Of a DNA stretch of 64,000 bases, positions 1-64,000 are shown in pieces. The notes under the pieces were generated by a model. The model was not told the origin of the DNA. It was given only the letters and a program-made list of their open reading frames with translations, and did no database searches. The position numbers and the translations under genes are program-made. The stretch's first letter is position 1, and each line of letters starts with the position of its first letter. Source of the stretch: Planctomycetota bacterium (GTDB taxonomy: Bacteria > Planctomycetota > Phycisphaerae > Phycisphaerales > Phycisphaeraceae); NCBI GenBank assembly GCA_021413865.1, contig JAIOPN010000007.1, positions 1 to 64,000 of the forward strand, written 5' to 3'.

Positions 1-928
1 CCGCAGTGGCGGAAGCAGTTCATCGCGTCTGAAGCCGTCACGCGGTCCAGCACGCCCTGCATCGCCGACCACAGGGCCTCACCGGTCCGGCAGGCCAGCG
101 AGCGCAGCGACTGCTTGACCTTGGCGAAGACCATCTCGATGGGGCTCAAGTCCGGGCTGTAGGGCGGCAGGAAGAGCAATTGTGCGCCGGCCGACTCGAT
201 GAGCCCGCGTGTGCGTGTTCGCTTGTGGCTCGAGAGGTTGTCCATCACCACCAGGTCGCCGGGCCTGAGCTGCGGGGCCAGCACCTGCGCGACGAAGGCC
301 TCGAAGAGGTCGGCGTCGATCGGGCCGTCCACCAGCGTCGAGCAGCGCACTCCCTCGATCCCCAGCGCCGCGATGAGTGTTGTCGTCTGCCAATGGCCAT
401 GCGGAGCCTTGGCGATCAGGCGCTCGCCCACCGGTGCGCGGCCACGTGTGCGGACCATGTTGGTCTTGGCCCAGGTCTCGTCGGTGAAGATCAATCGCTT
501 GGCGTCGCGCGTGGGTTGAGCGTCTTTCCACTGCGTCCGCCGCTGGGCGACGTCGGGCCGGTCCTGCTCCGAGGCGTGGATCGTCTTTTTTTAAACGACA
601 GCCCCAGACGCCCAAGCGCCATGCCCACCGCCGACTCGCAGCAGGCAATGCCCAAACGCTCATGCAGTTCCCGGATGGTCGCGTCGGGCTGCTCCTGGAC
701 CAGTTGCCGCAGACGCTCCATGTCGATCTTGACCACCGTCACGCCCCCGCGTGGCAGGGGCGTGGTCCGGCCCTCCTCCCGGCGACGTTGCAGCACGCGT
801 CGCACCCATGACGGGCTGACGTCGAACAGGTCGGCCACCTCTTTGGTCTTGAGCCCCCGGTCCCGTGCACCAAACACGCGGTCGCGCAGGTCCTGCGAAT
901 ACGATGCGCCCATCCCTGGCTCCATCAC
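1..928 (-). CDS. IS630 family transposase, orfA-orfB joined by -1 frameshift (3' end cut by window)
   Basis: The first frame (928 down to 491) begins with a helix-turn-helix region: SYSQDLRDRVFGARDRG, then VADLFDVSPSWVRRVLQRR. This is the usual DNA-binding half of IS630 transposases. It reaches LSFKKR and then degenerates. Shifting back one base at the A-run (585-592) gives KKKTIHASEQDRPDVAQRR, then LIFTDETWAKTNM, VVMDNLSSH and LPPYSPDLSPIE. These contain the catalytic D, D and E of the DDE nuclease in the right order. The protein is therefore probably made only after ribosomal slippage. Starts at 928 or 910 are both possible; 910 gives MGASYSQDLRDRV, the usual family beginning. The last residues lie outside the window. 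Confidence 0.8.
585..595 (-). other. Programmed -1 frameshift slippery site in IS630 transposase
   Basis: On the minus strand the sequence reads TTTAAAAAAAG, containing the A-AAA-AAG heptamer known to drive -1 slippage in IS elements. The conserved protein sequence passes from the upstream frame to the -1 frame exactly here, so this is a functional site rather than random decay. No clear downstream pseudoknot was worked out. Confidence 0.7.
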
Positions 929-1009
929 CCGTTCAAACCCGGGCGTGGAGCGAATCTAACGCGGCAACCTCAAGAGCGCAATACCGAACATGCGCCGTAC
1001 GCGCTACGC

Positions 1010-1225
1010 ATGCGTTGGGGATGCTCTCGCGGTGTCTGGCGCCATGGTACCCAACGCGGACTGGTTCCTCTACGGCTTTGTACGCAAGGAAGCCCTGATC
1101 ACTTCCCAGATCGAAGGCACCCAGGCCACACTCCAGGACGTGATGGCCTTCGAGGCCGGCGAGAAGGCGCAGCGGCCTGATGATGTCCGCGAGGTCTGCA
1201 ACTACCTCGACGCCCTGAGCTATGC
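1010..1225 (+). pseudogene. Fic family protein, N-terminal fragment
   Basis: One forward frame reads PNADWFLYGFVRKEAL, ITSQIEGTQATLQDV and DDVREVCNYLDAL. This is the conserved N-terminal (Fic_N) helical region of Fic-domain proteins, including the SQIEGT stretch that precedes the catalytic domain. The catalytic HPFxxGNGR loop is absent: homology stops near 1225, where the opposite strand becomes the SDR gene. The start is also lost or blurred beside the IS630 element. Intact Fic proteins usually AMPylate or otherwise modify target proteins; this remnant cannot. The surviving codons look undamaged, so the break may be fairly recent. Confidence 0.7.
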
Positions 1226-1907
1226 CGCGGGCGAGCGGGGTCTGCTTGCGATAGTTCTCCATCGCCTCGGGCGTGGAAGTGACCTCGTGGTGCCGCGTCT
1301 CGACGACGCCGGGCATGATCGCGTTGGTGCGGACGCGCGGGGCGAGTTCGCGCGCAAGAGTGCGCGTCATCACCTGCAGGCCTCCCTTGGCGATGCCGTA
1401 CGCCCCCGCGCCATTCGCCCCGCCGGTCTGCACGGAGAGCGAGAGGATGTTGACGATGCTGCCGTGGCCCGAGGCGCGGAGGTGCGGGATGGCGCGGCGG
1501 GTGACAAGGAAGGCAGAGGTGAGGTTCACGTCGAGTGTGCGCTGCCAGAGGTCGAGCGAGCACTCCTCGATGCGGGCGCGTTCGAGCAGCGCGCCGGCGT
1601 TGTTGATGAGGACATCCAGGCGACGGGAGCGGGTGACGAACTGGTCGACGACCTCGTTGGCGCGGTCTTCGCGCGTGAGGTCCGCCTGGAGCACGATGCC
1701 GTCGCCGCCGCCGGCCTTGATCTGACCCAGCGTCTCCTCCGCCCCCTCGCGGCTGGCGTGGTAGTGAACCCCGACGAACGCGCCGGCCTGGGCGAGTGCG
1801 AGCGCGACGGCGCGACCGATGCCCACGCCCGCGCCCGTCACGAGCGCGGCCCGGCCGGCGAGGCTGTACGCAGAGACATTGGCGGCGGACGGAACGGGGT
1901 GAGCCAT
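1225..1907 (-). pseudogene. SDR family oxidoreductase, 3'-truncated
   Basis: The N-terminal two thirds form a classical short-chain dehydrogenase: cofactor motif TGAGVGIGRAVALA, NNAG (residues about 105), the catalytic serine in ILSLSV, and the YGIAK catalytic Tyr/Lys pair. It continues to about TPLARG, where family members would go on with PEEVA...LASD...ITGQ. Instead the reading frame enters the antisense of the Fic fragment and stays open by chance to 933. About 45-55 C-terminal residues, which form part of the fold and substrate pocket, are missing. A chimeric protein could still be translated, but activity is doubtful. Start ATG at 1907. Confidence 0.7.
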
Positions 1908-2052
1908 AGACTTGCTCCGGAAAGGTTCAGCGTGTGCGAGACATTATGCACAGCGTGCCATGCTCCCCGTCAAACGCTTGGATTTCCCCAAAAACGAGGC
2001 GACGACGATTTTGACGTAACCATATATTATAAAGGTAGTAACATTCACAAAA

Positions 2053-2080
2053 TTGACGAAAAACAGGAATGCGTTAGAAT
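2053..2080 (+). promoter_or_regulatory. Sigma70-type promoter of folC
   Basis: TTGACG (2053-2058) and TAGAAT (2075-2080) are 16 bp apart in an AT-rich stretch just before folC. The expected start of transcription falls at about 2087-2090, on or next to the ATG at 2090, so the messenger may be leaderless. A second TTGACG at 2011-2016 has no good -10 at 17 bp. Confidence 0.55.
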
Positions 2081-2089
2081 GACCGACTT

Positions 2090-3559
2090 ATGTCACCCAC
2101 CAGCGCACCCGCGAAAAACAAGCGTTCCAAGTCGAAATCCAGCGGTAAACCGGCCTCGTCCAGCACCCGGAAGTCGGGCGGGGACAAGGCCGTAACCGGT
2201 GGTCCTATCACCAATTACCAAACCGCCACGCGGTGGCTCTACGGTCACATGGACTACGAGCGCCTCCGCATGGTCCCCTACAACAACCGCACGTTCAGCC
2301 TCGAACGCATGCGCAAGCTCCTGAGCCTGTTGGGCAACCCCCACCAGGAGCTCAAGTGCGTCCATGTCGCGGGCACCAAGGGCAAGGGCTCGACCTGCGC
2401 CATGCTCGCCAGCATGCTCCAGGGCAGTGGCTACACCGTCGGCCTCTACACCAGCCCGCACCTGGTAGACGTGCGCGAGCGCATCCAGATCAACGGCCAG
2501 CTCATCAGCCACGCTGACCTGACCGACCTGCTCAAGCTCGTCGCGAGCGTCGAGGACAAGTTCGGCGACACCCCGCCCAGCTTCTTCGAGGTCATGACCG
2601 CCGCCGCGCTGCGCTACTTCGCCGACCAGGCGGTGGACATCGGCGTCATCGAGACCGGCCTGGGCGGACGGCTCGACTCGACCAACGTCATCAACCCGCT
2701 GGTGGTCGGCCTGACCAGCATCAGCATGGATCACATGAACATCCTGGGCAAGGACCTGGCCTCCATCGCGCGCGAGAAGGCGGGCATCATCAAGAAGGGT
2801 GTGCCGGTCATCAGCGTCGAGCAGGAGCCCGCGGTCGCGCGGGTGTTCGACGAGGTCGCCCAACAGGTCGGCGCGCCGCTCGAGTTCACCGGCAAACAGA
2901 TCGACTTCTCCTACCGCTTCGAGGCCAACCGCGAGTTGGGCCCGCACACGCGCGTCTGCGTCACCACCCCCACCAGCCGGTGGGAGCATCTGCCCGTCCC
3001 GCTCCGCGGCGAGCACCAGGCGCACAACTGCGGCCTGGCGCTGGCCATGCTCGACAAGCTCAAGACGCACGGCTTCACCTTCCCCGAAGACCGCGTGATC
3101 ACCGGCCTGGCCTCCACGAACATCCCGGGCCGCATGGAGCAGATCAACTCCGAGCCCCGCGTCATCATCGACGGCGCCCACAACTCCGCCTCCATTACCG
3201 CCCTCATCCGCTCCCTGGGCGCCCACGTCGCCTACGACTCCCTGGTCATGATCTTCGGCTGCGGTCAGGACAAGGACGTCAACGGCATGCTCAAGCAGGT
3301 CGCGCTGGGCGCCGACAAAATCATCTTCACCCGCGCCAAGCACAACCCGCGCGTCTGCGAGCCCTCCGACCTCATGACACGCTTTACCGACCTCTCCGGG
3401 AAAATGGCGCAGACCGCGCCGACGCTCGAGGAGGCGTTGCAACTGGCGCAGCGCGCCGTCAGCCGTGAGGACCTGATCGTCATCACCGGCAGCTTCTACC
3501 TCGCCGGCGAGGCCAAGAAGCTCTACGCAGACATGACGGCGGCGAAGAAGCGCAAGTGA
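2090..3559 (+). CDS. folC: Bifunctional folylpolyglutamate synthase / dihydrofolate synthase
   Basis: FolC adds glutamate to dihydropteroate and to tetrahydrofolates in the cytoplasm, using ATP. The 489-residue protein shows the Mur-ligase-like P-loop HVAGTKGKGST (residues 92-102), TSPHLVDVRERIQING, ETGLGGRLDSTN (about 188-199), and the C-terminal IIDGAHN (about 356-362). The first 35-40 residues are a Ser/Lys-rich tail not typical of the family, so the true start might be downstream. However, the ATG at 2090 directly follows a good promoter. The gene is followed by an amidohydrolase gene that overlaps its stop by 4 bp, suggesting co-translation. Confidence 0.93.
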   Translation: MSPTSAPAKNKRSKSKSSGKPASSSTRKSGGDKAVTGGPITNYQTATRWLYGHMDYERLRMVPYNNRTFSLERMRKLLSLLGNPHQELKCVHVAGTKGKGSTCAMLASMLQGSGYTVGLYTSPHLVDVRERIQINGQLISHADLTDLLKLVASVEDKFGDTPPSFFEVMTAAALRYFADQAVDIGVIETGLGGRLDSTNVINPLVVGLTSISMDHMNILGKDLASIAREKAGIIKKGVPVISVEQEPAVARVFDEVAQQVGAPLEFTGKQIDFSYRFEANRELGPHTRVCVTTPTSRWEHLPVPLRGEHQAHNCGLALAMLDKLKTHGFTFPEDRVITGLASTNIPGRMEQINSEPRVIIDGAHNSASITALIRSLGAHVAYDSLVMIFGCGQDKDVNGMLKQVALGADKIIFTRAKHNPRVCEPSDLMTRFTDLSGKMAQTAPTLEEALQLAQRAVSREDLIVITGSFYLAGEAKKLYADMTAAKKRK

Positions 3560-4371
3560 GCACCCTGGGCATCCAAGCCATCGACGTGCACGGCCACTAC
3601 GGCGACTACGTCGTCGAGGGCACCGGGCCGCACGCCTCGTGGTGCATGACCGCAGACGGCCCGACCGTCGCGCAGCGTGCCAAGGCCTGCAACATCCAGT
3701 GGACGATCGTCTCACCGACGCTCGGCCTCTTCCCGCGCGGCAAGGCCGACGCCGTCGCCGGCAACGCCGAGGCCGCCAGCGTCGTACCCAAAACGCCGGG
3801 CCTGCTCCAGTACGTCATCGTCAACCCCCTCCAGCCCGCCACCTATGACCAGGCGCGGCTCATGCTCAAAAACCCGACCTGCGTCGGCATCAAGCTCCAC
3901 CCGGAGGAGCACCGCTACCCGATCAGGGAGCACGGCGACAAGCTCTACGCCTTCGCCGCCGAGTTCAACGCCGTCATCCTCGTCCACTCCGGCGAGCAGC
4001 TCTCGCTCCCCGACGATTACATCCCCTTCGCCGACGCCTACCCGACCACGCGAACCATCCTCGCCCACATCGGCTGCGGCTGGAACGGCGACCGCACCCT
4101 CCAGGCTCGGGCCGTACAGAAGAGCAAAAAGGGCAACGTCGTCACCGACACCTCCAGCATGATGAGCATGCTCCCACGCAACATCGAGTGGACCGTCGAG
4201 CAGGTCGGCGCCGACCGCGTGCTCTTCGGCACCGACACCCCGCTCTACAGCACGCCCATGCAGCGCGCCCGCATCGATTACGCGGAGATCCCCGACGACC
4301 AGAAACGGCTCATCCTGCGCGACAACGCGCTGCGACTCTTCGGCGACAAGCTCCGCCCGCACGTGTCTTGA
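3556..4371 (+). CDS. Amidohydrolase family (TIM-barrel) metal-dependent hydrolase
   Basis: The gene starts with GTG overlapping the folC stop (GTGA), so translation is probably coupled. The 271-residue product has the metal-binding HxH (VHGHYG, residues 12-14), then GIKLHPEEH, LVHSGEQ, ILAHIGCGW and the C-terminal FGTDTP aspartate. This is the order expected for the amidohydrolase-2 branch (decarboxylases and lactonases). The substrate cannot be read from sequence. Its position between folC and dusB gives no pathway clue; a related but distinct amidohydrolase occurs at 19602-20447. Confidence 0.8.
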   Translation: MSTLGIQAIDVHGHYGDYVVEGTGPHASWCMTADGPTVAQRAKACNIQWTIVSPTLGLFPRGKADAVAGNAEAASVVPKTPGLLQYVIVNPLQPATYDQARLMLKNPTCVGIKLHPEEHRYPIREHGDKLYAFAAEFNAVILVHSGEQLSLPDDYIPFADAYPTTRTILAHIGCGWNGDRTLQARAVQKSKKGNVVTDTSSMMSMLPRNIEWTVEQVGADRVLFGTDTPLYSTPMQRARIDYAEIPDDQKRLILRDNALRLFGDKLRPHVS

Positions 4372-4409
4372 TCCTCGCCCCTTCGCGTTCCAGCTACTAC
4401 CATTCCCCC

Positions 4410-5465
4410 ATGCTCCGCATCGGTAGCGTTCAACTCGAGACCAACCTGCTCCTCGCCCCGCTGGCGGGCTACACCGACATGCCCTTCCGGCTCGTCGTGC
4501 GCGAGGCGGGCGGCGGCCTGCCCGGGGTCGGCCTGGCGTTCACCGAGTTGCTCTGCTCCAACGCCATCCTCAACGAGAGCCATAAGACTCTCTGGCTCGC
4601 CTCGACCTGCCCGCGGGATCAGCCGCTGGGCATGCAGCTTTATGGCCGCGACCCGGAGACTCTGGCCGAAGCCGCGCGCTGGGCCGAGGCGCACGGCGCG
4701 ACCACCATCGACATCAACATGGGCTGCCCCGTCGATAAGGTCACCAAGCACAACGGCGGATCAATGCTGCTCTGCAACCCCGTGAGCACCGTCGAGTTGG
4801 CGGCCCACGTCGTCAAATCCGTGCGTGTGCCCGTCACGGCGAAGATCCGACTGGGCTGGGACGACTCACGCATCGTCGGCCCGACCATCGCCCCCGCGCT
4901 GGCGGACGTCGGCATCGCCTGCATCACCGTCCACGGCCGGACCACCGAGCAGATGTTCAAGCCCTCCGTCCGCCTCGAGGGCATCGCGCTTGTCGTCGAG
5001 GCGATGAAGAAACACCACCCCAACATCCCGGTCATCGGCAACGGCGACATCAAGTCCCCGCAAGACGCCAAGCGCATGATCGACGTGACCGGGTGCGACG
5101 GCGTGATGATCGGCCGGGGCGCGCTGGGCCAGCCGTGGATCTTCCGCGACACGCACCATCTGCTAACCACCGGCGATCTGCCCGCCCCCGTGCCCCGTCG
5201 TGAGCGTGTCCGCCTGGTCGTGAGCCACTTCGACCACCTCATGCGCTGCCGCGGCGAGCGCATCGCGGTGAACATGATCAACCAGCGCATCAGTTGGTAC
5301 TCCCCCTACCTGCAGCCCTGGCCGGGCCTGAAACAGGGTGTACGCACGCTCCGCAGCGCGGCGGAGTTTCATGATTTCATGGCGAGGGGCGTGGAGGATG
5401 CGGCACGACGGTTCGACGAACAGAACACCGCGTCGGCGTTGGGGGAGCCCGCCGTTACCGCTTGA
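4410..5465 (+). CDS. dusB: tRNA-dihydrouridine synthase (DusB-like)
   Basis: The 351-residue FMN/NADPH-dependent enzyme reduces uridines in the tRNA D-loop. Visible motifs are APLAGYTDMPFR near the N-terminus, the active-site cysteine in NMGCPVDKV (about residue 105), ITVHGRTTEQ, IGNGDI, and GCDGVMIGRGALGQPWIF for FMN phosphate binding. The start at 4410 is preferred because MLRIGSVQLETNLLLAPLAG is the normal family beginning; the frame is open further upstream without homology. Its stop overlaps the 3' end of the convergent uronate-isomerase-like gene by 11 bp. Confidence 0.9.
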   Translation: MLRIGSVQLETNLLLAPLAGYTDMPFRLVVREAGGGLPGVGLAFTELLCSNAILNESHKTLWLASTCPRDQPLGMQLYGRDPETLAEAARWAEAHGATTIDINMGCPVDKVTKHNGGSMLLCNPVSTVELAAHVVKSVRVPVTAKIRLGWDDSRIVGPTIAPALADVGIACITVHGRTTEQMFKPSVRLEGIALVVEAMKKHHPNIPVIGNGDIKSPQDAKRMIDVTGCDGVMIGRGALGQPWIFRDTHHLLTTGDLPAPVPRRERVRLVVSHFDHLMRCRGERIAVNMINQRISWYSPYLQPWPGLKQGVRTLRSAAEFHDFMARGVEDAARRFDEQNTASALGEPAVTA

Positions 5466-6735
5466 TGAACTCGCGGTAATTGTCGCGCAGCAGCAGCGCC
5501 GCGTCGCGTTTGATTTGTTTAGCGCTCACGTCGTAGCCCGATTCGCCAAGCTCGGCGTACTTATCCGTGAGCACCTTGGCGATGATCCGCCGGCTGTGCT
5601 CCCACTTGTAAACCAACTGGTCGAGCACGCGGGCGTCGGAGTGCTGGGGCACAAAGCTGGTGCCCAGCAGCTCCACGCGCATGCGGGTGATCTCCTCGAT
5701 GAGCGAGGGGTTGTTGAGGAACCACCAGCAGCCGAAGAGCAGGAGGTTGCCGAACTTCCGCGTGGCGACGCAGAGCTCGTGCTGGTTCTCCCGGGCGAGC
5801 ATGGTGACCATGAACTTGTTGGCGGGGAAATCGCGGCAGAGGTTGACGACGCTCATCACGTCGGACTTCCCGACCATGTCGCCGGCGTCGCGCAGCGCGG
5901 GGTTCACTTTGTCGCGCATGCGCGAGCCGATCATCATCGCCCAGGGCAGCTTCCGCGCGGCGAGCACCGGCATGAGGCAGTCGCGGATGAAGCGGTCGCC
6001 GGCCGGGTTGGCGGGGTCGGGGTAACGGAACTCGGGCGGCAGGCTCATGGCGAGGTAAGCCGCCTTCATCTTGTCGAGCCAGTGTTCGAGGAAGCGGCGG
6101 ACCTGGGCCGTGGTGTCGCCGGAGAAATCCGGCCGCGCTTCGAAGCCCCACGCCGTCAGCTTCGCGCAGGCGCTGGGCCAGTCGCGCAGCAACGGGTCGA
6201 TCCGCAGCACGGCCGTGAAGCGAGGGTCGTCGCCGACCGCCGCGTCACGCTCCCACATCGCCCGCTCGTGGTCGTCAAAGACGGGGTTGGTCATCGTGAT
6301 CGAATCGACGCTGGCGACCTGCATCACCTTCGTGGCGTACTTATCGGGGTCCTGCTTGTGGAACCACTTGCGGAGCTTGTCGAGCTTCCGCTCGTTGGGA
6401 TCGAGGCCGAGCATTTGCAGCGTCGTCAGGACGCCGCGGCAGGCCTCGCTCAGCGGCGTGCGCTCGACGAAGAGGTGCTTCCAGATGTGGTCCGCCTGCT
6501 CGCGCTTGCTCATCGCCCAGAATGTTTCATAGGGCAGTTCGGATGCGGGCACGACGCGGTAGACCTCGGCGATGAGGTAGTGGTACGTCACCAACTCATC
6601 GATGCCCCAGAGCAGCATCCCGCCGGGCTGCGGCGAGGCGCCGAACCGCGGGGCGTAACAATGCGTGTGCAGGTCGGTGATCGGCTGAGACCAGACGGCC
6701 CTGGCGACCTGCTTCTCGATCTCTCGGCGTTTCAT
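5455..6735 (-). CDS. Glucuronate (uronate) isomerase-like protein
   Basis: A 426-residue protein with the amidohydrolase-type HxH in ITDLHTHCYAPRFG (H23, H25), the usual N-terminal signature of uronate isomerases. It also has EFRYPDPANP and the conserved tail SRRIIAKVLTDKY. Uronate isomerases convert D-glucuronate or D-galacturonate to the ketoses in the first step of hexuronate breakdown. This one is shorter than E. coli UxaC (about 470 residues) and belongs to a divergent branch, so the substrate could be another sugar or sugar acid. No other hexuronate genes are adjacent. It is convergent with dusB. Confidence 0.7.
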   Translation of the reverse strand: MKRREIEKQVARAVWSQPITDLHTHCYAPRFGASPQPGGMLLWGIDELVTYHYLIAEVYRVVPASELPYETFWAMSKREQADHIWKHLFVERTPLSEACRGVLTTLQMLGLDPNERKLDKLRKWFHKQDPDKYATKVMQVASVDSITMTNPVFDDHERAMWERDAAVGDDPRFTAVLRIDPLLRDWPSACAKLTAWGFEARPDFSGDTTAQVRRFLEHWLDKMKAAYLAMSLPPEFRYPDPANPAGDRFIRDCLMPVLAARKLPWAMMIGSRMRDKVNPALRDAGDMVGKSDVMSVVNLCRDFPANKFMVTMLARENQHELCVATRKFGNLLLFGCWWFLNNPSLIEEITRMRVELLGTSFVPQHSDARVLDQLVYKWEHSRRIIAKVLTDKYAELGESGYDVSAKQIKRDAALLLRDNYREFIKR

Positions 6736-6777
6736 GTGTCAAACCTCCGGTCACGCGGGTCGGTTGACCCGTGATCA

Positions 6778-7776
6778 CTACTTGCGGGCCGCCCGCAGGC
6801 GGTCCGCCGTTACGCGAAAATCATCCGGCGGCTCGCACGCCGCCGCCACTCCGAGCGCGGGGATATCGAGGCTTGCCGCGTGCAGCATCGGGCGCGGGGC
6901 GTTGGTTGCGTCCGGCATGCCCGGCACGGCGTACCACGCATCGCCCGCCACCGGGTGGCCCAGGTGCGACATCATCACGCGGACCTGGTGCAGGAAACCG
7001 GTGCCCAGGTCGATCTCGACGAGCGCCGCGGCGGCGAATTTTTCGATGACGCGCCAGCGCAGGTCGCAGCGGCGCACGCCGTCGGGCTGTTCACGGCGGG
7101 CCGGGTCGGGCGAGACGACGCGCACCTTCGCGGGGCGGTGCTGTGCGACGACGAGGTCGAGGGTCGATTCAACACTGTTGACGGGCGAGCCGAGCACGAC
7201 GGCGCGGTAGGTCTTGCGGGTGGTGTGATTACGGAAGGCGTCGCGGAGGGCGTGCCACTTGTCTTGTGATGTTGCAAAGAGGAGCACACCGGAGGTTTCG
7301 AGATCGAGCCGGTGAACGACACCGCTGCGGAGACCGCCCTCGCCGACGGAGTGCATCTCGGGGTGGCGGGCGATCAGGGCGTTGAGAACGGTGTTGGTTT
7401 CGGCAGGGTCGAGCGGGTGGACCGCCGTGCCGGCGGGCTTGTCGACGGCGACCCAGCCGTCGCCCTCGGCAAGGATGCGCAACTCCATATCCGGCCTCGG
7501 CGCGGCGCGCTCGTCCGCACGCGGCACGTGGCCGACCACCTCGATGCGCTCCCCGGCCTCGAGCAGACGGCCCTTGTCGCCCTCCTTCATCACCCGGCCG
7601 TCCAGCCGGACGCCGCCGCGGTTGAGCACGCGGCGAACCTGCGCCCGGGAGTCGCCAAGGGTGGCGGCGAGGAAGACATCCAATCGTTTACCCGCGGCGG
7701 GCTCATCGATTCTGAACGTAAGCACGCCGCCGGGTGCCGGGGAGGGGCGGGGAACGTTTGGGGCGGGGTGGGTCAT
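6778..7776 (-). CDS. RluA family RNA pseudouridine synthase
   Basis: A 332-residue protein with an N-terminal S4 RNA-binding domain (about residues 28-80: [24 protein letters not shown]) and a pseudouridine synthase domain. The domain has the catalytic aspartate in [13 protein letters not shown] (D158), [11 protein letters not shown] and [20 protein letters not shown]. It would isomerise specific uridines in 23S rRNA or tRNA; which site cannot be told. The start is placed at 7776 (MTHPAPN...) because the longer frame adds residues without homology and runs into the typA promoter region. It is transcribed divergently from typA. Confidence 0.88.
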
Positions 7777-7803
7777 GGCGGAGCACGGATCGTGCCGATC
7801 GAG

Positions 7804-7809
7804 TATAAT
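7804..7809 (+). promoter_or_regulatory. -10 element upstream of typA
   Basis: A perfect TATAAT lies 50 bp before the typA start in the divergent region shared with the pseudouridine synthase gene. No convincing -35 box is seen at 16-18 bp, so this is only a partial promoter call. Confidence 0.35.
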
Positions 7810-7859
7810 ACGGGGCTCTCCCAACGTCCCCCGAATCACCCGCTTTTACGAGAAGAATT

Positions 7860-9719
<1,860 letters not shown>

Positions 9720-9740
9720 GATTTCAGGACAAACTAAGAC

Positions 9741-9781
9741 GCTAATCCGCGAGCGGCTGTTCGGGCCGCTCGCGGCTTAGC
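9741..9781. terminator. Hairpin between convergent typA and rny
   Basis: The arms GCTAATCCGCGAGCGG and CCGCTCGCGGCTTAGC pair almost perfectly around a short loop. The sequence is nearly symmetrical and lies between two convergent stop codons, so it probably terminates both. There is no long T-run on either side. Confidence 0.6.
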
Positions 9782-9798
9782 GCGCTCCACGCGGGCGG

Positions 9799-11430
9799 TT
9801 ACCGCGCGTATTCCACCGTGCGCATCTCGCGCAGGACGGTGATCCTGATCTCGCCTGGGAACGTCATCTCCTCGCTCACCTTCTTGGCGATGTCGCGGGC
9901 GATCACGCTGCATGTGCCGTCGTCCACGCGCTCGGGATCGACGATGACGCGCACCTCGCGGCCGGCCTGGATGGCGAAGGCCTGCTTCACGCCCGGCATG
10001 TTGGTCGCGATCTCCTCCAACTGCTGGAGACGCTTGATGTACTTCTCCAACGTCTCGCGGCGCGCCCCGGGGCGTGCGCCGGAGATGGCGTCGGCGGCCA
10101 TGACGATCGGGGTGTAGGGCGAGGTGGAGGGGATGTCGTTGTGGTGGCCGCCGATGGCGTTGAGGACCTCCTCACGCTCGCCGTATTTCTTGGCGAACTC
10201 CATGCCGATCGCGGGGTGGCCGCCCTCCATATCGTGGTCCATCGCCTTGCCGATGTCGTGGAGGAAGCCGCAGCGGCGTGCCAGCGCGCCGTCGAGACCG
10301 AGTTCATCGGCGATGACCTGGCAGAGATAGGCAACCTCGACGGAGTGGCGGAGGATGTTCTGGCCGTAGCTGGTGCGGTACTGGAGGCGTCCCATCATCT
10401 CGCTGATGCGCGGGTGCAGGCCGGGCAGGTTGACCTCGATCATCGCGTCCTTGCCGAGCTTGACGATGCGCTGGGCCATCTCCTTGCCGACCTGCTCGAC
10501 GATCTCCTCGATGCGTGCCGGGTGGATGCGGCCGTCCTCGACGAGCTTCTGGAGCGACTCGGCGGCGATGGCGCGGCGGACGGGGTCGAAGCAGGAGACG
10601 ACGATCACGCCGGGCGTGTCGTCCACGATCACGTCCACGCCGGTCGCCTTCTCGAAGGCGCGGATGTTGCGGCCCTCGCGGCCGATGACACGGCCCTTGA
10701 GATCGTCGCTGGGGATGGCGACCGCATTGACGGTCGAGGCGGCGGTGTGCTCGCTGGCGTAACGCTGGATGGCCTGGAGGGTGATCTTGAGGGCGTTGTC
10801 CTTGGCCTCGTCCTCGGCGCGGGCCATGCGGTGCTGGATGACCATCGCGGCCTCGCGGGAGACGTCCTCCTCGATCAGGCGGAGGGCTTCCTTCTTGGCG
10901 TCCTCGAGGCTGAGGTTGGCGATGCGGAGCAGAACCTGCTTCTGCTCGTAGATGCTCTTCTCCAACAGCTCGCGGCGCTGGGCCATGATCTGGTCGATCT
11001 CGCCCTCCTTGCCGGCGATTACGGCCTCACGGGCCTTGATCTTGGCGTCCAGGTCGTCGAGGTATTTCTCTTTGGTGGTCAGCGTGTCGAGCTTGCGGTC
11101 GAGGTTGTCCTCGCGCTTGGTCAGGCGGCGCTCGGTCTCCTTCATCTCATTGCGGGCCTGGTCGGTTTCCTTCTCGAATGCCTCACGGCGGCTAATCAGC
11201 TCGTTACGAAAATCGAGTTCGAGCTGCTTCTTGCGGGTCTCCGCCTCGCTGGAGGCCTTGGAGAGGATGTCGTCCGCTTCACGGCGTGCGTTGCCGACGT
11301 TCCGACCACCCGCGGCCTTGGAGAAGATGACGGTGGCGACGACGCCGATGATGAGGGCCACGACGCCAACGACGATGGGGACAATGAGCGAGGCCGATTC
11401 GGCCTGCGCGAGGACAATGGGGTAGGACAT
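9799..11430 (-). CDS. rny: Ribonuclease Y
   Basis: RNase Y is a membrane-anchored endoribonuclease that starts mRNA decay. The 543-residue product has an N-terminal membrane helix (about residues 15-36, [20 protein letters not shown]) and a long charged coiled coil (about 45-200). A KH RNA-binding domain follows, with [19 protein letters not shown] (246-264), then an HD catalytic domain with H362 and the [10 protein letters not shown] motif (391-400). The C-terminal [14 protein letters not shown] is also conserved. The start at 11430 (MSYPIVLAQ) puts the membrane helix in its usual place; a longer frame to 11478 adds a charged tail that is less likely. Confidence 0.95.
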
Positions 11431-11580
11431 GGGGAGAGCCCCTTTCTGTCGCGGGTGGCGCAATGAAGCGTCACTCACGACGGCGGTTGGGGCACGAGCC
11501 GATCACCGCGCCGCCCGAATCGGGACGCACGCCGGGGACTCGGCGAGGCGGGACGTGATCAGATGACAGAAGACGACAGC
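11431..11580. other. Upstream region of rny without recognised genes
   Basis: This stretch separates the rny start from a possible small open frame. No tRNA, riboswitch or conserved protein is visible. It may be the 5' leader of rny if transcription starts at the promoter near 11952-11981. Confidence 0.4.
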
Positions 11581-11925
11581 TCAACCAACCCGCAACGGCG
11601 GCGGCGTGGAACACTCGCGTGAAACCAAGAGAACCCCCGTGGCGATCGCCCGCATCGTCGCGGGGATGACACATCGCGTGCGGGGTGGCCGACGCCCAGA
11701 AGAAACGTGCCGAGTTGCGGAGTCAAGGGCTTGAAGCATCGTCAATCTATCCGTCTGTCGCCAGACGTCCGTCGGACCCACTGTTGTGTCGGATCCGCCG
11801 GTCTGATCGGTCACGGCCTCGCGCCGGTCGCGGCGCCGCTCGTGCCGGTTGTAAACCACTTCGCCAATGCAGGTTGTGCGACTTGAGATCGCATTTACGT
11901 CTCCGTCACCCTCGCGGAAACCCAT
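11581..11925 (-). CDS. Possible small protein, unknown function
   Basis: A 114-residue frame starts with ATG at 11925, with GGAGG 9 bp upstream (11935-11939) and a plausible promoter just before that. The product is rich in Arg, Thr and Asp (for example NRHERRRDRREAV) and has no membrane helix, signal peptide or family I recognise. Codon third positions are less GC-rich than in neighbouring genes, so it may be spurious. The segment might instead be untranslated leader of rny. It is listed because promoter, ribosome-binding site and open frame line up. Confidence 0.3.
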   Translation of the reverse strand: MGFREGDGDVNAISSRTTCIGEVVYNRHERRRDRREAVTDQTGGSDTTVGPTDVWRQTDRLTMLQALDSATRHVSSGRRPPRTRCVIPATMRAIATGVLLVSRECSTPPPLRVG

Positions 11926-11951
11926 CGGGGGCGTCCTCCGCAAGTGTGCAT

Positions 11952-11981
11952 ATCTTATTAGCACGCCATCTGATCCGTCAA
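11952..11981 (-). promoter_or_regulatory. Candidate sigma70 promoter upstream of small ORF and rny
   Basis: On the minus strand TTGACG (complement of 11976-11981) is followed after 18 bp by TAAGAT (complement of 11952-11957), in an AT-richer patch. It would drive the small frame at 11925 and possibly rny with a leader of about 500 nucleotides. The -35 lies inside the 3' end of the zinc-ribbon membrane protein gene. Confidence 0.4.
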
Positions 11982-12730
11982 GTTCGCCTGATTTGCGGTG
12001 CCTGATGCGTTACCGGCGCAACGGATTGCGCCCCATCCTCATTGCCGTAACGCACCCGCCGTACCCCTAACCAGACCAGCGTCTCAAACCAGAGCATCGC
12101 CACCACCGCGATCAGAATCACCAGAAGCAGGTCGCGCGTGTCGTCGGGGATGCCCAGTAGGAAGTGAATGGGGACGGTCCGCGCGAAAAAATCCTGCCTG
12201 AGCAGGAGGATGGCCTTGGCCATGATCAACCCCGCCGGAAGCCACGCCACCGCCGCGTAGCACGCCACGCGCTCGGCGAGCCGCCACGGCACGCGCCAGC
12301 CGCGCCGCTGACTGAAACTCGTCACCCCCAGCGTCTCGATGTACGTCAGCGCCACCACACACCCCGCCGCCATCACCCCCCACAACCACCACCGCCGCTC
12401 GCCGGCCGTCATCCAGATCACCGCCCACAACATCCCCACCAGCACCGCGAACCCCATGAGGAACAACCGCTCCGGAACTCCCGATCCGCCCAGGCGCATC
12501 CGCCGATACTGCACCCCCGGCGACAGCAGCAGCCCGCTCACCGTCGCCCACCACGCCGCCGCGTCACGCCGATGTTGCCACGGCAGCCCCGTCCGCCGCG
12601 CCGGCGATGACTCGCCGACCGGCAAACCGCATTCGGGGCACGACCCTTCAACCGCGAGCCCCACCAGTGGGTAGCCGCACGCCTCGCACAAAGACCGGTC
12701 ATCGGGAAATCCGGCGGGTCCGGGGGTCAT
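11978..12730 (-). CDS. Zinc-ribbon multi-pass membrane protein, unknown function
   Basis: The 250-residue protein begins with a two-CxxC zinc ribbon (C15, C18, C31, C34: LCEACGYPLVGL then GSCPECGLPVG). Four or five hydrophobic helices follow: FLMGFAVLVGMLWAVIWM, LWGVMAAGCVVALTYI, ACYAAVAWLPAGLIMA and LLLVILIAVVAMLWF. Small membrane proteins with this N-terminal ribbon are common in planctomycetes but have no assigned role. The longer frame to 12862 is rejected because it would overlap the divergent gene at 12798 and adds unconserved residues. Confidence 0.65.
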   Translation of the reverse strand: MTPGPAGFPDDRSLCEACGYPLVGLAVEGSCPECGLPVGESSPARRTGLPWQHRRDAAAWWATVSGLLLSPGVQYRRMRLGGSGVPERLFLMGFAVLVGMLWAVIWMTAGERRWWLWGVMAAGCVVALTYIETLGVTSFSQRRGWRVPWRLAERVACYAAVAWLPAGLIMAKAILLLRQDFFARTVPIHFLLGIPDDTRDLLLVILIAVVAMLWFETLVWLGVRRVRYGNEDGAQSVAPVTHQAPQIRRT

Positions 12731-12797
12731 GCAGGGATTGTACGCCCCGTTGTCGGTACATTGATCGTCCGCGCAATGCCACAGTAAAGGTTCCGCC

Positions 12798-14687
12798 ATG
12801 ACCACCACCGCCTCCCCCACCCCGCAGCCACGCGAGTTGGGCATCCCCGTCCGCTCGATCAACTGGGTGCGGCTCTACCCCGGCAAACACGCCGACGGCC
12901 GGCCCTCGCTCTGGGCGAGCATGGGCCAGACGCGCGGCGGGATGTTCATCTGCGACATCGACCTCGCCACCGGCAAGGTCCGCCAGTTCCCCTGCACACT
13001 CCACAACGAAGACTATCCCACCGCCGGCTTCCGCAGCCCGACCACCGGCATCGTTTACATCGGCGGCGCGCACGAGGGCCACCTCTGGGCCATCGACCCG
13101 AGCCTCCCGCCGGCGAAGCAGAAACTCGAAGACCTCGGCAAGATCGATCCCGACCTGGCCATCTTCCCCTGTCGTATCGACGAGGCGCCCGACGGCGCGC
13201 TCTGGATCGGCGCCTACGGCGGGTGCTGCCTCTCTCGCTTCGACCCGAAGACGCGTACGTTCCGCAAGTACGGCCGGATGGACGAGACCGACCAATACTT
13301 CTACCCGCTCTGTGGGAGCGACGGCACCGTCGCCGGCCTCGTGAAGATGTGCAAGATCCACGCCGTCCTCATCGACCCCGAGACCGGCGAGAAGCGCACG
13401 ATCGGCCCGACCATCGACACCGACGCGGTCGGCGGCGGCGAGGCGGCGGGCAAACTCCTCGACCTCTTCAAAGGCGTGGACGGCCTGCTCTACATCAAAT
13501 CCCACGCGGGGAACTTCCGCCTCGCCGGCATGGAGGCCCTCCACGTCGATCAACTGCCCGAACCGATGCCCACCGCCACGCTTCCCGGCGGCGCGACCGT
13601 GGAAATGACCGACCAGAAATCCGCCGTCAACCGCACCGTGCGCATCACCCAGACCGACGGCTCGACGCGCAATCTCAAACTCGACTGGGTCGGCGGAGGC
13701 ACCAACATCTTCTGCCTCGAACAGGGTCCCGACGGGAAAATCTACGGATCGAGCGTTCTGCCCGAGCACCTTTTTTCCTGCGACGCCGATGGCTCCAACA
13801 TGACCGACCACGGCCAGTGCAGCGTCTCGATGGGCGAGGCCTACTCCATGGCCCCGCTGGGCGGCAAGCTCTACATCGCCTCCTACCCCGCGGCCCGCTT
13901 CTCCATCTACGACCCCGCCAAGCCCTACCGGTTCGGCGAGGACGAAACCGCCAACCCGCGCGACATCGGCCGTATCGACGACGCCGCCTTCCGCCCCCGC
14001 GCCATGGTCGCAGGCCCGGCCGGCAGGGTCTGGATCGGCTCCGTCCCCGACTACGGCATGTGGGGCGGCACACTCGCGTCGTATGACCCCGCCACCGCAA
14101 AATTCTCCAGCCACCGCCACGTCGTCCATGACGCCAGCGTTGTTTCTCTCGCCTACCTGACCGACCTGAAGCAACTCCTGGTCGGCACCTCGATCTACGG
14201 CGGCAGCGGCACGACGCCGCGCATCAAAGAGACGGCCTTCGTCCTCTGGGACCCGTTCAAGGATGCGATGATCTCCACCGAGACGTTCGGCATCGAACAC
14301 ATCGAGGGTATCTCGTCCCTGCTTGATGCGGGCGGCGGCCGGGCGTACGCGATCGTCACGACCACACGGCCGGACCTGAACCCCAAGCACCCGCTGCTCG
14401 CCGAACTGGTGCTGCTGGACGTAAAGAACAAGCGTGTGATCGACCGCAGTTACTTCGACGACGCGAGCGGCTGGCCGGTGGATGTCTCGCTGCGCCGCGA
14501 CGCACACGGCCGCGTCTTTGGCTTCGCGGGACTGGGTTTCTACAGCGTCGAGCCCGGCACGGCCAAACGCACCACGATCTGGCGCGCCGCGGGCCCCGCG
14601 GACGGCATCGGCGTTGCCGGGCCGATCGTCGGCTCCACCGCCTACTTCGCGTCGGAGCACAGGCTCCGCGCCATCGAGTTGGCGTGA
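12798..14687 (+). CDS. Beta-propeller repeat protein, unknown function
   Basis: A 629-residue protein with repeated blade-like segments containing DG-x-LWIG and similar turns: EAPDGALWIGAYGG, QGPDGKIYGSS, AGPAGRVWIGSVPDYGMWGG and TDLKQLLVGTSIYGGSG. This suggests a six- to eight-bladed propeller of the virginiamycin B lyase/YVTN or oligogalacturonide-lyase kind. No signal peptide is visible, so it may act in the cytoplasm. Catalytic residues cannot be assigned. It is closely followed (4 bp) by a membrane protein gene in the same direction, a likely operon. Confidence 0.6.
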   Translation: MTTTASPTPQPRELGIPVRSINWVRLYPGKHADGRPSLWASMGQTRGGMFICDIDLATGKVRQFPCTLHNEDYPTAGFRSPTTGIVYIGGAHEGHLWAIDPSLPPAKQKLEDLGKIDPDLAIFPCRIDEAPDGALWIGAYGGCCLSRFDPKTRTFRKYGRMDETDQYFYPLCGSDGTVAGLVKMCKIHAVLIDPETGEKRTIGPTIDTDAVGGGEAAGKLLDLFKGVDGLLYIKSHAGNFRLAGMEALHVDQLPEPMPTATLPGGATVEMTDQKSAVNRTVRITQTDGSTRNLKLDWVGGGTNIFCLEQGPDGKIYGSSVLPEHLFSCDADGSNMTDHGQCSVSMGEAYSMAPLGGKLYIASYPAARFSIYDPAKPYRFGEDETANPRDIGRIDDAAFRPRAMVAGPAGRVWIGSVPDYGMWGGTLASYDPATAKFSSHRHVVHDASVVSLAYLTDLKQLLVGTSIYGGSGTTPRIKETAFVLWDPFKDAMISTETFGIEHIEGISSLLDAGGGRAYAIVTTTRPDLNPKHPLLAELVLLDVKNKRVIDRSYFDDASGWPVDVSLRRDAHGRVFGFAGLGFYSVEPGTAKRTTIWRAAGPADGIGVAGPIVGSTAYFASEHRLRAIELA

Positions 14688-14691
14688 CACG

Positions 14692-15528
14692 ATGATCGCC
14701 ACCCTGCTCCTCATGTTCGTCGGCGGCATCGGCCTCACCCAGGCCGTGAGCGATCCCCACGCGGTCACGCTCCGCTGGCTCCGCCTGGGCGGCATCATCG
14801 CCGCCGCGCTGCTGGGCGTCGGCGCGATCATCAACGCGATGACCGGCGTTTGGCGCGTGCAGACAGGCATCGAGACCACGCTCTTCGCCCTCGCCGCCGC
14901 CGCGTGCATCATTCAGCTCGTCACGGTGCAGCTCGCGTGGCGTAACACGCAACGGGCCGCAGCACTGTTGGTATTCCTCTTCGCATCCGCTGCGGCGACG
15001 CTCGCCATGGTGGCACAGCTCCACGACGCCCTGCACGCCGCCACGCAGAGCAGCGCCGCCGTGCTGCTCGACCCGACCGCTTCGCCGCGTCTGGCGAGGG
15101 CCGTGTGCGCCGCAGCGGCATCCCTCTCCGCGGGCCTGCTCGGCGGGTTCCTCATGACCATGCTGCTGGGCCACGCCTACCTTACCGCCGGCAACGAGAT
15201 GGGCCAGGCCCCCTTCCGCCGGCTCGTGATTGTGATGGGAATCTTCCTCGTCGCGCGGGTTGTGGTCGGCGCGGGGTTCGGCCTCGTGCCCTACCTCCGC
15301 CTCGACGGCGCACCCGTCGGCTCGCGGCTGTGGAACATGACGATGATCACCGCCCGCTACGCCGTGGGCCTGGCGGTGCCGCTCGTCTTCACCTGGATGA
15401 CCCACGATTGCGTGAAGCGCCGCGCCAACCAGTCCGCCACCGGCATCCTCTACGTCGCCGGCCTGCTGGTCATCATGGGCGAGGGCATCGCCCTTGCTTT
15501 GACGGGGGCGATCGGCGGGGTGTTCTAG
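14692..15528 (+). CDS. Multi-pass membrane protein, unknown function
   Basis: A 278-residue protein made almost entirely of hydrophobic helices, about seven to eight, beginning MIATLLLMFVGGIGLTQAV. It starts 4 bp after the beta-propeller gene stop and is probably co-transcribed. The regularly spaced helices and short loops look like a small integral membrane protein, with a histidine and polar residues in LLGHAYLTAGNEMGQ. I recognise no family. The longer upstream frame overlaps the previous gene and is not used. Confidence 0.6.
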   Translation: MIATLLLMFVGGIGLTQAVSDPHAVTLRWLRLGGIIAAALLGVGAIINAMTGVWRVQTGIETTLFALAAAACIIQLVTVQLAWRNTQRAAALLVFLFASAAATLAMVAQLHDALHAATQSSAAVLLDPTASPRLARAVCAAAASLSAGLLGGFLMTMLLGHAYLTAGNEMGQAPFRRLVIVMGIFLVARVVVGAGFGLVPYLRLDGAPVGSRLWNMTMITARYAVGLAVPLVFTWMTHDCVKRRANQSATGILYVAGLLVIMGEGIALALTGAIGGVF

Positions 15529-16929
15529 TCACGCCAGCTCGACGCTCTGCTTGTATTCCGGCACGAGCACGTCGTAACCATGCTTGCTCCGCATCTCCTC
15601 CGCCAAACCCAGCGACACCTCCTCTTCGCCGTGCGTCAAAAACACGCGGCGGGGCTTCGTCGTGAAGTGGCCGATCCACTTGATCAGCGCGTCGTGGTCG
15701 GCATGGGCGGAGAGGCCGCGGAGCTGCACGACCTTCGCGTTCACGGGGTACATTTGCCCGAGGATGCGCACCTGTTTGGCCCCATCCACGATCTCACGGC
15801 CGAGCGTGCCGACCGACTGGTAGCCCGTGAACAGGACCGTCGCCTCGCGCCGCGCGATGTTGTTGACCAGGTGGTGCTTGATCCGGCCGCCGTTGCACAT
15901 GCCCGAGCCCGCCATGATGACGCACGTGCCGCGCAGCGCGTTGATCGCCTTGGATTCATCCGGGCTGCGGCAGAGGCGCAGGTTGGGGAACTGGAGCGGG
16001 TTCTTCCCGCTGGCGAAGGCCTTTTTCGTCTCCTCGTCCAGGCAGCGCGGGTAGCGGCGGAACATCTCGGTCGCGTCCACCGCCATCGGGCTGTCGAGGA
16101 AGACCATCAGTTGCGGGATAGCCCGCGCAGCCGCCAGCCGGCCCAGGTGCCAGATGATCTCCTGGGCGCGCTCGATGGCGAACGTCGGCACCACCACGTT
16201 GCCGCCCGCGGCGACGGCCTCGTTGATGATGCGGGCCATCTCCACTTCGACACCCTGCACGTTTTCGTGGTTGCGGTCGCCGTAGGTGGATTCCATCACG
16301 ACGTAGTCCGCCCCGTCGAGCAGCGAGGGGTCTCGGATGAGCGGTTTGTTCCACTGGCCGATGTCGCCGGAGAAGACGATGCGTTTCTGTTCACCGCCCT
16401 CGTTCACCCGCACCTCGATCATCGCCGAACCGAGGATGTGGCCGGCGTCGTGGTAAACCACGCTCACGTTGTCATTGAGCTTGAACGGCTGGCCGTAGTC
16501 GATCTCATAGAGCAGCTTGAGAACCTTCTCCGCGTCGTCGGCGGTGTAGAGCGGCAGCACCGGACGAGGGCCCGTACGCCCCTCGCGCTCGTGCCGCTTG
16601 ATCTTGAACTGCGCATCCTCTTCCTGGATGTGCGCCGAGTCTCGCAGCACCAGCGCGGTCAGCTCGATGGAGGGCGCGGTGGTGAGGATGCGGCGGCGGT
16701 AGCCCTGTTTCACGAATCGCGGCAGCAGGCCGGAGTGGTCCAGGTGCGCGTGCGTGAGCAGGAGGGTGTGGACGCGGTCGGGCGCGATCGGCGGATTCTC
16801 CCAGTTGCGATCAAGAAACGCCCGCTCCTGCACCAAGCCGCAGTCGATCATCACGCCGATCCCGCCGGCCTCGAGGAAATAGCGCGAGCCCGTGACCTGC
16901 CGATTCGCGCCCAGAAAAGTCAGTCGCAT
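15529..16929 (-). CDS. MBL-fold beta-CASP metallohydrolase (RNA-processing type)
   Basis: A 466-residue protein with the metallo-beta-lactamase zinc motif LLTHAHLDHSGLLPRF (H60, H62, D64, H65), the later HILGSAMIEV histidine, FSGDIG, and the beta-CASP segment from about VVMESTYGDRNH. The C-terminal LSAHADHDALIKWI and VFLTHGEEE contain the beta-CASP A, B and C positions. This is the bacterial YSH1/CPSF-like group, which are predicted ribonucleases. Length is typical. It is convergent with the membrane protein gene at 14692; stop and stop abut. Confidence 0.88.
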   Translation of the reverse strand: MRLTFLGANRQVTGSRYFLEAGGIGVMIDCGLVQERAFLDRNWENPPIAPDRVHTLLLTHAHLDHSGLLPRFVKQGYRRRILTTAPSIELTALVLRDSAHIQEEDAQFKIKRHEREGRTGPRPVLPLYTADDAEKVLKLLYEIDYGQPFKLNDNVSVVYHDAGHILGSAMIEVRVNEGGEQKRIVFSGDIGQWNKPLIRDPSLLDGADYVVMESTYGDRNHENVQGVEVEMARIINEAVAAGGNVVVPTFAIERAQEIIWHLGRLAAARAIPQLMVFLDSPMAVDATEMFRRYPRCLDEETKKAFASGKNPLQFPNLRLCRSPDESKAINALRGTCVIMAGSGMCNGGRIKHHLVNNIARREATVLFTGYQSVGTLGREIVDGAKQVRILGQMYPVNAKVVQLRGLSAHADHDALIKWIGHFTTKPRRVFLTHGEEEVSLGLAEEMRSKHGYDVLVPEYKQSVELA

Positions 16930-17005
16930 CGCTCGCTCCGGTTGAAGGTGATGAAGCGTACCACGGCCGGCGGCGGTCGAGCATGGCCCGTGTTATTCTT
17001 CCGCC

Positions 17006-18112
17006 ATGCTCCCCAACACGCCACCCGACATCCCGACGCCCGCGCTGGTCATCGACGAACCCACCGCCCGCCGCAACCTGACGCGCCTGGCGCAGTACGC
17101 CAAGGGCAAGGGCCTGGGCGTGCGGCCGCACACCAAGACACACAAGTCGCTCCTGATGGCGCGCGAGCAGCTCAAGGCCGGCGCCGTAGGGCTGACGGTC
17201 GCCAAGGTCGGTGAGGCGGAGGTGATGGCCAAGGTAGGCGAGGACCTGCTGCTGGCCTACCCGGCGCTGGACCCGGCGCGGACCGGCCGCATCGCCGCCC
17301 TGGCGCGTGACAAGACGATCCGTGTCGCCGTCGATTCCGCTTTCGCCGCCGACGCCCTCGCCGACGCCGCGCGGCGCGCCGGCGCGACGATCGGCATCCT
17401 TGTGGACATCGACGTGGGCTTCCACCGCACCGGCATGCAGACCCCCGCCCAGGCGCTCGCGCTGGCGCAGCACGTGAGCAAGACCAAGAGCCTGCGGCTC
17501 GACGGCCTGTTCTTCTACCCCGGCCACATCGTCGCCAAACCCGACGAGCAGACCGCCATCCTCGCCCCTATCGAGGCGATGCTCGAAGAGACGATCACGC
17601 TCTGGAAGAAGAACGGCCTGGAGGCGAAGATCGTCTCCGGCGGCTCCACACCCACGGGCACGCAGTCGCACCACCTCAAGGCCCTCACCGAGATCAGGCC
17701 CGGGACGTACATCTACTACGACCGCAACTGCATCACCGGCAACTGGTGCGCGATCGACGACGTCGCGGCCGTGATCGTCTGCACCGTGATCTCCGACGCG
17801 GTCCCCGGCAAGTGCGTACTCGACGCGGGCACCAAGACCTTCACCAGCGACCGCCTCGTCGGCGACGCGACCAACCAGCACGGCAGCGGCCTGATCATCG
17901 AATACCCCCAGGCCAAGATCGTCCGCTGCTCCGAGGAGCACGCAGAGGTGGACCTCTCCCTCTGCGACCGCCGCCCCAAGCTCGGCGACCGCGTCCGCGT
18001 CATCCCCAACCACATCTGCCCCTGCGTGAACCTGCAGGACCAGATGTACCTCCGCCACGAGGACGGCACGATCGAAACCCTGCCCATCGAGGGACGGGGG
18101 AAGCTGTCGTAG
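17006..18112 (+). CDS. D-threonine aldolase / D-serine dehydratase-like PLP enzyme
   Basis: The 368-residue protein has an alanine-racemase-like N-terminal barrel. The likely PLP lysine is in RPHTKTHKS (about K44), followed by DVGFHRTGMQTPAQALALA and LDGLFFYPGHIV. The C-terminal beta domain ends with the metal-site sequence VIPNHICPCVNL, the histidine and cysteine ligands known in the DSD1/D-threonine aldolase family. It would cleave or dehydrate a D-beta-hydroxy amino acid. The exact substrate cannot be told. The downstream element with the GxxExxY gene begins 15 bp after the stop. Confidence 0.82.
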   Translation: MLPNTPPDIPTPALVIDEPTARRNLTRLAQYAKGKGLGVRPHTKTHKSLLMAREQLKAGAVGLTVAKVGEAEVMAKVGEDLLLAYPALDPARTGRIAALARDKTIRVAVDSAFAADALADAARRAGATIGILVDIDVGFHRTGMQTPAQALALAQHVSKTKSLRLDGLFFYPGHIVAKPDEQTAILAPIEAMLEETITLWKKNGLEAKIVSGGSTPTGTQSHHLKALTEIRPGTYIYYDRNCITGNWCAIDDVAAVIVCTVISDAVPGKCVLDAGTKTFTSDRLVGDATNQHGSGLIIEYPQAKIVRCSEEHAEVDLSLCDRRPKLGDRVRVIPNHICPCVNLQDQMYLRHEDGTIETLPIEGRGKLS

Positions 18113-18126
18113 GTTGTTGTTGTCCG

Positions 18127-18170
18127 AATTGAACACAGAGACACAGAGGACACAGAGACCGGAGGAGAAG
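18127..18170 (+). repeat. Left inverted repeat of element A
   Basis: A 44-bp purine-rich arm, pairing with 18625-18668 (42 of 44 positions). Confidence 0.75.
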
Positions 18171-18226
18171 AGGCGGATGCGGGCTTGAAAAAAAGAATTT
18201 GGCTGTGATGGATACGGGGGTTTATT

Positions 18227-18615
18227 GTGGAAACAACAGGCAACAGGCAATACGACGCCCCGCTGACGGAAGCGGTCATCGGGGCGGCGATCGAGGTGCA
18301 TCAAACGCTTGGACCGGGGTTGATTGAGTCGGTTTATGAGGAGGCGATGTGCATCGAGATGTCGGATCGCAGATTGAGTTTATACGGCAACATGTGATCG
18401 ACGTGCAATACAAGGGCCGATGCATCGGACAATCACGGCTGGATTTTCTGATCGATGGGACCCTTATTCTCGAGCTCAAGGCCGTCGAAGCCCTCGCCGC
18501 GATCCGCACAGTTCAGGTCGTCTCTTATCTCCGAGCGAGAAACCTCAAGCACGGACTCTTGATCAATTTCAACGTCCCCCTTTTGAAAGATGGCATCAAG
18601 CGCGTCATCCTCTAA
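18227..18615 (+). pseudogene. GxxExxY protein, frameshifted
   Basis: The first frame starts at GTG 18227 and reads [28 protein letters not shown]. This includes the defining G-x-x-E-x-x-Y signature (GLIESVY). It then stops early at about 18393. The frame opened by the GTG at 18349 continues the same protein: [33 protein letters not shown] and HGLLINFNVPLLKDGIKRVIL. Replacing one missing base near 18380 would restore a single protein of about 130 residues. D...ELK resembles a PD-(D/E)xK nuclease core. Either the gene is a recent pseudogene or the base was lost in sequencing. Function in the family is unknown. Confidence 0.75.
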
Positions 18616-18624
18616 ACTCTGTTT

Positions 18625-18668
18625 CTTCTCCTCTGGTCTCTGTGCCCTCTGTGTCTCTGTGTTCAATT
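18625..18668 (-). repeat. Right inverted repeat of element A
   Basis: The pyrimidine-rich partner of 18127-18170. It ends shortly before the start codon of the DapA-like gene and so forms part of that gene's leader. Confidence 0.75.
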
Positions 18669-18681
18669 GGAATAAAGAAAC

Positions 18682-19599
18682 ATGCCCAAACGAAAAGAAC
18701 TCGCCGGCGTCCTCGCCGTTTTCCAGACGCCCTACCACAAGGATGAATCCATTGACGCCGCCACGCTCCAGAAGGAGATCGAGTGGATCTACGACCTGGG
18801 GGCGGACGGCATCGTCATGGCGATGGTCTCCGAGGTGCTCCGGCTCTCCAGCGAGGAACGGGAGCTGCTCGCCAGGCTCGCGTGCAAATACGGCACGAAG
18901 CGCGGCGTCGTGGTCATCAGCGTCGGCGCGGAGAGCAGCAACACGGCCGAGCGCTACGCGAAGCAGGCGCAGGGCGTCGGGGCGGACGCGCTGATGGCGA
19001 TCCCGCCGGTCTCGATCGGACTCGGCGAGGGCGAGTTGCTGGCGTATTACCGCCGCATCATCGAGGCGGTGAAGATCCCGGTCATCGTGCAGGATGCCAG
19101 CGGTTACGTCGGCAAGCCGATGCCGATCGGGATGCAGGCGCGGCTGCTCAAGGAATACGGCCCGGTCCGCGTGCAGTACAAGCCCGAGGCGACGCCCATC
19201 GGCCCCAAGCTCACCGAGCTGCGCGACGCGACCAAGGGCAAGGCCCGCGTGTTCGAGGGCACCGGCGGCATCGCGCTGGTGGACAGCTACCGCCGCGGCG
19301 TGGTCGGTACGATGCCCGGTGCGGACCTGCTGCGGGCGCTCGTCCCCCTCTGGAAGGCGCTGCAGAAACGCGAGTGGGCGAGGGCCTACCGCATCTGGCA
19401 GCCGCTGGCATGCCTTGTCGATCAGACCAAGAGCCTCGACGCGTTCCTCGCCATCGAGAAGCACCTGCTCGTCAAACAGGGCGTGTTCAAGAACACCATC
19501 ATCCGCGGCCCGGTCGGTTTCAGGCTGGACAAGGAGACGACGGCCGAGGTGGATCGGTTGTTCGACCTGATGATCGCGGCGGTCGAGGCGGAGGAATAA
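18682..19599 (+). CDS. Dihydrodipicolinate synthase (DapA) family aldolase 1
   Basis: A 305-residue class I aldolase barrel. The Schiff-base lysine lies in RVQYKPEATPIGPKL (about K167). Upstream are GIVMAMVSEVLRLSSEERELL and VVISVGAESSNTAERYAKQAQ, the usual DapA layout (here SEVLRLSSEER in place of GTTGEFxxL). The Tyr of true DapA (YN) is replaced by QDASGY, so lysine biosynthesis is unlikely. It more probably cleaves or makes a keto-acid in sugar-acid breakdown. It is followed 2 bp later by an amidohydrolase gene and then a second DapA-family gene, one apparent operon. Confidence 0.85.
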   Translation: MPKRKELAGVLAVFQTPYHKDESIDAATLQKEIEWIYDLGADGIVMAMVSEVLRLSSEERELLARLACKYGTKRGVVVISVGAESSNTAERYAKQAQGVGADALMAIPPVSIGLGEGELLAYYRRIIEAVKIPVIVQDASGYVGKPMPIGMQARLLKEYGPVRVQYKPEATPIGPKLTELRDATKGKARVFEGTGGIALVDSYRRGVVGTMPGADLLRALVPLWKALQKREWARAYRIWQPLACLVDQTKSLDAFLAIEKHLLVKQGVFKNTIIRGPVGFRLDKETTAEVDRLFDLMIAAVEAEE

Positions 19600-19601
19600 A
19601 C

Positions 19602-20447
19602 ATGATCCTCGACGTCCACTCCCATGCGTGGCGGTTCCCCGACGATATGAGCGAAGACTTCCGCCGCCAGGCGACGCGCGGCAGGCCGGACGTGAAGCTC
19701 GACCTGCGCGTCACGCTGGCGGGTTATCGCAAGGGGTCACGCCCGGGCGTGAAGACGGTCGTCTTCGGCGGCAAGGCAAGGCTCAGCGGCGTCTGGGTCG
19801 ATGACCGCTACGTCGCGAGGTACGCCGCCCAGGACCCGAAACACCTGATCCCGTTCCTCTGCGTCGATCCGACGCAGGATGGCTGGCACAGGGAGATGCG
19901 CGACGGCCACGAAGAGCTGGGCATGCGAGGGATCAAGCTGCTGCCGATGTACGCGGGGTTTTACCCGCAGGATGAACGGCTCGACCCGTTGTGGCGCTAC
20001 GCCTCGCGCAAGGGGCTGCCCGTGCTGCTGCACACGGGGACGACGTTCGTCGCCCAGGCACCGCTGGATTGCACGATGCCGCGGCACCTGGACGTCGTCG
20101 CCACGCGATTCCCGGACGTGAAGATCATCCTCGCCCACATCGGTCATCCGTATGAGGGCGAGTGCATCGTCACCATCCGCAAACACGACAATCTCTTCGC
20201 CGACATCAGCGCCCTGCACTACCGGCCGTTCCAGTTCTACCAGTCGCTCATGCTCGCGCAGCAGTACGGCGTGTGGCACAAGATGCTCTTCGGCACCGAC
20301 TACCCCTTCACCACCGTCAACTCGACTATCGACGGCCTGCACAACCTCAACAAGATGCTCGAGGGCACCGCCCTCCCCCGCCTGGACACGACGCAGATCG
20401 ACAAGATGATCCACCGCGACTCGCTGACGCTGCTGGGGCTCAAGTAA
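19602..20447 (+). CDS. Amidohydrolase family protein
   Basis: A 281-residue TIM-barrel hydrolase with the N-terminal HxH (LDVHSHAWRF, H6 and H8), GIKLLPMYAGFYP, LLHTGTTF, ILAHIGHP and the final FGTDYPF aspartate. It starts 2 bp after the stop of the first DapA-family gene and ends 29 bp before the second. The trio is therefore very likely co-transcribed and works on one substrate, perhaps as a lactonase or decarboxylase next to keto-acid aldolases. The substrate is not known. Confidence 0.82.
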   Translation: MILDVHSHAWRFPDDMSEDFRRQATRGRPDVKLDLRVTLAGYRKGSRPGVKTVVFGGKARLSGVWVDDRYVARYAAQDPKHLIPFLCVDPTQDGWHREMRDGHEELGMRGIKLLPMYAGFYPQDERLDPLWRYASRKGLPVLLHTGTTFVAQAPLDCTMPRHLDVVATRFPDVKIILAHIGHPYEGECIVTIRKHDNLFADISALHYRPFQFYQSLMLAQQYGVWHKMLFGTDYPFTTVNSTIDGLHNLNKMLEGTALPRLDTTQIDKMIHRDSLTLLGLK

Positions 20448-20476
20448 TTTCCCAAACGAACAACCAAAGGACTCCG

Positions 20477-21436
20477 ATGCCCAAGATCACCAAGCTGACC
20501 CGCAAAAACCTGCACGGCGTCTGGTGCGCCCTGCTCACGCCCTGGACCGACCGCGACGAGCTCGACGCGAAGCGGTACGTCAAGGAGGTCCGCGCCTACA
20601 AGGGCACGGGCGTCAACGGCATCTACACCGGCGGAACGACCGGCGAGTTCTACGCCCAGGACGACGCCACCTATGAGCGGATCACGAAGATCACCTGTGA
20701 CGAGGCGCACGCGATCGGCGTGCCGGTGCAGATCGGCTGCTCGGCGCTGAGCACGCGCACGACGATCGGGCGCATGAAGGTCGCCCACAAGGCCGGCGCG
20801 GACGCCTACCAGATCGCGATCCCCTTCTGGCTGACACTGCTCGATGATGAGCTGACGCGCTTCGTGCGCGAGATCGGCGACGCGGCGCAGGGCACGCCGA
20901 TCATTCTTTATCTCACCGGGCGATCCAAGCGGAAGATCGCCGCGCCGCTCTTCGGCGAGATCGCGGCGAAGGTGCCGGCCTTCATCGGGACCAAGGACAC
21001 GGGCGCAACCCCCGACGAGGTGAAGGCGATGCTCGCCGTCGCGCCGGACATCGCGATCTTTGGCGGCGAGGATTTCTGCACGCGCATGCCGGTGGGCGGG
21101 CGCGGCGGGTATTGCTCGGTCTCGGGCTTCAACACCCGGCTCGTGGTGGACCTGTACAGGCTGTGCGCCGCCGGGCGGTACTCGGAGGCCCGGCCGATCC
21201 ACGACGCGATCCAGCGAATGCACAAGGAGGTCTGGCACCCGCCCTACATCGACGAGGGGTTCATGGACTCGGCGCTGGACCGTGTGCAGCGCACGGCAGG
21301 TGGAGTGGACGTGGGCCTGCGGTGCCAGTCGCCGTATCGGTCGTGCAGCGAGAAACACCTGCGCGGGTATCTGAAGTGGTGGAAGGCGAATTACCCGCAA
21401 TACATGCCGGGGAAATATAAGGGCGCGACGGCGTGA
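20477..21436 (+). CDS. Dihydrodipicolinate synthase (DapA) family aldolase 2
   Basis: A 319-residue class I aldolase with GVNGIYTGGTTGEFYAQDD, the Schiff-base lysine in FIGTKDTGATPDE (K173), the proton-relay tyrosine in IILYLTGR, and a C-terminal extension rich in aromatic residues (LKWWKANYPQYMPGKY). The GTTGEF phosphate/carboxylate-binding loop is intact, unlike in the first DapA gene. The role is probably a keto-deoxy-sugar-acid or related aldolase. The two DapA genes are only distantly similar, so they are not a recent duplication. Confidence 0.85.
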   Translation: MPKITKLTRKNLHGVWCALLTPWTDRDELDAKRYVKEVRAYKGTGVNGIYTGGTTGEFYAQDDATYERITKITCDEAHAIGVPVQIGCSALSTRTTIGRMKVAHKAGADAYQIAIPFWLTLLDDELTRFVREIGDAAQGTPIILYLTGRSKRKIAAPLFGEIAAKVPAFIGTKDTGATPDEVKAMLAVAPDIAIFGGEDFCTRMPVGGRGGYCSVSGFNTRLVVDLYRLCAAGRYSEARPIHDAIQRMHKEVWHPPYIDEGFMDSALDRVQRTAGGVDVGLRCQSPYRSCSEKHLRGYLKWWKANYPQYMPGKYKGATA

Positions 21437-21460
21437 CGCGTCGCAGCGGAAGGTTTCGTT

Positions 21461-21745
21461 TTATTCTTCGTCGAACTTGCGGTCGATCAGCGCCCGCAGG
21501 GCCTGGATGGCCTGCGGGGCGTCGGGGCCCTGGGCGACGATCTGGAGTTGCGTGCCCTGCGTGGCGGCGAGCATCATCATCTGCATGATGCTCTTGCCGT
21601 CCACGGTCTGGTCGCCTTTTTTCACGAGGACCTGGGAGACGAATGTGTTGGCGATGTCAACGAAGGACATGGCCGGCCGGGCGTGGAGGCCCAGTCGGTT
21701 CTTGATGGTGACTTCGGACGAGATGGATTCGCCGGTCGTGGGCAT
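21461..21745 (-). CDS. ptsH: HPr family phosphocarrier protein
   Basis: A 94-residue HPr. The phosphorylated histidine is in RLGLHARPAMSFVD (H21), and the regulatory serine region is GKSIMQMMMLAATQG (S52), suggesting it can be both a phosphocarrier and a target of HPr kinase. It lies 54 bp downstream of ptsN and downstream of hpf, in the arrangement of the nitrogen-type regulatory PTS. No EI or sugar-specific EIIB/EIIC gene is in the window, so regulation rather than sugar uptake is likely. Confidence 0.9.
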   Translation of the reverse strand: MPTTGESISSEVTIKNRLGLHARPAMSFVDIANTFVSQVLVKKGDQTVDGKSIMQMMMLAATQGTQLQIVAQGPDAPQAIQALRALIDRKFDEE

Positions 21746-21799
21746 GGATGCTCGGGGTGGTCGGCGGGATCAAGCGTGCGTGCGACTCGGGGGCGGGGG

Positions 21800-22276
21800 T
21801 CAGCCCTGGATCTGCTGGCTGTCGGCGTCCTGGATCAGGTCCAGGACCGCCTCGACCGTGGCCGCCTGGCGCAGGAAGCGGCGGAAGGTGTCCTTCTGGA
21901 GATTGGAAAAAATATTCTCCATGGCGTGCAGGTGGTCGTCGGGCTTGTTCTTGGGCGAGAGCAGGAGGAAGACGCTGTACACGGGCGCCTTGTCGAGAGC
22001 GTTGAAGTCCACGCCCGCGGCGCTACAGCCGATGGCGGCGGCCATGCCCTTGATCTTGTCGTGCTTGACGTGGGGGACGGCCACGCCCTTGCCGAAACCC
22101 GTCGATCCATGCTTCTCACGGTCGAGGATGAGCTTGATAAGCTCGTCCTTGATGGCGCGAGGGGCGGCGCCGGCCTCGATCAACGCATCGACCAGCTCAC
22201 GGATCACCGTGTCGCGGTCAACGCCCTTGAGCTGGGCCACGATGGCTTTTTCAACGACGAAGTCCTGCAGCTTCAT
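21800..22276 (-). CDS. ptsN: PTS EIIA-Ntr family protein
   Basis: A 158-residue mannitol/fructose-type EIIA domain. The phosphorylated histidine is in GFGKGVAVPHVKHDKIKG (H69), with STGFG before it. The start MKLQDFVVEKAIVAQLKG is typical. It is the middle gene of hpf-ptsN-ptsH and would relay phosphate from HPr to regulate other processes such as K+ transport or stress responses. No transporter domain is attached. Confidence 0.9.
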   Translation of the reverse strand: MKLQDFVVEKAIVAQLKGVDRDTVIRELVDALIEAGAAPRAIKDELIKLILDREKHGSTGFGKGVAVPHVKHDKIKGMAAAIGCSAAGVDFNALDKAPVYSVFLLLSPKNKPDDHLHAMENIFSNLQKDTFRRFLRQAATVEAVLDLIQDADSQQIQG

Positions 22277-22333
22277 GTTCGGCTTCTCTCACGGGCACGG
22301 CGTTCTCTGCGGGGCGTACGCGGCCGCGCCGGA

Positions 22334-22651
22334 TCAGCCGGACATCGACGTCTTGCCTTTGCGGTGGCGTGTGCGTTCCTTGTGGTCGGTCAACTGGCGC
22401 TCGAGCTTGTCCACGACGGTATCGATGCAGCCGTACAGGTCCGGGCCGTTCGATTTGCCGACGAAGCGGTCCACCCGCTCGGCCTCGACGATGATCTCGA
22501 CCTCGAAGTTCTGGTGGTCGTGCCTGCCGGCGATCACGTGGATCAACTGCACGCGGTCGAAATAGCGCGGCAGCTTGCCGACCTTCTCGGTTGCGTACTG
22601 CTTGATCGCCGCGGTGATCTCAATGCTGCGCCCGGTGACGGTGATTTCCAT
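22334..22651 (-). CDS. hpf: Ribosome hibernation-promoting factor / RaiA family
   Basis: A 105-residue short-type HPF: MEITVTGRSIEITAAIKQYA, VGKLPRYFDRV, FEVEIIVEAERVD and YGCIDTVVDKLERQLTDHKER. It binds the ribosome in stationary phase to silence it. The start is set at 22651 (preceded by GGAG) rather than the longer frame to 22786, which is Arg-rich, unconserved and covers the leader. It lacks the C-terminal dimerisation domain of long HPF, so any 100S dimer would need another factor. First gene of hpf-ptsN-ptsH. Confidence 0.92.
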   Translation of the reverse strand: MEITVTGRSIEITAAIKQYATEKVGKLPRYFDRVQLIHVIAGRHDHQNFEVEIIVEAERVDRFVGKSNGPDLYGCIDTVVDKLERQLTDHKERTRHRKGKTSMSG

Positions 22652-22753
22652 GTATCGCTCCGGGCGGTCGCCCCGCCCTTTTCTTGATGCGTCCCGCGGT
22701 TTGCAACGAGCGGTGCGCCGCTTTCTCCGCGTCTCCGTACGCTCTGAACAGTA

Positions 22754-22782
22754 AGAATAGGTCTTCCGCACACTAGCGTCAA
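22754..22782 (-). promoter_or_regulatory. Sigma70-type promoter of hpf-ptsN-ptsH
   Basis: On the minus strand TTGACG (22777-22782) and TATTCT (22754-22759) are separated by exactly 17 bp. Transcription would start near 22747, giving a leader of about 95 nucleotides before hpf. The -35 overlaps the stop codon of the upstream heparinase-like gene. Confidence 0.65.
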
Positions 22783-24809
22783 TCAACGATCGTCTCGCCG
22801 CGTGCTTTGCCTAACAGAGCCCGCAGCCGGGCGTCGCACGCCCCGCCTCGGAATGTTACGCCCGCCCTCTTCTCGGGGTTCAGCACGAAGATGTCCCGCC
22901 CCGCCGGCGTCGTCACCTCGAACGCCTCCGCCCGCCACTCCACGCCCCCCTGGAGCGTCAGCGGCTTCACCACCACCGCCGGAGCCAGGCCCTTCCCCTG
23001 GTACGGCACCAGCGCCGCCGCGAAACCCGGCACGCCGGGCCCGGCGGGGTTCCGCCACGTCCGCGCCCGCAGCGAGTACCAATCGACGGGATCATGGCGG
23101 TAGCCCGAGGTCTTGTCGAAGTCGGATGCGTAGTAATCGACCCCGGCCTCAAAGCGTTTGATGCTCTGTGGCCGCGCCCACGCCAGCACGCAGGAGGACT
23201 TGTTCACCGTCGTCGTCGCCAGGCCGGGGCGGAGGATGCGGAACTTGCCCGGCGAGTGCCAGTACACCGACGTGGCCCGGTTGAAACTGTCGCCCTCCTC
23301 GGGCTTCACGGAGTCGAGCACGAGCAGGTAACCGGGGTTCTTCACGAAAACGATCGTCCGCCGGACGACCATGTCGGCGCCGCCGTGGTAGGTCCGCCAC
23401 CCCTCCTGCGGCGCGACGGACCGGTAAGCGCGGTGGATAGCGGAGAAATAATCGAGGCGCTCGTCGCTGTGCCAGTGGACCTCCTCGCCGAGGATGGCGC
23501 GGCAGTCGTAGAAGAAATGGTCCACGAGGAGCTGGTTCTGGTTTTCCGGGCTGCGCCAGCCGATGTCGAGCGGGCCCTCGTAGGGGCCGTAGCGCGGCGG
23601 CTTTTCGAGGAGCGTCTCGCCCAACGACCAGAAGTTCATCGAGAGCAGGTCCTGGTGCGAGTGCCAGCCGGCGAAGTCGCCGAAGCTGACGTTGGCGAAG
23701 GCGGAGTCGTCCCGCGCGCCGTTGCGCATGACGGCGACGCCGACGCCCTGCATGAGGTAAGACTTCGTGCGGTCCACGCCCATGTCGCGCGGCGTGCCGG
23801 GCGGGAAGACGCGCTCCCGCTGGTCGAGGATGTGGCCGCCGAACCCCAGGCCCTCGTCGCCGAAGCCGGGGTATCGGTCCTTGGGGCCGAGGGTGTAGGC
23901 GTAGAGGCGGTAGGCGCGTTGCAGGCCTTCGAGGTAGTGCTTTTCACGGCGGTGCAGGCCGCCGGTGCGCATGGCGAACTCGTAGTTGTCGGTGTGGCGG
24001 TGCAGCGTGTGCGAGCCGTAGCCCCAGTTGCGCTCGGCGTGTCCGCCATCGGGGAAGAAGCTGCGGTCCCAGTCGGTGTCGAGGTTGGCCAGCGCCATCT
24101 CCTCCCATCCGTCGGCCTGGGTGAATTCGGTCATGGTCCGCGCCATGCGGAACAGGCCGTAGCACGCGGCGGTGAAGATGTTGTGCACGATGTAGCGGCG
24201 AAGCTCGGGCTCGAGCTTCCGGCCGATCGCCATCGTGAGCTTGAGCAGCGCCTCGCACTGCTCGACCGGCGCGGGGCCGGTGTGGATCAACGCCATATAG
24301 AAACGCCACAGGCTCGTCACCTGATCGAAGCAGCCTAGTTGGGAGCCGATCGGGTAGCCGTAGGTCTTGGTCTGCCGGTAACGGTCGGCGTAAAACGCGT
24401 CGATGTTGCGGATCAGGTAGCGGCGGGCGGCGGCGTTGCCGGAGCGGACCAGTTCATAGGAGGGGTTGCGCAATTCGGCGAGGAAGTCGTGCGTGGTCTC
24501 CAGCGTCGCCATCGCCTTGGACGGCGTGAGCTTGCGGAGCTGCGCGGGCGTCATGGGTTTTTGCTTTTTCGCCTCGTCACGGAGCCAGCCCCACTCCCGG
24601 GCGCGGGCGAGCTTGTGGAACTCGGCGAGGCGGAGGTAGGCAGCCTCTTTCGAGCCGTCGAGGCCGAGCCTGATCGCGTCGATGAGCGCGGCCGCGGCGT
24701 CGGCGGGCGTCCCCTTGGGGACATGGAGGTGCGACCAGAAATCGGTCTCGGAAATGGTGTACACGCCCACGGGGTCAATCGGGGCGGGTGGGGCGGTTGT
24801 TGTGGACAC
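22779..24809 (-). CDS. Heparinase II/III-like protein
   Basis: A 676-residue protein with the alpha-toroid N-terminal half (many aromatic helices, for example GCFDQVTSLWRFYMALIH) and a beta-sandwich C-terminal half. The conserved polysaccharide-lyase region ANVSFGDFAGWHSHQDLLS (about 400-420) and VRRTIVFVKNPGYLLVLDSV match the heparinase II/III family, which cleave uronate-containing polysaccharides by beta-elimination. No classical signal peptide is present, so either it is cytoplasmic or the start is wrong; GTG at 24809 is supported by GGAGG 5 bp upstream. Its substrate could be alginate, heparan-like or other uronate polymers. Confidence 0.72.
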   Translation of the reverse strand: MSTTTAPPAPIDPVGVYTISETDFWSHLHVPKGTPADAAAALIDAIRLGLDGSKEAAYLRLAEFHKLARAREWGWLRDEAKKQKPMTPAQLRKLTPSKAMATLETTHDFLAELRNPSYELVRSGNAAARRYLIRNIDAFYADRYRQTKTYGYPIGSQLGCFDQVTSLWRFYMALIHTGPAPVEQCEALLKLTMAIGRKLEPELRRYIVHNIFTAACYGLFRMARTMTEFTQADGWEEMALANLDTDWDRSFFPDGGHAERNWGYGSHTLHRHTDNYEFAMRTGGLHRREKHYLEGLQRAYRLYAYTLGPKDRYPGFGDEGLGFGGHILDQRERVFPPGTPRDMGVDRTKSYLMQGVGVAVMRNGARDDSAFANVSFGDFAGWHSHQDLLSMNFWSLGETLLEKPPRYGPYEGPLDIGWRSPENQNQLLVDHFFYDCRAILGEEVHWHSDERLDYFSAIHRAYRSVAPQEGWRTYHGGADMVVRRTIVFVKNPGYLLVLDSVKPEEGDSFNRATSVYWHSPGKFRILRPGLATTTVNKSSCVLAWARPQSIKRFEAGVDYYASDFDKTSGYRHDPVDWYSLRARTWRNPAGPGVPGFAAALVPYQGKGLAPAVVVKPLTLQGGVEWRAEAFEVTTPAGRDIFVLNPEKRAGVTFRGGACDARLRALLGKARGETIVD

Positions 24810-24867
24810 GGTCGCCTCCGGGGAGGTATTGGATTATGCGTAGAGGATACAGGATGATGTGCGGCCG

Positions 24868-24948
24868 TTTCGCGGGTGACCCGGAGGGTCCCTCTGGTTC
24901 GAGTCTCCCACAAAGAGCGTCGCTCCGCGACAGCCGCTAAACATCAGA
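24868..24948. repeat. GC-rich repeat-like segment upstream of the aldo/keto reductase gene
   Basis: The stretch begins CGCGGGTGACCCGGAGGGTC and ends in GCCGCTAA. It resembles in plan the TTAGCGGG...CCCGCTAA hairpin at 55617-55657. It is degenerate, and the relation is only by eye. Confidence 0.3.
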
Positions 24949-24962
24949 TCATCGGAAATACC

Positions 24963-26018
24963 ATGACCTACACCCCCGCCGCCGACCGTTACGGCCCGTT
25001 CCCCAACCAGGCCGACAAACCCGCCTCCGCGCCGCGCTCCCCCTACCGCCGCTGCGGGCGGTCGGGGCTTTTCCTGCCGCAGCTGAGCCTCGGCCTGTGG
25101 CACAACTTCGGCGCGCCGGGGCCTGCGGGCATCTCCGATGAACGCGAGTTCCACGAGAACGCGCGGCAGATGTGCTTCACCGCCCTGGACAACGGCGTCA
25201 CCCACTTCGACCTGGCGAACAACTACGGCCCGCCGCCCGGCGCTGCCGAAACTCGCTTCGGCAAAATCCTCAAGGAGATGCCGCGCGACGAGATGGTCGT
25301 CGCCACCAAGGCCGGCTGGACCATGTGGCCCGGGCCCTACGGCGACTTCGGCTCACGCAAGTACCTCATCGCCTCGCTCGACCAGTCGCTCAGGCGCATG
25401 GACATGGAATACGTGGACATCTTCTACCACCACCGCCCCGACCCCGGCGGCACGCCCATCGAAGAGACCATGGCCGCGCTGGAGCACATCGTCCGCACCG
25501 GCAAGGCGCTCTACGTCGGCATCTCCTCCTACTCCGGCAAGCAGACGCACGACGCCTGCCGCGCGATGGCAAAGCTCGGCGGGCCGCCGCTGCTCATCCA
25601 CCAGGCGTACTACAACATGCTCGGCCGGGGGATCGAGACCGATCTGCTGCCAGTCACCGCGGCCCAGGAGATGGGCGTCATCGCCTTCTGCCCGTTGGCA
25701 CAGGGCCAACTGACCGACCGCTACCTCAAGGGCATCCCGAAAGATTCCCGCGCCGGCTCCGACCCGCGCTTCCTCAAGCCCCAGAACATCAACGACGCCC
25801 TGCTCGCCAAGGTGGGCAAACTCAACGACCACGCCAGGCAGCGTGGCCAGTCACTCGCCCAGATGGCGCTGGCGTGGACCGTCCGCAACCCCACCGTCAC
25901 CAGCGCCCTGATCGGCGCAAGCCGGCCGGCGCAGATCGTCGAGAACATCAAAGCGTTTACAAACACCGCCTTCACCGCCGAGGAGCTGAAGCTCCTCGAC
26001 GCCATCCTGGCGGGGTGA
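24963..26018 (+). CDS. Aldo/keto reductase (L-glyceraldehyde 3-phosphate reductase-like)
   Basis: A 351-residue NADPH-dependent reductase barrel. Visible features are SPYRRCGRSGLFLPQLSLGLWHNFG, the catalytic aspartate and tyrosine in THFDLANNYGPPPGAAE, the lysine in VVATKAGWTMWPGPYG, and DMEYVDIFYHHRPDP. The cofactor-binding C-terminal tail is TSALIGASRPAQIVENI. The closest familiar relatives are YghZ-type enzymes. The substrate is an aldehyde or keto sugar. It precedes the PhyH cluster in the same direction and ends about 90 bp before the first PhyH start, so it may belong to that transcription unit. Confidence 0.88.
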   Translation: MTYTPAADRYGPFPNQADKPASAPRSPYRRCGRSGLFLPQLSLGLWHNFGAPGPAGISDEREFHENARQMCFTALDNGVTHFDLANNYGPPPGAAETRFGKILKEMPRDEMVVATKAGWTMWPGPYGDFGSRKYLIASLDQSLRRMDMEYVDIFYHHRPDPGGTPIEETMAALEHIVRTGKALYVGISSYSGKQTHDACRAMAKLGGPPLLIHQAYYNMLGRGIETDLLPVTAAQEMGVIAFCPLAQGQLTDRYLKGIPKDSRAGSDPRFLKPQNINDALLAKVGKLNDHARQRGQSLAQMALAWTVRNPTVTSALIGASRPAQIVENIKAFTNTAFTAEELKLLDAILAG

Positions 26019-26054
26019 AAAAGCCCCTTGTTTCGATATAGAATGTCCGTCTTG

Positions 26055-26071
26055 GCGGGAGGCCCGGAGGG
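26055..26071. repeat. 17-bp repeat copy GCGGGAGGCCCGGAGGG
   Basis: Identical to 55620-55636. Here it lies in the leader of the first PhyH gene and would encode low-complexity sequence if the gene began upstream. This supports the later GTG start. Confidence 0.6.
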
Positions 26072-26108
26072 GGCGCCGCCAACTCCCCCACCCACGAGAG
26101 AAACCGCC

Positions 26109-27635
26109 GTGATATCGACCGCAGCCGAGCCCGCCGTTCGTTTGTTCAACGATGAGCAGATGCGTCAGTTCGTCACCCACGGGTACATGGCGCTCAAGTG
26201 CACCCTCCCGCGTGAGGTGCACGAGACGATCTACAAGAAGTTCGACGAGCTGACGCTCGCCAACGGGCATGTGGGCAACAACATCCTGCCCTCCGTGCCC
26301 GAGTTGCAGATGGTGTACGACGACCCCGTAATCCGCGGCGCGCTCACGAGCGTGCTGGGCGAGGGGTACGTCATGCACCAGCACCGCTACATCCACCCAA
26401 ACCTGCCCGGCAGCCAGGGCGGCGGCTGGCATAAGGACAGCTACTGGGGCTACACGCGCAAGGTCCGCAACCACCGGCCGTGGTGGGCGATGATCATGTA
26501 CTACCCCCAGGACACACCCCTGGAGCTGGGCCCGACGGGCGTGCTCAAGGGACGGCAGCACCACATGACCCTCGCCAAGGGCGACCTCGATGGCGCGCTC
26601 CCCGTCACCGGTGAGGCGGGCACGTTCTTTATCATCCACTACGACATCTGGCACGCCGCCAACGCCAACAAGACGCAGAACCGTCGGTACATGTCGAAGT
26701 TCGAGTTCTGCCGGATGGAGTCACCCGAGGCGCTGGGCGGGCCCGCGTGGGACTGCAAGGACCGCGCGTGGCACGACCCGGACGTCTCCGACCTGCCGTG
26801 GAAGCACTGCGCTCAGTGGCGACGCGTCTGGGACTGGGCGGCGGGCAACAAGGCGGGCACGTCCGCCGGCCCCGCGCCGACGCAGCCCCTCGCGGAACTG
26901 ATCGCGCAGCTCGGTGACGCCGAGCCGCACCGCCGCAGCGAGGCCGCGGACATGATCGGCCTGATCGGGTCGGACGCGGGCAAGGCAGTCCGCAAACTCA
27001 TCGAATTGCTCGGCGACAGCTCCGACCCCGTCGGCATCAACGCCGCGTATGCGCTGGCGTCGATCGGGCGAAAGTCCGTCAAGCCGTTGATCGACGCGCT
27101 CGCTTCCGAAAGCGAACCCACACGCCGTTATGCCATGTACGCGCTGGGCGCGATGGGCACGCCGGCCGCGTCGGCGGTGCTGGATGCGACAACGTCCGCC
27201 AAATCCACCGTCCGCGCCGCAAGCGCGTTCATCCTCGGCGAGTTGCCCGGCGGCAAGGGCAAGGTCACGCCGGCGCTGGCGAAGCTGGCGGCGGACGAGG
27301 ACGTTCTCACGCGGCACTGGGCGGTTGAGGCGTTGGGCCTGCGCGGCAAGGCCAGCACCGAGGCCGTGCCCGTGCTGATCGACCGTCTCGCGGACGCCGA
27401 TGTGGACATTGCTTTCTCCACCGCGATCGCGTTGGCACGGATCGGCCCGGCCGCGAAGGAGGCGGTGCCCTCGCTGGCCAAGTGCCTCGCCGCCGAGAAC
27501 CGCTACGTCCGCGGCCACGCACTCGAAGCGCTCCACCGCATCGGCACCCACGAGGCGATCGAGACCGCGATGCACTACCTCAAATACAACCGCTGGTGCC
27601 ACACCACCACCCCCGCCAACCCGTTCTTCCCGTAA
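26109..27635 (+). CDS. Phytanoyl-CoA dioxygenase family protein fused to HEAT-like repeats (PhyH 1)
   Basis: A 508-residue protein. Residues about 10-250 are an Fe(II)/2-oxoglutarate oxygenase of the PhyH family with the canonical HxD iron motif GGGWHKDSYWG (H108, D110) and the distal histidine in HYDIWHAANANKTQNRRY. Residues about 270-490 are short alpha-helical HEAT/PBS-like repeats (SEAADMIGLIGSDAGKAV, RRYAMYALGAMG, RHWAVEALGLRG, VRGHALEALHRIG). Start at GTG 26109 is chosen because upstream codons fall in a repeat. It heads a run of five PhyH genes but differs from the other four in the iron site. Substrate unknown; a small molecule bound via the repeats is possible. Confidence 0.75.
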   Translation: MISTAAEPAVRLFNDEQMRQFVTHGYMALKCTLPREVHETIYKKFDELTLANGHVGNNILPSVPELQMVYDDPVIRGALTSVLGEGYVMHQHRYIHPNLPGSQGGGWHKDSYWGYTRKVRNHRPWWAMIMYYPQDTPLELGPTGVLKGRQHHMTLAKGDLDGALPVTGEAGTFFIIHYDIWHAANANKTQNRRYMSKFEFCRMESPEALGGPAWDCKDRAWHDPDVSDLPWKHCAQWRRVWDWAAGNKAGTSAGPAPTQPLAELIAQLGDAEPHRRSEAADMIGLIGSDAGKAVRKLIELLGDSSDPVGINAAYALASIGRKSVKPLIDALASESEPTRRYAMYALGAMGTPAASAVLDATTSAKSTVRAASAFILGELPGGKGKVTPALAKLAADEDVLTRHWAVEALGLRGKASTEAVPVLIDRLADADVDIAFSTAIALARIGPAAKEAVPSLAKCLAAENRYVRGHALEALHRIGTHEAIETAMHYLKYNRWCHTTTPANPFFP

Positions 27636-27684
27636 GCCCGTGACAATCCCGCCCACACCCCGCGCACTCACCCACAGGGAATCT

Positions 27685-28635
27685 ATGAGCGAGCAGGCTT
27701 TCACCCGTCCCTTCCCCGCGCTCACGCCCGCCCAGCGTTACAAGCTGGACGTGCTGGGCTACGTCATCATCGAGAACACGCTCACGCCCGACGAGGTCGG
27801 CGAGACGCGCGACGCCCTGCACCGCCTGCGCGCCGACCTGCGCGCCGCGATGGACCCCGAGAAGCCCACCGAGACGCGCGTGCGTGGGGCCCACTTCCGC
27901 GCCCACGGCCCGCACTACCAATACATCGCCACCATGTACGAGGCCGACCCCGCCATCACCCGCTACTGCTGCCACCCGCGCCTCGTGGGCATGGCCGAGG
28001 AGCTCATCGGCAGCCCGGCGCGCATCATCGAGACCGCCGGCATCATCAACACCCGCGACCCCAGCGTCGCCCTCAACGCGACCGGCGTGAGCTACGGCTT
28101 CCACGCCGGCACCGATATCCCCTTCGGCAGCCACACCGCCGGCAACGGCCTCTACCACTGCAACTTCGTCAAGACGCTCACCAACCTCACCGACCTCACC
28201 CCCGAGGACGGCGGCACCGTCGTCATCGCCGGCTCCCACAAAATCAACGCCGGCACCCAGGACATCATCAAGCTCGCCTACGAGGACCGCTCGCTCATCC
28301 ACCAGGTCGTCGCCCCCGCGGGCTCGACGCTCCTCTTCAGCGAGACGCTCATCCACGCCACCGGCCACCTCCGCTCCGACCTGGAACGCTGCATCATCAT
28401 CTGCGGCTACGGCCCGATGATGTTCCCCGACTGGAGCCGCGGCGACGGCCAGCACCTGCACCCCACGCCGGAGTTCGACGCCCGCGTCCCCGCCTCCATG
28501 AAGCACCTCTTCCACGGCCGGGCGCACTGGGGCCGTCAGCAGAAATACCGCACGCTCGGCCAGCCCGTGGACACCACGCCGATCCAGTGGCCCGAATGGC
28601 TCCTGGAGGGTGCCGAGGAAAAGACGCCCAGATGA
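27685..28635 (+). CDS. Phytanoyl-CoA dioxygenase family protein (PhyH 2)
   Basis: A 316-residue protein starting with the cluster signature FTRPFPALTPAQRYKLDVLGYVII. The iron-site region reads YGFHAGTDIPFGSH (H140-A-G142), followed by LTPEDGGTVVIAGSHK, the distal histidine in ETLIHATGH (H224) and a 2-oxoglutarate-type arginine (R235). By alignment by eye, the HxD aspartate is replaced by Gly. The C-terminal tail is RTLGQPVDTTPIQWP. Its last 4 bases overlap the next gene (ATGA), so the two are translationally coupled. Confidence 0.82.
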   Translation: MSEQAFTRPFPALTPAQRYKLDVLGYVIIENTLTPDEVGETRDALHRLRADLRAAMDPEKPTETRVRGAHFRAHGPHYQYIATMYEADPAITRYCCHPRLVGMAEELIGSPARIIETAGIINTRDPSVALNATGVSYGFHAGTDIPFGSHTAGNGLYHCNFVKTLTNLTDLTPEDGGTVVIAGSHKINAGTQDIIKLAYEDRSLIHQVVAPAGSTLLFSETLIHATGHLRSDLERCIIICGYGPMMFPDWSRGDGQHLHPTPEFDARVPASMKHLFHGRAHWGRQQKYRTLGQPVDTTPIQWPEWLLEGAEEKTPR

Positions 28636-29570
28636 CCGCTCCATCGCCGAAATTCGAGCGGCCCTTCCCCGCGCTCACGCCCGAGCAGCGCTACCGCTTC
28701 GAGGTGTTCGGCTATGTACTGATCGAGGACACCCTCACGCCCGACGAGGTGGCCCGCACCCGCGACGCCGCCAAACGGTTGCGTGACGAGCTGCGCTCGA
28801 AGTTCGACCCCGCGGACCCGACCAGGACGGAGGTCCGCGGCGCGCGTTTCACCAAATACACGCCGACGTATCAGCTCATCCAACAGGCGCTCGAGGCCGA
28901 GCCGGAACTGACCGCCTACGCCTGCCACCCACGGCTTGTCGGCATGTGCGAGGAACTCATCGGCGCCCAGGCGCGCATCACGCAGGTGGACGCCTTCCTC
29001 AACTCCGCCAGCGAGGCCATCCCCGCCGCCGCCGCTGACGGCAGGTACGGGTTCCACACCGGCGTGGACATCCCCTTCGGCTCGCACACCCAGAACGGCC
29101 TGTTCCACTGCAACTTCGTCAAGACCTTCACCTATCTCACCGACATCGGCCCGGACGACGGCGGGACCGTCGCCATCGTCGGCTCCCACAAGGTCAACGC
29201 CCCGATCAGGGACATCATCAACCTCGCCCACCAGAACCCCGCACTCATCCACAAGATCACCGCCCGCGCCGGCTCCACGCTGCTCTTCCCCGAAACCCTC
29301 ATCCACGCCTCGGGCCACCGCACCACGCCCGGCGAGCGCGTCACCGTCTCCGCCGGTTACGGCCCGGTGAACTACCTTGAGTGGTCGCGCGGCGACGGCA
29401 CGCCCATCCGCCTGAGCGACGGCTTCACCGCCTCCGTCCCGGCGTCGCTGCACGACCTCGTCCACGGCCGATCGCACTGGGACCGCAACCCGCGCTACCG
29501 CACGCTCGACCAACCGGCGGATACCAAACCTGTCAAGCCCGTCCCCTGGCCCCGTGACACCATGCGGTAA
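28632..29570 (+). CDS. Phytanoyl-CoA dioxygenase family protein (PhyH 3)
   Basis: A 312-residue paralogue beginning FERPFPALTPEQRYRFEVFGY. The iron-site region is YGFHTGVDIPFGSH (H132-T-G134), with DIGPDDGGTVAIVGSHK and the distal histidine in ETLIHASGH. The Asp of HxD is again Gly. The C-terminal motif is RYRTLDQPADTKPVKPVPWP. Start overlaps the stop of PhyH 2 by 4 bp. It ends 39 bp before PhyH 4. Confidence 0.82.
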   Translation: MTAPSPKFERPFPALTPEQRYRFEVFGYVLIEDTLTPDEVARTRDAAKRLRDELRSKFDPADPTRTEVRGARFTKYTPTYQLIQQALEAEPELTAYACHPRLVGMCEELIGAQARITQVDAFLNSASEAIPAAAADGRYGFHTGVDIPFGSHTQNGLFHCNFVKTFTYLTDIGPDDGGTVAIVGSHKVNAPIRDIINLAHQNPALIHKITARAGSTLLFPETLIHASGHRTTPGERVTVSAGYGPVNYLEWSRGDGTPIRLSDGFTASVPASLHDLVHGRSHWDRNPRYRTLDQPADTKPVKPVPWPRDTMR

Positions 29571-29609
29571 GCCCCGTTACATTGCACTAAACAGCCCCGG
29601 AACCCCGCC

Positions 29610-30557
29610 ATGACCGCCACCGCAACCGCACCCACACAGGCCCCCGTCGAGTTCACCAAGCCCTTCCCCGCCCTCACGCCGGCGCAGCGCTACCACCTCG
29701 ACATGTACGGCTACGTCATCATCCCCAAGCTCTTCTCCGAGAGTGAGTGCGGCGAGATGAAGGAGGCGCTCTACCGCCTGCGCTCCGACCTGGCGGGCCT
29801 GCCCAACCCCAAGACCGACAACTTCCGCGGCGCTTTCATGATGATCAACCAGCCGCACCACTGCTACATGGGCGCGGTGGTGCAGTCATACCAGCCGATC
29901 ACCGACTACGCGACGCACCCCTGCGTCGTGGGCATGTCCGAGGAACTCATCGGCGGGCGCTCGCGCATCGTCGAGGTCAACGCCCACATCAACCGCCGCG
30001 CCCCCGAGTGGCCCAAGGCCCAGGACGGCGGCCCCGCGTTCGGCTTCCACCGCGGCATCCCCGCCGGCTACGGCTGCCACTACAAGAACGGCCTCTACCA
30101 CTCCAACTTCGTCAAGGTCCTCACCAACCTCACCGACCTGGGCCCCGACGACGGCGGAACCACCGTCATCGCCGGCTCGCACAAGATCGAGGCCGACGAC
30201 AACGACATCATCAAGGCCGCCTACGAAGACCGCTCGCTCATCCACAAGATCGTCGCCCCCGCGGGCTCGGCGGTGCTCTTCACCGAGGCCCTCATGCACG
30301 CCACGGGCTTCATCAACTCCGACAAGGAGCGCGTGATCATCATCTCGGGCTACGGCGAGCCCTATTTCCCCTGGCTCCTCATGGACTCCCACCAGCCGGG
30401 CTTCGCCATGGACCCCGCCTTCCTCGAACGCATCCCCGAGCCGCTCAAGTACCTCTTCGTCAGCCGGGGCTACATCCAGCGCGCCCCGATGTACCGCACG
30501 CTCGGCCAACCCAAGGACACCCGCGAGATCAAAAAGATCGCCTGGCCAAAGGCGTGA
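29610..30557 (+). CDS. Phytanoyl-CoA dioxygenase family protein (PhyH 4)
   Basis: A 315-residue paralogue starting FTKPFPALTPAQRYHLDMYGY. The iron-site segment is FGFHRGIPAGYGCHYKNG (H147-R-G149). Here there is not even an aspartate at +4, so HxG is unmistakable. LGPDDGGTTVIAGSHK and EALMHATGF follow. The tail is MYRTLGQPKDTREIKKIAWP. A 31-bp inverted repeat lies just downstream, before PhyH 5. Confidence 0.82.
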   Translation: MTATATAPTQAPVEFTKPFPALTPAQRYHLDMYGYVIIPKLFSESECGEMKEALYRLRSDLAGLPNPKTDNFRGAFMMINQPHHCYMGAVVQSYQPITDYATHPCVVGMSEELIGGRSRIVEVNAHINRRAPEWPKAQDGGPAFGFHRGIPAGYGCHYKNGLYHSNFVKVLTNLTDLGPDDGGTTVIAGSHKIEADDNDIIKAAYEDRSLIHKIVAPAGSAVLFTEALMHATGFINSDKERVIIISGYGEPYFPWLLMDSHQPGFAMDPAFLERIPEPLKYLFVSRGYIQRAPMYRTLGQPKDTREIKKIAWPKA

Positions 30558-30563
30558 ATCTGG

Positions 30564-30679
30564 TCCCATAGCCCCGGGCTCCGCCCGGGGGTTCTTCGTT
30601 GGGTCCCCATATTTACGAAGGTTTCTCCCGCTTCGATAATCGCTCGCGGAACCCCCGGGCCGAGCCCGGGGCTATGGGA
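30564..30679. repeat. 31-bp inverted repeat between PhyH 4 and PhyH 5
   Basis: The arms 30564-30594 and 30649-30679 match as inverted copies at 30 of 31 positions. Each arm holds its own small palindrome (CCCCGGGC.CGCCCGGGG). They are separated by 54 bp. It could fold into a large hairpin that limits read-through or stabilises the upstream message, and it has the look of a dispersed repeat. Confidence 0.8.
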
Positions 30680-30693
30680 CAGAGATGCAACTG

Positions 30694-31629
30694 ATGACCA
30701 CGCCCGCCCCCACCTTCGAGAAACCCTTCCCCGCCCTCACCGCGGCGCAGCGCTACCACTTCGACCTCCACGGCTACGTCGTCGTGCCCGACACGCTCAC
30801 GCGCGATGAATGCGCCGGCCTCATCGAGGCGATGAAAAACCTCCGCCGTGACCTCCACGCCGCCAAGGCCGCCAATCCCGGCGTCGCCAAGCCCACCGTG
30901 CGCGGCGCCTTCTTCGAGATCGACTCACCCCACCACGCCTTCACCGCGAACTTCTACGAGTACGACGACCGCATGCTGGATTACGCCTGCAATCCACGCC
31001 TGGTCGCCATGGCGGAGGAGATCATGGGCTGCGAGGCCCGCCTCACCGAGATCAACGCCCACATCAACACGCGCGCCCCCGGCCCGATCGAGCCCGATCC
31101 GAAATACGGCTTCCACGCCGGCGTTGACATCAACTTCGGCAGCCACGTGGCCGGAGGCCTCTACCACTGCAACTTCGTCAAGACGCTCACTACGCTCGTC
31201 GATCTTGGTCCCGAGGACGGCGGCACCGTCGTCGTCGCCGGCTCGCACAAGATCAACACCGACCGCGACGCCATGATCGCCGCCGCCTACGAGGACCGCT
31301 CGCTCATCCACCAGTTCACCGGCACGGCCGGCTCGACGCTCCTCTTCGCCGAGACGCTCATCCACGCCACCGGCCAGGTCCGCTCCGACATCGAGCGGGC
31401 CATCATCATCGCGGGCTACGGCCCGATCATGTACCCGCGCTGGGACCTGCACATCGAGAACACGGTGGACGAGCTCCCCTTCTCCGATGCCTTCCGCAAA
31501 CGCATCCCGCCGCAGCTCCGCAACCTCCTGCTCGGCAAGCTCCACTGGAGCCGCAACGCCCGCTACCGCAAGCTCGGCTACCCGGTGGATGACATGCCAC
31601 GTAAGCCCGTCGCGTGGCCGGCGAAATAA
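30694..31629 (+). CDS. Phytanoyl-CoA dioxygenase family protein (PhyH 5)
   Basis: The paralogue starts with MTTPAPTFEKPFPALTAAQR at 30694; an in-frame ATG three codons earlier (30685) is equally possible. Iron-site region YGFHAGVDINFGSHVAGG has the HxG pattern. LGPEDGGTVVVAGSHK, ETLIHATGQ and the tail RYRKLGYPVDDMPRKPVAWP match the other three short paralogues. About 311 residues. It is the last of the run. A 25-bp palindromic repeat follows the stop, then the ATP-grasp gene. Confidence 0.82.
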   Translation: MTTPAPTFEKPFPALTAAQRYHFDLHGYVVVPDTLTRDECAGLIEAMKNLRRDLHAAKAANPGVAKPTVRGAFFEIDSPHHAFTANFYEYDDRMLDYACNPRLVAMAEEIMGCEARLTEINAHINTRAPGPIEPDPKYGFHAGVDINFGSHVAGGLYHCNFVKTLTTLVDLGPEDGGTVVVAGSHKINTDRDAMIAAAYEDRSLIHQFTGTAGSTLLFAETLIHATGQVRSDIERAIIIAGYGPIMYPRWDLHIENTVDELPFSDAFRKRIPPQLRNLLLGKLHWSRNARYRKLGYPVDDMPRKPVAWPAK

Positions 31630-31636
31630 GTAACGA

Positions 31637-31661
31637 GGCACGCCCGCTTCAGCGGGCCGTG
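31637..31661 (+). repeat. 25-bp palindromic repeat, left copy
   Basis: Begins GGCACGCCCGCTTCAGCGGG. An exact reverse-complement copy is at 36431-36455. The inner GCCCGCTTCAGCGGGC can fold back. It lies between PhyH 5 and the ATP-grasp gene. Confidence 0.85.
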
Positions 31662-31689
31662 ACGAACGTGCCCCTGGAATAGTGGGAAT

Positions 31690-32889
31690 ATGAAACCCCT
31701 GATCATCATCGGGGCCTCTGCGCGGGCCGCCGCCCAATCGGCGCTGCGTGCGGGCTGGTCGCCGCACTGCGTGGACCTCTTCGCCGACCGCGATCTTGCG
31801 GCGATCGCACCGGTGCGGCGGTGCCCGCTTGATCAATACCCCGACGCAATCCCCAAACTCGTCGCCGATCTCCCCGCCGGGCCCGTGCTGCTGGTGGGGG
31901 CGATGGAGAACCATCTTGAAGTCGTCGAGCAACTGGCGGAGCACCGGCCTATGCTGGGGTCATCCATCGACACGATGCGTGCCGCCCGCGACCCGTTCCG
32001 ATCGGCGGGTATGACAGCAATACCCGGGGTGCGGCCGTGCAAAGCGCTCGCCACTACGCCGACCGATCGTAATACGGCGGGTGATCACACATGGCTCGTC
32101 AAACTCCGCCGCGGCGCCGGCGGCCGGGGCATCCACCGCTGGAACGACCAACCCATCGACGAACACCACTACCTCCAGGAGTTCATCGACGGCCCGTCGA
32201 TAGCCGCCATCTTTGTTGCCGATGAGTCATCCTGCCGGCTGGTCGGCGTCACGCGTCAGCTCGTCGGCCTCGCGGGGTTCGCCGCCAGGCCGTTCCACTA
32301 CTGCGGCTCCATCGGGCCGATCTCGCTCCCCCTCGCCCTCGACACCGCACTGCAAAATCTCGGAGACGCCCTGACGCGAACACACGGCCTGCGCGGGGTG
32401 TTCGGCGTCGATGCGATCCTCGATCCGCAAAACAACATCCGCCCCGTCGAGGTCAACCCGCGCTACACCGCCAGTGTCGAAATACTCGAGCGTGCGGGTG
32501 CCCCCTCTCCCCTTGTGGGAGAGGGTGGCGAGTCCGCGAGCCGGGTGAGGGGTGGATCACCGGCAACAATGCCGTCTGTTCTCGCGGGTGACCCTCTCAC
32601 TATCCCGGACGCCACCCCTCACCCGCCGCGAGCACGCGGCACCCTCTCCCCAAAGGGAGAGGGGAAGACCCTGCATGGCAAGGCCGTCCTCTTCGCCCAC
32701 AACGCCACCGCCGCCCCCGATTTTTACCGCTGGTTCACCCCCGACGAGATCGCCGACGTGCCCGCGATCGGCGAGCCGATTCCCGCCGGGCACCCGGTCT
32801 GCACCGTTTTCGCCTCAGGGGCCGACGAGAGCAGCGTGCTGGCGGGCTTGCGTGATGCGGCGGAGCGTCTCTACACTCGGCTGCGATGA
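31690..32889 (+). CDS. ATP-grasp domain protein linked to H4MPT C1 genes
   Basis: A 399-residue ATP-grasp protein. Visible features are IIIGASARAAAQSALRAGW, the glycine-rich loop KLRRGAGGRGIHRW, LQEFIDGPS, and the metal-binding GVFGVDAILDPQ and VEVNPRYTASVE. Residues about 271-327 are encoded by an inserted palindromic repeat (32501-32665) and are low-complexity. The downstream LHGKAVLFAHN continues the conserved C-terminal part. ATP-grasp genes are common in tetrahydromethanopterin gene clusters and may help make the cofactor. The stop overlaps fhcB by 4 bp (ATGA), so the three genes form an operon. Confidence 0.72.
   Translation: MKPLIIIGASARAAAQSALRAGWSPHCVDLFADRDLAAIAPVRRCPLDQYPDAIPKLVADLPAGPVLLVGAMENHLEVVEQLAEHRPMLGSSIDTMRAARDPFRSAGMTAIPGVRPCKALATTPTDRNTAGDHTWLVKLRRGAGGRGIHRWNDQPIDEHHYLQEFIDGPSIAAIFVADESSCRLVGVTRQLVGLAGFAARPFHYCGSIGPISLPLALDTALQNLGDALTRTHGLRGVFGVDAILDPQNNIRPVEVNPRYTASVEILERAGAPSPLVGEGGESASRVRGGSPATMPSVLAGDPLTIPDATPHPPRARGTLSPKGEGKTLHGKAVLFAHNATAAPDFYRWFTPDEIADVPAIGEPIPAGHPVCTVFASGADESSVLAGLRDAAERLYTRLR
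32501..32665. repeat. Palindromic repeat inserted in frame inside the ATP-grasp gene
   Basis: The element starts CCCCCTCTCCCC...GTGGGAGAGGG (hairpin 32502-32525) and ends ACCCTCTCCCCAAAGGGAGAGGGG (32641-32665). The larger halves (about 32501-32552 and 32614-32665) are also inverted with respect to each other. The segment is 165 bp (55 codons) and keeps the reading frame. A short related palindrome, CCCCTCTCCCGCCGGGAGAG, lies at 46491-46512. Confidence 0.78.
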
Positions 32890-33857
32890 GCGGGCCCAAA
32901 CCCAGCACGGACGGCATCTCCGACGCGCTCCGCGCCGACCTGGCGATGGTGCTGCCGGAGATTCCGTGCGGCGGCGGCACGGCGATCGAGGCGATGGCCG
33001 GCCCGCTTGCCGAGGCGCTTTCCAAAGCCAAAGCACCGGTGATCGCGGGGCTAGGCACGATGTCGATCGAGGCCGTGATCCGGGCCGTGGAGTTGATGCG
33101 TGATGTGCGCGGCCGTGTGCTGCCCTGGCCGTTGACGGCGGGCACATCGCGTGGGCCGATGAGTGTGACACAAACGGCGACGCTCGGGCACGTCTTCGCC
33201 AGCGACCTTGTCATCTGGGTCGGCTGCACGGGGGCGGACGGGCCGATCGCCGAGGCTATATCATCGCATCAGTTGCGGGCCGCGCTGGCCCCGCCGACGC
33301 TTGAGGCCGTGCTCGGTCTGCGCGCGGCGCTCGCCACCAACCCCCGCGCCGAACCGATCGGGAATTGGAAACGCGTGGCCGTCGTGCTCGCGCCGGGGTG
33401 TGACGAGCGGGTCGTGAGCCAGTGGCACCGGCTGGCCGCGCATGTACAGCAGAGCGTGCGTGTGGCCGTGATCCAACTGCCCGACATCCCGTCGCGGCGG
33501 AACATACGCGGGGCGTGCGAGGTCATCACGATGCTGACCAGCCTCTCGTGCGACGCCGGCGGGGTCGATTTCGCCGACGGCACGCCGCGCCCCTGCCCCG
33601 ACGTGGCGACGCTGCTCTCGCTCAACGCGATCGACCTGCTCATCGACACAACACCGTCGCCGATCGAAGGTCTGCTGCCGCCCGCGCGGCACGTCCGGCT
33701 GAATCCCTCGGCGCTGATGGCCGTGCCCTCGGCGGCGCGGGTGATGCGCTTCGACGGCGTGATGCTGCGGCTGGCGGACGACCCGGACTCCGCCCCGCCC
33801 GACCCGGCGGCGATGCTCTTTTCCGCCGTGCGTAAACGGCTGGGGGGTGCACCATGA
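32886..33857 (+). CDS. fhcB: Formylmethanofuran dehydrogenase subunit B-like (FhcB)
   Basis: A 323-residue protein related to FwdB/FhcB. Visible features are APVIAGLGTMSIEAVIRAVEL, PLTAGTSRGPMSVTQTATLGHV, the dimer-interface-like DLVIWVGC, and HVRLNPSALMAVPSA. It is shorter than archaeal FwdB (about 430 residues). I see neither the N-terminal cysteine cluster nor the active-site cysteine region expected for a molybdopterin enzyme. This fits the bacterial Fhc complex, which is a formyl transferase/hydrolase rather than a dehydrogenase. It overlaps the genes on both sides by ATGA. Confidence 0.75.
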   Translation: MSGPKPSTDGISDALRADLAMVLPEIPCGGGTAIEAMAGPLAEALSKAKAPVIAGLGTMSIEAVIRAVELMRDVRGRVLPWPLTAGTSRGPMSVTQTATLGHVFASDLVIWVGCTGADGPIAEAISSHQLRAALAPPTLEAVLGLRAALATNPRAEPIGNWKRVAVVLAPGCDERVVSQWHRLAAHVQQSVRVAVIQLPDIPSRRNIRGACEVITMLTSLSCDAGGVDFADGTPRPCPDVATLLSLNAIDLLIDTTPSPIEGLLPPARHVRLNPSALMAVPSAARVMRFDGVMLRLADDPDSAPPDPAAMLFSAVRKRLGGAP

Positions 33858-35515
33858 CGCGATCGCTCCGCATCGCCGGGGGGAGGGTGTACGACCCGGC
33901 GAACAACATCGACGGCCGTGTCGGCGACGTACTCATTGCCGACGGTAAAGTCGTGGCCTCGCTGCCCGTGGGCACGAAACCCGAAACAATCGACGCCACC
34001 GGCTGCATCGTGATGCCCGGCGCGATCGACATGCATTGCCACATCGGCTCGCAGGCGGTGAACTACGCCCGGGCGTTGCAGACGACGCAACGCGATGCGA
34101 ACGCCGCCGCGCGGCCGGAGTGGTTCGCCGACGGCGGCGCGTCGTCCAGCGGGATCGTCCCCACGCCCGAGCAGGCGGGGATGGCGTACGCCGCCCTGGG
34201 CTACACCACCGCGATGGAGGCGGCTGTCGGGCCGATCGACGCGGGCTTCGCGCATTTACAGCTCGAACAGACGCCCAATCTCGATACGGGGTTGCTGCTT
34301 CTCCTGGCCAATCATGAACTGCTCGTCGAGCTGCTCGACCGCAACGACCGCGCCGGCGCGGCGGCGGTGGTGCAGCACCTGCTCTACATGACCGGTGCGT
34401 ACGGCATCAAGGTCGTTAACCCCGCGGGCCTCGCCGCCTGGCGGAACGACCCGGCGCACCACCACGTCAAGACCATCGACGATCGCATCACGGGAACAAG
34501 CGTCACGCCGCGGCTGATCCTCGACCTGCTCACCCAGACCGCCGACGACCTGAAGCTGCCGCACGCCACGCACGTGCACGGCAACCGCCTGGGCGAGCCG
34601 GGGAATTACCGCACGCTGATCGAGACGCTGGAGGCGATGGAGGGCCGGCGGGTGCACGTCGCGCACCTGCAGTTTTATGGCTACGGCGCGACGCCCAAGG
34701 GGCGGTTCAGCAGCGCCGCCGCCGAGCTCTGCGCCTTCCTGGCCGGGCGTGAGGATGTTTCCGCCGACGTCGGCATGGTGATGTTCGGCCCGGCGGTGAA
34801 CATTACCGCCGACACACCGCTGGAGCAGTCACTCTGGCGTCAGACCGGCACCGCGAGCCGGCCCGCGGTCTTCAGCGAGAATGACCTGGAGGCGGGCTGC
34901 GGCGTAATGCCCTCCCGCTACTCGCGGCGTAACCCGATTCACAGCCTGCAGTGGGCGATCGGCCTGGAGCTGGCGCTGCACACCGGTGACCTGCGGCGGC
35001 TGGCGCTCACCATCGACCAGCCCAACGGCGGGTCGTTCCTCAATTTCCCGCGCATCATCGCCCTACTCATGAACAAGGCGGTGCGCGACGAGGAACTCGC
35101 CCGGGCGCACCCTTATGCCACGAAGCAGTCGCGGCTCAAGTCGATCACGCGCGAGCTGACGCTGGGGGAAATTGCATTGATGACGCGCGTCGCGCCGGCC
35201 CGCATCCTGGGTTTGAAGCAGAAGGGCCACCTCGGGGCAGGCGCAGATGGGGACGTGACGGTGTACGCCGACCTGACCTCAGACCCGGAGCGTATGTTTT
35301 CCGCGCCACGCCAGGTGGTCAAGGGCGGGCGCGTCGTAGCGAAGGATGGCCGGGCCGGCGATGCCGTCACCGGCACGCGCTACCGTGCCAGGGTGGAACC
35401 CAGCGAACGGGGCGAAAAGCTGCTGCGGGACTGGTTCGGCCGCCGGGGCGGGTACGGGCTCCAGCACCTGGGGTTGACGGCTGGAGAACGGGCGAGGCTG
35501 CAATCGATCGGATAA
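33854..35515 (+). CDS. fhcA: Formylmethanofuran dehydrogenase subunit A-like hydrolase (FhcA)
   Basis: A 553-residue amidohydrolase-fold protein matching FwdA/FhcA, which hydrolyses formyl-methanofuran (or an analogue) to formate. The metal HxH is in AIDMHCHIG (H61, H63). A carboxylatable lysine lies in YGIKVVNPAG (K186), with further histidines in THVHGN and VHVAHLQFYGYG. The late VFSENDLEAGCGVMPSRY region corresponds to the catalytic aspartate segment. Start overlaps fhcB by 4 bp. The partner subunits FhcC and FhcD do not follow. Confidence 0.87.
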   Translation: MTRSLRIAGGRVYDPANNIDGRVGDVLIADGKVVASLPVGTKPETIDATGCIVMPGAIDMHCHIGSQAVNYARALQTTQRDANAAARPEWFADGGASSSGIVPTPEQAGMAYAALGYTTAMEAAVGPIDAGFAHLQLEQTPNLDTGLLLLLANHELLVELLDRNDRAGAAAVVQHLLYMTGAYGIKVVNPAGLAAWRNDPAHHHVKTIDDRITGTSVTPRLILDLLTQTADDLKLPHATHVHGNRLGEPGNYRTLIETLEAMEGRRVHVAHLQFYGYGATPKGRFSSAAAELCAFLAGREDVSADVGMVMFGPAVNITADTPLEQSLWRQTGTASRPAVFSENDLEAGCGVMPSRYSRRNPIHSLQWAIGLELALHTGDLRRLALTIDQPNGGSFLNFPRIIALLMNKAVRDEELARAHPYATKQSRLKSITRELTLGEIALMTRVAPARILGLKQKGHLGAGADGDVTVYADLTSDPERMFSAPRQVVKGGRVVAKDGRAGDAVTGTRYRARVEPSERGEKLLRDWFGRRGGYGLQHLGLTAGERARLQSIG

Positions 35516-35602
35516 TTGAGCGGGATTTGAGCCTGTAAATCGATGCAAGACCCCGACGCTTCGGAAGACCTCAGCATCGGGCTTGGCCTTATCGTAAATC
35601 CC

Positions 35603-35631
35603 TGTAAAACAACACCCTGCCGGTATATAAT
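35603..35631 (+). promoter_or_regulatory. Candidate promoter of the membrane protein gene
   Basis: A perfect TATAAT (35626-35631) lies 38 bp before the GTG start at 35670. The -35 at 17 bp is TGTAAA, a weak match. It separates this gene from the fhc operon. Confidence 0.45.
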
Positions 35632-35669
35632 CGTCTGAAGATCGGGCGGTCGGTTTTTCTTGAAACACC

Positions 35670-36404
35670 GTGACCAACGACTACGAGCACCAAGCCGTGC
35701 AGTTCGCGGGCCTTGTCGATGAGGCGCGGGAGCGGCTCACCCGTGAGGAGCAGGCCCTGCGGGAGGCCACCACGCTCCCGCCCGTGACGCCGCGCATCCT
35801 TTCCTCCGATCAACACCACCGCAACATCCGCCTCATCACCGGCGAGCCGCACGAGAGCGACGCCTCGACCCGCACGCTCACCGTCGCGGCCTTCGTCCTG
35901 GCGATGGTCGCGACCGGCTTGGCCGTAGCAACGCGCCGGGACGGGAACCTCTGGATGAGCTTCACCGCCGCGACCGCGTGGCTGGCGTTCGTGATGGCGT
36001 GGATGCGGCAGCACTTCGTCCGGGCGGGGGTCGAGATCGACATCGATGATGCGGGTTTCACGCTCGGCCGGCGCGTCTTAGGGCGTTTATGGAGCACCCG
36101 TTATGACCGACGGGACATCGCCTACATCCACGTGGGTATCAGCAGGCTCGCCCTGACCGACGAGGGCACCGTGTTCGACCTGCTGCTCTATCTCCAACCG
36201 CACGCGAGCACGAACATGGCCCGCGGCAGCGTCCACGACAAGATCGTGCTCGTGGAGAGCAGGCACTTCGACGACCTCAACTGGATCGGCGCGGTGCTGC
36301 GCAAACAACTCTCGGTCGAGATGCCGCCGATCGATCACTGGGTCAAGCCGGTGCACCGCCGCTGGCCGGCGTCGGTGATCCGCAAGCGCGCCGCGCGGGC
36401 GTGA
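35670..36404 (+). CDS. Membrane protein, unknown function
   Basis: A 244-residue protein beginning with GTG. An acidic N-terminal part ([20 protein letters not shown]) is followed by two hydrophobic helices at about 70-88 and 95-112 ([32 protein letters not shown]), then a soluble C-terminal domain ([20 protein letters not shown] and after). It looks like a two-helix anchor with a cytoplasmic domain of the bPH/YdbT-like kind, but I cannot assign a family. It lies inside the pair of inverted 25-bp repeats together with the C1 genes. Confidence 0.6.
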
Positions 36405-36430
36405 TGCTTCCCCCCCTGCTTCCCATCTCC

Positions 36431-36455
36431 CACGGCCCGCTGAAGCGGGCGTGCC
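36431..36455 (-). repeat. 25-bp palindromic repeat, right copy (inverted)
   Basis: Exact reverse complement of 31637-31661, 25 of 25 positions. It lies between the membrane protein gene and xylA, in xylA's leader. Confidence 0.85.
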
Positions 36456-36519
36456 TTTATCACGCCTTTCGGCTATCTTTCCCACGCTCCCTGACCCCCT
36501 ATCCATGAAAGGCGATCCC

Positions 36520-37836
36520 ATGGCCCGCGAGTATTTCCCCGGTGTTTCCGCCATCAGATACGAAGGCCCCGATTCCAAGAATCCGCTGGCGTTCAAGCAT
36601 TACAACCCCAAGGAAAAGGTCGCCGGCAAGAGCATGGCCGACCACTTCCGCTTCGCCGCCTGCTACTGGCACTGCATGAAGAACGGCGGCGGCGACCCCT
36701 TCGGCCCGGGCACGCGGAATATGCCGTGGAACACCGCCTCCTCCGACCCGATGGGCGTCGCGCGGGACACGATGGACGCCATGTTCGAGTTCCTCACCAA
36801 GCTGGGCGTGAAGTTCTGGTGCTTCCACGACCGGGACATTGCCCCCGAGGGACGCACGCTCGCCGAGTCGCACCGCAACCTCGACCAGATCGTCGCCATC
36901 GCGAAGAAGAAGCAGATCGAGACCGGCACACAGCTCCTCTGGGGCACGGCCAATCTGTTCAGCAACCCTCGCTACATGTCCGGCGCGGCGACCAGCCCCT
37001 TCCCCGAAGTCTTCGCCTACGCCGCCGCGCAGGTCAAAAAAGCGATGGAGGTCACACACGAGCTCAAGGGCCAGGGCTACACCTTCTGGGGCGGCCGCGA
37101 GGGGTACGACATGCTCCTCAACACCGACATGAAGCGGGAGCTCGACCACCTGGGCGCGTTCCTCAACATGGCGGTGGATTTCAAGAAGAAGATCGGCTTC
37201 AAGGGGCAGTTCTACATCGAGCCCAAGCCCAAGGAGCCGACCAAGCACCAGTACGACTTCGACGCGGCGGCGTGCCACGCCTTCCTGATGACCTACGGCC
37301 TGGTCAACGACTTCAAGCTCAACATCGAGGCCAACCACGCCACCCTCGCCGGTCACTCGATGCACCACGACCTCGAGTATGCCGCCTCCAACGGCATCCT
37401 GGGCTCCATCGACGCCAACCGCGGCGACGAGCTGCTCGGGTGGGACACCGACCAGTTCCCCACCAGCATCTATGAGACCACGCTGGTCTCGCTGGTGCTG
37501 CTCAAGCACGGCGGGTTCAAGACCGGCGGGCTCAATTTCGACGCCAAGGTCCGCCGGCAGTCCGTTGACCCGGTTGACCTCTTCTACGCCCACATCGGCG
37601 GCATGGACGCCTTCGCCCGCGGTCTGAAGATCGCCGCCAGGTGCGTGAAGGACGGCCGGATCGAGAAGCTCGTCCGCGACCGCTACAACGGCTGGGGCAA
37701 GGACCTGGGCAAAAAGATCGAAGCAGGCAAGCTCGACTTCACGGCCCTGGAGAAGATCGCCCTCTCCAGCCCGGAGCCGGAGGCACGCTCGGGCCGGCAG
37801 GAGCTGATCGAGAACATCCTGAACGAGTACATCTGA
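36520..37836 (+). CDS. xylA: Xylose isomerase
   Basis: A 438-residue class II xylose isomerase converting D-xylose to D-xylulose. Visible regions are [34 protein letters not shown] (catalytic His and Asp), [19 protein letters not shown] for metal binding, [20 protein letters not shown], and [15 protein letters not shown]. Length is typical. The start is placed at 36520 (MAREYFPG), with AAAGGCG 7 bp upstream; ATG 36505 is a second choice. No xylulokinase is adjacent, although an AraB-like kinase lies 18 kb away. A strong terminator follows. Confidence 0.95.
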
Positions 37837-37903
37837 AAGTCGAAGCGGAAGAAACCCCGCATTTGCATGACGGGGCTGCAAACAACGAGCCTCGCACCGC
37901 GAA

Positions 37904-37931
37904 GCCCCGCAAGCAATTGCGGGGCTTTTTT
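37904..37931 (+). terminator. Rho-independent terminator of xylA
   Basis: Stem GCCCCGCAA/TTGCGGGGC with loop GCAA, followed by six T. It is the clearest terminator in the window. Confidence 0.9.
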
Positions 37932-37937
37932 CTGCGC

Positions 37938-37965
37938 AAAAAAATCCCGCGCCGGGGCGCGGGAT
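37938..37965 (-). terminator. Rho-independent terminator of rplU
   Basis: On the minus strand the stem ATCCCGCGCC/GGCGCGGGAT is followed by seven T. It lies next to, but separate from, the xylA terminator. Confidence 0.88.
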
Positions 37966-37998
37966 CGTGGAATGCATTGGGTTGTCGCGGCGGATCAC

Positions 37999-38322
37999 TC
38001 AGGCGGAGATGCCGGTGACCTTGACCTCCAGGAAGTCCTGGCGGTGGCCGCGGTGGCGGACGTAGTTCTTCCGGCGGCGGCGCTTCCAGATCTCGACCTT
38101 GTCGGTCTTGCCCTGGGAAAGGATCTCGCCGCTCACCTTGGCGCCGGGGATCAGCGGGGCGCCGACCTTGGCGGCCTTGCCCTCGCCCATGCCCCCGACC
38201 ATGAGGACACGGTCAAAGGTGAGGGTGGCGGCGTCGGCGGGCAGCTCGCGGATGGCGACGCGGATGACGTCACCTTCGCTGACCTTGATCTGGGTTCCGC
38301 TGTCTTCGATGATCGCGTACAT
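37999..38322 (-). CDS. rplU: Large ribosomal subunit protein bL21
   Basis: A 107-residue ribosomal protein: MYAIIEDSGTQIKVSEGDVI, DRVLMVGG, GAKVSGEILSQGKTDKVEIW, and the basic RRRRKNYVRHRGHRQDFLEV that binds 23S rRNA. Length and sequence are typical. The usual partner rpmA (bL27) does not follow: the next thing downstream is the terminator, so this copy is monocistronic. It has its own promoter at 38350-38378. Confidence 0.95.
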   Translation of the reverse strand: MYAIIEDSGTQIKVSEGDVIRVAIRELPADAATLTFDRVLMVGGMGEGKAAKVGAPLIPGAKVSGEILSQGKTDKVEIWKRRRRKNYVRHRGHRQDFLEVKVTGISA

Positions 38323-38349
38323 AATTCACCTCGTTGCGTTGAGCCGGGC

Positions 38350-38378
38350 AGTATAACACAGACCGGCGTCGGAGCCAA
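38350..38378 (-). promoter_or_regulatory. Sigma70-type promoter of rplU
   Basis: On the minus strand TTGGCT (38373-38378) and TATACT (38350-38355) are 17 bp apart. The start of transcription would be near 38343, giving a leader of about 20 nucleotides. Confidence 0.65.
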
Positions 38379-38383
38379 ATGAA

Positions 38384-38412
38384 GAGGCCCGCGCCTTGGT
38401 GACGCGGGCCTC
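38384..38412 (-). terminator. Hairpin after the secretin gene
   Basis: GAGGCCCGCG pairs with CGCGGGCCTC around a 9-base loop, 38 bp downstream of the secretin stop. The following T-run on the minus strand is short, so it may be only partly efficient. The rplU promoter begins just beyond it. Confidence 0.6.
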
Positions 38413-38449
38413 GGGTTGTCGAGGCGTTGCGGGGGCCCCGCCGGGGGCG

Positions 38450-41400
38450 TCAGTGGAAGCTGCGGCCGACGTTGTACTGGGCGGGGTTCTGGAGCAGGCC
38501 CGGGAACAACTGCTCTTCCTCTTCGGCCTGGATGATGATCGTGGGCTTGACGAGGATCAGCAGGGTGCGTTCGTCCTTGGTCGAGCTGCGGTTGGTCGTG
38601 AAGCGGTTGAGGATGGGGATCTTGGAGAGGATCGGCACGCCGGCCTCGACCTCGGTCTCGCCGACGAGACGCTGACCACCCAGAAGCAGGGTGCCCTTGT
38701 CCGGGACGCTGACCGTGGTGACAACCTCGGTCAGTTCCAGCTCTGGAGCCTCGATGAAGGCCTCGGTGACGATCGGGGTGGAGTTGCCGCCGCCGTTGTT
38801 ACCGGTGGTGGTGGTGCTCTGTGCGGACTGCGGGATGGTGCGGATCGGCTGGAGCACGGTGGCCAGGCTGGGCCTGACTGTCAGGGTCACGTAGCGGCGG
38901 TCCGCCGAGACGGTGCCGCGGACAAAGAGCGTGGCGCCGGACTGGACGATGCTGAGGGTCGGGTCAAAGCCTGTGCCGCCGGGGACCGGGGTCAGGTCGG
39001 AGACGAAGGCGATCTGGCGGGCGACGGTGACGAAGGCTTCCTGGCCGTTCAGGAACGTGACACGCGGCGCGGTGAGGGAGATCGACCGCCTGTGCGCCTG
39101 GGTGGCATTGAGCACGAGGTTGACCTGAACGTCGTCCATGTAGCTCACGCCCAGGTCGAAGGAGCGGCCGGTGTCGGCGTAGCCTCTGCCGGGCACGTAA
39201 ACGCCCGGACTGTTGGTCTGGATCGCCCCCAGGGAGGCGGGGATGCCGGTGTTGTTACGGCCGGCGATGGCGTCGCTGCTCTGAGCGATCCTGATCGGAC
39301 CAAAGTTAGCGCCGGGGTTGTTGATCTGGATGTCCAGGTCAACATTGAGCTCATCGAGGAAGTTCTGATCGACCAGGAGGAAGCGGGCCTCGACGGAGAT
39401 CTGCATGGCGCGGGTCTCACGCAGCTTGCCCAGCAGTTCTAGCACGCCGCGGTGGTTCTCGGGGGTGGTCTTGATGATCAGGTTGCCGTTGAGCTCGCGG
39501 AGTGAGCTGACCTCGCCGCCGGCGGACGCCCACTCGTCGGGCTTGCCGACCTGGTCCTGGATGAGCGTCGTGATCTCTTCGATCAGCTTGCTGCGGTCCA
39601 CGGGCTCATCGACCTTGGTGGCCGTGTCTTCAAAAATGCTCTTGGAGGAGCCGCCGCCGCCGCTGCTTCCACTGCTGCTGCTTTCCAGCGCGGAAGAGAG
39701 GTCGAAGCGAGGGGCGTCCTTGACCGGGTCGATGCGGTGCAGCAGGTCGCGGATGTCGTACACGCGGATGGACGTGGTGCGTGTCAGGTCCTTGCGGGTG
39801 GAGATCGTGATGATGCCGTCGATGATGCTGTAGCTGATCGGGTTGGACTCGTCGGTGGAAGGCACCTGCGAGAGGACCAGTTCGAGCACCTTTTTCGCCG
39901 GGACGTTTTCGAGCTGCAGGGTGACGGCCGTGTCCTGCTCGACGCCGATCTGCTGCAGGGCGTTCCAGTTCACGAAGAAGTTCAGGCCCGTGGCACTCTT
40001 GAGGAACTCGATGACATTGACCAGGCGGTTGGACTGCAGGTCGATGGTCCTGATCGGCTCGAGCAGCTTGTCGTTGACGCGCTGGTTCACCTTGCTTTCC
40101 GCGGTGCCGGCCTCGAGGTCATGGAGCCGGTTGAAGGTCAACTGCGGCCAGTCGGCGGGGAAGACCATCAGGTCGTTGTAGGGGATGGTGGCCGTGAGGT
40201 TTTCGTTGCTCTGGAGGGCGACCTGGAGGGAGCGGGCGCTGAGCAGGCGGCGGGTCTCGGTCAGGATGCGCGCCTCCTCAACCATTTCCTTCATGGCCTG
40301 CGCGGCGGCGTTGTTGGGGCTGAGGAAAATCGCCTGGTTGATCAGTTCGAGACACTGATCGTATTTCTGTTCGCGACGCAGCTCCATGGCCCGACGCAGC
40401 AGACGCTGGACTTCCTCTTCCTGGGCCTGCAACGCGTTCTCGCGGCTCTTGGCGGCTTCCAGCTTCTGGCGCTCGGCGATCTGCTGCTGCTGCTTGATTT
40501 CCGACTGACGCTGCTCCTCGGCGACCTTGCCCGAGGCGATGACCGCTTCGTCACGCAGCGCGCGGTACTGCGACGGCGGCAGGACGCGTTCATTGCGGTC
40601 GAGCATGACTTTGGCCTGCGAGACGGCCTCGGACGCCGCCGAGTAGTTGCCGCTCTTGCGCAGCGACTCGGACCGGTTCATCAGTTCGCGGAACTCCGCC
40701 ACCGCGGCCTCGGCACGCAGGTGAGACGCCTCGAGCTGGCTGTCGAGCACCGTCTTGGGGGCGGAGTCCTGACCGAGCTTGGTCTGCACCGCGTCCAGGG
40801 CGGCCTTGGCTTCGGCGTTCTTCGGGTCGAGCCGGAGCGCTTCCTGATAAGCCTGCTGAGCCAGCCGCACCTGGCCGGAGTTCTCGGCGGCCTTGCCCTC
40901 GGCCACCTTCTGCTGGGAGTAGAGCAGCGCAGCCTGGGAGAGCAGGTCGCTCTTGGCGGGAGCGGCGGCCGCTGCGTCCGGCGCGGGTTCGGCGGCCTTC
41001 TGGACCGTCGGGGTCTCGGCGGGCTTGGCGACGGCCGGGGCCGGCGCCTCAACGGGCTTGGCCTCGAGTACGGGAACGGGCTTGCCCTGCTCCTCGGCGT
41101 GGGCGGCTTCCGCGGCAACGGGAACCGGGGGCTTCAATTCAGTGGACGCGGCGTCATCGGAACCCTGCGCGGATTTCACTTCGGCCGCAACCGGCGCCTC
41201 GCCGGCGTCGGCGACCGTCGCGACTGGCTTCTTACGCAGCTCCGCGATCTCCGCCAACTGGTGATCGACCCGCTCGTTGTCGAACCATCCCAGGTCCCGA
41301 CCACCGGCCTTCACGGCCTTGAGCTTCGCCTCCGCCGCGTCGAGCCGGCCGGCCTTAATGTCGGCCGCAGCCGCGTCGATCGCCTTGCGGTCGTTCCCCG

Positions 41401-41842
41401 CCGCGCCGCCCTGACGGCTCTTGAGGTCCGCCAGACGCGCCGAGGCCGTTTCTTTCTGCTGCTCGGACGCCTTGGCGTTGCCCTTCACCGACTCATACAA
41501 CGACGCCGCGCGGGCGAACTGGCCCGCCTTGGCGGCCTCGTCGGCCTCGCTCAGCACCGTCGAGGCGTCGCCCTGCTTGAGCGCCTGATCGTCCAGCGCC
41601 TTGAGCGCGTTGAACATCTTGTTGCGGTCTTCTTTCGACAGCTGCGCCGTGTCCACACGCCGGAGCGTCGCCCGCGCCGAATCCAGGTCGCCAGCGCTGA
41701 ACTGCTGCATCCCCTGCTCGAAGAGCTGGGTCGCGGTGGGATGGTCCGACTCCCCGCCATCAGCGAGCAAGAAGGGGGTCGCCATCATCAGGCTAACTGC
41801 AACCAACACAGCCACTACGGTAAAGGGATGTCGTCGAAGCAA
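38450..41842 (-). CDS. Secretin (type II/IV pilus GspD/PilQ-like) with N-terminal TPR region
   Basis: An outer-membrane secretin of 1130 residues. TTG start at 41842 has GGGAGG 6 bp upstream and gives a clean signal peptide, HPFTVVAVLVAVSLMMATPF. Residues about 35-540 contain TPR-like helices and a Pro/Ala/Glu-rich linker (APAPAVAKPAETPTVQKAAE). The C-terminal third has N-domain sequences (QISVEARFLLVDQNFLDEL) and the secretin beta-region: SLTAPRVTFLNGQEAFVTV, VPDKGTLLLGGQR and GVPILSKIPILNRFTTNRSS, then LLILVKPTIIIQ. Planctomycete secretins often have such fronts. No other pilus or secretion gene is next to it. Confidence 0.9.
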   Translation of the reverse strand: MLRRHPFTVVAVLVAVSLMMATPFLLADGGESDHPTATQLFEQGMQQFSAGDLDSARATLRRVDTAQLSKEDRNKMFNALKALDDQALKQGDASTVLSEADEAAKAGQFARAASLYESVKGNAKASEQQKETASARLADLKSRQGGAAGNDRKAIDAAAADIKAGRLDAAEAKLKAVKAGGRDLGWFDNERVDHQLAEIAELRKKPVATVADAGEAPVAAEVKSAQGSDDAASTELKPPVPVAAEAAHAEEQGKPVPVLEAKPVEAPAPAVAKPAETPTVQKAAEPAPDAAAAAPAKSDLLSQAALLYSQQKVAEGKAAENSGQVRLAQQAYQEALRLDPKNAEAKAALDAVQTKLGQDSAPKTVLDSQLEASHLRAEAAVAEFRELMNRSESLRKSGNYSAASEAVSQAKVMLDRNERVLPPSQYRALRDEAVIASGKVAEEQRQSEIKQQQQIAERQKLEAAKSRENALQAQEEEVQRLLRRAMELRREQKYDQCLELINQAIFLSPNNAAAQAMKEMVEEARILTETRRLLSARSLQVALQSNENLTATIPYNDLMVFPADWPQLTFNRLHDLEAGTAESKVNQRVNDKLLEPIRTIDLQSNRLVNVIEFLKSATGLNFFVNWNALQQIGVEQDTAVTLQLENVPAKKVLELVLSQVPSTDESNPISYSIIDGIITISTRKDLTRTTSIRVYDIRDLLHRIDPVKDAPRFDLSSALESSSSGSSGGGGSSKSIFEDTATKVDEPVDRSKLIEEITTLIQDQVGKPDEWASAGGEVSSLRELNGNLIIKTTPENHRGVLELLGKLRETRAMQISVEARFLLVDQNFLDELNVDLDIQINNPGANFGPIRIAQSSDAIAGRNNTGIPASLGAIQTNSPGVYVPGRGYADTGRSFDLGVSYMDDVQVNLVLNATQAHRRSISLTAPRVTFLNGQEAFVTVARQIAFVSDLTPVPGGTGFDPTLSIVQSGATLFVRGTVSADRRYVTLTVRPSLATVLQPIRTIPQSAQSTTTTGNNGGGNSTPIVTEAFIEAPELELTEVVTTVSVPDKGTLLLGGQRLVGETEVEAGVPILSKIPILNRFTTNRSSTKDERTLLILVKPTIIIQAEEEEQLFPGLLQNPAQYNVGRSFH

Positions 41843-42116
41843 AGCGTGCCTCCCTGATAATCCTGGAGCGGGTCTGGTTTGGGATCCCTGCGGGGTACCT
41901 GCATCAACGGCGGTCGTATTACTGGCCCTGCCACCCTACGACACCGCCGTCGAAGTGCGGAGTCTAAAGTCAGACCCGATCGCTCGCAAGTGCCCAAATC
42001 ATAAAGTCCTCCAGTTTTCCACCCACCCCCCCTTCCCGCCTGTTGCGGCCCGCCGGGCTCGCCTCGATCATACAGGGCGAGTTATCCGCGATGCTGAGGG
42101 CTTCTCGATCCCACGC
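41843..42116. other. Divergent intergenic region between secretin and ABC ATPase
   Basis: A 274-bp gap that must contain both promoters. The secretin ribosome-binding site (complement of 41849-41854) is visible. No clear -10/-35 pair for the rightward gene was found. Confidence 0.4.
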
Positions 42117-43622
42117 ATGCCCACGCCATTCATCCAATTCGAGGGCATCACCAAGACCTTCGTAGGCGTCACAGCCCTCGAAAACGTCGGATTCACCATC
42201 CGCCGCGGCGAGTGCCACGCCGTCATGGGCGAGAACGGCGCGGGCAAATCCACGCTGGGCAAAATCCTCGCGGGCATCCACAGACCCGATTCCGGCACGA
42301 TCCACATCGACGCAGAGCCCCGCCGCTTCCATTCCCCCGCCGACGCCCTCCGCGCCGGCATCGGGATGGTCCACCAGGAACTGGCGTTCTGCCCCGACCT
42401 GAGCATCGCCGAAAACCTGGCGATGGGCCGCTACCCCACACGCGCCGGCCTCTGGCTCGACCGGCGACGCATGCACGAGCGGGCATGGGAATGGCTCGCA
42501 CAGATCGGCGTCGAGATCGACGTGCGCCGACCCATGCGCAGCCTCTCCACCGGTCAGGAGCAGATGGTCCAGATCGCCTCGGCGGTCGGCGCGGGGGCGC
42601 GGTTCCTCGTCTTCGACGAGCCGACAAGCTCACTCTCCGAACCGGAATCTCAACAACTCTTCACACTCATCGAGGACCTGAAAAAACGCGGCGTGACCAT
42701 GATGTACGTCTCCCACCGCATGCCCGAGGTCTTCCGGCTGTGCGACCGGGTCACCGTGCTGCGCGACGGCCGATACGTCGGCACGCTCGACCGCGCCGAG
42801 GCCGCGCCGGACCGCGTGGTCGAGATGATGATCGGCCGGCCGCTTGAGGCGTATTACCCGAGCCACCTGCGCTCCGCCGTCGGCGCGACCCGGCTGCGCG
42901 TCAAGGGCCTCTCCTCCCCGGGGCTGTTTGAAGGTATCTCCTTCGAGCTGCGTGCCGGCGAGATCGTCGGCCTGGCGGGCCTCGTCGGCTCGGGCCGCAG
43001 CGAGTTGGCCCGGGCGATCTTCGGCCTCGACCGCGCGGCGAGCGGCGGTGTCGAAGTCGATGGGGAGAAGCTCCCGACCGGCGACGTGCGCCTCGCGATG
43101 CGGCGAGGCATCGCCATGGTCCCCGAGGACCGCAAGCGGCAGGGCATCGTCCCCGCGATGGGCTGCCGCGCGAATTTTTCGTTGGCGATCCTCGACCGGC
43201 TGCGCCGCATGGGCCTGCTGGACCAGGGCCGGGAGCGCGACGAGGCGTCGGGTTATTTCAATGAGTTGAACGTACGCACCCCCTCGCTCGACACGCCTAT
43301 CGTCTCGCTCAGCGGCGGGAATCAGCAGAAGGTCGTGCTTGCAAGATGGCTCGCGCGGAAGCCGGCGGTGCTGATCGTCGATGAACCGACGCGCGGCGTG
43401 GATGTCGGCGCGAAGGCGGCGATCCACGCCCTGCTCGACGCACTGGCGGTCAAGGGCACCGCCATCCTCCTCATCTCCTCCGAACTCCCCGAACTGCTGA
43501 ACCTCTCCACCCGCCTCCTCGTGATGCGCGCCGGCCGACTCGTGGACGAACTCCCCCGCGAACAGGCGACGCAGGATCGCGTCCTCCGCGCGATGGCGGC
43601 GGTGGCTGCGTCTTCTGTTTAG
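42117..43622 (+). CDS. Sugar ABC transporter ATP-binding protein (RbsA/MglA type)
   Basis: A 501-residue protein with two ATPase domains, as in ribose/galactose importers. The first has Walker A GENGAGKST (38-46), signature LSTGQEQMVQIA and Walker B FLVFDEPTSSLSEPE. The second has the degenerate GLVGSGRSELARAIFG, signature LSGGNQQKVVLARW, and VLIVDEPTRGVDVGAKAAIH. The start MPTPFIQFEGITKTF is chosen by homology; the frame is open far upstream. No permease or sugar-binding protein flanks it, so its partners must be elsewhere. The stop is 2 bp before inverted-repeat element B. Confidence 0.92.
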   Translation: MPTPFIQFEGITKTFVGVTALENVGFTIRRGECHAVMGENGAGKSTLGKILAGIHRPDSGTIHIDAEPRRFHSPADALRAGIGMVHQELAFCPDLSIAENLAMGRYPTRAGLWLDRRRMHERAWEWLAQIGVEIDVRRPMRSLSTGQEQMVQIASAVGAGARFLVFDEPTSSLSEPESQQLFTLIEDLKKRGVTMMYVSHRMPEVFRLCDRVTVLRDGRYVGTLDRAEAAPDRVVEMMIGRPLEAYYPSHLRSAVGATRLRVKGLSSPGLFEGISFELRAGEIVGLAGLVGSGRSELARAIFGLDRAASGGVEVDGEKLPTGDVRLAMRRGIAMVPEDRKRQGIVPAMGCRANFSLAILDRLRRMGLLDQGRERDEASGYFNELNVRTPSLDTPIVSLSGGNQQKVVLARWLARKPAVLIVDEPTRGVDVGAKAAIHALLDALAVKGTAILLISSELPELLNLSTRLLVMRAGRLVDELPREQATQDRVLRAMAAVAASSV

Positions 43623-43624
43623 CG

Positions 43625-43780
43625 AATTGAATCACAGAGACACAGAGGGGGATGAGATCAGAGGAGAAGAGGACAAAGGTTTTGAAAAAAGAACCGCGGA
43701 GGCACGGAGGAGCAACAAAAAGTATCTCTCAGCCTTCTTCTCCTCCGATCTCATCTTCCTCTGTGTCTCTGTGTTCAATT
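43625..43780. mobile_element. Inverted-repeat element, internally deleted relative of element A (copy B)
   Basis: The left arm 43625-43669 and right arm 43737-43780 are inverted repeats of about 45 bp with a few mismatches and one extra base. They share AATTGAA.CACAGAGACACAG and GAGGAGAAG with element A. Right after the left arm both copies carry a TTGAAAAAA.GAA stretch. Copy B lacks the GxxExxY gene and contains CCGCGGAGGCACGGAGG instead. It looks like a miniature, non-coding derivative. It lies between the ABC ATPase stop and the dipeptidase start. Confidence 0.6.
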
Positions 43781-43798
43781 GAAAAACCGAAAGCCCTC

Positions 43799-44803
43799 AT
43801 GCCCTGGTTCGACGCCCACCTCGACCTCTCCTACCTCGCCCTGCTCGGCCGTGACATGACCGCACGGCTCGATCAACCCACCGGCGGCCCGCAACCCGCG
43901 GCGCTCACCTTTCCGAGCCTCGCCGAGGGCGGTGTCCGCTGGGCGATGGGCACGATCTTCATTAACCCCGGCAAGCCCGGCGAAACGTGGGGCTACTCCG
44001 ACGCCTCCGACCCCGACGGCGCCCACCGCGCCGGCGCTCGGCAGCTCGACATCTACCACGACTGGGAGCGGCGCGGCCTCATCAAGATCGTCCGCACCGC
44101 CCGCGACCTGGACGACCCCGCCCCGCCGCTGCGCGTGCTCATCCTTATGGAAGGGGCCGACGCCATCCGCACCCCCGACGAGGCCGCCTGGTGGCACGAG
44201 CGCGGCCTGCGCGTGGTCGGCATGTCCTGGAGCAAGGGCACGCGCTACGCCGCCGGCGACGGCATGCTCGACGGCCGCACCGGCCTCACCGACGCCGGCC
44301 GGGCGCTCGTGAAATCATTCGACCAACTCGGCATCACCCACGACCTGGCCCACCTCGACGACCGCGCCGCCCTGGAGATCCTCTCCCTCACCGACAGGCC
44401 GGTCATCAACTCCCACTCCGCCTCCCGCACTCTGCAGGGCGACAACAAGACCCGCCACATCTCCGACGAGTTCATCCGCGCCATCGCCCAGCGCGGCGGC
44501 GTGGTCGGCCTTCCTTTATATACGCGCTTCCTGACCGCCCATCCCAACACCCGCGCCACCCTGCAACGCACCCTCGACCACGTCACCCACATCGCCGACG
44601 TGATGGGCCACCGCCGCGGCATCGCCCTGGGCAGCGACCTGGATGGCGGCTTCACCGCCGACGACCTGCCAGAAGGAATCTCCCGCCCTGCCGACTACGT
44701 GAAGCTCATGGACGGGCTTGCAAAACAAGGCTGGTCCCCCGCCGACCTAGCGGGGTTTCAGAGCGACAACTGGCTGCGGTTCTTCCGGCGGGTACTGGTG
44801 TGA
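43799..44803 (+). CDS. Membrane dipeptidase family protein (peptidase M19)
   Basis: A 334-residue zinc dipeptidase-like barrel. The first metal motif is FDAHLDLSYLAL (H7, D9), the bridging glutamate is in VLILMEGADAI, and later histidines are in PVINSHSASR and RGIALGSDLDGGF. It would cleave dipeptides or related amides, sometimes D-amino-acid-containing. The start is set at 43799, because upstream codons in the same frame come from inverted-repeat element B. It is convergent with the glycosyltransferase gene, 10 bp apart. Confidence 0.85.
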   Translation: MPWFDAHLDLSYLALLGRDMTARLDQPTGGPQPAALTFPSLAEGGVRWAMGTIFINPGKPGETWGYSDASDPDGAHRAGARQLDIYHDWERRGLIKIVRTARDLDDPAPPLRVLILMEGADAIRTPDEAAWWHERGLRVVGMSWSKGTRYAAGDGMLDGRTGLTDAGRALVKSFDQLGITHDLAHLDDRAALEILSLTDRPVINSHSASRTLQGDNKTRHISDEFIRAIAQRGGVVGLPLYTRFLTAHPNTRATLQRTLDHVTHIADVMGHRRGIALGSDLDGGFTADDLPEGISRPADYVKLMDGLAKQGWSPADLAGFQSDNWLRFFRRVLV

Positions 44804-44813
44804 AAAACTTACC

Positions 44814-46427
44814 TCACGCCCCCACCGCTTCCGCCGCCGGGATCACCGGCTCGATGTGGGTCAGGTCGAACTCGCGCTTCGTGTAGGCCACGCGCTGGCA
44901 GACCAGGAACGGGTCGTGCGAGGCGTCGTCGCGTTTCACGTCCATCACGAAACGCCAGGCGACCATCGCCTGCACCTGCGTGATCAACTCGGGCCACATG
45001 TAGCGGTGCTCGCCCCAGACCGCGCGCTCGTTCGCCGGGTCGGAGGGGTCGAGATCGAGCCGCTTCCGCTTCATGACGATGAGCAGGATGCGCCCCGGGG
45101 CGAGCAACCGCTCCGCCTCGCGCAGCAGCGCCACCGGGTTGGGGTGCCGCTCCAGCAGGTCCACGATCATCAGCAGGTCCACGCTCTGGTCCGGCAGCGG
45201 CACACGGCGCACGTCGCTCAGGAGTTCCACCGTCGGCGGCTCGCAGGTGTATTGGTGCCCGGCGATGCAGCGTTGCGCCAACTCGACGTGGTTGGCCCGT
45301 TCGTCGAACGCCCGGCAAGACACCCCGCGCATGGCCATCAGGTGCGGCACCAGTCCCTGCCCCGCGCCGAGCATCACCGGCCGGACCGACGACAGGACCT
45401 GGCCCGCCAGGTCGAGCGCCGTGGTGACCCGCAGGTTCACCGCCGTCTGCACGGCCGGGTCGCTCGTGTAGCGGGCCCATTCACTCTCCTCGACGCGGAT
45501 CGGCACGCGTGACGCCCGCGTCACGCGGTCATCACCCACCGCCCCCTCGCCGTCCGGGAAGAGCCGTTTGTTCCACAGAAGCCCCGTGCCCGCGTATTTC
45601 TTCCTCACCGCGTCCAGGTCCGACGCCAGCCGACAGAAGCCCCATTTGGCCTGGAAAATCCGGATCGTCTTGCTGATGCCCTCGTCGGAGTCCGCCTCCG
45701 TCTCGCGGTCGCGCCGCATCGTGTGCAGGTGGGCGTACTCGATGTCCGGCACGGCGAAGCATTTCCACCCCTTGAGCAGGGCGCGCAGGCCGATGTCCTC
45801 CGTCTGCCCGCGCAGAAAGTTTTCGTCGTATCCGCCCACGTCGTCGAAGACCTGTTTGCGGCAGCAGTAGAAGCAGCCCATCGCGTGATCGACCTGGAGC
45901 ATATGGCGCACCGCGTCACGGTCCATCCCGCTGGCGACGTGGCTGTACCCCGTCGGCGAGATCACCATGTCACCGAAGGCGTGGATCTTCCCGTCGGAGC
46001 GGAGCTGCTTGGGCGCGATGACGCCGATCCGCTCGGGCCCGTGGTCGAACAGGTCGCACAGCTTCTGCGCCCAGCGCGGCGTGAGGCAGACGATGTCGCC
46101 GTCCAGACGGACAAGGATGTCGCCCCGCGCCCGCCGGCTCAAAATGTTGGCGACGCGCGAGAGGTAGCCGCAGTGCTCCGCCTCGATGAGCTCCAGGAAC
46201 GGCCGGCCGTCGGGCCAGGTGCGCTTCGACCAGACGCGCAGCGTGGCGAGGCTATCGTCGGTCGAGCCGTCGTCGTAGGCGATCAGTTCGAGGGGCGTCG
46301 GGTCGTCGTGGAGCGTGGAAGCGAGCGACCGGAGGAGGTTTTCGAGCAGGTTGTCCTGGCCCGACTTGGAACTCTGCGTCCCGTTGTTGAAGTTGGGGAT
46401 GAGGATGGAAATCCGGATCGGCCGCAT
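44814..46427 (-). CDS. Glycosyltransferase family 2 fused to a class I methyltransferase domain
   Basis: A 537-residue two-domain protein. Residues 1-about 290 are a GT2 enzyme: ISILIPNFNNG, ELIAYDDGSTDDSLATL, the DxD-like LVRLDGDIVCL, and GCFYCCRKQVFDDVGGYDENF with QTEDIGLRALLKG. From about 350, PVMLGAGQGLVPHLMAMRG, DVRRVPLPDQSVDLLMIVDLLE and LLAPGRILLIVMKRKRLDLD form a SAM-dependent methyltransferase. It probably makes and methylates a cell-surface or O-antigen-like glycan. The start at 46427 (MRPIRISILIPNF) is clear; the longer frame runs into a palindrome. It follows the asparagine synthase gene in the same direction. Confidence 0.82.
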   Translation of the reverse strand: MRPIRISILIPNFNNGTQSSKSGQDNLLENLLRSLASTLHDDPTPLELIAYDDGSTDDSLATLRVWSKRTWPDGRPFLELIEAEHCGYLSRVANILSRRARGDILVRLDGDIVCLTPRWAQKLCDLFDHGPERIGVIAPKQLRSDGKIHAFGDMVISPTGYSHVASGMDRDAVRHMLQVDHAMGCFYCCRKQVFDDVGGYDENFLRGQTEDIGLRALLKGWKCFAVPDIEYAHLHTMRRDRETEADSDEGISKTIRIFQAKWGFCRLASDLDAVRKKYAGTGLLWNKRLFPDGEGAVGDDRVTRASRVPIRVEESEWARYTSDPAVQTAVNLRVTTALDLAGQVLSSVRPVMLGAGQGLVPHLMAMRGVSCRAFDERANHVELAQRCIAGHQYTCEPPTVELLSDVRRVPLPDQSVDLLMIVDLLERHPNPVALLREAERLLAPGRILLIVMKRKRLDLDPSDPANERAVWGEHRYMWPELITQVQAMVAWRFVMDVKRDDASHDPFLVCQRVAYTKREFDLTHIEPVIPAAEAVGA

Positions 46428-46490
46428 ACGGGATTTATCGGACGGCACGTCGGGCCTGCTGCAAATTGGCGACGGACCGGGATATCTGCC

Positions 46491-46512
46491 CCCTCTCCCG
46501 CCGGGAGAGGGG
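46491..46512. repeat. Short palindrome between asparagine synthase and GT2 genes
   Basis: CCCCTCTCCC-GCC-GGGAGAGGGG. It shares its core with the in-frame repeat at 32501-32665. It may be a remnant of the same family and could form a weak hairpin. Confidence 0.6.
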
Positions 46513-46523
46513 CACACTCAATC

Positions 46524-48869
46524 TCACGCCGCGCTCGGTGCGGCTGCGAGCGTGCCGCACGTCCCCCGGGCCACGAGCACCGCCCGGTCGGCGGAGATCG
46601 GTATTGCCTGCGAGCCGGCCAACTGCGCCCGCGCGGCAACGCGGCGGAGCAACGCCTGCGTTTCCGTGATCGCGGATTGAGCGAAAGGGATAAACAAAAG
46701 AATCGCATGCGGCGGGGAAACGTCGGCTGTGCCGGAGGCGAAGACCTCCGCGGCCTCGGTACCGACGATCATGAGTGCGGCGGCATCGCCTCCGGCAGCG
46801 GCCGGATGACCGCTGCCCTTGGCGAGGAACTCGAACCATTCCCGCTCCTCCCCCACCACGCGCACCGGGGCGCCGGCGGGGAGATTGGCGAGCACCTGGC
46901 AGAACCAGCGTGACTCCGAGATAGCGGTCGTGTCCTGCTGGCGGAGTGCGGCGCGGGCGCGGGGGGAGTTGAAGGAGGGTGCGTCGTGCGTCGTGCGCGG
47001 CGCTTGGAAAGAGGAGGAATCCGTCGGCCAGCCGGCGATGTAACGGCCGTATTCCTTCGCCCAGGCGGTGAGCATGAGGCTGTAGAAGAGCGGCATGACG
47101 GTGTTGTTGTCGTAGCGCCCCTCGCCTAAATATTTCTCCCACGCGGGGGAGAAGACGCCGCGCGTCATGCCTGCGGATTCACGGAAGCGCTCGGCGATGG
47201 CCGCGGCGTTGCCGGTGATCCAGAGGTTGAGCGGCGGGGTGAAGCCGCGCTTGGGCCGGTCGATCGCCTCGGCGGGGACGTAGCGCCGCGCCAGTTCGTG
47301 CAGCGCCCACTTGTTGCGGCGCTGCGGGCCGTCGGTGATCTTGAACCGCGCGGGGAGTGAGAGCATGAACTCGACGACGCGGTAGTCCAGCAGCGGGTTG
47401 CGGGCCTCGAGGGAGCGCGACATGGTCATGCGTTCCTCGAGCACGATGAGGTAGTCCGGCAGGTTGGTGCGCGTGTCGGCGTGCAACACATTGTTGAGCC
47501 GGCCCAGGGACGGGTAGCGGTTCCAGAACGGCAGCAGCCCATCCGCCGGGCCGGCGGCGCGGTCGATCGCGTCGAGCAGGCCGCGCCCCAATATCGCCTC
47601 TCGCCCCTGTTTCCACGGCAAAAACGAGCTCGTCCGCAAGTGGTTCACCATGTCGTCCACCGCCGGGGCAAAGCGCGACGCCTGCCCGCGGTCGCGCGCC
47701 ATCGCCTCGCTGTCGGCCACCCAGTTGTATCGCCCCGGGTAGCCCGCCGAAATCTCGTCGCCCCCCTGCCCGGTCAGCACCACCACGAGCTGCTCGCGCG
47801 CCAACGTGGCGAGCCGCCGCATGGAGAACATCGTGAAGTTGCCGAACGGCTCGTCGTAGAACGGCGCGGCCTCGTCGAGCATCGACATGAAATCGCCCGC
47901 CGCCACGCTCTTGTGGAACCACCGGCAGCCGTGCCGCTCGGCGACCATCTTCGCGTAGGGCAGCTCATTGAACGCGTCGTCGCCGTCGAAGCCGATCGAG
48001 AAGGCGCTCACCGGCCCGCTCGACACCTTCGCCGCCAGCGCCGTCACCAGCGAGGAATCGATCCCCCCGCTGAGCAGGCACCCGATCGGCACATCGCTGA
48101 TCAGCCGCATCCGCACCGCATCCGTGAGCAGCGCGTCCAACTCGTCCAGCACCGCTCCGGGCTCCACCGGCGTTTCGCGCGGCTGGAACTCCCACCACGG
48201 CTCGACGGCCCAGTTCCAGCGATCCGGGTGCGCATCGAGCTTCAGCGTGCAGCCCGCGGGCAACTTGTGGATGCCCCGGAAGATCGTGCGCGGCGAGAGC
48301 ACGTAGCCGCGCGTGAAAAACTCATCCAGGGCCGTGGGATCAACCTCGAACTTGCGGTCCAGCCAGCGCAGGATCGCCTTCAATTCACTGGCAAAGACGA
48401 GGCGTTCCCCATCGGCGTACCAGTAGAGCGGCTTCTTGCCGAGCCGGTCACGGACGAGCAGGAGCGATCGGCGGCGGTCGTCCCAGTGGGCCAGGGCGAA
48501 CATGCCGTTGAACCGGGGAAGGGCCGCCTCGCCCTCGTGGTTGAGGGCCTTGAAAACCAGTTCGGTGTCGCAGCGGGTGTCGAAGGTCAGCCCGGCGGAG
48601 TCGCGGTAGTGGCGTTGCAGGTCGAGGAAGTTGTAAACCTCCCCGTTGTAAACCATGGCGGCGTGGGATTGCGGGTCGGTGATGGGCTGCTGGCCGTGCG
48701 TAAGGTCGAGGACCTTGAGGCGACGGTGGGCGAGCGCGACGCCGGGGCGTATCCAGAGGCCGGCCTCATCGGGGCCGCGGTGGGTGAGTGTGTCGCGCGC
48801 GGCGGCGAGGCGGTCGGCGTCGGCGATGAAACGGGGATCACGGGTGACCTGGCCGAGGATGCCGCACAT
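46524..48869 (-). CDS. Asparagine synthase (glutamine-hydrolysing), C-terminally extended
   Basis: A 781-residue glutamine amidotransferase/synthetase. After Met1 comes the catalytic Cys2 in MCGILGQVTRD, followed by LTHRGPDEAGLW and YNGEVYNFLDLQ. The synthetase domain has the pyrophosphate loop LLSGGIDSSLVTALAAK, then VLTGQGGDEISAGYPGRYNW and SLEARNPLLDYRVVEFMLSL. Typical members have about 600-650 residues. Here some 150 extra residues follow about position 625 (VRVVGEEREWFEFLAKG, MIVGTEAAEVFASGTADV), with no family I recognise. It may aminate a sugar acid in polysaccharide synthesis together with the neighbouring GT2 enzyme. Longer upstream frame rejected. Confidence 0.87.
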   Translation of the reverse strand: MCGILGQVTRDPRFIADADRLAAARDTLTHRGPDEAGLWIRPGVALAHRRLKVLDLTHGQQPITDPQSHAAMVYNGEVYNFLDLQRHYRDSAGLTFDTRCDTELVFKALNHEGEAALPRFNGMFALAHWDDRRRSLLLVRDRLGKKPLYWYADGERLVFASELKAILRWLDRKFEVDPTALDEFFTRGYVLSPRTIFRGIHKLPAGCTLKLDAHPDRWNWAVEPWWEFQPRETPVEPGAVLDELDALLTDAVRMRLISDVPIGCLLSGGIDSSLVTALAAKVSSGPVSAFSIGFDGDDAFNELPYAKMVAERHGCRWFHKSVAAGDFMSMLDEAAPFYDEPFGNFTMFSMRRLATLAREQLVVVLTGQGGDEISAGYPGRYNWVADSEAMARDRGQASRFAPAVDDMVNHLRTSSFLPWKQGREAILGRGLLDAIDRAAGPADGLLPFWNRYPSLGRLNNVLHADTRTNLPDYLIVLEERMTMSRSLEARNPLLDYRVVEFMLSLPARFKITDGPQRRNKWALHELARRYVPAEAIDRPKRGFTPPLNLWITGNAAAIAERFRESAGMTRGVFSPAWEKYLGEGRYDNNTVMPLFYSLMLTAWAKEYGRYIAGWPTDSSSFQAPRTTHDAPSFNSPRARAALRQQDTTAISESRWFCQVLANLPAGAPVRVVGEEREWFEFLAKGSGHPAAAGGDAAALMIVGTEAAEVFASGTADVSPPHAILLFIPFAQSAITETQALLRRVAARAQLAGSQAIPISADRAVLVARGTCGTLAAAPSAA

Positions 48870-48977
48870 GGGGGGTGCTCGTAACAGGGTGGTGTGTGGG
48901 GTTGTTATCGGCCATGTGGGTGGATGGGGGAGAGAAGAAGAGGCAGCGCTAAGCCGCGAGCGGCGGGAGGGAAAAAA

Positions 48978-49005
48978 GAAGCGGCGGTCTTTCGACCGCC
49001 GCTTC
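48978..49005 (-). terminator. Rho-independent terminator of flagellin 1
   Basis: On the minus strand GAAGCGGCGGTC pairs with GACCGCCGCTTC around a 4-base loop and is followed by a T-run (complement of 48972-48977). It lies 58 bp after the flagellin 1 stop. Confidence 0.85.
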
Positions 49006-49062
49006 CGCATCAGTGACCGGACGCCCGCGTCGAAACGCGGACCTCCTGATTGGGGACGATGC

Positions 49063-50562
49063 TTATTGCAGGAGACGCAGGACGCTCTGGGGGGCGCTGT
49101 TCGCCAGAGACAGAACGTTGGTCGCCGCACTCACGAGAACCTGAGACCGCGTCAGAGCGGCGGTCTGCTGAGCGAAGTCCGTGTCACGGATGGAGCTCTC
49201 GGCCGCGCTGGTGTTTTCCAGGGCGACGTTGAGGGACTGGATGGTCGCACCGATCACGTTCTTCTGGAACGCGCCCAGACGGCCACGGAGCGTGGAGATC
49301 TGGTCGATCGAGGCGTTGACGATCTTCTGAGCCGCGGCCACGTCGCCGTCGGCCACGTTGGCGCTGCCGCCGGCCCCGAGCTGGGACAGGTAGCCCACGT
49401 CACCGTTGCCCAGGTTACGCGCCGCGACGTTCTTCACGCCGATGCTGACCTGGTTGAGGATATCGACGTTGGGGCCGAGGTTGAACTTGGCGCCGCCACC
49501 GGTGATGGTGAAAGCGGAGAAGCTCGACAGGGCCTGCGCGCCGCCCGCGCTGAGGGTCAGCGAGAGGTTGAGGAAGTCGGTGTTGATCGTGGCGGTACGG
49601 CCCTTTGAGGTGGCCGCGATGCCGTTGATCGTTGCACCGATGTCCTGGCCCTCGTCACGGATGGCGTTGGTGACGGAGGCGAAGCTCGTAGCGCCGATGG
49701 TCGAGGCGGCGTTCTCATTGATGGAGCTGCCGAACTGGACCTGACCGGCCTGGCCGCCGGCGTTGGTGAGCTTGAAGGAGACGAACTGGTCGGAGCCGAA
49801 GTCCGTGGTCTTGATCTTCAGGAAGTTGCCGCTGGCCGTCGCGGAGACGCCGGTGACATCCTTGAAGGTGTTGACCGCGGTGGCGACCGACGCCAGGGTC
49901 GTGCCCGAGGCGAAGGTGAACTGGCGCGAGCCCTTGAGGCCGCCCAGCTCGAAGGTGAAGCTGGCGCCGGCAGAGGTCAGGTCCAGACCCGTGCCGCCCA
50001 CGGACAGGTAGAGGCTGCCGTGCTGAGCCGAGTTGGTCACGACGACCGCGACGTCGCGGGTGCCGTTGTGGTCCAGCTTGGCGGCGTTGATGGAGAAGTC
50101 GGTCACGTTGCCGCTCTGGCCGCTGATGGTGAAGTCATACGTGCCGTTGAGCAGCTTGGTGCCCTGGAAGCTGGTGGTAGACGCGATGCGGTCGATGGTC
50201 TGAAGGATCGAGTCGATCTGGAGCTGGTTGGCGTTCTTCTCGTCGGCGCTCAGGCCGGCGTCGTTGGCGGACTGGCCTACCAGGCCCTGGACCTCGACGA
50301 GCAGGGAGTTGAGTTCCTGCAGGCCGCCTTCGGCGATGTTGACCACCTGGTCGGCGCGCTGGGCGTTGCCGATGGCGGAGGTGATCGAGGCCTTCTCGGA
50401 GCGGAGCTTCTCGCTGGCGATCAGGCCGGCGGGATCATCCGAGCCGCGGTTGATGGCCAAACCGGTGCTCAGACGCTCGAGCGACTTGCTCAGGCTCTGC
50501 TGCTGGCTGGCCAGGTTGCGCTGCGCGATCAAAGAACTGACGTTGGTGTTGATACGACTCAT
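49063..50562 (-). CDS. Flagellin 1
   Basis: A 499-residue flagellin. The N-terminal D0/D1 domain is MSRINTNVSSLIAQRNLASQ...LSKSLERLSTGLAINRGSDDPAGLIASEKLR. The C-terminal D0/D1 domain ends with LGAFQKNVIGATIQSL, ENTSAAESSIRDTDFAQQTA and VLSLANSAPQSVLRLLQ. The middle is a variable surface domain (SLYLSVGGTGLDLTSAGASF). It is secreted through the flagellar export apparatus and polymerises as the filament. RBS GGAGG is 12 bp upstream. A second flagellin gene lies upstream in the same direction; each has its own terminator. Confidence 0.95.
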   Translation of the reverse strand: MSRINTNVSSLIAQRNLASQQQSLSKSLERLSTGLAINRGSDDPAGLIASEKLRSEKASITSAIGNAQRADQVVNIAEGGLQELNSLLVEVQGLVGQSANDAGLSADEKNANQLQIDSILQTIDRIASTTSFQGTKLLNGTYDFTISGQSGNVTDFSINAAKLDHNGTRDVAVVVTNSAQHGSLYLSVGGTGLDLTSAGASFTFELGGLKGSRQFTFASGTTLASVATAVNTFKDVTGVSATASGNFLKIKTTDFGSDQFVSFKLTNAGGQAGQVQFGSSINENAASTIGATSFASVTNAIRDEGQDIGATINGIAATSKGRTATINTDFLNLSLTLSAGGAQALSSFSAFTITGGGAKFNLGPNVDILNQVSIGVKNVAARNLGNGDVGYLSQLGAGGSANVADGDVAAAQKIVNASIDQISTLRGRLGAFQKNVIGATIQSLNVALENTSAAESSIRDTDFAQQTAALTRSQVLVSAATNVLSLANSAPQSVLRLLQ

Positions 50563-51236
50563 GGCAGGTGTTCCTCCGTGATTTGGAGTGGCGATTCTTT
50601 TTGGGCATCCTGCCCGTTAGCCGGATTTCCAATCCGATCCATTGATGCTTTGTTCCGAACAATCAGGTCCCGTGGTTCCGATGCTTTCGAGTTCCTCGGG
50701 CATGGCTCAGTCATTTAGGCCATGGGTCCGCTCCTTTCCGTGGCCCGCTCCGGGGCCCGGATTGTGGGGGGTGAACGTTCGGCGGCGATCCTTGCCGCCC
50801 CATCCACCGTTGCCGTTTTGTGCGTGAGTTTGTTTCTCATGGCACTTGCTTGTTCGGGTCTCGCTTGCCCGCCGGAACACACGTTCCGACGAATTCCCTT
50901 TATCGGACCCCTTTGGCAACCCTCGATCCGGAGGCGCAACTGTTGCCTCGCGTGGCGTCAGATTCGGCACATTCCGCGCAGCACTTAACTTCCACACGAC
51001 CCGCACAACCGTTACAGACGGACCGCCCAGGGGCGCAATAACAACCCCGCACCCCCATTAGTGGGGGTGCGGCGGCTCATGGCACTACAGGCGGTTGTTC
51101 AGCAGAGAAAGGGAGGATCGCGAAACAATTTTTAGATAGCGCCCCGTTTTCGCGGCCTTACATGGGACGTCGGGAGTGAGGCGGCGACCCGCGTCGGGTC
51201 AGGAGCGGAAAAATGACCAACCCGCTCAAGAAAAAA
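50563..51236. other. Region between the two flagellin genes, no gene recognised
   Basis: About 670 bp without a supported gene. It contains the leader of flagellin 1 and a hairpin with arms CCGCACCCCCA/TGGGGGTGCGG at 51047-51072. I looked for sigma28 or sigma54 promoter motifs and found no convincing match. Several short frames occur but none resembles a protein. Confidence 0.45.
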
Positions 51237-51268
51237 AAACGGGGTGGTCCTGATGGACCACCCCGTTT
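51231..51268 (-). terminator. Rho-independent terminator of flagellin 2
   Basis: On the minus strand AAACGGGGTGGTCC pairs with GGACCACCCCGTTT (loop 4) and runs into a T-tract (complement of A-run 51231-51239). 31 bp after the flagellin 2 stop. Confidence 0.9.
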
Positions 51269-51299
51269 GGAGTGACTGAAGATTTTGCCGGCCGTCGTA

Positions 51300-52805
51300 T
51301 CAACCCAGGAGTTGGAGGATCGACTGCGGGGCCGTGCGGGAGATCGCCACCGCGGAGGTCGCGGCCTGGACGAGCACCTGCGCCCGGGTGAGCGAGGCCG
51401 TTTCCTTGGCGAAGTCCGTGTCGCGGATGGCGCTCTCGGCGGCGGTCGTGTTCTCCAGCGCGACGCTTAGGGCATCGACCGTCGAGCTGACCGTGTACTT
51501 CTGGAAGGCACCGAGCCGGCCGCGGAGGCTGGAAATCTGGTCGATGGCGGCGCTGACGACCTTCTGGGCCTGGCCCAGGTCGCCGTCGATCACGTTATTG
51601 GACTTGCCCGACGCCAGTGAGCTGAGGTAGCCATCCACCTCGGTGCCCAGCTTGCGGGAGGCCACCTCGCCTATGCCCAGGCGGACCTGGTTGTTGATAT
51701 CGACGGTGGGGCCCAGGTTGAAGCGGGCGCCGCTGTCCTGGATGGTGAAGGCCGAGACGCTGCCCAACCCCTGGGCGCCCGAGCCGCCGCTGGTCAGGGT
51801 GATGGAAAGGTCCAGGGCGTCCGTGCTGACGCTGGCGGTCAGGCCCTTGCCGCGAGCGGAGTAGCCGTTGATCAGGGCGCCCACGTCCTGGCCGGAGCCG
51901 CGGACGGAGTTGGTGATCGAGGCGAAGGCCGTCGCGTTGGTGGTCGAGACGGTGTTTTCGCTGGTGGTGCTGGCGTAGTGGGCCTTGCCCGCCTGGCCGC
52001 CGTCATCGATCACGCGGAAGGAGACGAACTGGTCGGAGCCGAACTCCGTGCTCTTGACCTTGAGGAAGTTGCCGCTGGCGGTCGCGGAAACACCGGTGGT
52101 CGACTTGAAGGTGTTGAGCGTGGTGGCGACGGTCGCCAGCGTGGTGCCCGAGGCGAAGCTGAACTCACGGGTGCCCTTGGCACCGCCCAGCTCGAACACG
52201 AAGCTCGCGCCGGCGGAGGTCAGGTCTAGGCCCGTGCCGCCCACGGAGAGGAAGAGCGTGCCGTGCTCGGCGGAGTTGGTGATGATCGCCTGCACCGCGA
52301 CGGTGCCGCCGTCGGTGATCTTGGCGCCATTGACCTTGAAGTCGGCGACGGCGGACGACTGGCCGGTGACCCGGAAGTCGTAGGTGCCGTTGAGCAGCTT
52401 GGTGCCCTGGAAGCTCGTGGTGGCGGCGATTCGGTCGATCGTCTGGAGGATCGAGTCGATCTGGAGCTGGTTGGCCGCCTTCTCGTCATCGCTCAGGCCG
52501 GCGGCGCTGGCGGTCTGCCCGACCAGGCCGTTCACCTGGGTCAGCAGGTCCTGCACCTTCTGCAGGCCGCCTTCCGCGATGTTGACGATCTGGTCGGCGC
52601 GCTGTGCGTTGCCGATGGCGGCGCTCAGGCCGGCCTGGTCGGCACGCAGCTTCTCGCTGGCGATCAGGCCTGCGGGGTTATCGGCCCCGCGGTTGATTGC
52701 CAGACCCGTGCTCAGCCGCTCGAGCGACTGGCTCAGCCCCTTGTTCTGCTGACCAAGGATGCGCTGGGCAATCAAAGAGTTCACGTTCGTGTTGATCCGG
52801 CTCAT
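51300..52805 (-). CDS. Flagellin 2
   Basis: A 501-residue flagellin, colinear with flagellin 1: MSRINTNVNSLIAQRILGQQ, LSTGLAINRGADNPAGLIAS, a variable middle with LFLSVGGTGLDLTSAGASF, and the C-terminal NTTAAESAIRDTDFAKETA ending in SILQLLG. The two proteins match closely in the ends and in several middle segments, so they arose by duplication. RBS GGGAGA lies before the ATG at 52805. The flagellar export and regulation genes are not in the window. Confidence 0.95.
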   Translation of the reverse strand: MSRINTNVNSLIAQRILGQQNKGLSQSLERLSTGLAINRGADNPAGLIASEKLRADQAGLSAAIGNAQRADQIVNIAEGGLQKVQDLLTQVNGLVGQTASAAGLSDDEKAANQLQIDSILQTIDRIAATTSFQGTKLLNGTYDFRVTGQSSAVADFKVNGAKITDGGTVAVQAIITNSAEHGTLFLSVGGTGLDLTSAGASFVFELGGAKGTREFSFASGTTLATVATTLNTFKSTTGVSATASGNFLKVKSTEFGSDQFVSFRVIDDGGQAGKAHYASTTSENTVSTTNATAFASITNSVRGSGQDVGALINGYSARGKGLTASVSTDALDLSITLTSGGSGAQGLGSVSAFTIQDSGARFNLGPTVDINNQVRLGIGEVASRKLGTEVDGYLSSLASGKSNNVIDGDLGQAQKVVSAAIDQISSLRGRLGAFQKYTVSSTVDALSVALENTTAAESAIRDTDFAKETASLTRAQVLVQAATSAVAISRTAPQSILQLLG

Positions 52806-53291
52806 GTCTTTCTCCCTGGGTCAGCTTTGACCCGGCCTCCACCTCTGGTTCACTTCTCCCTCAGGAACACTCCACGCCTCATGATCCGCCTCAGCCGGAG
52901 AAAGCCCGTGATCCACTCACACCGCTCCATCCGGCAAAAGCCTCATCACTCGGCACAGGTAGTTTCGACCCCCCAACTTCGCCACATCACCTCACGTGAT
53001 TGTTTGACTTCAATTTCCTTGTGGGTCGTGTGTTACGGACGGAATCCCCGTCATAAACCCACCCCGCGACACACCCCGCATAAACCGCACAGACGGACCG
53101 CGCATGAGACCCTGGGGCGTAAATCCCGCCCAGGACCTCAAAAAGCCGCATGGCTGTATTAAGGAAGAAATACTTCGAGATATGATCCGAGTGCTAGCCC
53201 GCAGCGAACCGGGCCGTCCTTGCCCTGGCACAGGCACATACTGCACCTTGACGTGGGTTGAAGTAAAGTCACATTCGTTTAAGAACATCCT
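52806..53291. other. Upstream region of flagellin 2, no gene recognised
   Basis: A 486-bp gap. Its right half (from about 53130) is clearly less GC-rich than the surroundings. It contains TTGACG at 53248-53253 without a good -10. Presumably the promoter of flagellin 2 is here, but I could not identify it. Confidence 0.4.
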
Positions 53292-53402
53292 ATGACCAAA
53301 CAATCATCCCCTATATGGGATGACCGCCGCTGGCGTAACCGAGAGGCTATCGCGGCACGCGAGCGCAATTGGGATCGCAGTCGTCACGGATTGATTCTGT
53401 AG
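53292..53402 (+). CDS. Possible 36-residue peptide
   Basis: ATG at 53292 opens a 36-residue frame rich in Arg and Trp (SSPIWDDRRWRNREAIAARE). It ends 14 bp before the next small gene, with the GAGG of that gene overlapping its stop. It may be a leader peptide or spurious. No family recognised. Confidence 0.3.
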   Translation: MTKQSSPIWDDRRWRNREAIAARERNWDRSRHGLIL

Positions 53403-53416
53403 AGGAAAATTTCGTC

Positions 53417-53653
53417 ATGCTTATATTCTGGCGTATCCGTTATCTCGACACCCGAGACAAAGAGTTTAAAGATCGCGATCTGTGGTTGCTTACAGACGAA
53501 TTGGATGCAATCACAAAAGCCGCAGTCGAGACCTGCCGGGAATTGAGTAAATCTGGTGGCGACAGGGAAATGCTGAAGTACCGCAAGCTTTTTAAGGAAG
53601 TGCACAAATCTCCAGAAGAAATTGAAGAAATGCTCCGACAAGGCCATAAGTGA
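53417..53653 (+). CDS. Small protein, unknown function
   Basis: A 78-residue acidic/helical protein, MLIFWRIRYLDTRDKEFKDR...LLTDELDAITKAAVETCREL, with a GAGG ribosome-binding site 11 bp upstream. Its base composition (AT-rich for this genome) and codon use differ from neighbours, as does the upstream gap. This points to recent acquisition. A longer in-frame start at 53369 overlaps the 36-residue frame and is less likely. No known domain. It is convergent with rnpA. Confidence 0.5.
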   Translation: MLIFWRIRYLDTRDKEFKDRDLWLLTDELDAITKAAVETCRELSKSGGDREMLKYRKLFKEVHKSPEEIEEMLRQGHK

Positions 53654-53680
53654 TTCGTATCAGGCGATACTACATGAAGC

Positions 53681-54106
53681 TTACAACATCCCGGCGTCGG
53701 GCGATGCTGTTTCGCCCCCCCCCTCACGCCGCAGCCGCCGCTCCCACTCCAGGTGCAACGACCGCACCGCCGCGAAGAGCAGCTTCTGATACTCCGCGAG
53801 CGTCGCCGCCTCGTGCGGGCGGACGACGACCACGATGTCGTACCCGCGTGGCCAGTCGTGCTGGTTGAGACGGAACACCTCGCGGAGCATGCGCTTCACG
53901 CGGTTGCGTGCCACGGCCGTGCCGACCCGGCGCGAAACGGAAAGCCCCAGCCGCATGTGCGCCAGGCCGTTGATCCGGGCGTGGACCGAGAGCGGTCCAG
54001 AGGTCTTCTTCATCCGGGCGTCGAAGACCGCGGCGAACGCGCGGTCGCCCGAGAGCCGCATGGCCCGGGTGAAGGTGAATCGCTTGGCGGGCGGGGTGGT
54101 CATCAC
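53681..54106 (-). CDS. rnpA: Ribonuclease P protein component
   Basis: A 141-residue basic protein subunit of RNase P, which matures tRNA 5' ends. The RNR signature is VARNRVKRMLREVFRLNQ, preceded by LGLSVSRRVGTAV, and followed by YDIVVVVRPHEAATL. Start ATG at 54106, with an in-frame ATG one codon later. The usual neighbour rpmH is not found upstream (54107-54330 has none), so the classic rpmH-rnpA order is broken here. A 28-bp inverted repeat lies upstream. Confidence 0.93.
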   Translation of the reverse strand: MMTTPPAKRFTFTRAMRLSGDRAFAAVFDARMKKTSGPLSVHARINGLAHMRLGLSVSRRVGTAVARNRVKRMLREVFRLNQHDWPRGYDIVVVVRPHEAATLAEYQKLLFAAVRSLHLEWERRLRREGGGETASPDAGML

Positions 54107-54149
54107 GGATCAGATTACCACCGGAATCGAATCAGGGAGCCGCGGCTCT

Positions 54150-54239
54150 GGACGAGCCGCGACCGTCAGGGAGCGGTTCCGCGACGGACGAAAAATGCAA
54201 TTCCAGAGGAGACCGCTTCCTCACGGTCGCGGCTCGTCC
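54150..54239. repeat. 28-bp inverted repeat upstream of rnpA
   Basis: The arm 54150-54177 (GGACGAGCCGCGACCGTCAG...) is matched in reverse by 54212-54239 with few mismatches, separated by 34 bp. It lies between divergent rnpA and the ClC gene. It has the appearance of a dispersed palindromic element. Confidence 0.75.
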
Positions 54240-54333
54240 ACAATGAATCTCCGGGCTGGACAGAAACCTCGTGTCGCCCTAGCTTCATCGATCCGGCTCA
54301 AAAGCGTTTGAACCGGACCAAGGAACCTTGGCG

Positions 54334-55593
54334 ATGAAGCGATCGGGCGGGTCGATGATCCTTATCTTCGGTGAGGCGGTGCTGGGCGACCTGCACCGCA
54401 CCATTCTTCCCGTGCTGGCGATCGGTGTGGCGGGCGCGGCGGTGGGGTTTGTCTATCTGAGCGCGTTGCGGCTGCTCGAACGAGGGCTGGGGCCGGAGCA
54501 CACCGGGCCGTGGGTCCACCTGGCGATCATGACGGCCACGGGCCTGGTCGTCGGCATCCTGATGCGCGTGCTGGGCCACACCGGCAACGTCGAACTGCTG
54601 GTCGATGACATCCACGTCCTGGGCGGCAACCGTGAATACCGCAACCTCCGCTCGCTCATCCCCGTGTCGCTGCTCTGCATCGCCTCGGGCGGCGCGGCGG
54701 GGCCCGAGGCGCCGCTGGTGCAGACGACCGGCTCGATCGGCTCGTGGGTCGCCGAGCGCTGGAAGATGTCCATGCCCGACAAGCGCGTGCTCACCATCAC
54801 CGGCATGGCCGCGGGGTTCACGGTGCTCTTCGGCGCGCCGCTGGGCGCGGCGATCTTCGCGCTGGAGATCCTCCACCGCCGCGGGCTGGAGTATTACGAG
54901 GCGATGCTGCCGGCGACCCTCGGCTCGCTCATCGGCTACGCGGTATGGGTGCTGGCGACGGGTCTGGGTCTGACGCCCGTGTGGCAATTCCCCTCGGCGG
55001 CGGCGCTGCGGCCTGTGGACATGGCCTGGGCGCTGGCGGCCGGCGTGGTCGGCGCGGCGGTCGCCGTCGCGTTCACCTACACGGTGGCGGGATTGCGAAA
55101 GATATTCGCGCTCATGCCCGCGGTCATGCAGCCGATGGTCGGCGGGCTGGCGCTGGGCGGGCTGGCCTTCTGGTCCCACTACGCCCTGACCTTCGGTGAG
55201 TTGCAGATCAACGACGTGGTCGCGGCGTCGCCGACCGTCACGCTCTTCCTCGTTGCGTTCACCGCCAAGTTCATCGGTACCAGCACGACGGTCTCCTCCG
55301 GCTGGCGCGGCGGGTTCATCATCCCGCTCTTCTTTATGGGCGTGGCCCTGGGCCGGCTCTGGCACCTGGAGATGCCCGCGACCAACGAGGTCGTCCTCAT
55401 CGCGGGCCTGATGGCGGGGATCAACACCGGCGTCACCAAGACGCCGCTGGGATCGACGCTCGTCGTCACCGAAATGGCGGGCCTGCAACTCCTGCCCACC
55501 ACGCTCATTTCCGCGGTCGTCACGCTCCTGCTCACCAGCGAGGTCGGCCTGATCGACACGCAGCGCTCGCGCGGCGAGGCGGAGCACGCCTGA
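54334..55593 (+). CDS. ClC-family chloride channel/transporter
   Basis: A 419-residue membrane protein with about ten to eleven hydrophobic segments. Family features visible are SGGAAGPEAPLVQTTGSIGSW (the GxEGP-like ion site), VLTITGMAAGFTVLFGAPLGAAIFALEILHRRG, and the late SGWRGGFIIPLFFMGVALG followed by GINTGVTKTPLGSTLVVTEM. It moves Cl- or F- across the inner membrane. The conserved GREGP is altered to GPEAP, so ion choice is uncertain. Start choices 54328, 54334 and 54355 are close; 54334 is used. Confidence 0.85.
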   Translation: MKRSGGSMILIFGEAVLGDLHRTILPVLAIGVAGAAVGFVYLSALRLLERGLGPEHTGPWVHLAIMTATGLVVGILMRVLGHTGNVELLVDDIHVLGGNREYRNLRSLIPVSLLCIASGGAAGPEAPLVQTTGSIGSWVAERWKMSMPDKRVLTITGMAAGFTVLFGAPLGAAIFALEILHRRGLEYYEAMLPATLGSLIGYAVWVLATGLGLTPVWQFPSAAALRPVDMAWALAAGVVGAAVAVAFTYTVAGLRKIFALMPAVMQPMVGGLALGGLAFWSHYALTFGELQINDVVAASPTVTLFLVAFTAKFIGTSTTVSSGWRGGFIIPLFFMGVALGRLWHLEMPATNEVVLIAGLMAGINTGVTKTPLGSTLVVTEMAGLQLLPTTLISAVVTLLLTSEVGLIDTQRSRGEAEHA

Positions 55594-55616
55594 TCCACAT
55601 CCGAAGATGTTTTCGT

Positions 55617-55657
55617 TTAGCGGGAGGCCCGGAGGGCCCTTCCGGGGCACCCGCTAA
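55617..55657. repeat. TTAGCGGG...CCCGCTAA hairpin repeat
   Basis: The ends TTAGCGGG and CCCGCTAA pair, with GGCCCGGAGGGCCC and the rest inside. The first 17 bases after TTA match 26055-26071 exactly. It lies between the convergent ClC and kinase genes and could stop transcription from both sides. Confidence 0.75.
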
Positions 55658-55667
55658 GCAATACAAA

Positions 55668-57278
55668 TCAATGCCCGTCCCGCCGGAGATTCTCCGCCAG
55701 CGCCCGGTAGCGCGCATACACCCCGTCGTAGATCTTCGCCGCCTTGCGGTCGGGGCGGACGAGGCGCGGTTCGCCGGTGCGGGCCATGGCGTGGATCGCA
55801 CCGGAGGCGGAGACGAAACCGGTGACCGATTTTCCCGCCGCGAGCACGCCCAGGATCGCCGCGCCCAGCGCCGGGCCCTGCCGTGATGGATGGACGGCGA
55901 CGCGTTCGTCCAGCACATCGGCGTAGATCTGCACGAGCAGCGGGTTGTGGTGCGGCAATCCGCCCGTCGCCGTGAAGCGGCGCACGGGCACGCCGCCCTC
56001 ACGGAGCACCTCCACGATCCAGCGCAGGCCGAACGCGGACGCCTCCAGCAGGGCGCGGTACATGTGCGCCGGCCCGTGGTTGATCGAGAGGCCCGTGAAC
56101 GCGCCGGTGAGCGAGCCATCCATCAGCGGGGTGCGGCAGCCGTTGAACCAATCCATGCAGAGCACGCCGTCGGCCCCGGGCGGGAGCTTGGCGGCCTCGT
56201 CGTTGAGCGCGGCGAAGTCCTTCTCGCCCGCGAAGCGTCGGAACCAGTCGAACGCATCACCCACCGCCGCCTGGCCGGTCTCGTAGCCGAAATACCCCGG
56301 CAGAATCCCCCCCTCAGCGACCCCCGCCACTCCGGGGACGAGCTTTTCGATCCGCGAGTTGAGCATGTGGCACGAGCTGGTGCCCATGACCATGACGAGC
56401 GTGCTGGGCTCGGCGACGCCGGCGCCCGGGACACCCGCGTGCGCGTCGATGACGGCCGCGCTGACGGGGACACCCGCGCGGAGGCCGAGCTTCTTCGCCA
56501 TCATGTCGCACAACTCACCGGCGCGTTCGCCCGGGGCCATCAGCGTGCCTGGCATCTTGTCGCGCACCACGTTTTCCATCTTCGGGTGCAGCGCCTTGAA
56601 GAACGCCGGCGAGGGGTAGCCGGTGTGGGCGTTCCACTGCGCCTTGTAGCCGGCCTGACAAGTCGAGCGTGGCAAACCATTGCCGCAGCCGACGAGCTGC
56701 CAGACGTACCAGTCGCCCGCCTCGAGCCAGACTTCCGTGGCGTCGTACACGGCCGGGGCGTGGTCGAGCGTCTCAAGAATCTTCGGGAAGAACCATTCGA
56801 GGCCGATGATGCCGCCGTAGCGATCGAGCCAGGGTTCCTTGCGCTGCCGCGCAACGGCGTTCACGCGGTCGGTCTGGGCCTTGGCGGCGTGGTGCTTCCA
56901 GAGCTTGGGCCATGCGTATTTTTGTTTCCGGAAGCGGTCGATCTGGCAGAGCGGCGTTCCGTCACGCAGGGCGGGGAGCATGGTGCAACTCGTGAAATCG
57001 ACGCCGATGCTGATGACACGGTCGGCGCCGGCGCGAGCCTGCTTGAGTGCCGCGCGGACGGCCTCGCCCGAGGCGTCGAGCCAGTCGCGCGGGTCCTGCA
57101 ATGCGAAGTCCGGCGGGAGTTCCTCGTCCGAGGTCGGCAGGCGGCGCGTGATCTGGCCGGAGGCGTACCGCGCGACGGCGGAGCCGGCCTCGACGCCGTT
57201 GAGCGTCACAAGCAAGGCACGGACGGATTCGGTGCCGAAGTCCAGCCCCAGGGCCAGCGCGTCATCGGGTCGGGGCAT
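55668..57278 (-). CDS. araB: FGGY-family carbohydrate kinase, ribulokinase-like
   Basis: A 536-residue kinase of the L-ribulokinase branch. The N-terminal phosphate-binding strand is ALGLDFGTESVRALLVTL. The family-diagnostic stretch IDAHAGVPGAGVAEP leads to MVMGTSSCHMLNS, as in AraB. YFGYETGQAAVGDAFDWF and the C-terminal FTATGGLPHHNPLLVQIYADV are also conserved. It phosphorylates a ketopentose such as L-ribulose. No araA or araD is adjacent. Start at 57278 (MPRPDDALALGLDF) is chosen; the longer frame overlaps the neighbouring gene. Confidence 0.85.
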   Translation of the reverse strand: MPRPDDALALGLDFGTESVRALLVTLNGVEAGSAVARYASGQITRRLPTSDEELPPDFALQDPRDWLDASGEAVRAALKQARAGADRVISIGVDFTSCTMLPALRDGTPLCQIDRFRKQKYAWPKLWKHHAAKAQTDRVNAVARQRKEPWLDRYGGIIGLEWFFPKILETLDHAPAVYDATEVWLEAGDWYVWQLVGCGNGLPRSTCQAGYKAQWNAHTGYPSPAFFKALHPKMENVVRDKMPGTLMAPGERAGELCDMMAKKLGLRAGVPVSAAVIDAHAGVPGAGVAEPSTLVMVMGTSSCHMLNSRIEKLVPGVAGVAEGGILPGYFGYETGQAAVGDAFDWFRRFAGEKDFAALNDEAAKLPPGADGVLCMDWFNGCRTPLMDGSLTGAFTGLSINHGPAHMYRALLEASAFGLRWIVEVLREGGVPVRRFTATGGLPHHNPLLVQIYADVLDERVAVHPSRQGPALGAAILGVLAAGKSVTGFVSASGAIHAMARTGEPRLVRPDRKAAKIYDGVYARYRALAENLRRDGH

Positions 57279-57337
57279 GGTCGTTCTCGTGGGGGGTGCG
57301 TATTCCCGTCCCTCGAAGGGGAGGGGAGAAGACTCAA

Positions 57338-58213
57338 TCACGCCGATGCCCTGGTCGCCTCTTGCGTCCCGTGCGCCAACGCCTGCGCCAGGCCGACGCC
57401 CATCGCCGCGGCGGCGACGGCGAAGGAGGCGTAATAGATTGGGAGGACCAGCGCCGGCCCGGGGAAACCGCCGGACCACCACGCGGAGAGGACGCCCTCG
57501 CGTGTGAAGAGGTTCATGAGCACATAGCCGTAGGCGGACACAGCCACCAGGCCGGGGCTGAGCAGGATGCCCACGGGGTTGCTCTGGGGGAAGATGAACT
57601 GAGCGGCCATCCCGCCCACGGTAAAGGCGACGATAAGCGAGCCGATCACCTGGCCGGTATCGCTGGTGCGGATCAGAAGGAAGCAGAGCAACCCCGACAC
57701 GATGGCACAAACGACGCCCGCGCCCAGGGCGTGGAGCCGCGGCAGGCGCAGATTGGTGTCCATACCCAGGTGGTCAACAACCGCTAGCGCCGGGAGGCGC
57801 GAGCGCAGGGAGGCGCGGAGCCGCTGGATCACGGCCAGCATGACAATCACGCCGGCCTGCCAGACGACGCACTCGACGATCAGCCATGTGTAGGCGCCGG
57901 GCAATGCCGAGCGGCGCATCCAGCCGTCGATCGGCCCGCCCCAACCGGCGAGGATTCCCAGCGACAGCGCCACCGCGAACACCCCCGAGAGCGGGTGACC
58001 CGACGCCGACGCCATGACCCCGAGGACCAGCGCCGGCACGCCCGCCACCGCCACGATGATGATGGCCACGGCCGGACCCGACCGCGCCGTGAAGAGCGAC
58101 AGCCCCGGGGAATTGTCCGGGGCGGCGACCATCGACCCGACCGCGAGCCAACAAAACGCGCCCAGCGCGATCGCCAGCGCGATGATCAGGCGTTGCCGGA
58201 GGCGTGGGAACAT
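57338..58213 (-). CDS. Multi-pass membrane protein, unknown function
   Basis: A 291-residue protein with about eight predicted helices, for example LIIALAIALGAFCWLAVGSM, VAIIIVAVAGVPALVLGVMA, VCAIVSGLLCFLLI and VGILLSPGLVAVSAYGYVLM. No conserved motif is recognised. It lies between the ribulokinase-like gene (60 bp away) and hemB in the same direction. Operon membership is possible but the spacing does not prove it. Confidence 0.6.
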   Translation of the reverse strand: MFPRLRQRLIIALAIALGAFCWLAVGSMVAAPDNSPGLSLFTARSGPAVAIIIVAVAGVPALVLGVMASASGHPLSGVFAVALSLGILAGWGGPIDGWMRRSALPGAYTWLIVECVVWQAGVIVMLAVIQRLRASLRSRLPALAVVDHLGMDTNLRLPRLHALGAGVVCAIVSGLLCFLLIRTSDTGQVIGSLIVAFTVGGMAAQFIFPQSNPVGILLSPGLVAVSAYGYVLMNLFTREGVLSAWWSGGFPGPALVLPIYYASFAVAAAAMGVGLAQALAHGTQEATRASA

Positions 58214-58266
58214 GAGTCATCCAAGGGGGCGTGAGGGGCAAAGCCTAATCGCGGAGGGCCAACGGC

Positions 58267-59274
58267 TCAACGCTCGTCGATCCAATCGATCAACCGCGGG
58301 GCGAAGTAGGTCAGGATGAGATCGGCGCCGGCCCGCTTGATCGCGATGGTGGTCTCCAGCGCGGCCGACTTGAGGTCCACCCACCCGCGCTGCGCCGCGG
58401 CGTGCAGCATCGCATACTCACCGCTCACGTGGTACGCCGCCACCGGCACGTCGCACGCCTGCCGCACCTGGTGGATCACATCGAGGTAGGTCGCGGCGGG
58501 TTTGACCATGACCATGTCCGCTCCCTGGGCCAGGTCGGCGGCGAGTTCGACCCGCCACTCGCGGCTGCGGCGGTAGTCCATCTGATACCCGCGGCGGTCG
58601 CCGAACTTCATCCCGCCCTCGCCCGCCTCACGGAACGGTCCGTAGAACCCCGAGGCGTATTTGACGCTGTAGGCAAGGATGGCGGTCTGCTTGAAACCGG
58701 CCGCATCCAGTGCGCTGCGGATCGCACCGACCTGGCCATCCATCATCCCAGATGGCGCGACGACATCGGCACCTGCCTGCGCCTGCGCAACTGCGGCCCG
58801 GCCCAATGCCTCGAGGGTCACGTCGTTGTCCACCACGCCCTCGTGGTCGTGCGGATCGAGTGTCCCGCAATGGCCATGATCGGTGTACTCGCAGAAACAG
58901 AGGTCGGCATAAGTCAGCACGTCCAGGCCTTTGGATCGCACCTCCGACAGAACGCGATTCACCGGCGCATCGGGCGAGGCGGCCCAGGCGCCCGAATCGT
59001 CCTTGAACTTGGCGGGCGTGACGCCGAACAAGATGAACTGCCGCAGGCCTCGCTTCGACAGGTCACGCATCAGCCGGACCGCGTCAGAGACCGGTAATTG
59101 ACTCACTCCGGGCATTGAGGAGACGGGTTTTGTCCGCCGCATCTGGCCCACGAACAGGGGATAGACGAAGTTGTCCGGGTGCAGCCGGACGTCGGCCACG
59201 GCGTCTCGGAGCCGCTTCCCGCGGCGAAGCCGGCGGGGACGATGCGTGGGATAATCGCCGTAATTCATTTTCAA
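58267..59274 (-). CDS. hemB: Porphobilinogen synthase (delta-aminolevulinic acid dehydratase)
   Basis: A 335-residue haem-pathway enzyme condensing two 5-aminolevulinates. Active lysines are in AYSVKYASGFYGPFREA and DMVMVKPAATYLDVI. The zinc-site segment is LCFCEYTDHGHCG. ALGRAAVAQAQAGADVVAPS and YHVSGEYAMLHAAAQRG are typical. Start at 59274 (or the ATG 6 bp later); its upstream region is AT-rich and presumably holds the promoter. Confidence 0.96.
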   Translation of the reverse strand: MKMNYGDYPTHRPRRLRRGKRLRDAVADVRLHPDNFVYPLFVGQMRRTKPVSSMPGVSQLPVSDAVRLMRDLSKRGLRQFILFGVTPAKFKDDSGAWAASPDAPVNRVLSEVRSKGLDVLTYADLCFCEYTDHGHCGTLDPHDHEGVVDNDVTLEALGRAAVAQAQAGADVVAPSGMMDGQVGAIRSALDAAGFKQTAILAYSVKYASGFYGPFREAGEGGMKFGDRRGYQMDYRRSREWRVELAADLAQGADMVMVKPAATYLDVIHQVRQACDVPVAAYHVSGEYAMLHAAAQRGWVDLKSAALETTIAIKRAGADLILTYFAPRLIDWIDER

Positions 59275-59712
59275 ATCATCACTAAAGGCTATTAATCAAG
59301 CAAAATATCGGCTTAGACTTGCCTATCTTACCTAAGTCCGGCGATTAGTCTTGACACGCGGCAAAGTTCCGGTACAGTTTACTGGGTCGGCAGGTCTGGA
59401 TATAAACGGACCTCAGCAGCAACCGTACAGACAGTGCATTGTACGGGCTCCACGCGGGATGTCTTGGACGACTCACGTCCGCCCCGTGTGCAAAACAGGC
59501 GTTTGGGAGCGAGCGTTTCGCTCCTATGTTGTTTGGAAGTGCAACGGTCATCAGGCGAACCTGGGCAGGGCAAAAAGCGGTCTTAAACATACCATCGTCC
59601 GTCCGAGGGTCGTTTCGTTGAAGGTCAACGAACGGCACAACCCGCAAGACAGGCCCCACTCGCACGATACCGCCAAGCTTCCTGTTCTGAACCCCTCAAA
59701 GGGAGCTTCATC
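59275..59712. other. Divergent region between hemB and the prepilin gene
   Basis: A 438-bp gap with an AT-rich left part (leader of hemB) and the promoter of the prepilin gene. Between 59386 and 59712 lies a long untranslated leader with a small hairpin (GGAGCGA-GCGTT-TCGCTCC, 59506-59524). No protein or RNA gene recognised. Confidence 0.45.
59351..59378 (+). promoter_or_regulatory. Sigma70-type promoter of the prepilin gene
   Basis: A perfect TTGACA (59351-59356) and TACAGT (59373-59378) are 16 bp apart. The start would be near 59386, leaving an unusually long leader of about 330 nucleotides before the ATG at 59713. Confidence 0.6.
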
Positions 59713-60573
59713 ATGCGTAAGTATCGTGGTTTCACGCTGATCGAGTTGCTCGTGGTCATTTCGATCATCGCGCTGCTCATCGGCATCCTCCTGCCTGCTC
59801 TCGGCGCCGCCCGTCGTACGGCCCGCCAGATGCAGAACGGCACCCAGATCCGTGGTATCCACCAAGGCCTCGTCATCCACTCGCAGGGCAACAAAGAGTG
59901 GTACGCCGGCATCACCACCTACGGCGACCTCAAACTCCCGGCTTACACCGCCTCCCCCGCCGGCTCGAAGTACGACTACGTCGCCAGCTCGGGTGGCAAC
60001 CCGTCCACCCGCTGGGCGATCCTCCTCAACGGCAGCTTCTTCTCCCCCGAGTACCTGATCAGCCCGTCCGAGACCAAGGTTTCTGCCTCCACGTCCACGG
60101 GCATCTCGCGTGCCTCGACCCTGGTGGGTTCGGCGGTTAGCCTTATCTCCGCCAATGCCGGCGGTAACTCGTCGTACGCCGTCCTCCAGATCTCCACGGC
60201 CGTCGGCGACTCGACGGGCAACCAGGGCCGGTTCGCGGCCTGGCGTGACACGAACAACACCGAGGCCATCATGCTCGGTGACCGTGGCAAGCTCACGGCC
60301 GGCAGCACCCCCTCCGACGGTGCTCTGACGACCACCAGCATCCACGTCAGCGACACGCTCAGCGCGAGCGCTGACTCGGTGACCCAGAACGCATGGCGTG
60401 GCACCATCGGCTGGAACGACAACCACGTCAATTTCCAGGTTGGTGCGTTGATTCAGGAAACCACCAAGTACACCACCGCCGCCAACGTCAGCGGCGACAA
60501 CATCTTCGTGAACACCGCGGTGGACAGCAACGGCACCGACGAGAACGCGATGCTGCTCTTCATCGATCAGTAA
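59713..60573 (+). CDS. Prepilin-type N-terminal cleavage/methylation domain protein
   Basis: A 286-residue pseudopilin-like protein. The leader MRKYR|GFTLIELLVVISIIALLIGILLP has the prepilin peptidase site after Arg5-Gly6, with phenylalanine as first mature residue and Glu at +5. The rest is a Ser/Thr/Ala-rich globular domain ending with WNDNHVNFQ, similar in position to the H-x9-DG region of planctomycete pilin-like proteins. Such proteins are present in large numbers in planctomycetes and are thought to be surface-exposed. A strong terminator follows, so it is a single-gene unit. Confidence 0.88.
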   Translation: MRKYRGFTLIELLVVISIIALLIGILLPALGAARRTARQMQNGTQIRGIHQGLVIHSQGNKEWYAGITTYGDLKLPAYTASPAGSKYDYVASSGGNPSTRWAILLNGSFFSPEYLISPSETKVSASTSTGISRASTLVGSAVSLISANAGGNSSYAVLQISTAVGDSTGNQGRFAAWRDTNNTEAIMLGDRGKLTAGSTPSDGALTTTSIHVSDTLSASADSVTQNAWRGTIGWNDNHVNFQVGALIQETTKYTTAANVSGDNIFVNTAVDSNGTDENAMLLFIDQ

Positions 60574-60630
60574 ATCGCGAGGGTTGATGCGGAGACTTCT
60601 TCCACGTCAATCAACAGTCTGAATGATTCA

Positions 60631-60666
60631 ACCGGCCACCCGCAAGGGTGGCCGGTTGTTTTTTTG
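60631..60666 (+). terminator. Rho-independent terminator of the prepilin gene
   Basis: AACCGGCCACCC pairs with GGGTGGCCGGTT around GCAA and is followed by a run of T. Confidence 0.92.
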
Positions 60667-60728
60667 GGGCGGCCCAGCACATGCATAAAAACACCGACTT
60701 TGGGTTGGTTTGAAATGTTCGTGCATCC

Positions 60729-60757
60729 GGTGGGGCAGGCGGGACGTCTGCCCCACC
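60729..60757. repeat. Palindrome GGTGGGGCAG...CTGCCCCACC
   Basis: Ten-bp arms around a nine-base loop (GCGGGACGT). Located between the prepilin terminator and the TPR gene, possibly another dispersed repeat or the terminator of the leftward gene. Confidence 0.55.
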
Positions 60758-60848
60758 AGATTCAAAAAGCCCCGACTCCACCCGCGGATGTCCGCGACGA
60801 ATGGCACGCGAACACGTCGGCAAACCGCCACGCACACCGCAGAGCTGT

Positions 60849-62783
60849 TCACAACTGCCCCGCCTGCGTCCCCGCGGGCTGTGTCGTGACCGACTTGGGG
60901 TCCACCCCCAGCCGTTTGGCTCGATCGAGCAGACGCGGGTCGTTAGGCATGCAGCGCAAGGCCGCGGAGACCAGGCCCCGCGCCGGTCCCAGACGCTTGT
61001 GGATCGCGACGGCGTCGATCAGTCGCAGCACCCGCTCCACCGACCCGGCTGAGGACGACCGCAATACTTTGCAGAGCCGCGACCCGTCTTCTCTCTCCTT
61101 GCTCATCGCGGCGATCAGGTCGTCGAGGTATATCTCTTGCGACTCGAGCCTTGGCCAAGGGGAGAGCATCGACCGGGTCAGGATTTCCACGGCGTCGTCA
61201 TACCTCTCCTGCATCATGTAGATAAAGGCCAGGTTGCCCAGCATCATCGGGCTCCCCGGGAAACCCTGCAGGGCCAGGACGGCGTATTTCCTCGCCTCGT
61301 CGTATTTTCCCAGCTTTGTCAGTTCTATGGCCAGATTCGTTGAGTTCGCGCCGAACGGATCGATCTCGACCCCGCGTCGCCAGTGCGCCATCGCCTTGCC
61401 GTACATCACGGCCTGCTCCTGGAGCGAAAAACTGGGGCTGTGCGACAGCTTGTCGTAAGCGGTGGCGAGGTTGTTGTGCGCCGCCGGGTTCACCTCATTG
61501 ACAAGCAGCGCGTGCTCCCAGAGCGCGATGCTGTGGGTCCAGTAGGAGACCTGGACCCACGTCACGACCATCAGGATCACCGCCGTGGCGGCGGTCACGA
61601 ACACCACGACCGACCGCTTGAGCGGCGCGTTCCTCGACAGTTCTGCCAGCCCGCACGCCAGCATGATGACCAGGCCGATGTTCGAGAAATAGGAGTAGCG
61701 GTCCGCGTACTCCTGGGCGCCGACCCGGAAGATGCCGATCACCGGAACCAGCGTGCCCATGAACAGGAACCAGCCGACCGGCATGTAGCGGCGCCGGCGC
61801 CCCAGCCAGAGCACCAGCCCCGTCGCCCCCAGCACCAGCGCCGCGCACCCGACCACCCGCCACCCCGCGTAAAACGGCGGGATCGGGTACATCGGCATCA
61901 GGTCGTAAGGGGCGATCGCCGAGGTGATGTACCACGCGTAGGCGACCACCACGTTCGCCATCCGCAGGGACCATGGCACCTTGTCCAGCGACATGACCGA
62001 ATTGCTGTAATGCTGGATGATGATCGTGAACCACGACGACAGCACGACCAGCGGGATCAGCGGCGCCTTCTCCAGCACCAGCAGCGCAAACCGGCGCGGG
62101 TTTCCGCCCGAGAGCCGCAGGTCGAACCGGTGCAGGGGCCAGTAGTCCAGCAGCAGGAACACGCAGGGCAGCGTCACCAGCATCGGCTTGGACATCAGCG
62201 CCAGCATGAAGAGCACGAAGACCAGCAGGTAGCGCCACAGGCCCGAGCGCCGGCCGTAGCTCAGGTAGGCCATGACCGCCAGCAGGCCGAACATCGTGTG
62301 CAGCACCTCGCGCCGCTCCGACGCCCAGGCCACCCCCTCGACGCGCAGCGGGTGCAGCGCCCAGACGCCCGCCGCGATCGCCGCCGGCCAGAGCGAGCCC
62401 GAGAGCCTGCGCAGCAGCAGAAAAAGAAGCACCGCGTTGATGCAGTGGTAAAGCAGATTGTGCAGCTTGTGCATCCCGGCGTCGAGGCCGAACATCTGCA
62501 CATCCGCCATGTGCGACAGCCACGCCAGCGGGTGGTACTGGCTCTCGCTCTGCAGCCCGAAGGCGTATTTGACCCCGTCGAGGGTCAGCCCTTTCAGCAC
62601 GGTCGGGTTGTCGGTGATGTAACGGTTGTCGTCGAAGTTGACGAACTGCTGGCTGTAGAGTTGCAGGTAGGGCAGGACGACCAGGACGACCAGACCCACC
62701 GCGACCGCGATCACCACGCCGCGCCGGCCCGGAGGCTTATCCAGCGGTGCCCAGGGAGTCGGAGCGGGCGTTTGGCTCATCAT
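60849..62783 (-). CDS. TPR-containing membrane glycosyltransferase-like protein 1
   Basis: A 644-residue polytopic membrane protein. A first helix (VVIAVAVGLVVLVVLPYLQL) is followed by the extracytoplasmic signature YSQQFVNFDDNRYITDNP and then AWLSHMADVQMFGLDAGMHK, with many further helices. This is the pattern of GT-C family proteins of the TMTC/PMT kind. The last third (about 440-620) is TPR-like helical repeats (YGKAMAHWRRGVEIDPFG, YDEARKYAVLALQGFPG). It may transfer sugars from a lipid carrier to proteins. A second paralogue lies just upstream in the same direction. Confidence 0.75.
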   Translation of the reverse strand: MMSQTPAPTPWAPLDKPPGRRGVVIAVAVGLVVLVVLPYLQLYSQQFVNFDDNRYITDNPTVLKGLTLDGVKYAFGLQSESQYHPLAWLSHMADVQMFGLDAGMHKLHNLLYHCINAVLLFLLLRRLSGSLWPAAIAAGVWALHPLRVEGVAWASERREVLHTMFGLLAVMAYLSYGRRSGLWRYLLVFVLFMLALMSKPMLVTLPCVFLLLDYWPLHRFDLRLSGGNPRRFALLVLEKAPLIPLVVLSSWFTIIIQHYSNSVMSLDKVPWSLRMANVVVAYAWYITSAIAPYDLMPMYPIPPFYAGWRVVGCAALVLGATGLVLWLGRRRRYMPVGWFLFMGTLVPVIGIFRVGAQEYADRYSYFSNIGLVIMLACGLAELSRNAPLKRSVVVFVTAATAVILMVVTWVQVSYWTHSIALWEHALLVNEVNPAAHNNLATAYDKLSHSPSFSLQEQAVMYGKAMAHWRRGVEIDPFGANSTNLAIELTKLGKYDEARKYAVLALQGFPGSPMMLGNLAFIYMMQERYDDAVEILTRSMLSPWPRLESQEIYLDDLIAAMSKEREDGSRLCKVLRSSSAGSVERVLRLIDAVAIHKRLGPARGLVSAALRCMPNDPRLLDRAKRLGVDPKSVTTQPAGTQAGQL

Positions 62784-62819
62784 TCGTTCCTCGTTATGCG
62801 TAACCGGGTCGGCGTTATT

Positions 62820-64000
62820 CTAGCGACGGGACCGATCGGGTCCGACGGGCTTGCTCACGATCCGGCCCAGCATCGCGACGGCATCCGGCCGACCAGGTTC
62901 TTCGGCCAGGACCAATTTCAACATCATCGCGGCAGTGCCCGCATCCCCCTCGTCGAGAAACAGCCCCGCCAGCCGGACACGCCCCGCACGCCGGAGCGAC
63001 GGGTCCCCCGACGCCCGCTCGAGCGCGGCCCGCCGGGCCTCGGGGTTTTTGCGATCTCTCGATAACAGTTCACGGTTTTCCAACGCCAAAGCGCTCCCGG
63101 GATCAATCTGGAGCGCCCGGTCAAACTCCTCCGCGGCCTCGGCCAGCCTTCCCTCGGACCACAACGTCACCCCCATGTTGATCCGCGCCGAAACCGACCC
63201 GGGCCTCGCCCTGAGGTACTGCAATAGTGTCCGCTCCGCGTCTTCGTACCGGCCGATGTTGTTCAGCAGGATCCCCAGGTTGATCCCGCCATCCGACGAA
63301 GGCCTGAGCATCGCCGCGATCCGGTAATGCAGCACCGCGCTGGCCCTATGGAGCGACCGGAGTTCCCCTTCGGCCGCGTTTGCCTTCTGATTTTCGTACA
63401 CACCCATGTTGTTGTGCGCGGTCACACCCATGGGAAAAAAATCCAGGTTCCGTTCCCAGAGTGTCCCGCTGTTCTCCCATGTTTTGACCTGCCGCCACGT
63501 CGCCGAGACGCTGACGGCGACGATCGCCACCGCCAGCGCGGCCACGAGCGGGGCCCGGTTCCGCCAGAGCGGCCCCACAGCCGCGATCAGCCCGGCCAGC
63601 AGCAGCATGTGCGTCATGTAGGTGTAACGGTCCGCGTACGCCTGCGCACCGACCTGCACCAGCCCGATCACCGGCACCAGCATGCCCAGGAATCCGAACC
63701 AGCCCACGAACGCCCACCGCTGTGTACGCGCCGCCCGCCACGCCAGCCACGAGAGCACGACGACCAGCGCCACGCCGACCGCCACCTCGCCAACGGCCAA
63801 TTCCTCGGGGCGGGGATACAACACCGTCAGGCGGGTCGGGAAAAAGAGGCTCCGCACATACCACACCGCGCCGGTGAACGAGCCGGCGACCCGCATCATG
63901 ATCGGCGAGTCGTCCAACGCCACGAGCGCCCCCGCCGCGCGCTGGCAGAGGATCGTCATGTAAGAACTGACCGCGACAAGCAGCATCAACGGGGCCTTCT
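62820..64000 (-). CDS. TPR-containing membrane glycosyltransferase-like protein 2 (5' end outside window)
   Basis: Only the C-terminal part is present. KAPLMLLVAVSSYMTILCQR, VRSLFFPTRLTVLYPRP, VGAQAYADRYTYMTHMLLL and VSVSATWRQVKTWENSGTLWE match the first protein position by position (compare KAPLIPLVVLSSWFTI). TPR-like repeats follow to the end (AAEEFDRALQIDPGSALALE). The N-terminal signature lies beyond 64000. The two paralogues are 36 bp apart, probably an operon. Confidence 0.75.
   Translation of the reverse strand, partial: KAPLMLLVAVSSYMTILCQRAAGALVALDDSPIMMRVAGSFTGAVWYVRSLFFPTRLTVLYPRPEELAVGEVAVGVALVVVLSWLAWRAARTQRWAFVGWFGFLGMLVPVIGLVQVGAQAYADRYTYMTHMLLLAGLIAAVGPLWRNRAPLVAALAVAIVAVSVSATWRQVKTWENSGTLWERNLDFFPMGVTAHNNMGVYENQKANAAEGELRSLHRASAVLHYRIAAMLRPSSDGGINLGILLNNIGRYEDAERTLLQYLRARPGSVSARINMGVTLWSEGRLAEAAEEFDRALQIDPGSALALENRELLSRDRKNPEARRAALERASGDPSLRRAGRVRLAGLFLDEGDAGTAAMMLKLVLAEEPGRPDAVAMLGRIVSKPVGPDRSRR

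Follow-up and report, generated by a model that had tools for sequence, protein, structure and literature searches.

Four of five consecutive planctomycete PhyH genes carry HxG at the first iron motif and a candidate relocated carboxylate before the distal histidine

The window analysed here is a whole stretch of 64,000 nucleotides from a Planctomycetota bacterium (contig JAIOPN010000007.1, positions 1 to 64,000). Positions 26109-31629 hold five consecutive genes on the + strand, g1 to g5, each encoding a PhyH-domain protein. The initial annotation had described five PhyH genes in a row, and all five indeed pass the Pfam cut-off for PhyH (PF05721), exceeding the gathering score of 22 with 33-61 bits. 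The genes, and a repeat element that lies among them, are as follows.

26109..27635, + strand: g1, GTG start, PhyH (Pfam, 6.9e-8) and HEAT_2 (Pfam, 1.5e-33), with four HEAT_2 stretches
27685..28635, + strand: g2, PhyH of the PFPALT subfamily, HAG, Pfam 9e-15
28632..29570, + strand: g3, PhyH of the PFPALT subfamily, HTG, Pfam 8.8e-15, ATGA overlap with g2
29610..30557, + strand: g4, PhyH of the PFPALT subfamily, HRG, Pfam 3e-16
30562..30681, no strand assigned: inverted-repeat element of 120 bases between g4 and g5, fold z -8.9
30685..31629, + strand: g5, PhyH of the PFPALT subfamily, HAG, Pfam 1.2e-14

The product of g1 has HKD at residues 108-110 and its distal His at residue 182, a canonical triad, and stands outside the HxG clade to which the other four belong. 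These four, 41-55% identical in pairwise comparisons, have an N-terminus (FxxPFPALTxxQRY) and a C-terminus (YRxLxxPxD) in common, which bears out the start signature and similar tails noticed earlier in genes 2-5. The reported ATGA coupling can likewise be read in the sequence, where the start of g3 overlaps the end of g2. The genes had also been called tandem copies; they are adjacent, but the term does not apply in the sense of recent duplication. In the tree, g4 pairs with a protein of another planctomycete (L131; 72% identity) and g5 with L113, both grouping with genes of other bacteria (support 100/97 and 99/98), and g2 and g3 pair weakly (89/95). Since g4 and g5 group outside and the only internal pair is this weak one, g2-g5 are old paralogues. 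The inverted-repeat element, which occurs about 40 times genome-wide (93 matches of the whole or half element), separates g5 from g1-g4, so a single transcript of all five genes is not assured.

The block is flanked by genes for an aldo/keto reductase (AKR) and an ATP-grasp protein and by fhcB and fhcA, and its G+C content does not differ from that of the flanks. In two relatives (G209 and G200) the AKR and ATP-grasp genes are adjacent and are followed by fhcB-like (G200) and fhcA genes, with no PhyH gene between; in G205 the AKR gene lies about 4 kb away. The PhyH block has probably been inserted into this run or added to it. As the run exists in relatives without PhyH, closeness to C1 genes says little on function. 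Membership in a C1 (fhc) operon, for instance as oxidative demethylases whose formaldehyde would pass to H4MPT enzymes, was considered and is not supported, the AKR, ATP-grasp, fhcB and fhcA genes lying side by side or near one another with no PhyH gene between them at L225, L226 and L227. The earlier suggestion of one multi-step pathway is similarly unproven, given that the genes are old paralogues and that flanking genes occur in relatives with no PhyH between them.

To place the iron-binding residues, all 108 PF05721 places in the 4.37 Mb genome were taken and aligned. The first His and the distal His are present in 108/108 domains and the Arg in 107/108, and the carboxylate column is occupied by Asp (92 domains), Gly (14), Gln (one) and Glu (one), so that 16 of the 108 domains lack the Asp. 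In g2-g5 the aligned motif reads HAG, HTG, HRG and HAG, with Gly exactly in the carboxylate column, which confirms the by-eye reading of these four motifs and of HKD in gene 1. The two His and the 2-oxoglutarate (2OG) Arg of Fe/2OG oxygenases are thus at their aligned positions, but where the 2-His-1-carboxylate family requires the carboxylate of HxD/E, the first motif of g2-g5 has Gly. The residues concerned, including a Glu that precedes the distal His by four residues, here Glu(-4), are listed below.

His-x-Gly, + strand, from the alignment: g2 His140/Gly142, 28102..28110; g3, 29055-29063; g4, 30048-30056; g5, 31114-31122
Glu(-4), candidate relocated ligand, + strand, invariant in 40/40 subfamily members: g2 Glu220, 28342..28344; g3 Glu221, 29292-29294; g4 Glu226, 30285-30287; g5 Glu223, 31351-31353
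Distal His, + strand, from the alignment: g2 His224, 28354..28356; g3, 29304-29306; g4, 30297-30299; g5, 31363-31365
Arg at +11 from the distal His, + strand, in the 107/108 Arg column and expected to hold the 2OG carboxylate: g2 Arg235, 28387..28389; g3, 29337-29339; g4, 30330-30332; g5, 31396-31398

When 84,980 species genomes were scanned, 35 loci of the PFPALT subfamily came up, distributed over Gemmatimonadota, Chloroflexota, Verrucomicrobiota, Latescibacterota and Planctomycetota, and the subfamily alignment comprises 40 sequences. Five residues do not vary in any of the 40: the two iron-site His, Glu(-4), the Arg and a further His (LxHxxFVK). The HxG of g2-g5 is not a matter of chance, since every member has the first-motif His and 39/40 retain the Gly. 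We found no paper on PhyH proteins with HxG. An Asp at +4, initially reported in two of the four proteins, is actually present in three (g2, g3 and g5) and in 23/40 subfamily members. That this residue completes the triad is hardly conceivable: it is lacking in g4 and in 17/40 members, which often have Arg instead, and this non-conservation led us to discard it as a substitute ligand. No other conserved acid lies close to HxG among the 40 members.

The acid at -4 behaves differently. Among the PhyH domains of this genome, all 16 that lack the Asp have an acid there (Glu in 14, Asp in 2), against 0 Glu and 3 Asp among the 92 HxD domains. A wider test covered 231 PhyH rows from many genomes, with PhyH proteins of other planctomycetes added; in this set one locus is counted twice (L137 = L174) and L150 repeats L135. 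Of its 83 Asp-lacking rows, 79 have Glu or Asp at -4, three have His (the HxN proteins L182, L194 and L195) and one, the single exception, has Gly (L166, also HxN), whereas 11 of the 148 HxD rows are acidic there (5 Glu, 6 Asp). With the 35 pre-selected loci left out, Fisher's test gives 1e-28, a value that does not measure independent events as the rows are related. Nor are the counts at -4 independent events, the Asp-lacking clade having essentially one origin. Position +2 varies across this clade (Q, E, H, S, T, N), whereas -4 stays Glu, Asp or His.

A strict swap rule, with Glu(-4) only where the Asp is lost, held in this genome and is broken by five HxD proteins of other planctomycetes that also carry Glu(-4). 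These five weaken the claim of a relocated ligand: Glu(-4) alone is therefore not diagnostic, and an acid at this position need not bind metal. In the tree, a group with 98% support joins them to L136 and L137, both HxA/Glu(-4), which suggests that the Asp was lost once more, independently, where Glu(-4) was already present. The same five proteins speak for a reading in which two His alone hold the metal of g2-g5, the arrangement known from AspH, and Glu(-4) has a second-sphere or substrate-binding role, for example towards an amine, because beside HxD it must have some role other than replacing Asp. AspH functions with two His ligands (PMC10947486). However, what replaces Glu at -4 in the Asp-lacking clade is Asp or His only, both good metal ligands, and we consider the two-His site possible but doubtful.

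The initial annotation had proposed a PhyH tree as a check on how broad the HxG form is. In a tree of 95 proteins, which contains long branches and in which the HygX letters come from an HMMER alignment with about 20 end residues missing, 52 Asp-lacking rows including HygX form one clade with 99% SH-aLRT support. By their HxG, their acid at -4 (Glu or Asp in this clade) and their position in the tree, g2-g5 belong to this HygX-like clade. HygX (4xca, 4xcb, 4zpi) is also the best PDB match to the profile of the HxG clade (5e-31; next EctD, 3.5e-21), to the PFPALT subfamily profile and in single-protein searches (2.4e-10 and 1.7e-10). In the alignments it shows LHGG and NEALMH (LLLNEALMHG), that is, both halves of the signature of g2-g5. 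A 2015 abstract by McCulloch reportedly mentions a variant metal coordination for HygX. For g2, an AlphaFold2 model built from a 30-sequence alignment (mean pLDDT 91, pTM 0.90) places Glu220 in a four-residue turn directly before the strand bearing His224. The first 15 Foldseek matches to this model are all HygX, and VIA-align superposes it on HygX with Z 20.5 and an rmsd of 2.5 A; several hydroxylases tie, at larger rmsd. HygX, AviO1, EvdO1 and EvdO2 are Fe/2OG oxygenases of orthosomycin biosynthesis (PMC8234114).

These relationships bear on whether g2-g5 are enzymes at all. A non-catalytic role, which had been raised as one option, would fit the loss of the classical ligand and the large expansion of PhyH paralogues in this genome. 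Pseudoenzymes would nevertheless hardly be expected to conserve the His pair, the 2OG Arg and Glu(-4) without exception (40/40) across five phyla. Going by their PDB titles, HygX structures contain Fe or Ni, 2-oxoglutarate and hygromycin B, so this relative binds metal and cosubstrate in crystals. We regard this explanation as very unlikely.

The option named first in the initial annotation concerned radical halogenases of the SyrB2/WelO5 type, in which the lost Asp frees an iron site for chloride. Known radical halogenases include HxG proteins and HXG/A serves as a mining motif, although HXA/G motif searches are said in the same source to yield false positives (PMC12871659). In having Gly for Asp, g2-g5 do resemble SyrB2-type halogenases (Gly or Ala), and an HxA chlorinase-like group is present in other planctomycetes (L136, L137). 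On the other hand, none of g2-g5 matches the NCBIfam chlorinating-enzyme profile (TIGR01762) at E up to 1. In SyrB2 the iron ligands are His116 and His235, and Ala118 makes room for chloride (PMC2767507). Because the distal ligand is His235, the Ser at -4 of SyrB2 (FWSTLMH) is residue 231; CytC3 has Ser there as well (FWSNTMH). We take Ser231 to contact the chloride, which would put position -4 beside the vacated site. A SyrB2-type enzyme would have a small uncharged residue here, next to the chloride, whereas g2-g5 have Glu; at the position of Ser231, its carboxylate would come to lie at the halide's place. Moreover, Q, E, H, N and T, all tolerated at +2 in the wider clade, would crowd a halide. 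HygX, the nearest relative and nearest solved protein with the same motif, is an orthosomycin (orthoester) oxygenase, and we know of no halogenated product described for its pathway. Halogenation by g2-g5 is therefore distinctly improbable, and we infer that it does not occur.

Of the earlier proposals there remains that of a substitute ligand, which has the strongest support, with the difference that the candidate is Glu(-4) rather than Asp(+4). It is quite probable that g2-g5 are HygX-like Fe/2OG oxygenases in which Glu(-4) has taken over from the HxD Asp as the metal carboxylate; that this Glu is a metal ligand and that the proteins are catalytically active is what we infer. In the proposed mechanism, g2-g5 would be working Fe(II)/2-oxoglutarate oxygenases belonging to a HygX-like PhyH clade in which the HxD Asp has been replaced, mostly by Gly. 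The third protein ligand would be Glu(-4), or Asp in one branch and His in another, presented from the short turn that joins two core strands. The Arg 11 residues past the distal His would hold 2-oxoglutarate in its customary place, and O2 activation would produce a ferryl species that removes H from a substrate, probably a sugar, aminosugar or cyclitol. By comparison with HygX, the outcome may be hydroxylation or an oxidative cyclisation, and with a protein carboxylate filling the site, halide binding would not be expected.

By analogy, the substrates of g2-g5 are probably sugar- or cyclitol-like. This class rests on HygX and on the neighbours of subfamily members in other genomes, not on the present locus. 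DegT/DnrJ aminotransferases lie near subfamily members at 8/35 loci, the query locus included, and other neighbours are GFO/IDH/MocA oxidoreductases, xylose-isomerase-like barrels, a solute-binding protein and an aldo/keto reductase. These neighbours would fit a sugar or cyclitol substrate, although genes of such kinds are common in these phyla.

On a broader view, we lean towards an ancient clade, containing HygX and spread over five phyla, that moved its iron carboxylate to -4 and gave rise to an Asp branch and to a His branch with a natural three-His site, such that HxG would point wrongly to halogenation. Different chemistry, such as the oxidative cyclisation of sugars, may stem from the altered ligand geometry. 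HxG/HxA is a genome-mining motif for radical halogenases (PMC12871659), and if the Glu is relocated, the motif mislabels a large clade. The residue at -4, Ser in SyrB2 and CytC3, could then serve as a second test to tell oxygenases from halogenases. In addition, natural facial triads rebuilt elsewhere, in Glu, Asp and His variants, would be useful for relating ligand geometry to ferryl outcome.

Among named systems, HygX of Streptomyces hygroscopicus (4xc9, 4xca, 4xcb, 4zpi) resembles g2-g5 in its PhyH fold, PALTxxQ N-terminus, HxG, Glu(-4) and clade, at about 24-29% identity. It differs in a loop after HGG that is 13 residues longer, in a Tyr where the subfamily has its invariant His (LxHxxFVK), and in being encoded within an antibiotic cluster. 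PAHX and EctD, which have the HxD triad, have the fold and the His/His/Arg set in common with g2-g5, but in the alignments their residue at -4 is not acidic. The orthosomycin oxygenases AviO1, EvdO1 and EvdO2 have the PhyH fold too, but EvdO2 keeps HxD (WHQDEAY). AspH, a two-His oxygenase of another family, is active without the usual carboxylate (PMC10947486), and no relocated Glu is claimed for it. Finally, SyrB2 and CytC3 are PhyH-family proteins with a first motif devoid of Asp, like g2-g5, but they have HxA, Ser at -4 and chloride on the iron (PMC2767507), in contrast to the HxG and Glu(-4) of the planctomycete proteins.

Departures from the usual iron-binding residues were found in several PhyH proteins of other genomes. 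Within the HxG clade, the group of Asp-lacking PhyH proteins that includes HygX, three proteins of other planctomycetes (L182, L194 and L195) form a branch with HxN at the first motif, and position -4, four residues before the distal iron-binding His, is occupied by His rather than Glu and followed by Asp (F[ST]HD[MI]NHG). From these residues, a natural three-His iron site is possible. Two SyrB2-like proteins, L136 (genome G137) and L137 (G024), which may be halogenases, combine HxA with Glu at -4; L136 scores 151 bits with the chlorinating-enzyme model, whose cut-off is 226. Both are nested in the tree among HxD proteins carrying Glu(-4), a placement that suggests a separate loss of the Asp. 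A further protein, L166 (G090), has HxN together with Gly at -4 and is without a carboxylate at both places; it is a candidate pseudoenzyme or odd metal site.

Two features of the window accompany the five PhyH genes, the first lying between the fourth and fifth and the second beside the block:

30562-30681, inverted-repeat element of 120 bases
31690-35515, ATP-grasp (MfnD-like), fhcB-like and fhcA genes of the tetrahydromethanopterin C1 pathway

The arms of the repeat element span about 32 bases and are 97% complementary, and some 40 dispersed copies, the majority full length, occur across the genome; the element is MITE- or REP-like. The genome also holds five Y1-transposase genes (PF01797). 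The fhcA gene matches TIGR03121 with 529 bits and was found in only 5 of the 26 genomes searched, the source genome and relatives.

The whole 4.37 Mb source genome contains 108 PF05721 domains, beyond which two further HxG genes on contig C41 (L191) were detected by the HxG profile only. PhyH genes roughly make up an estimated 3% of its genes, and several other planctomycetes (G056, G061, G110 and G130) look similarly rich; for Poribacteria, a share above 1.9% has been reported (PMC3909097).
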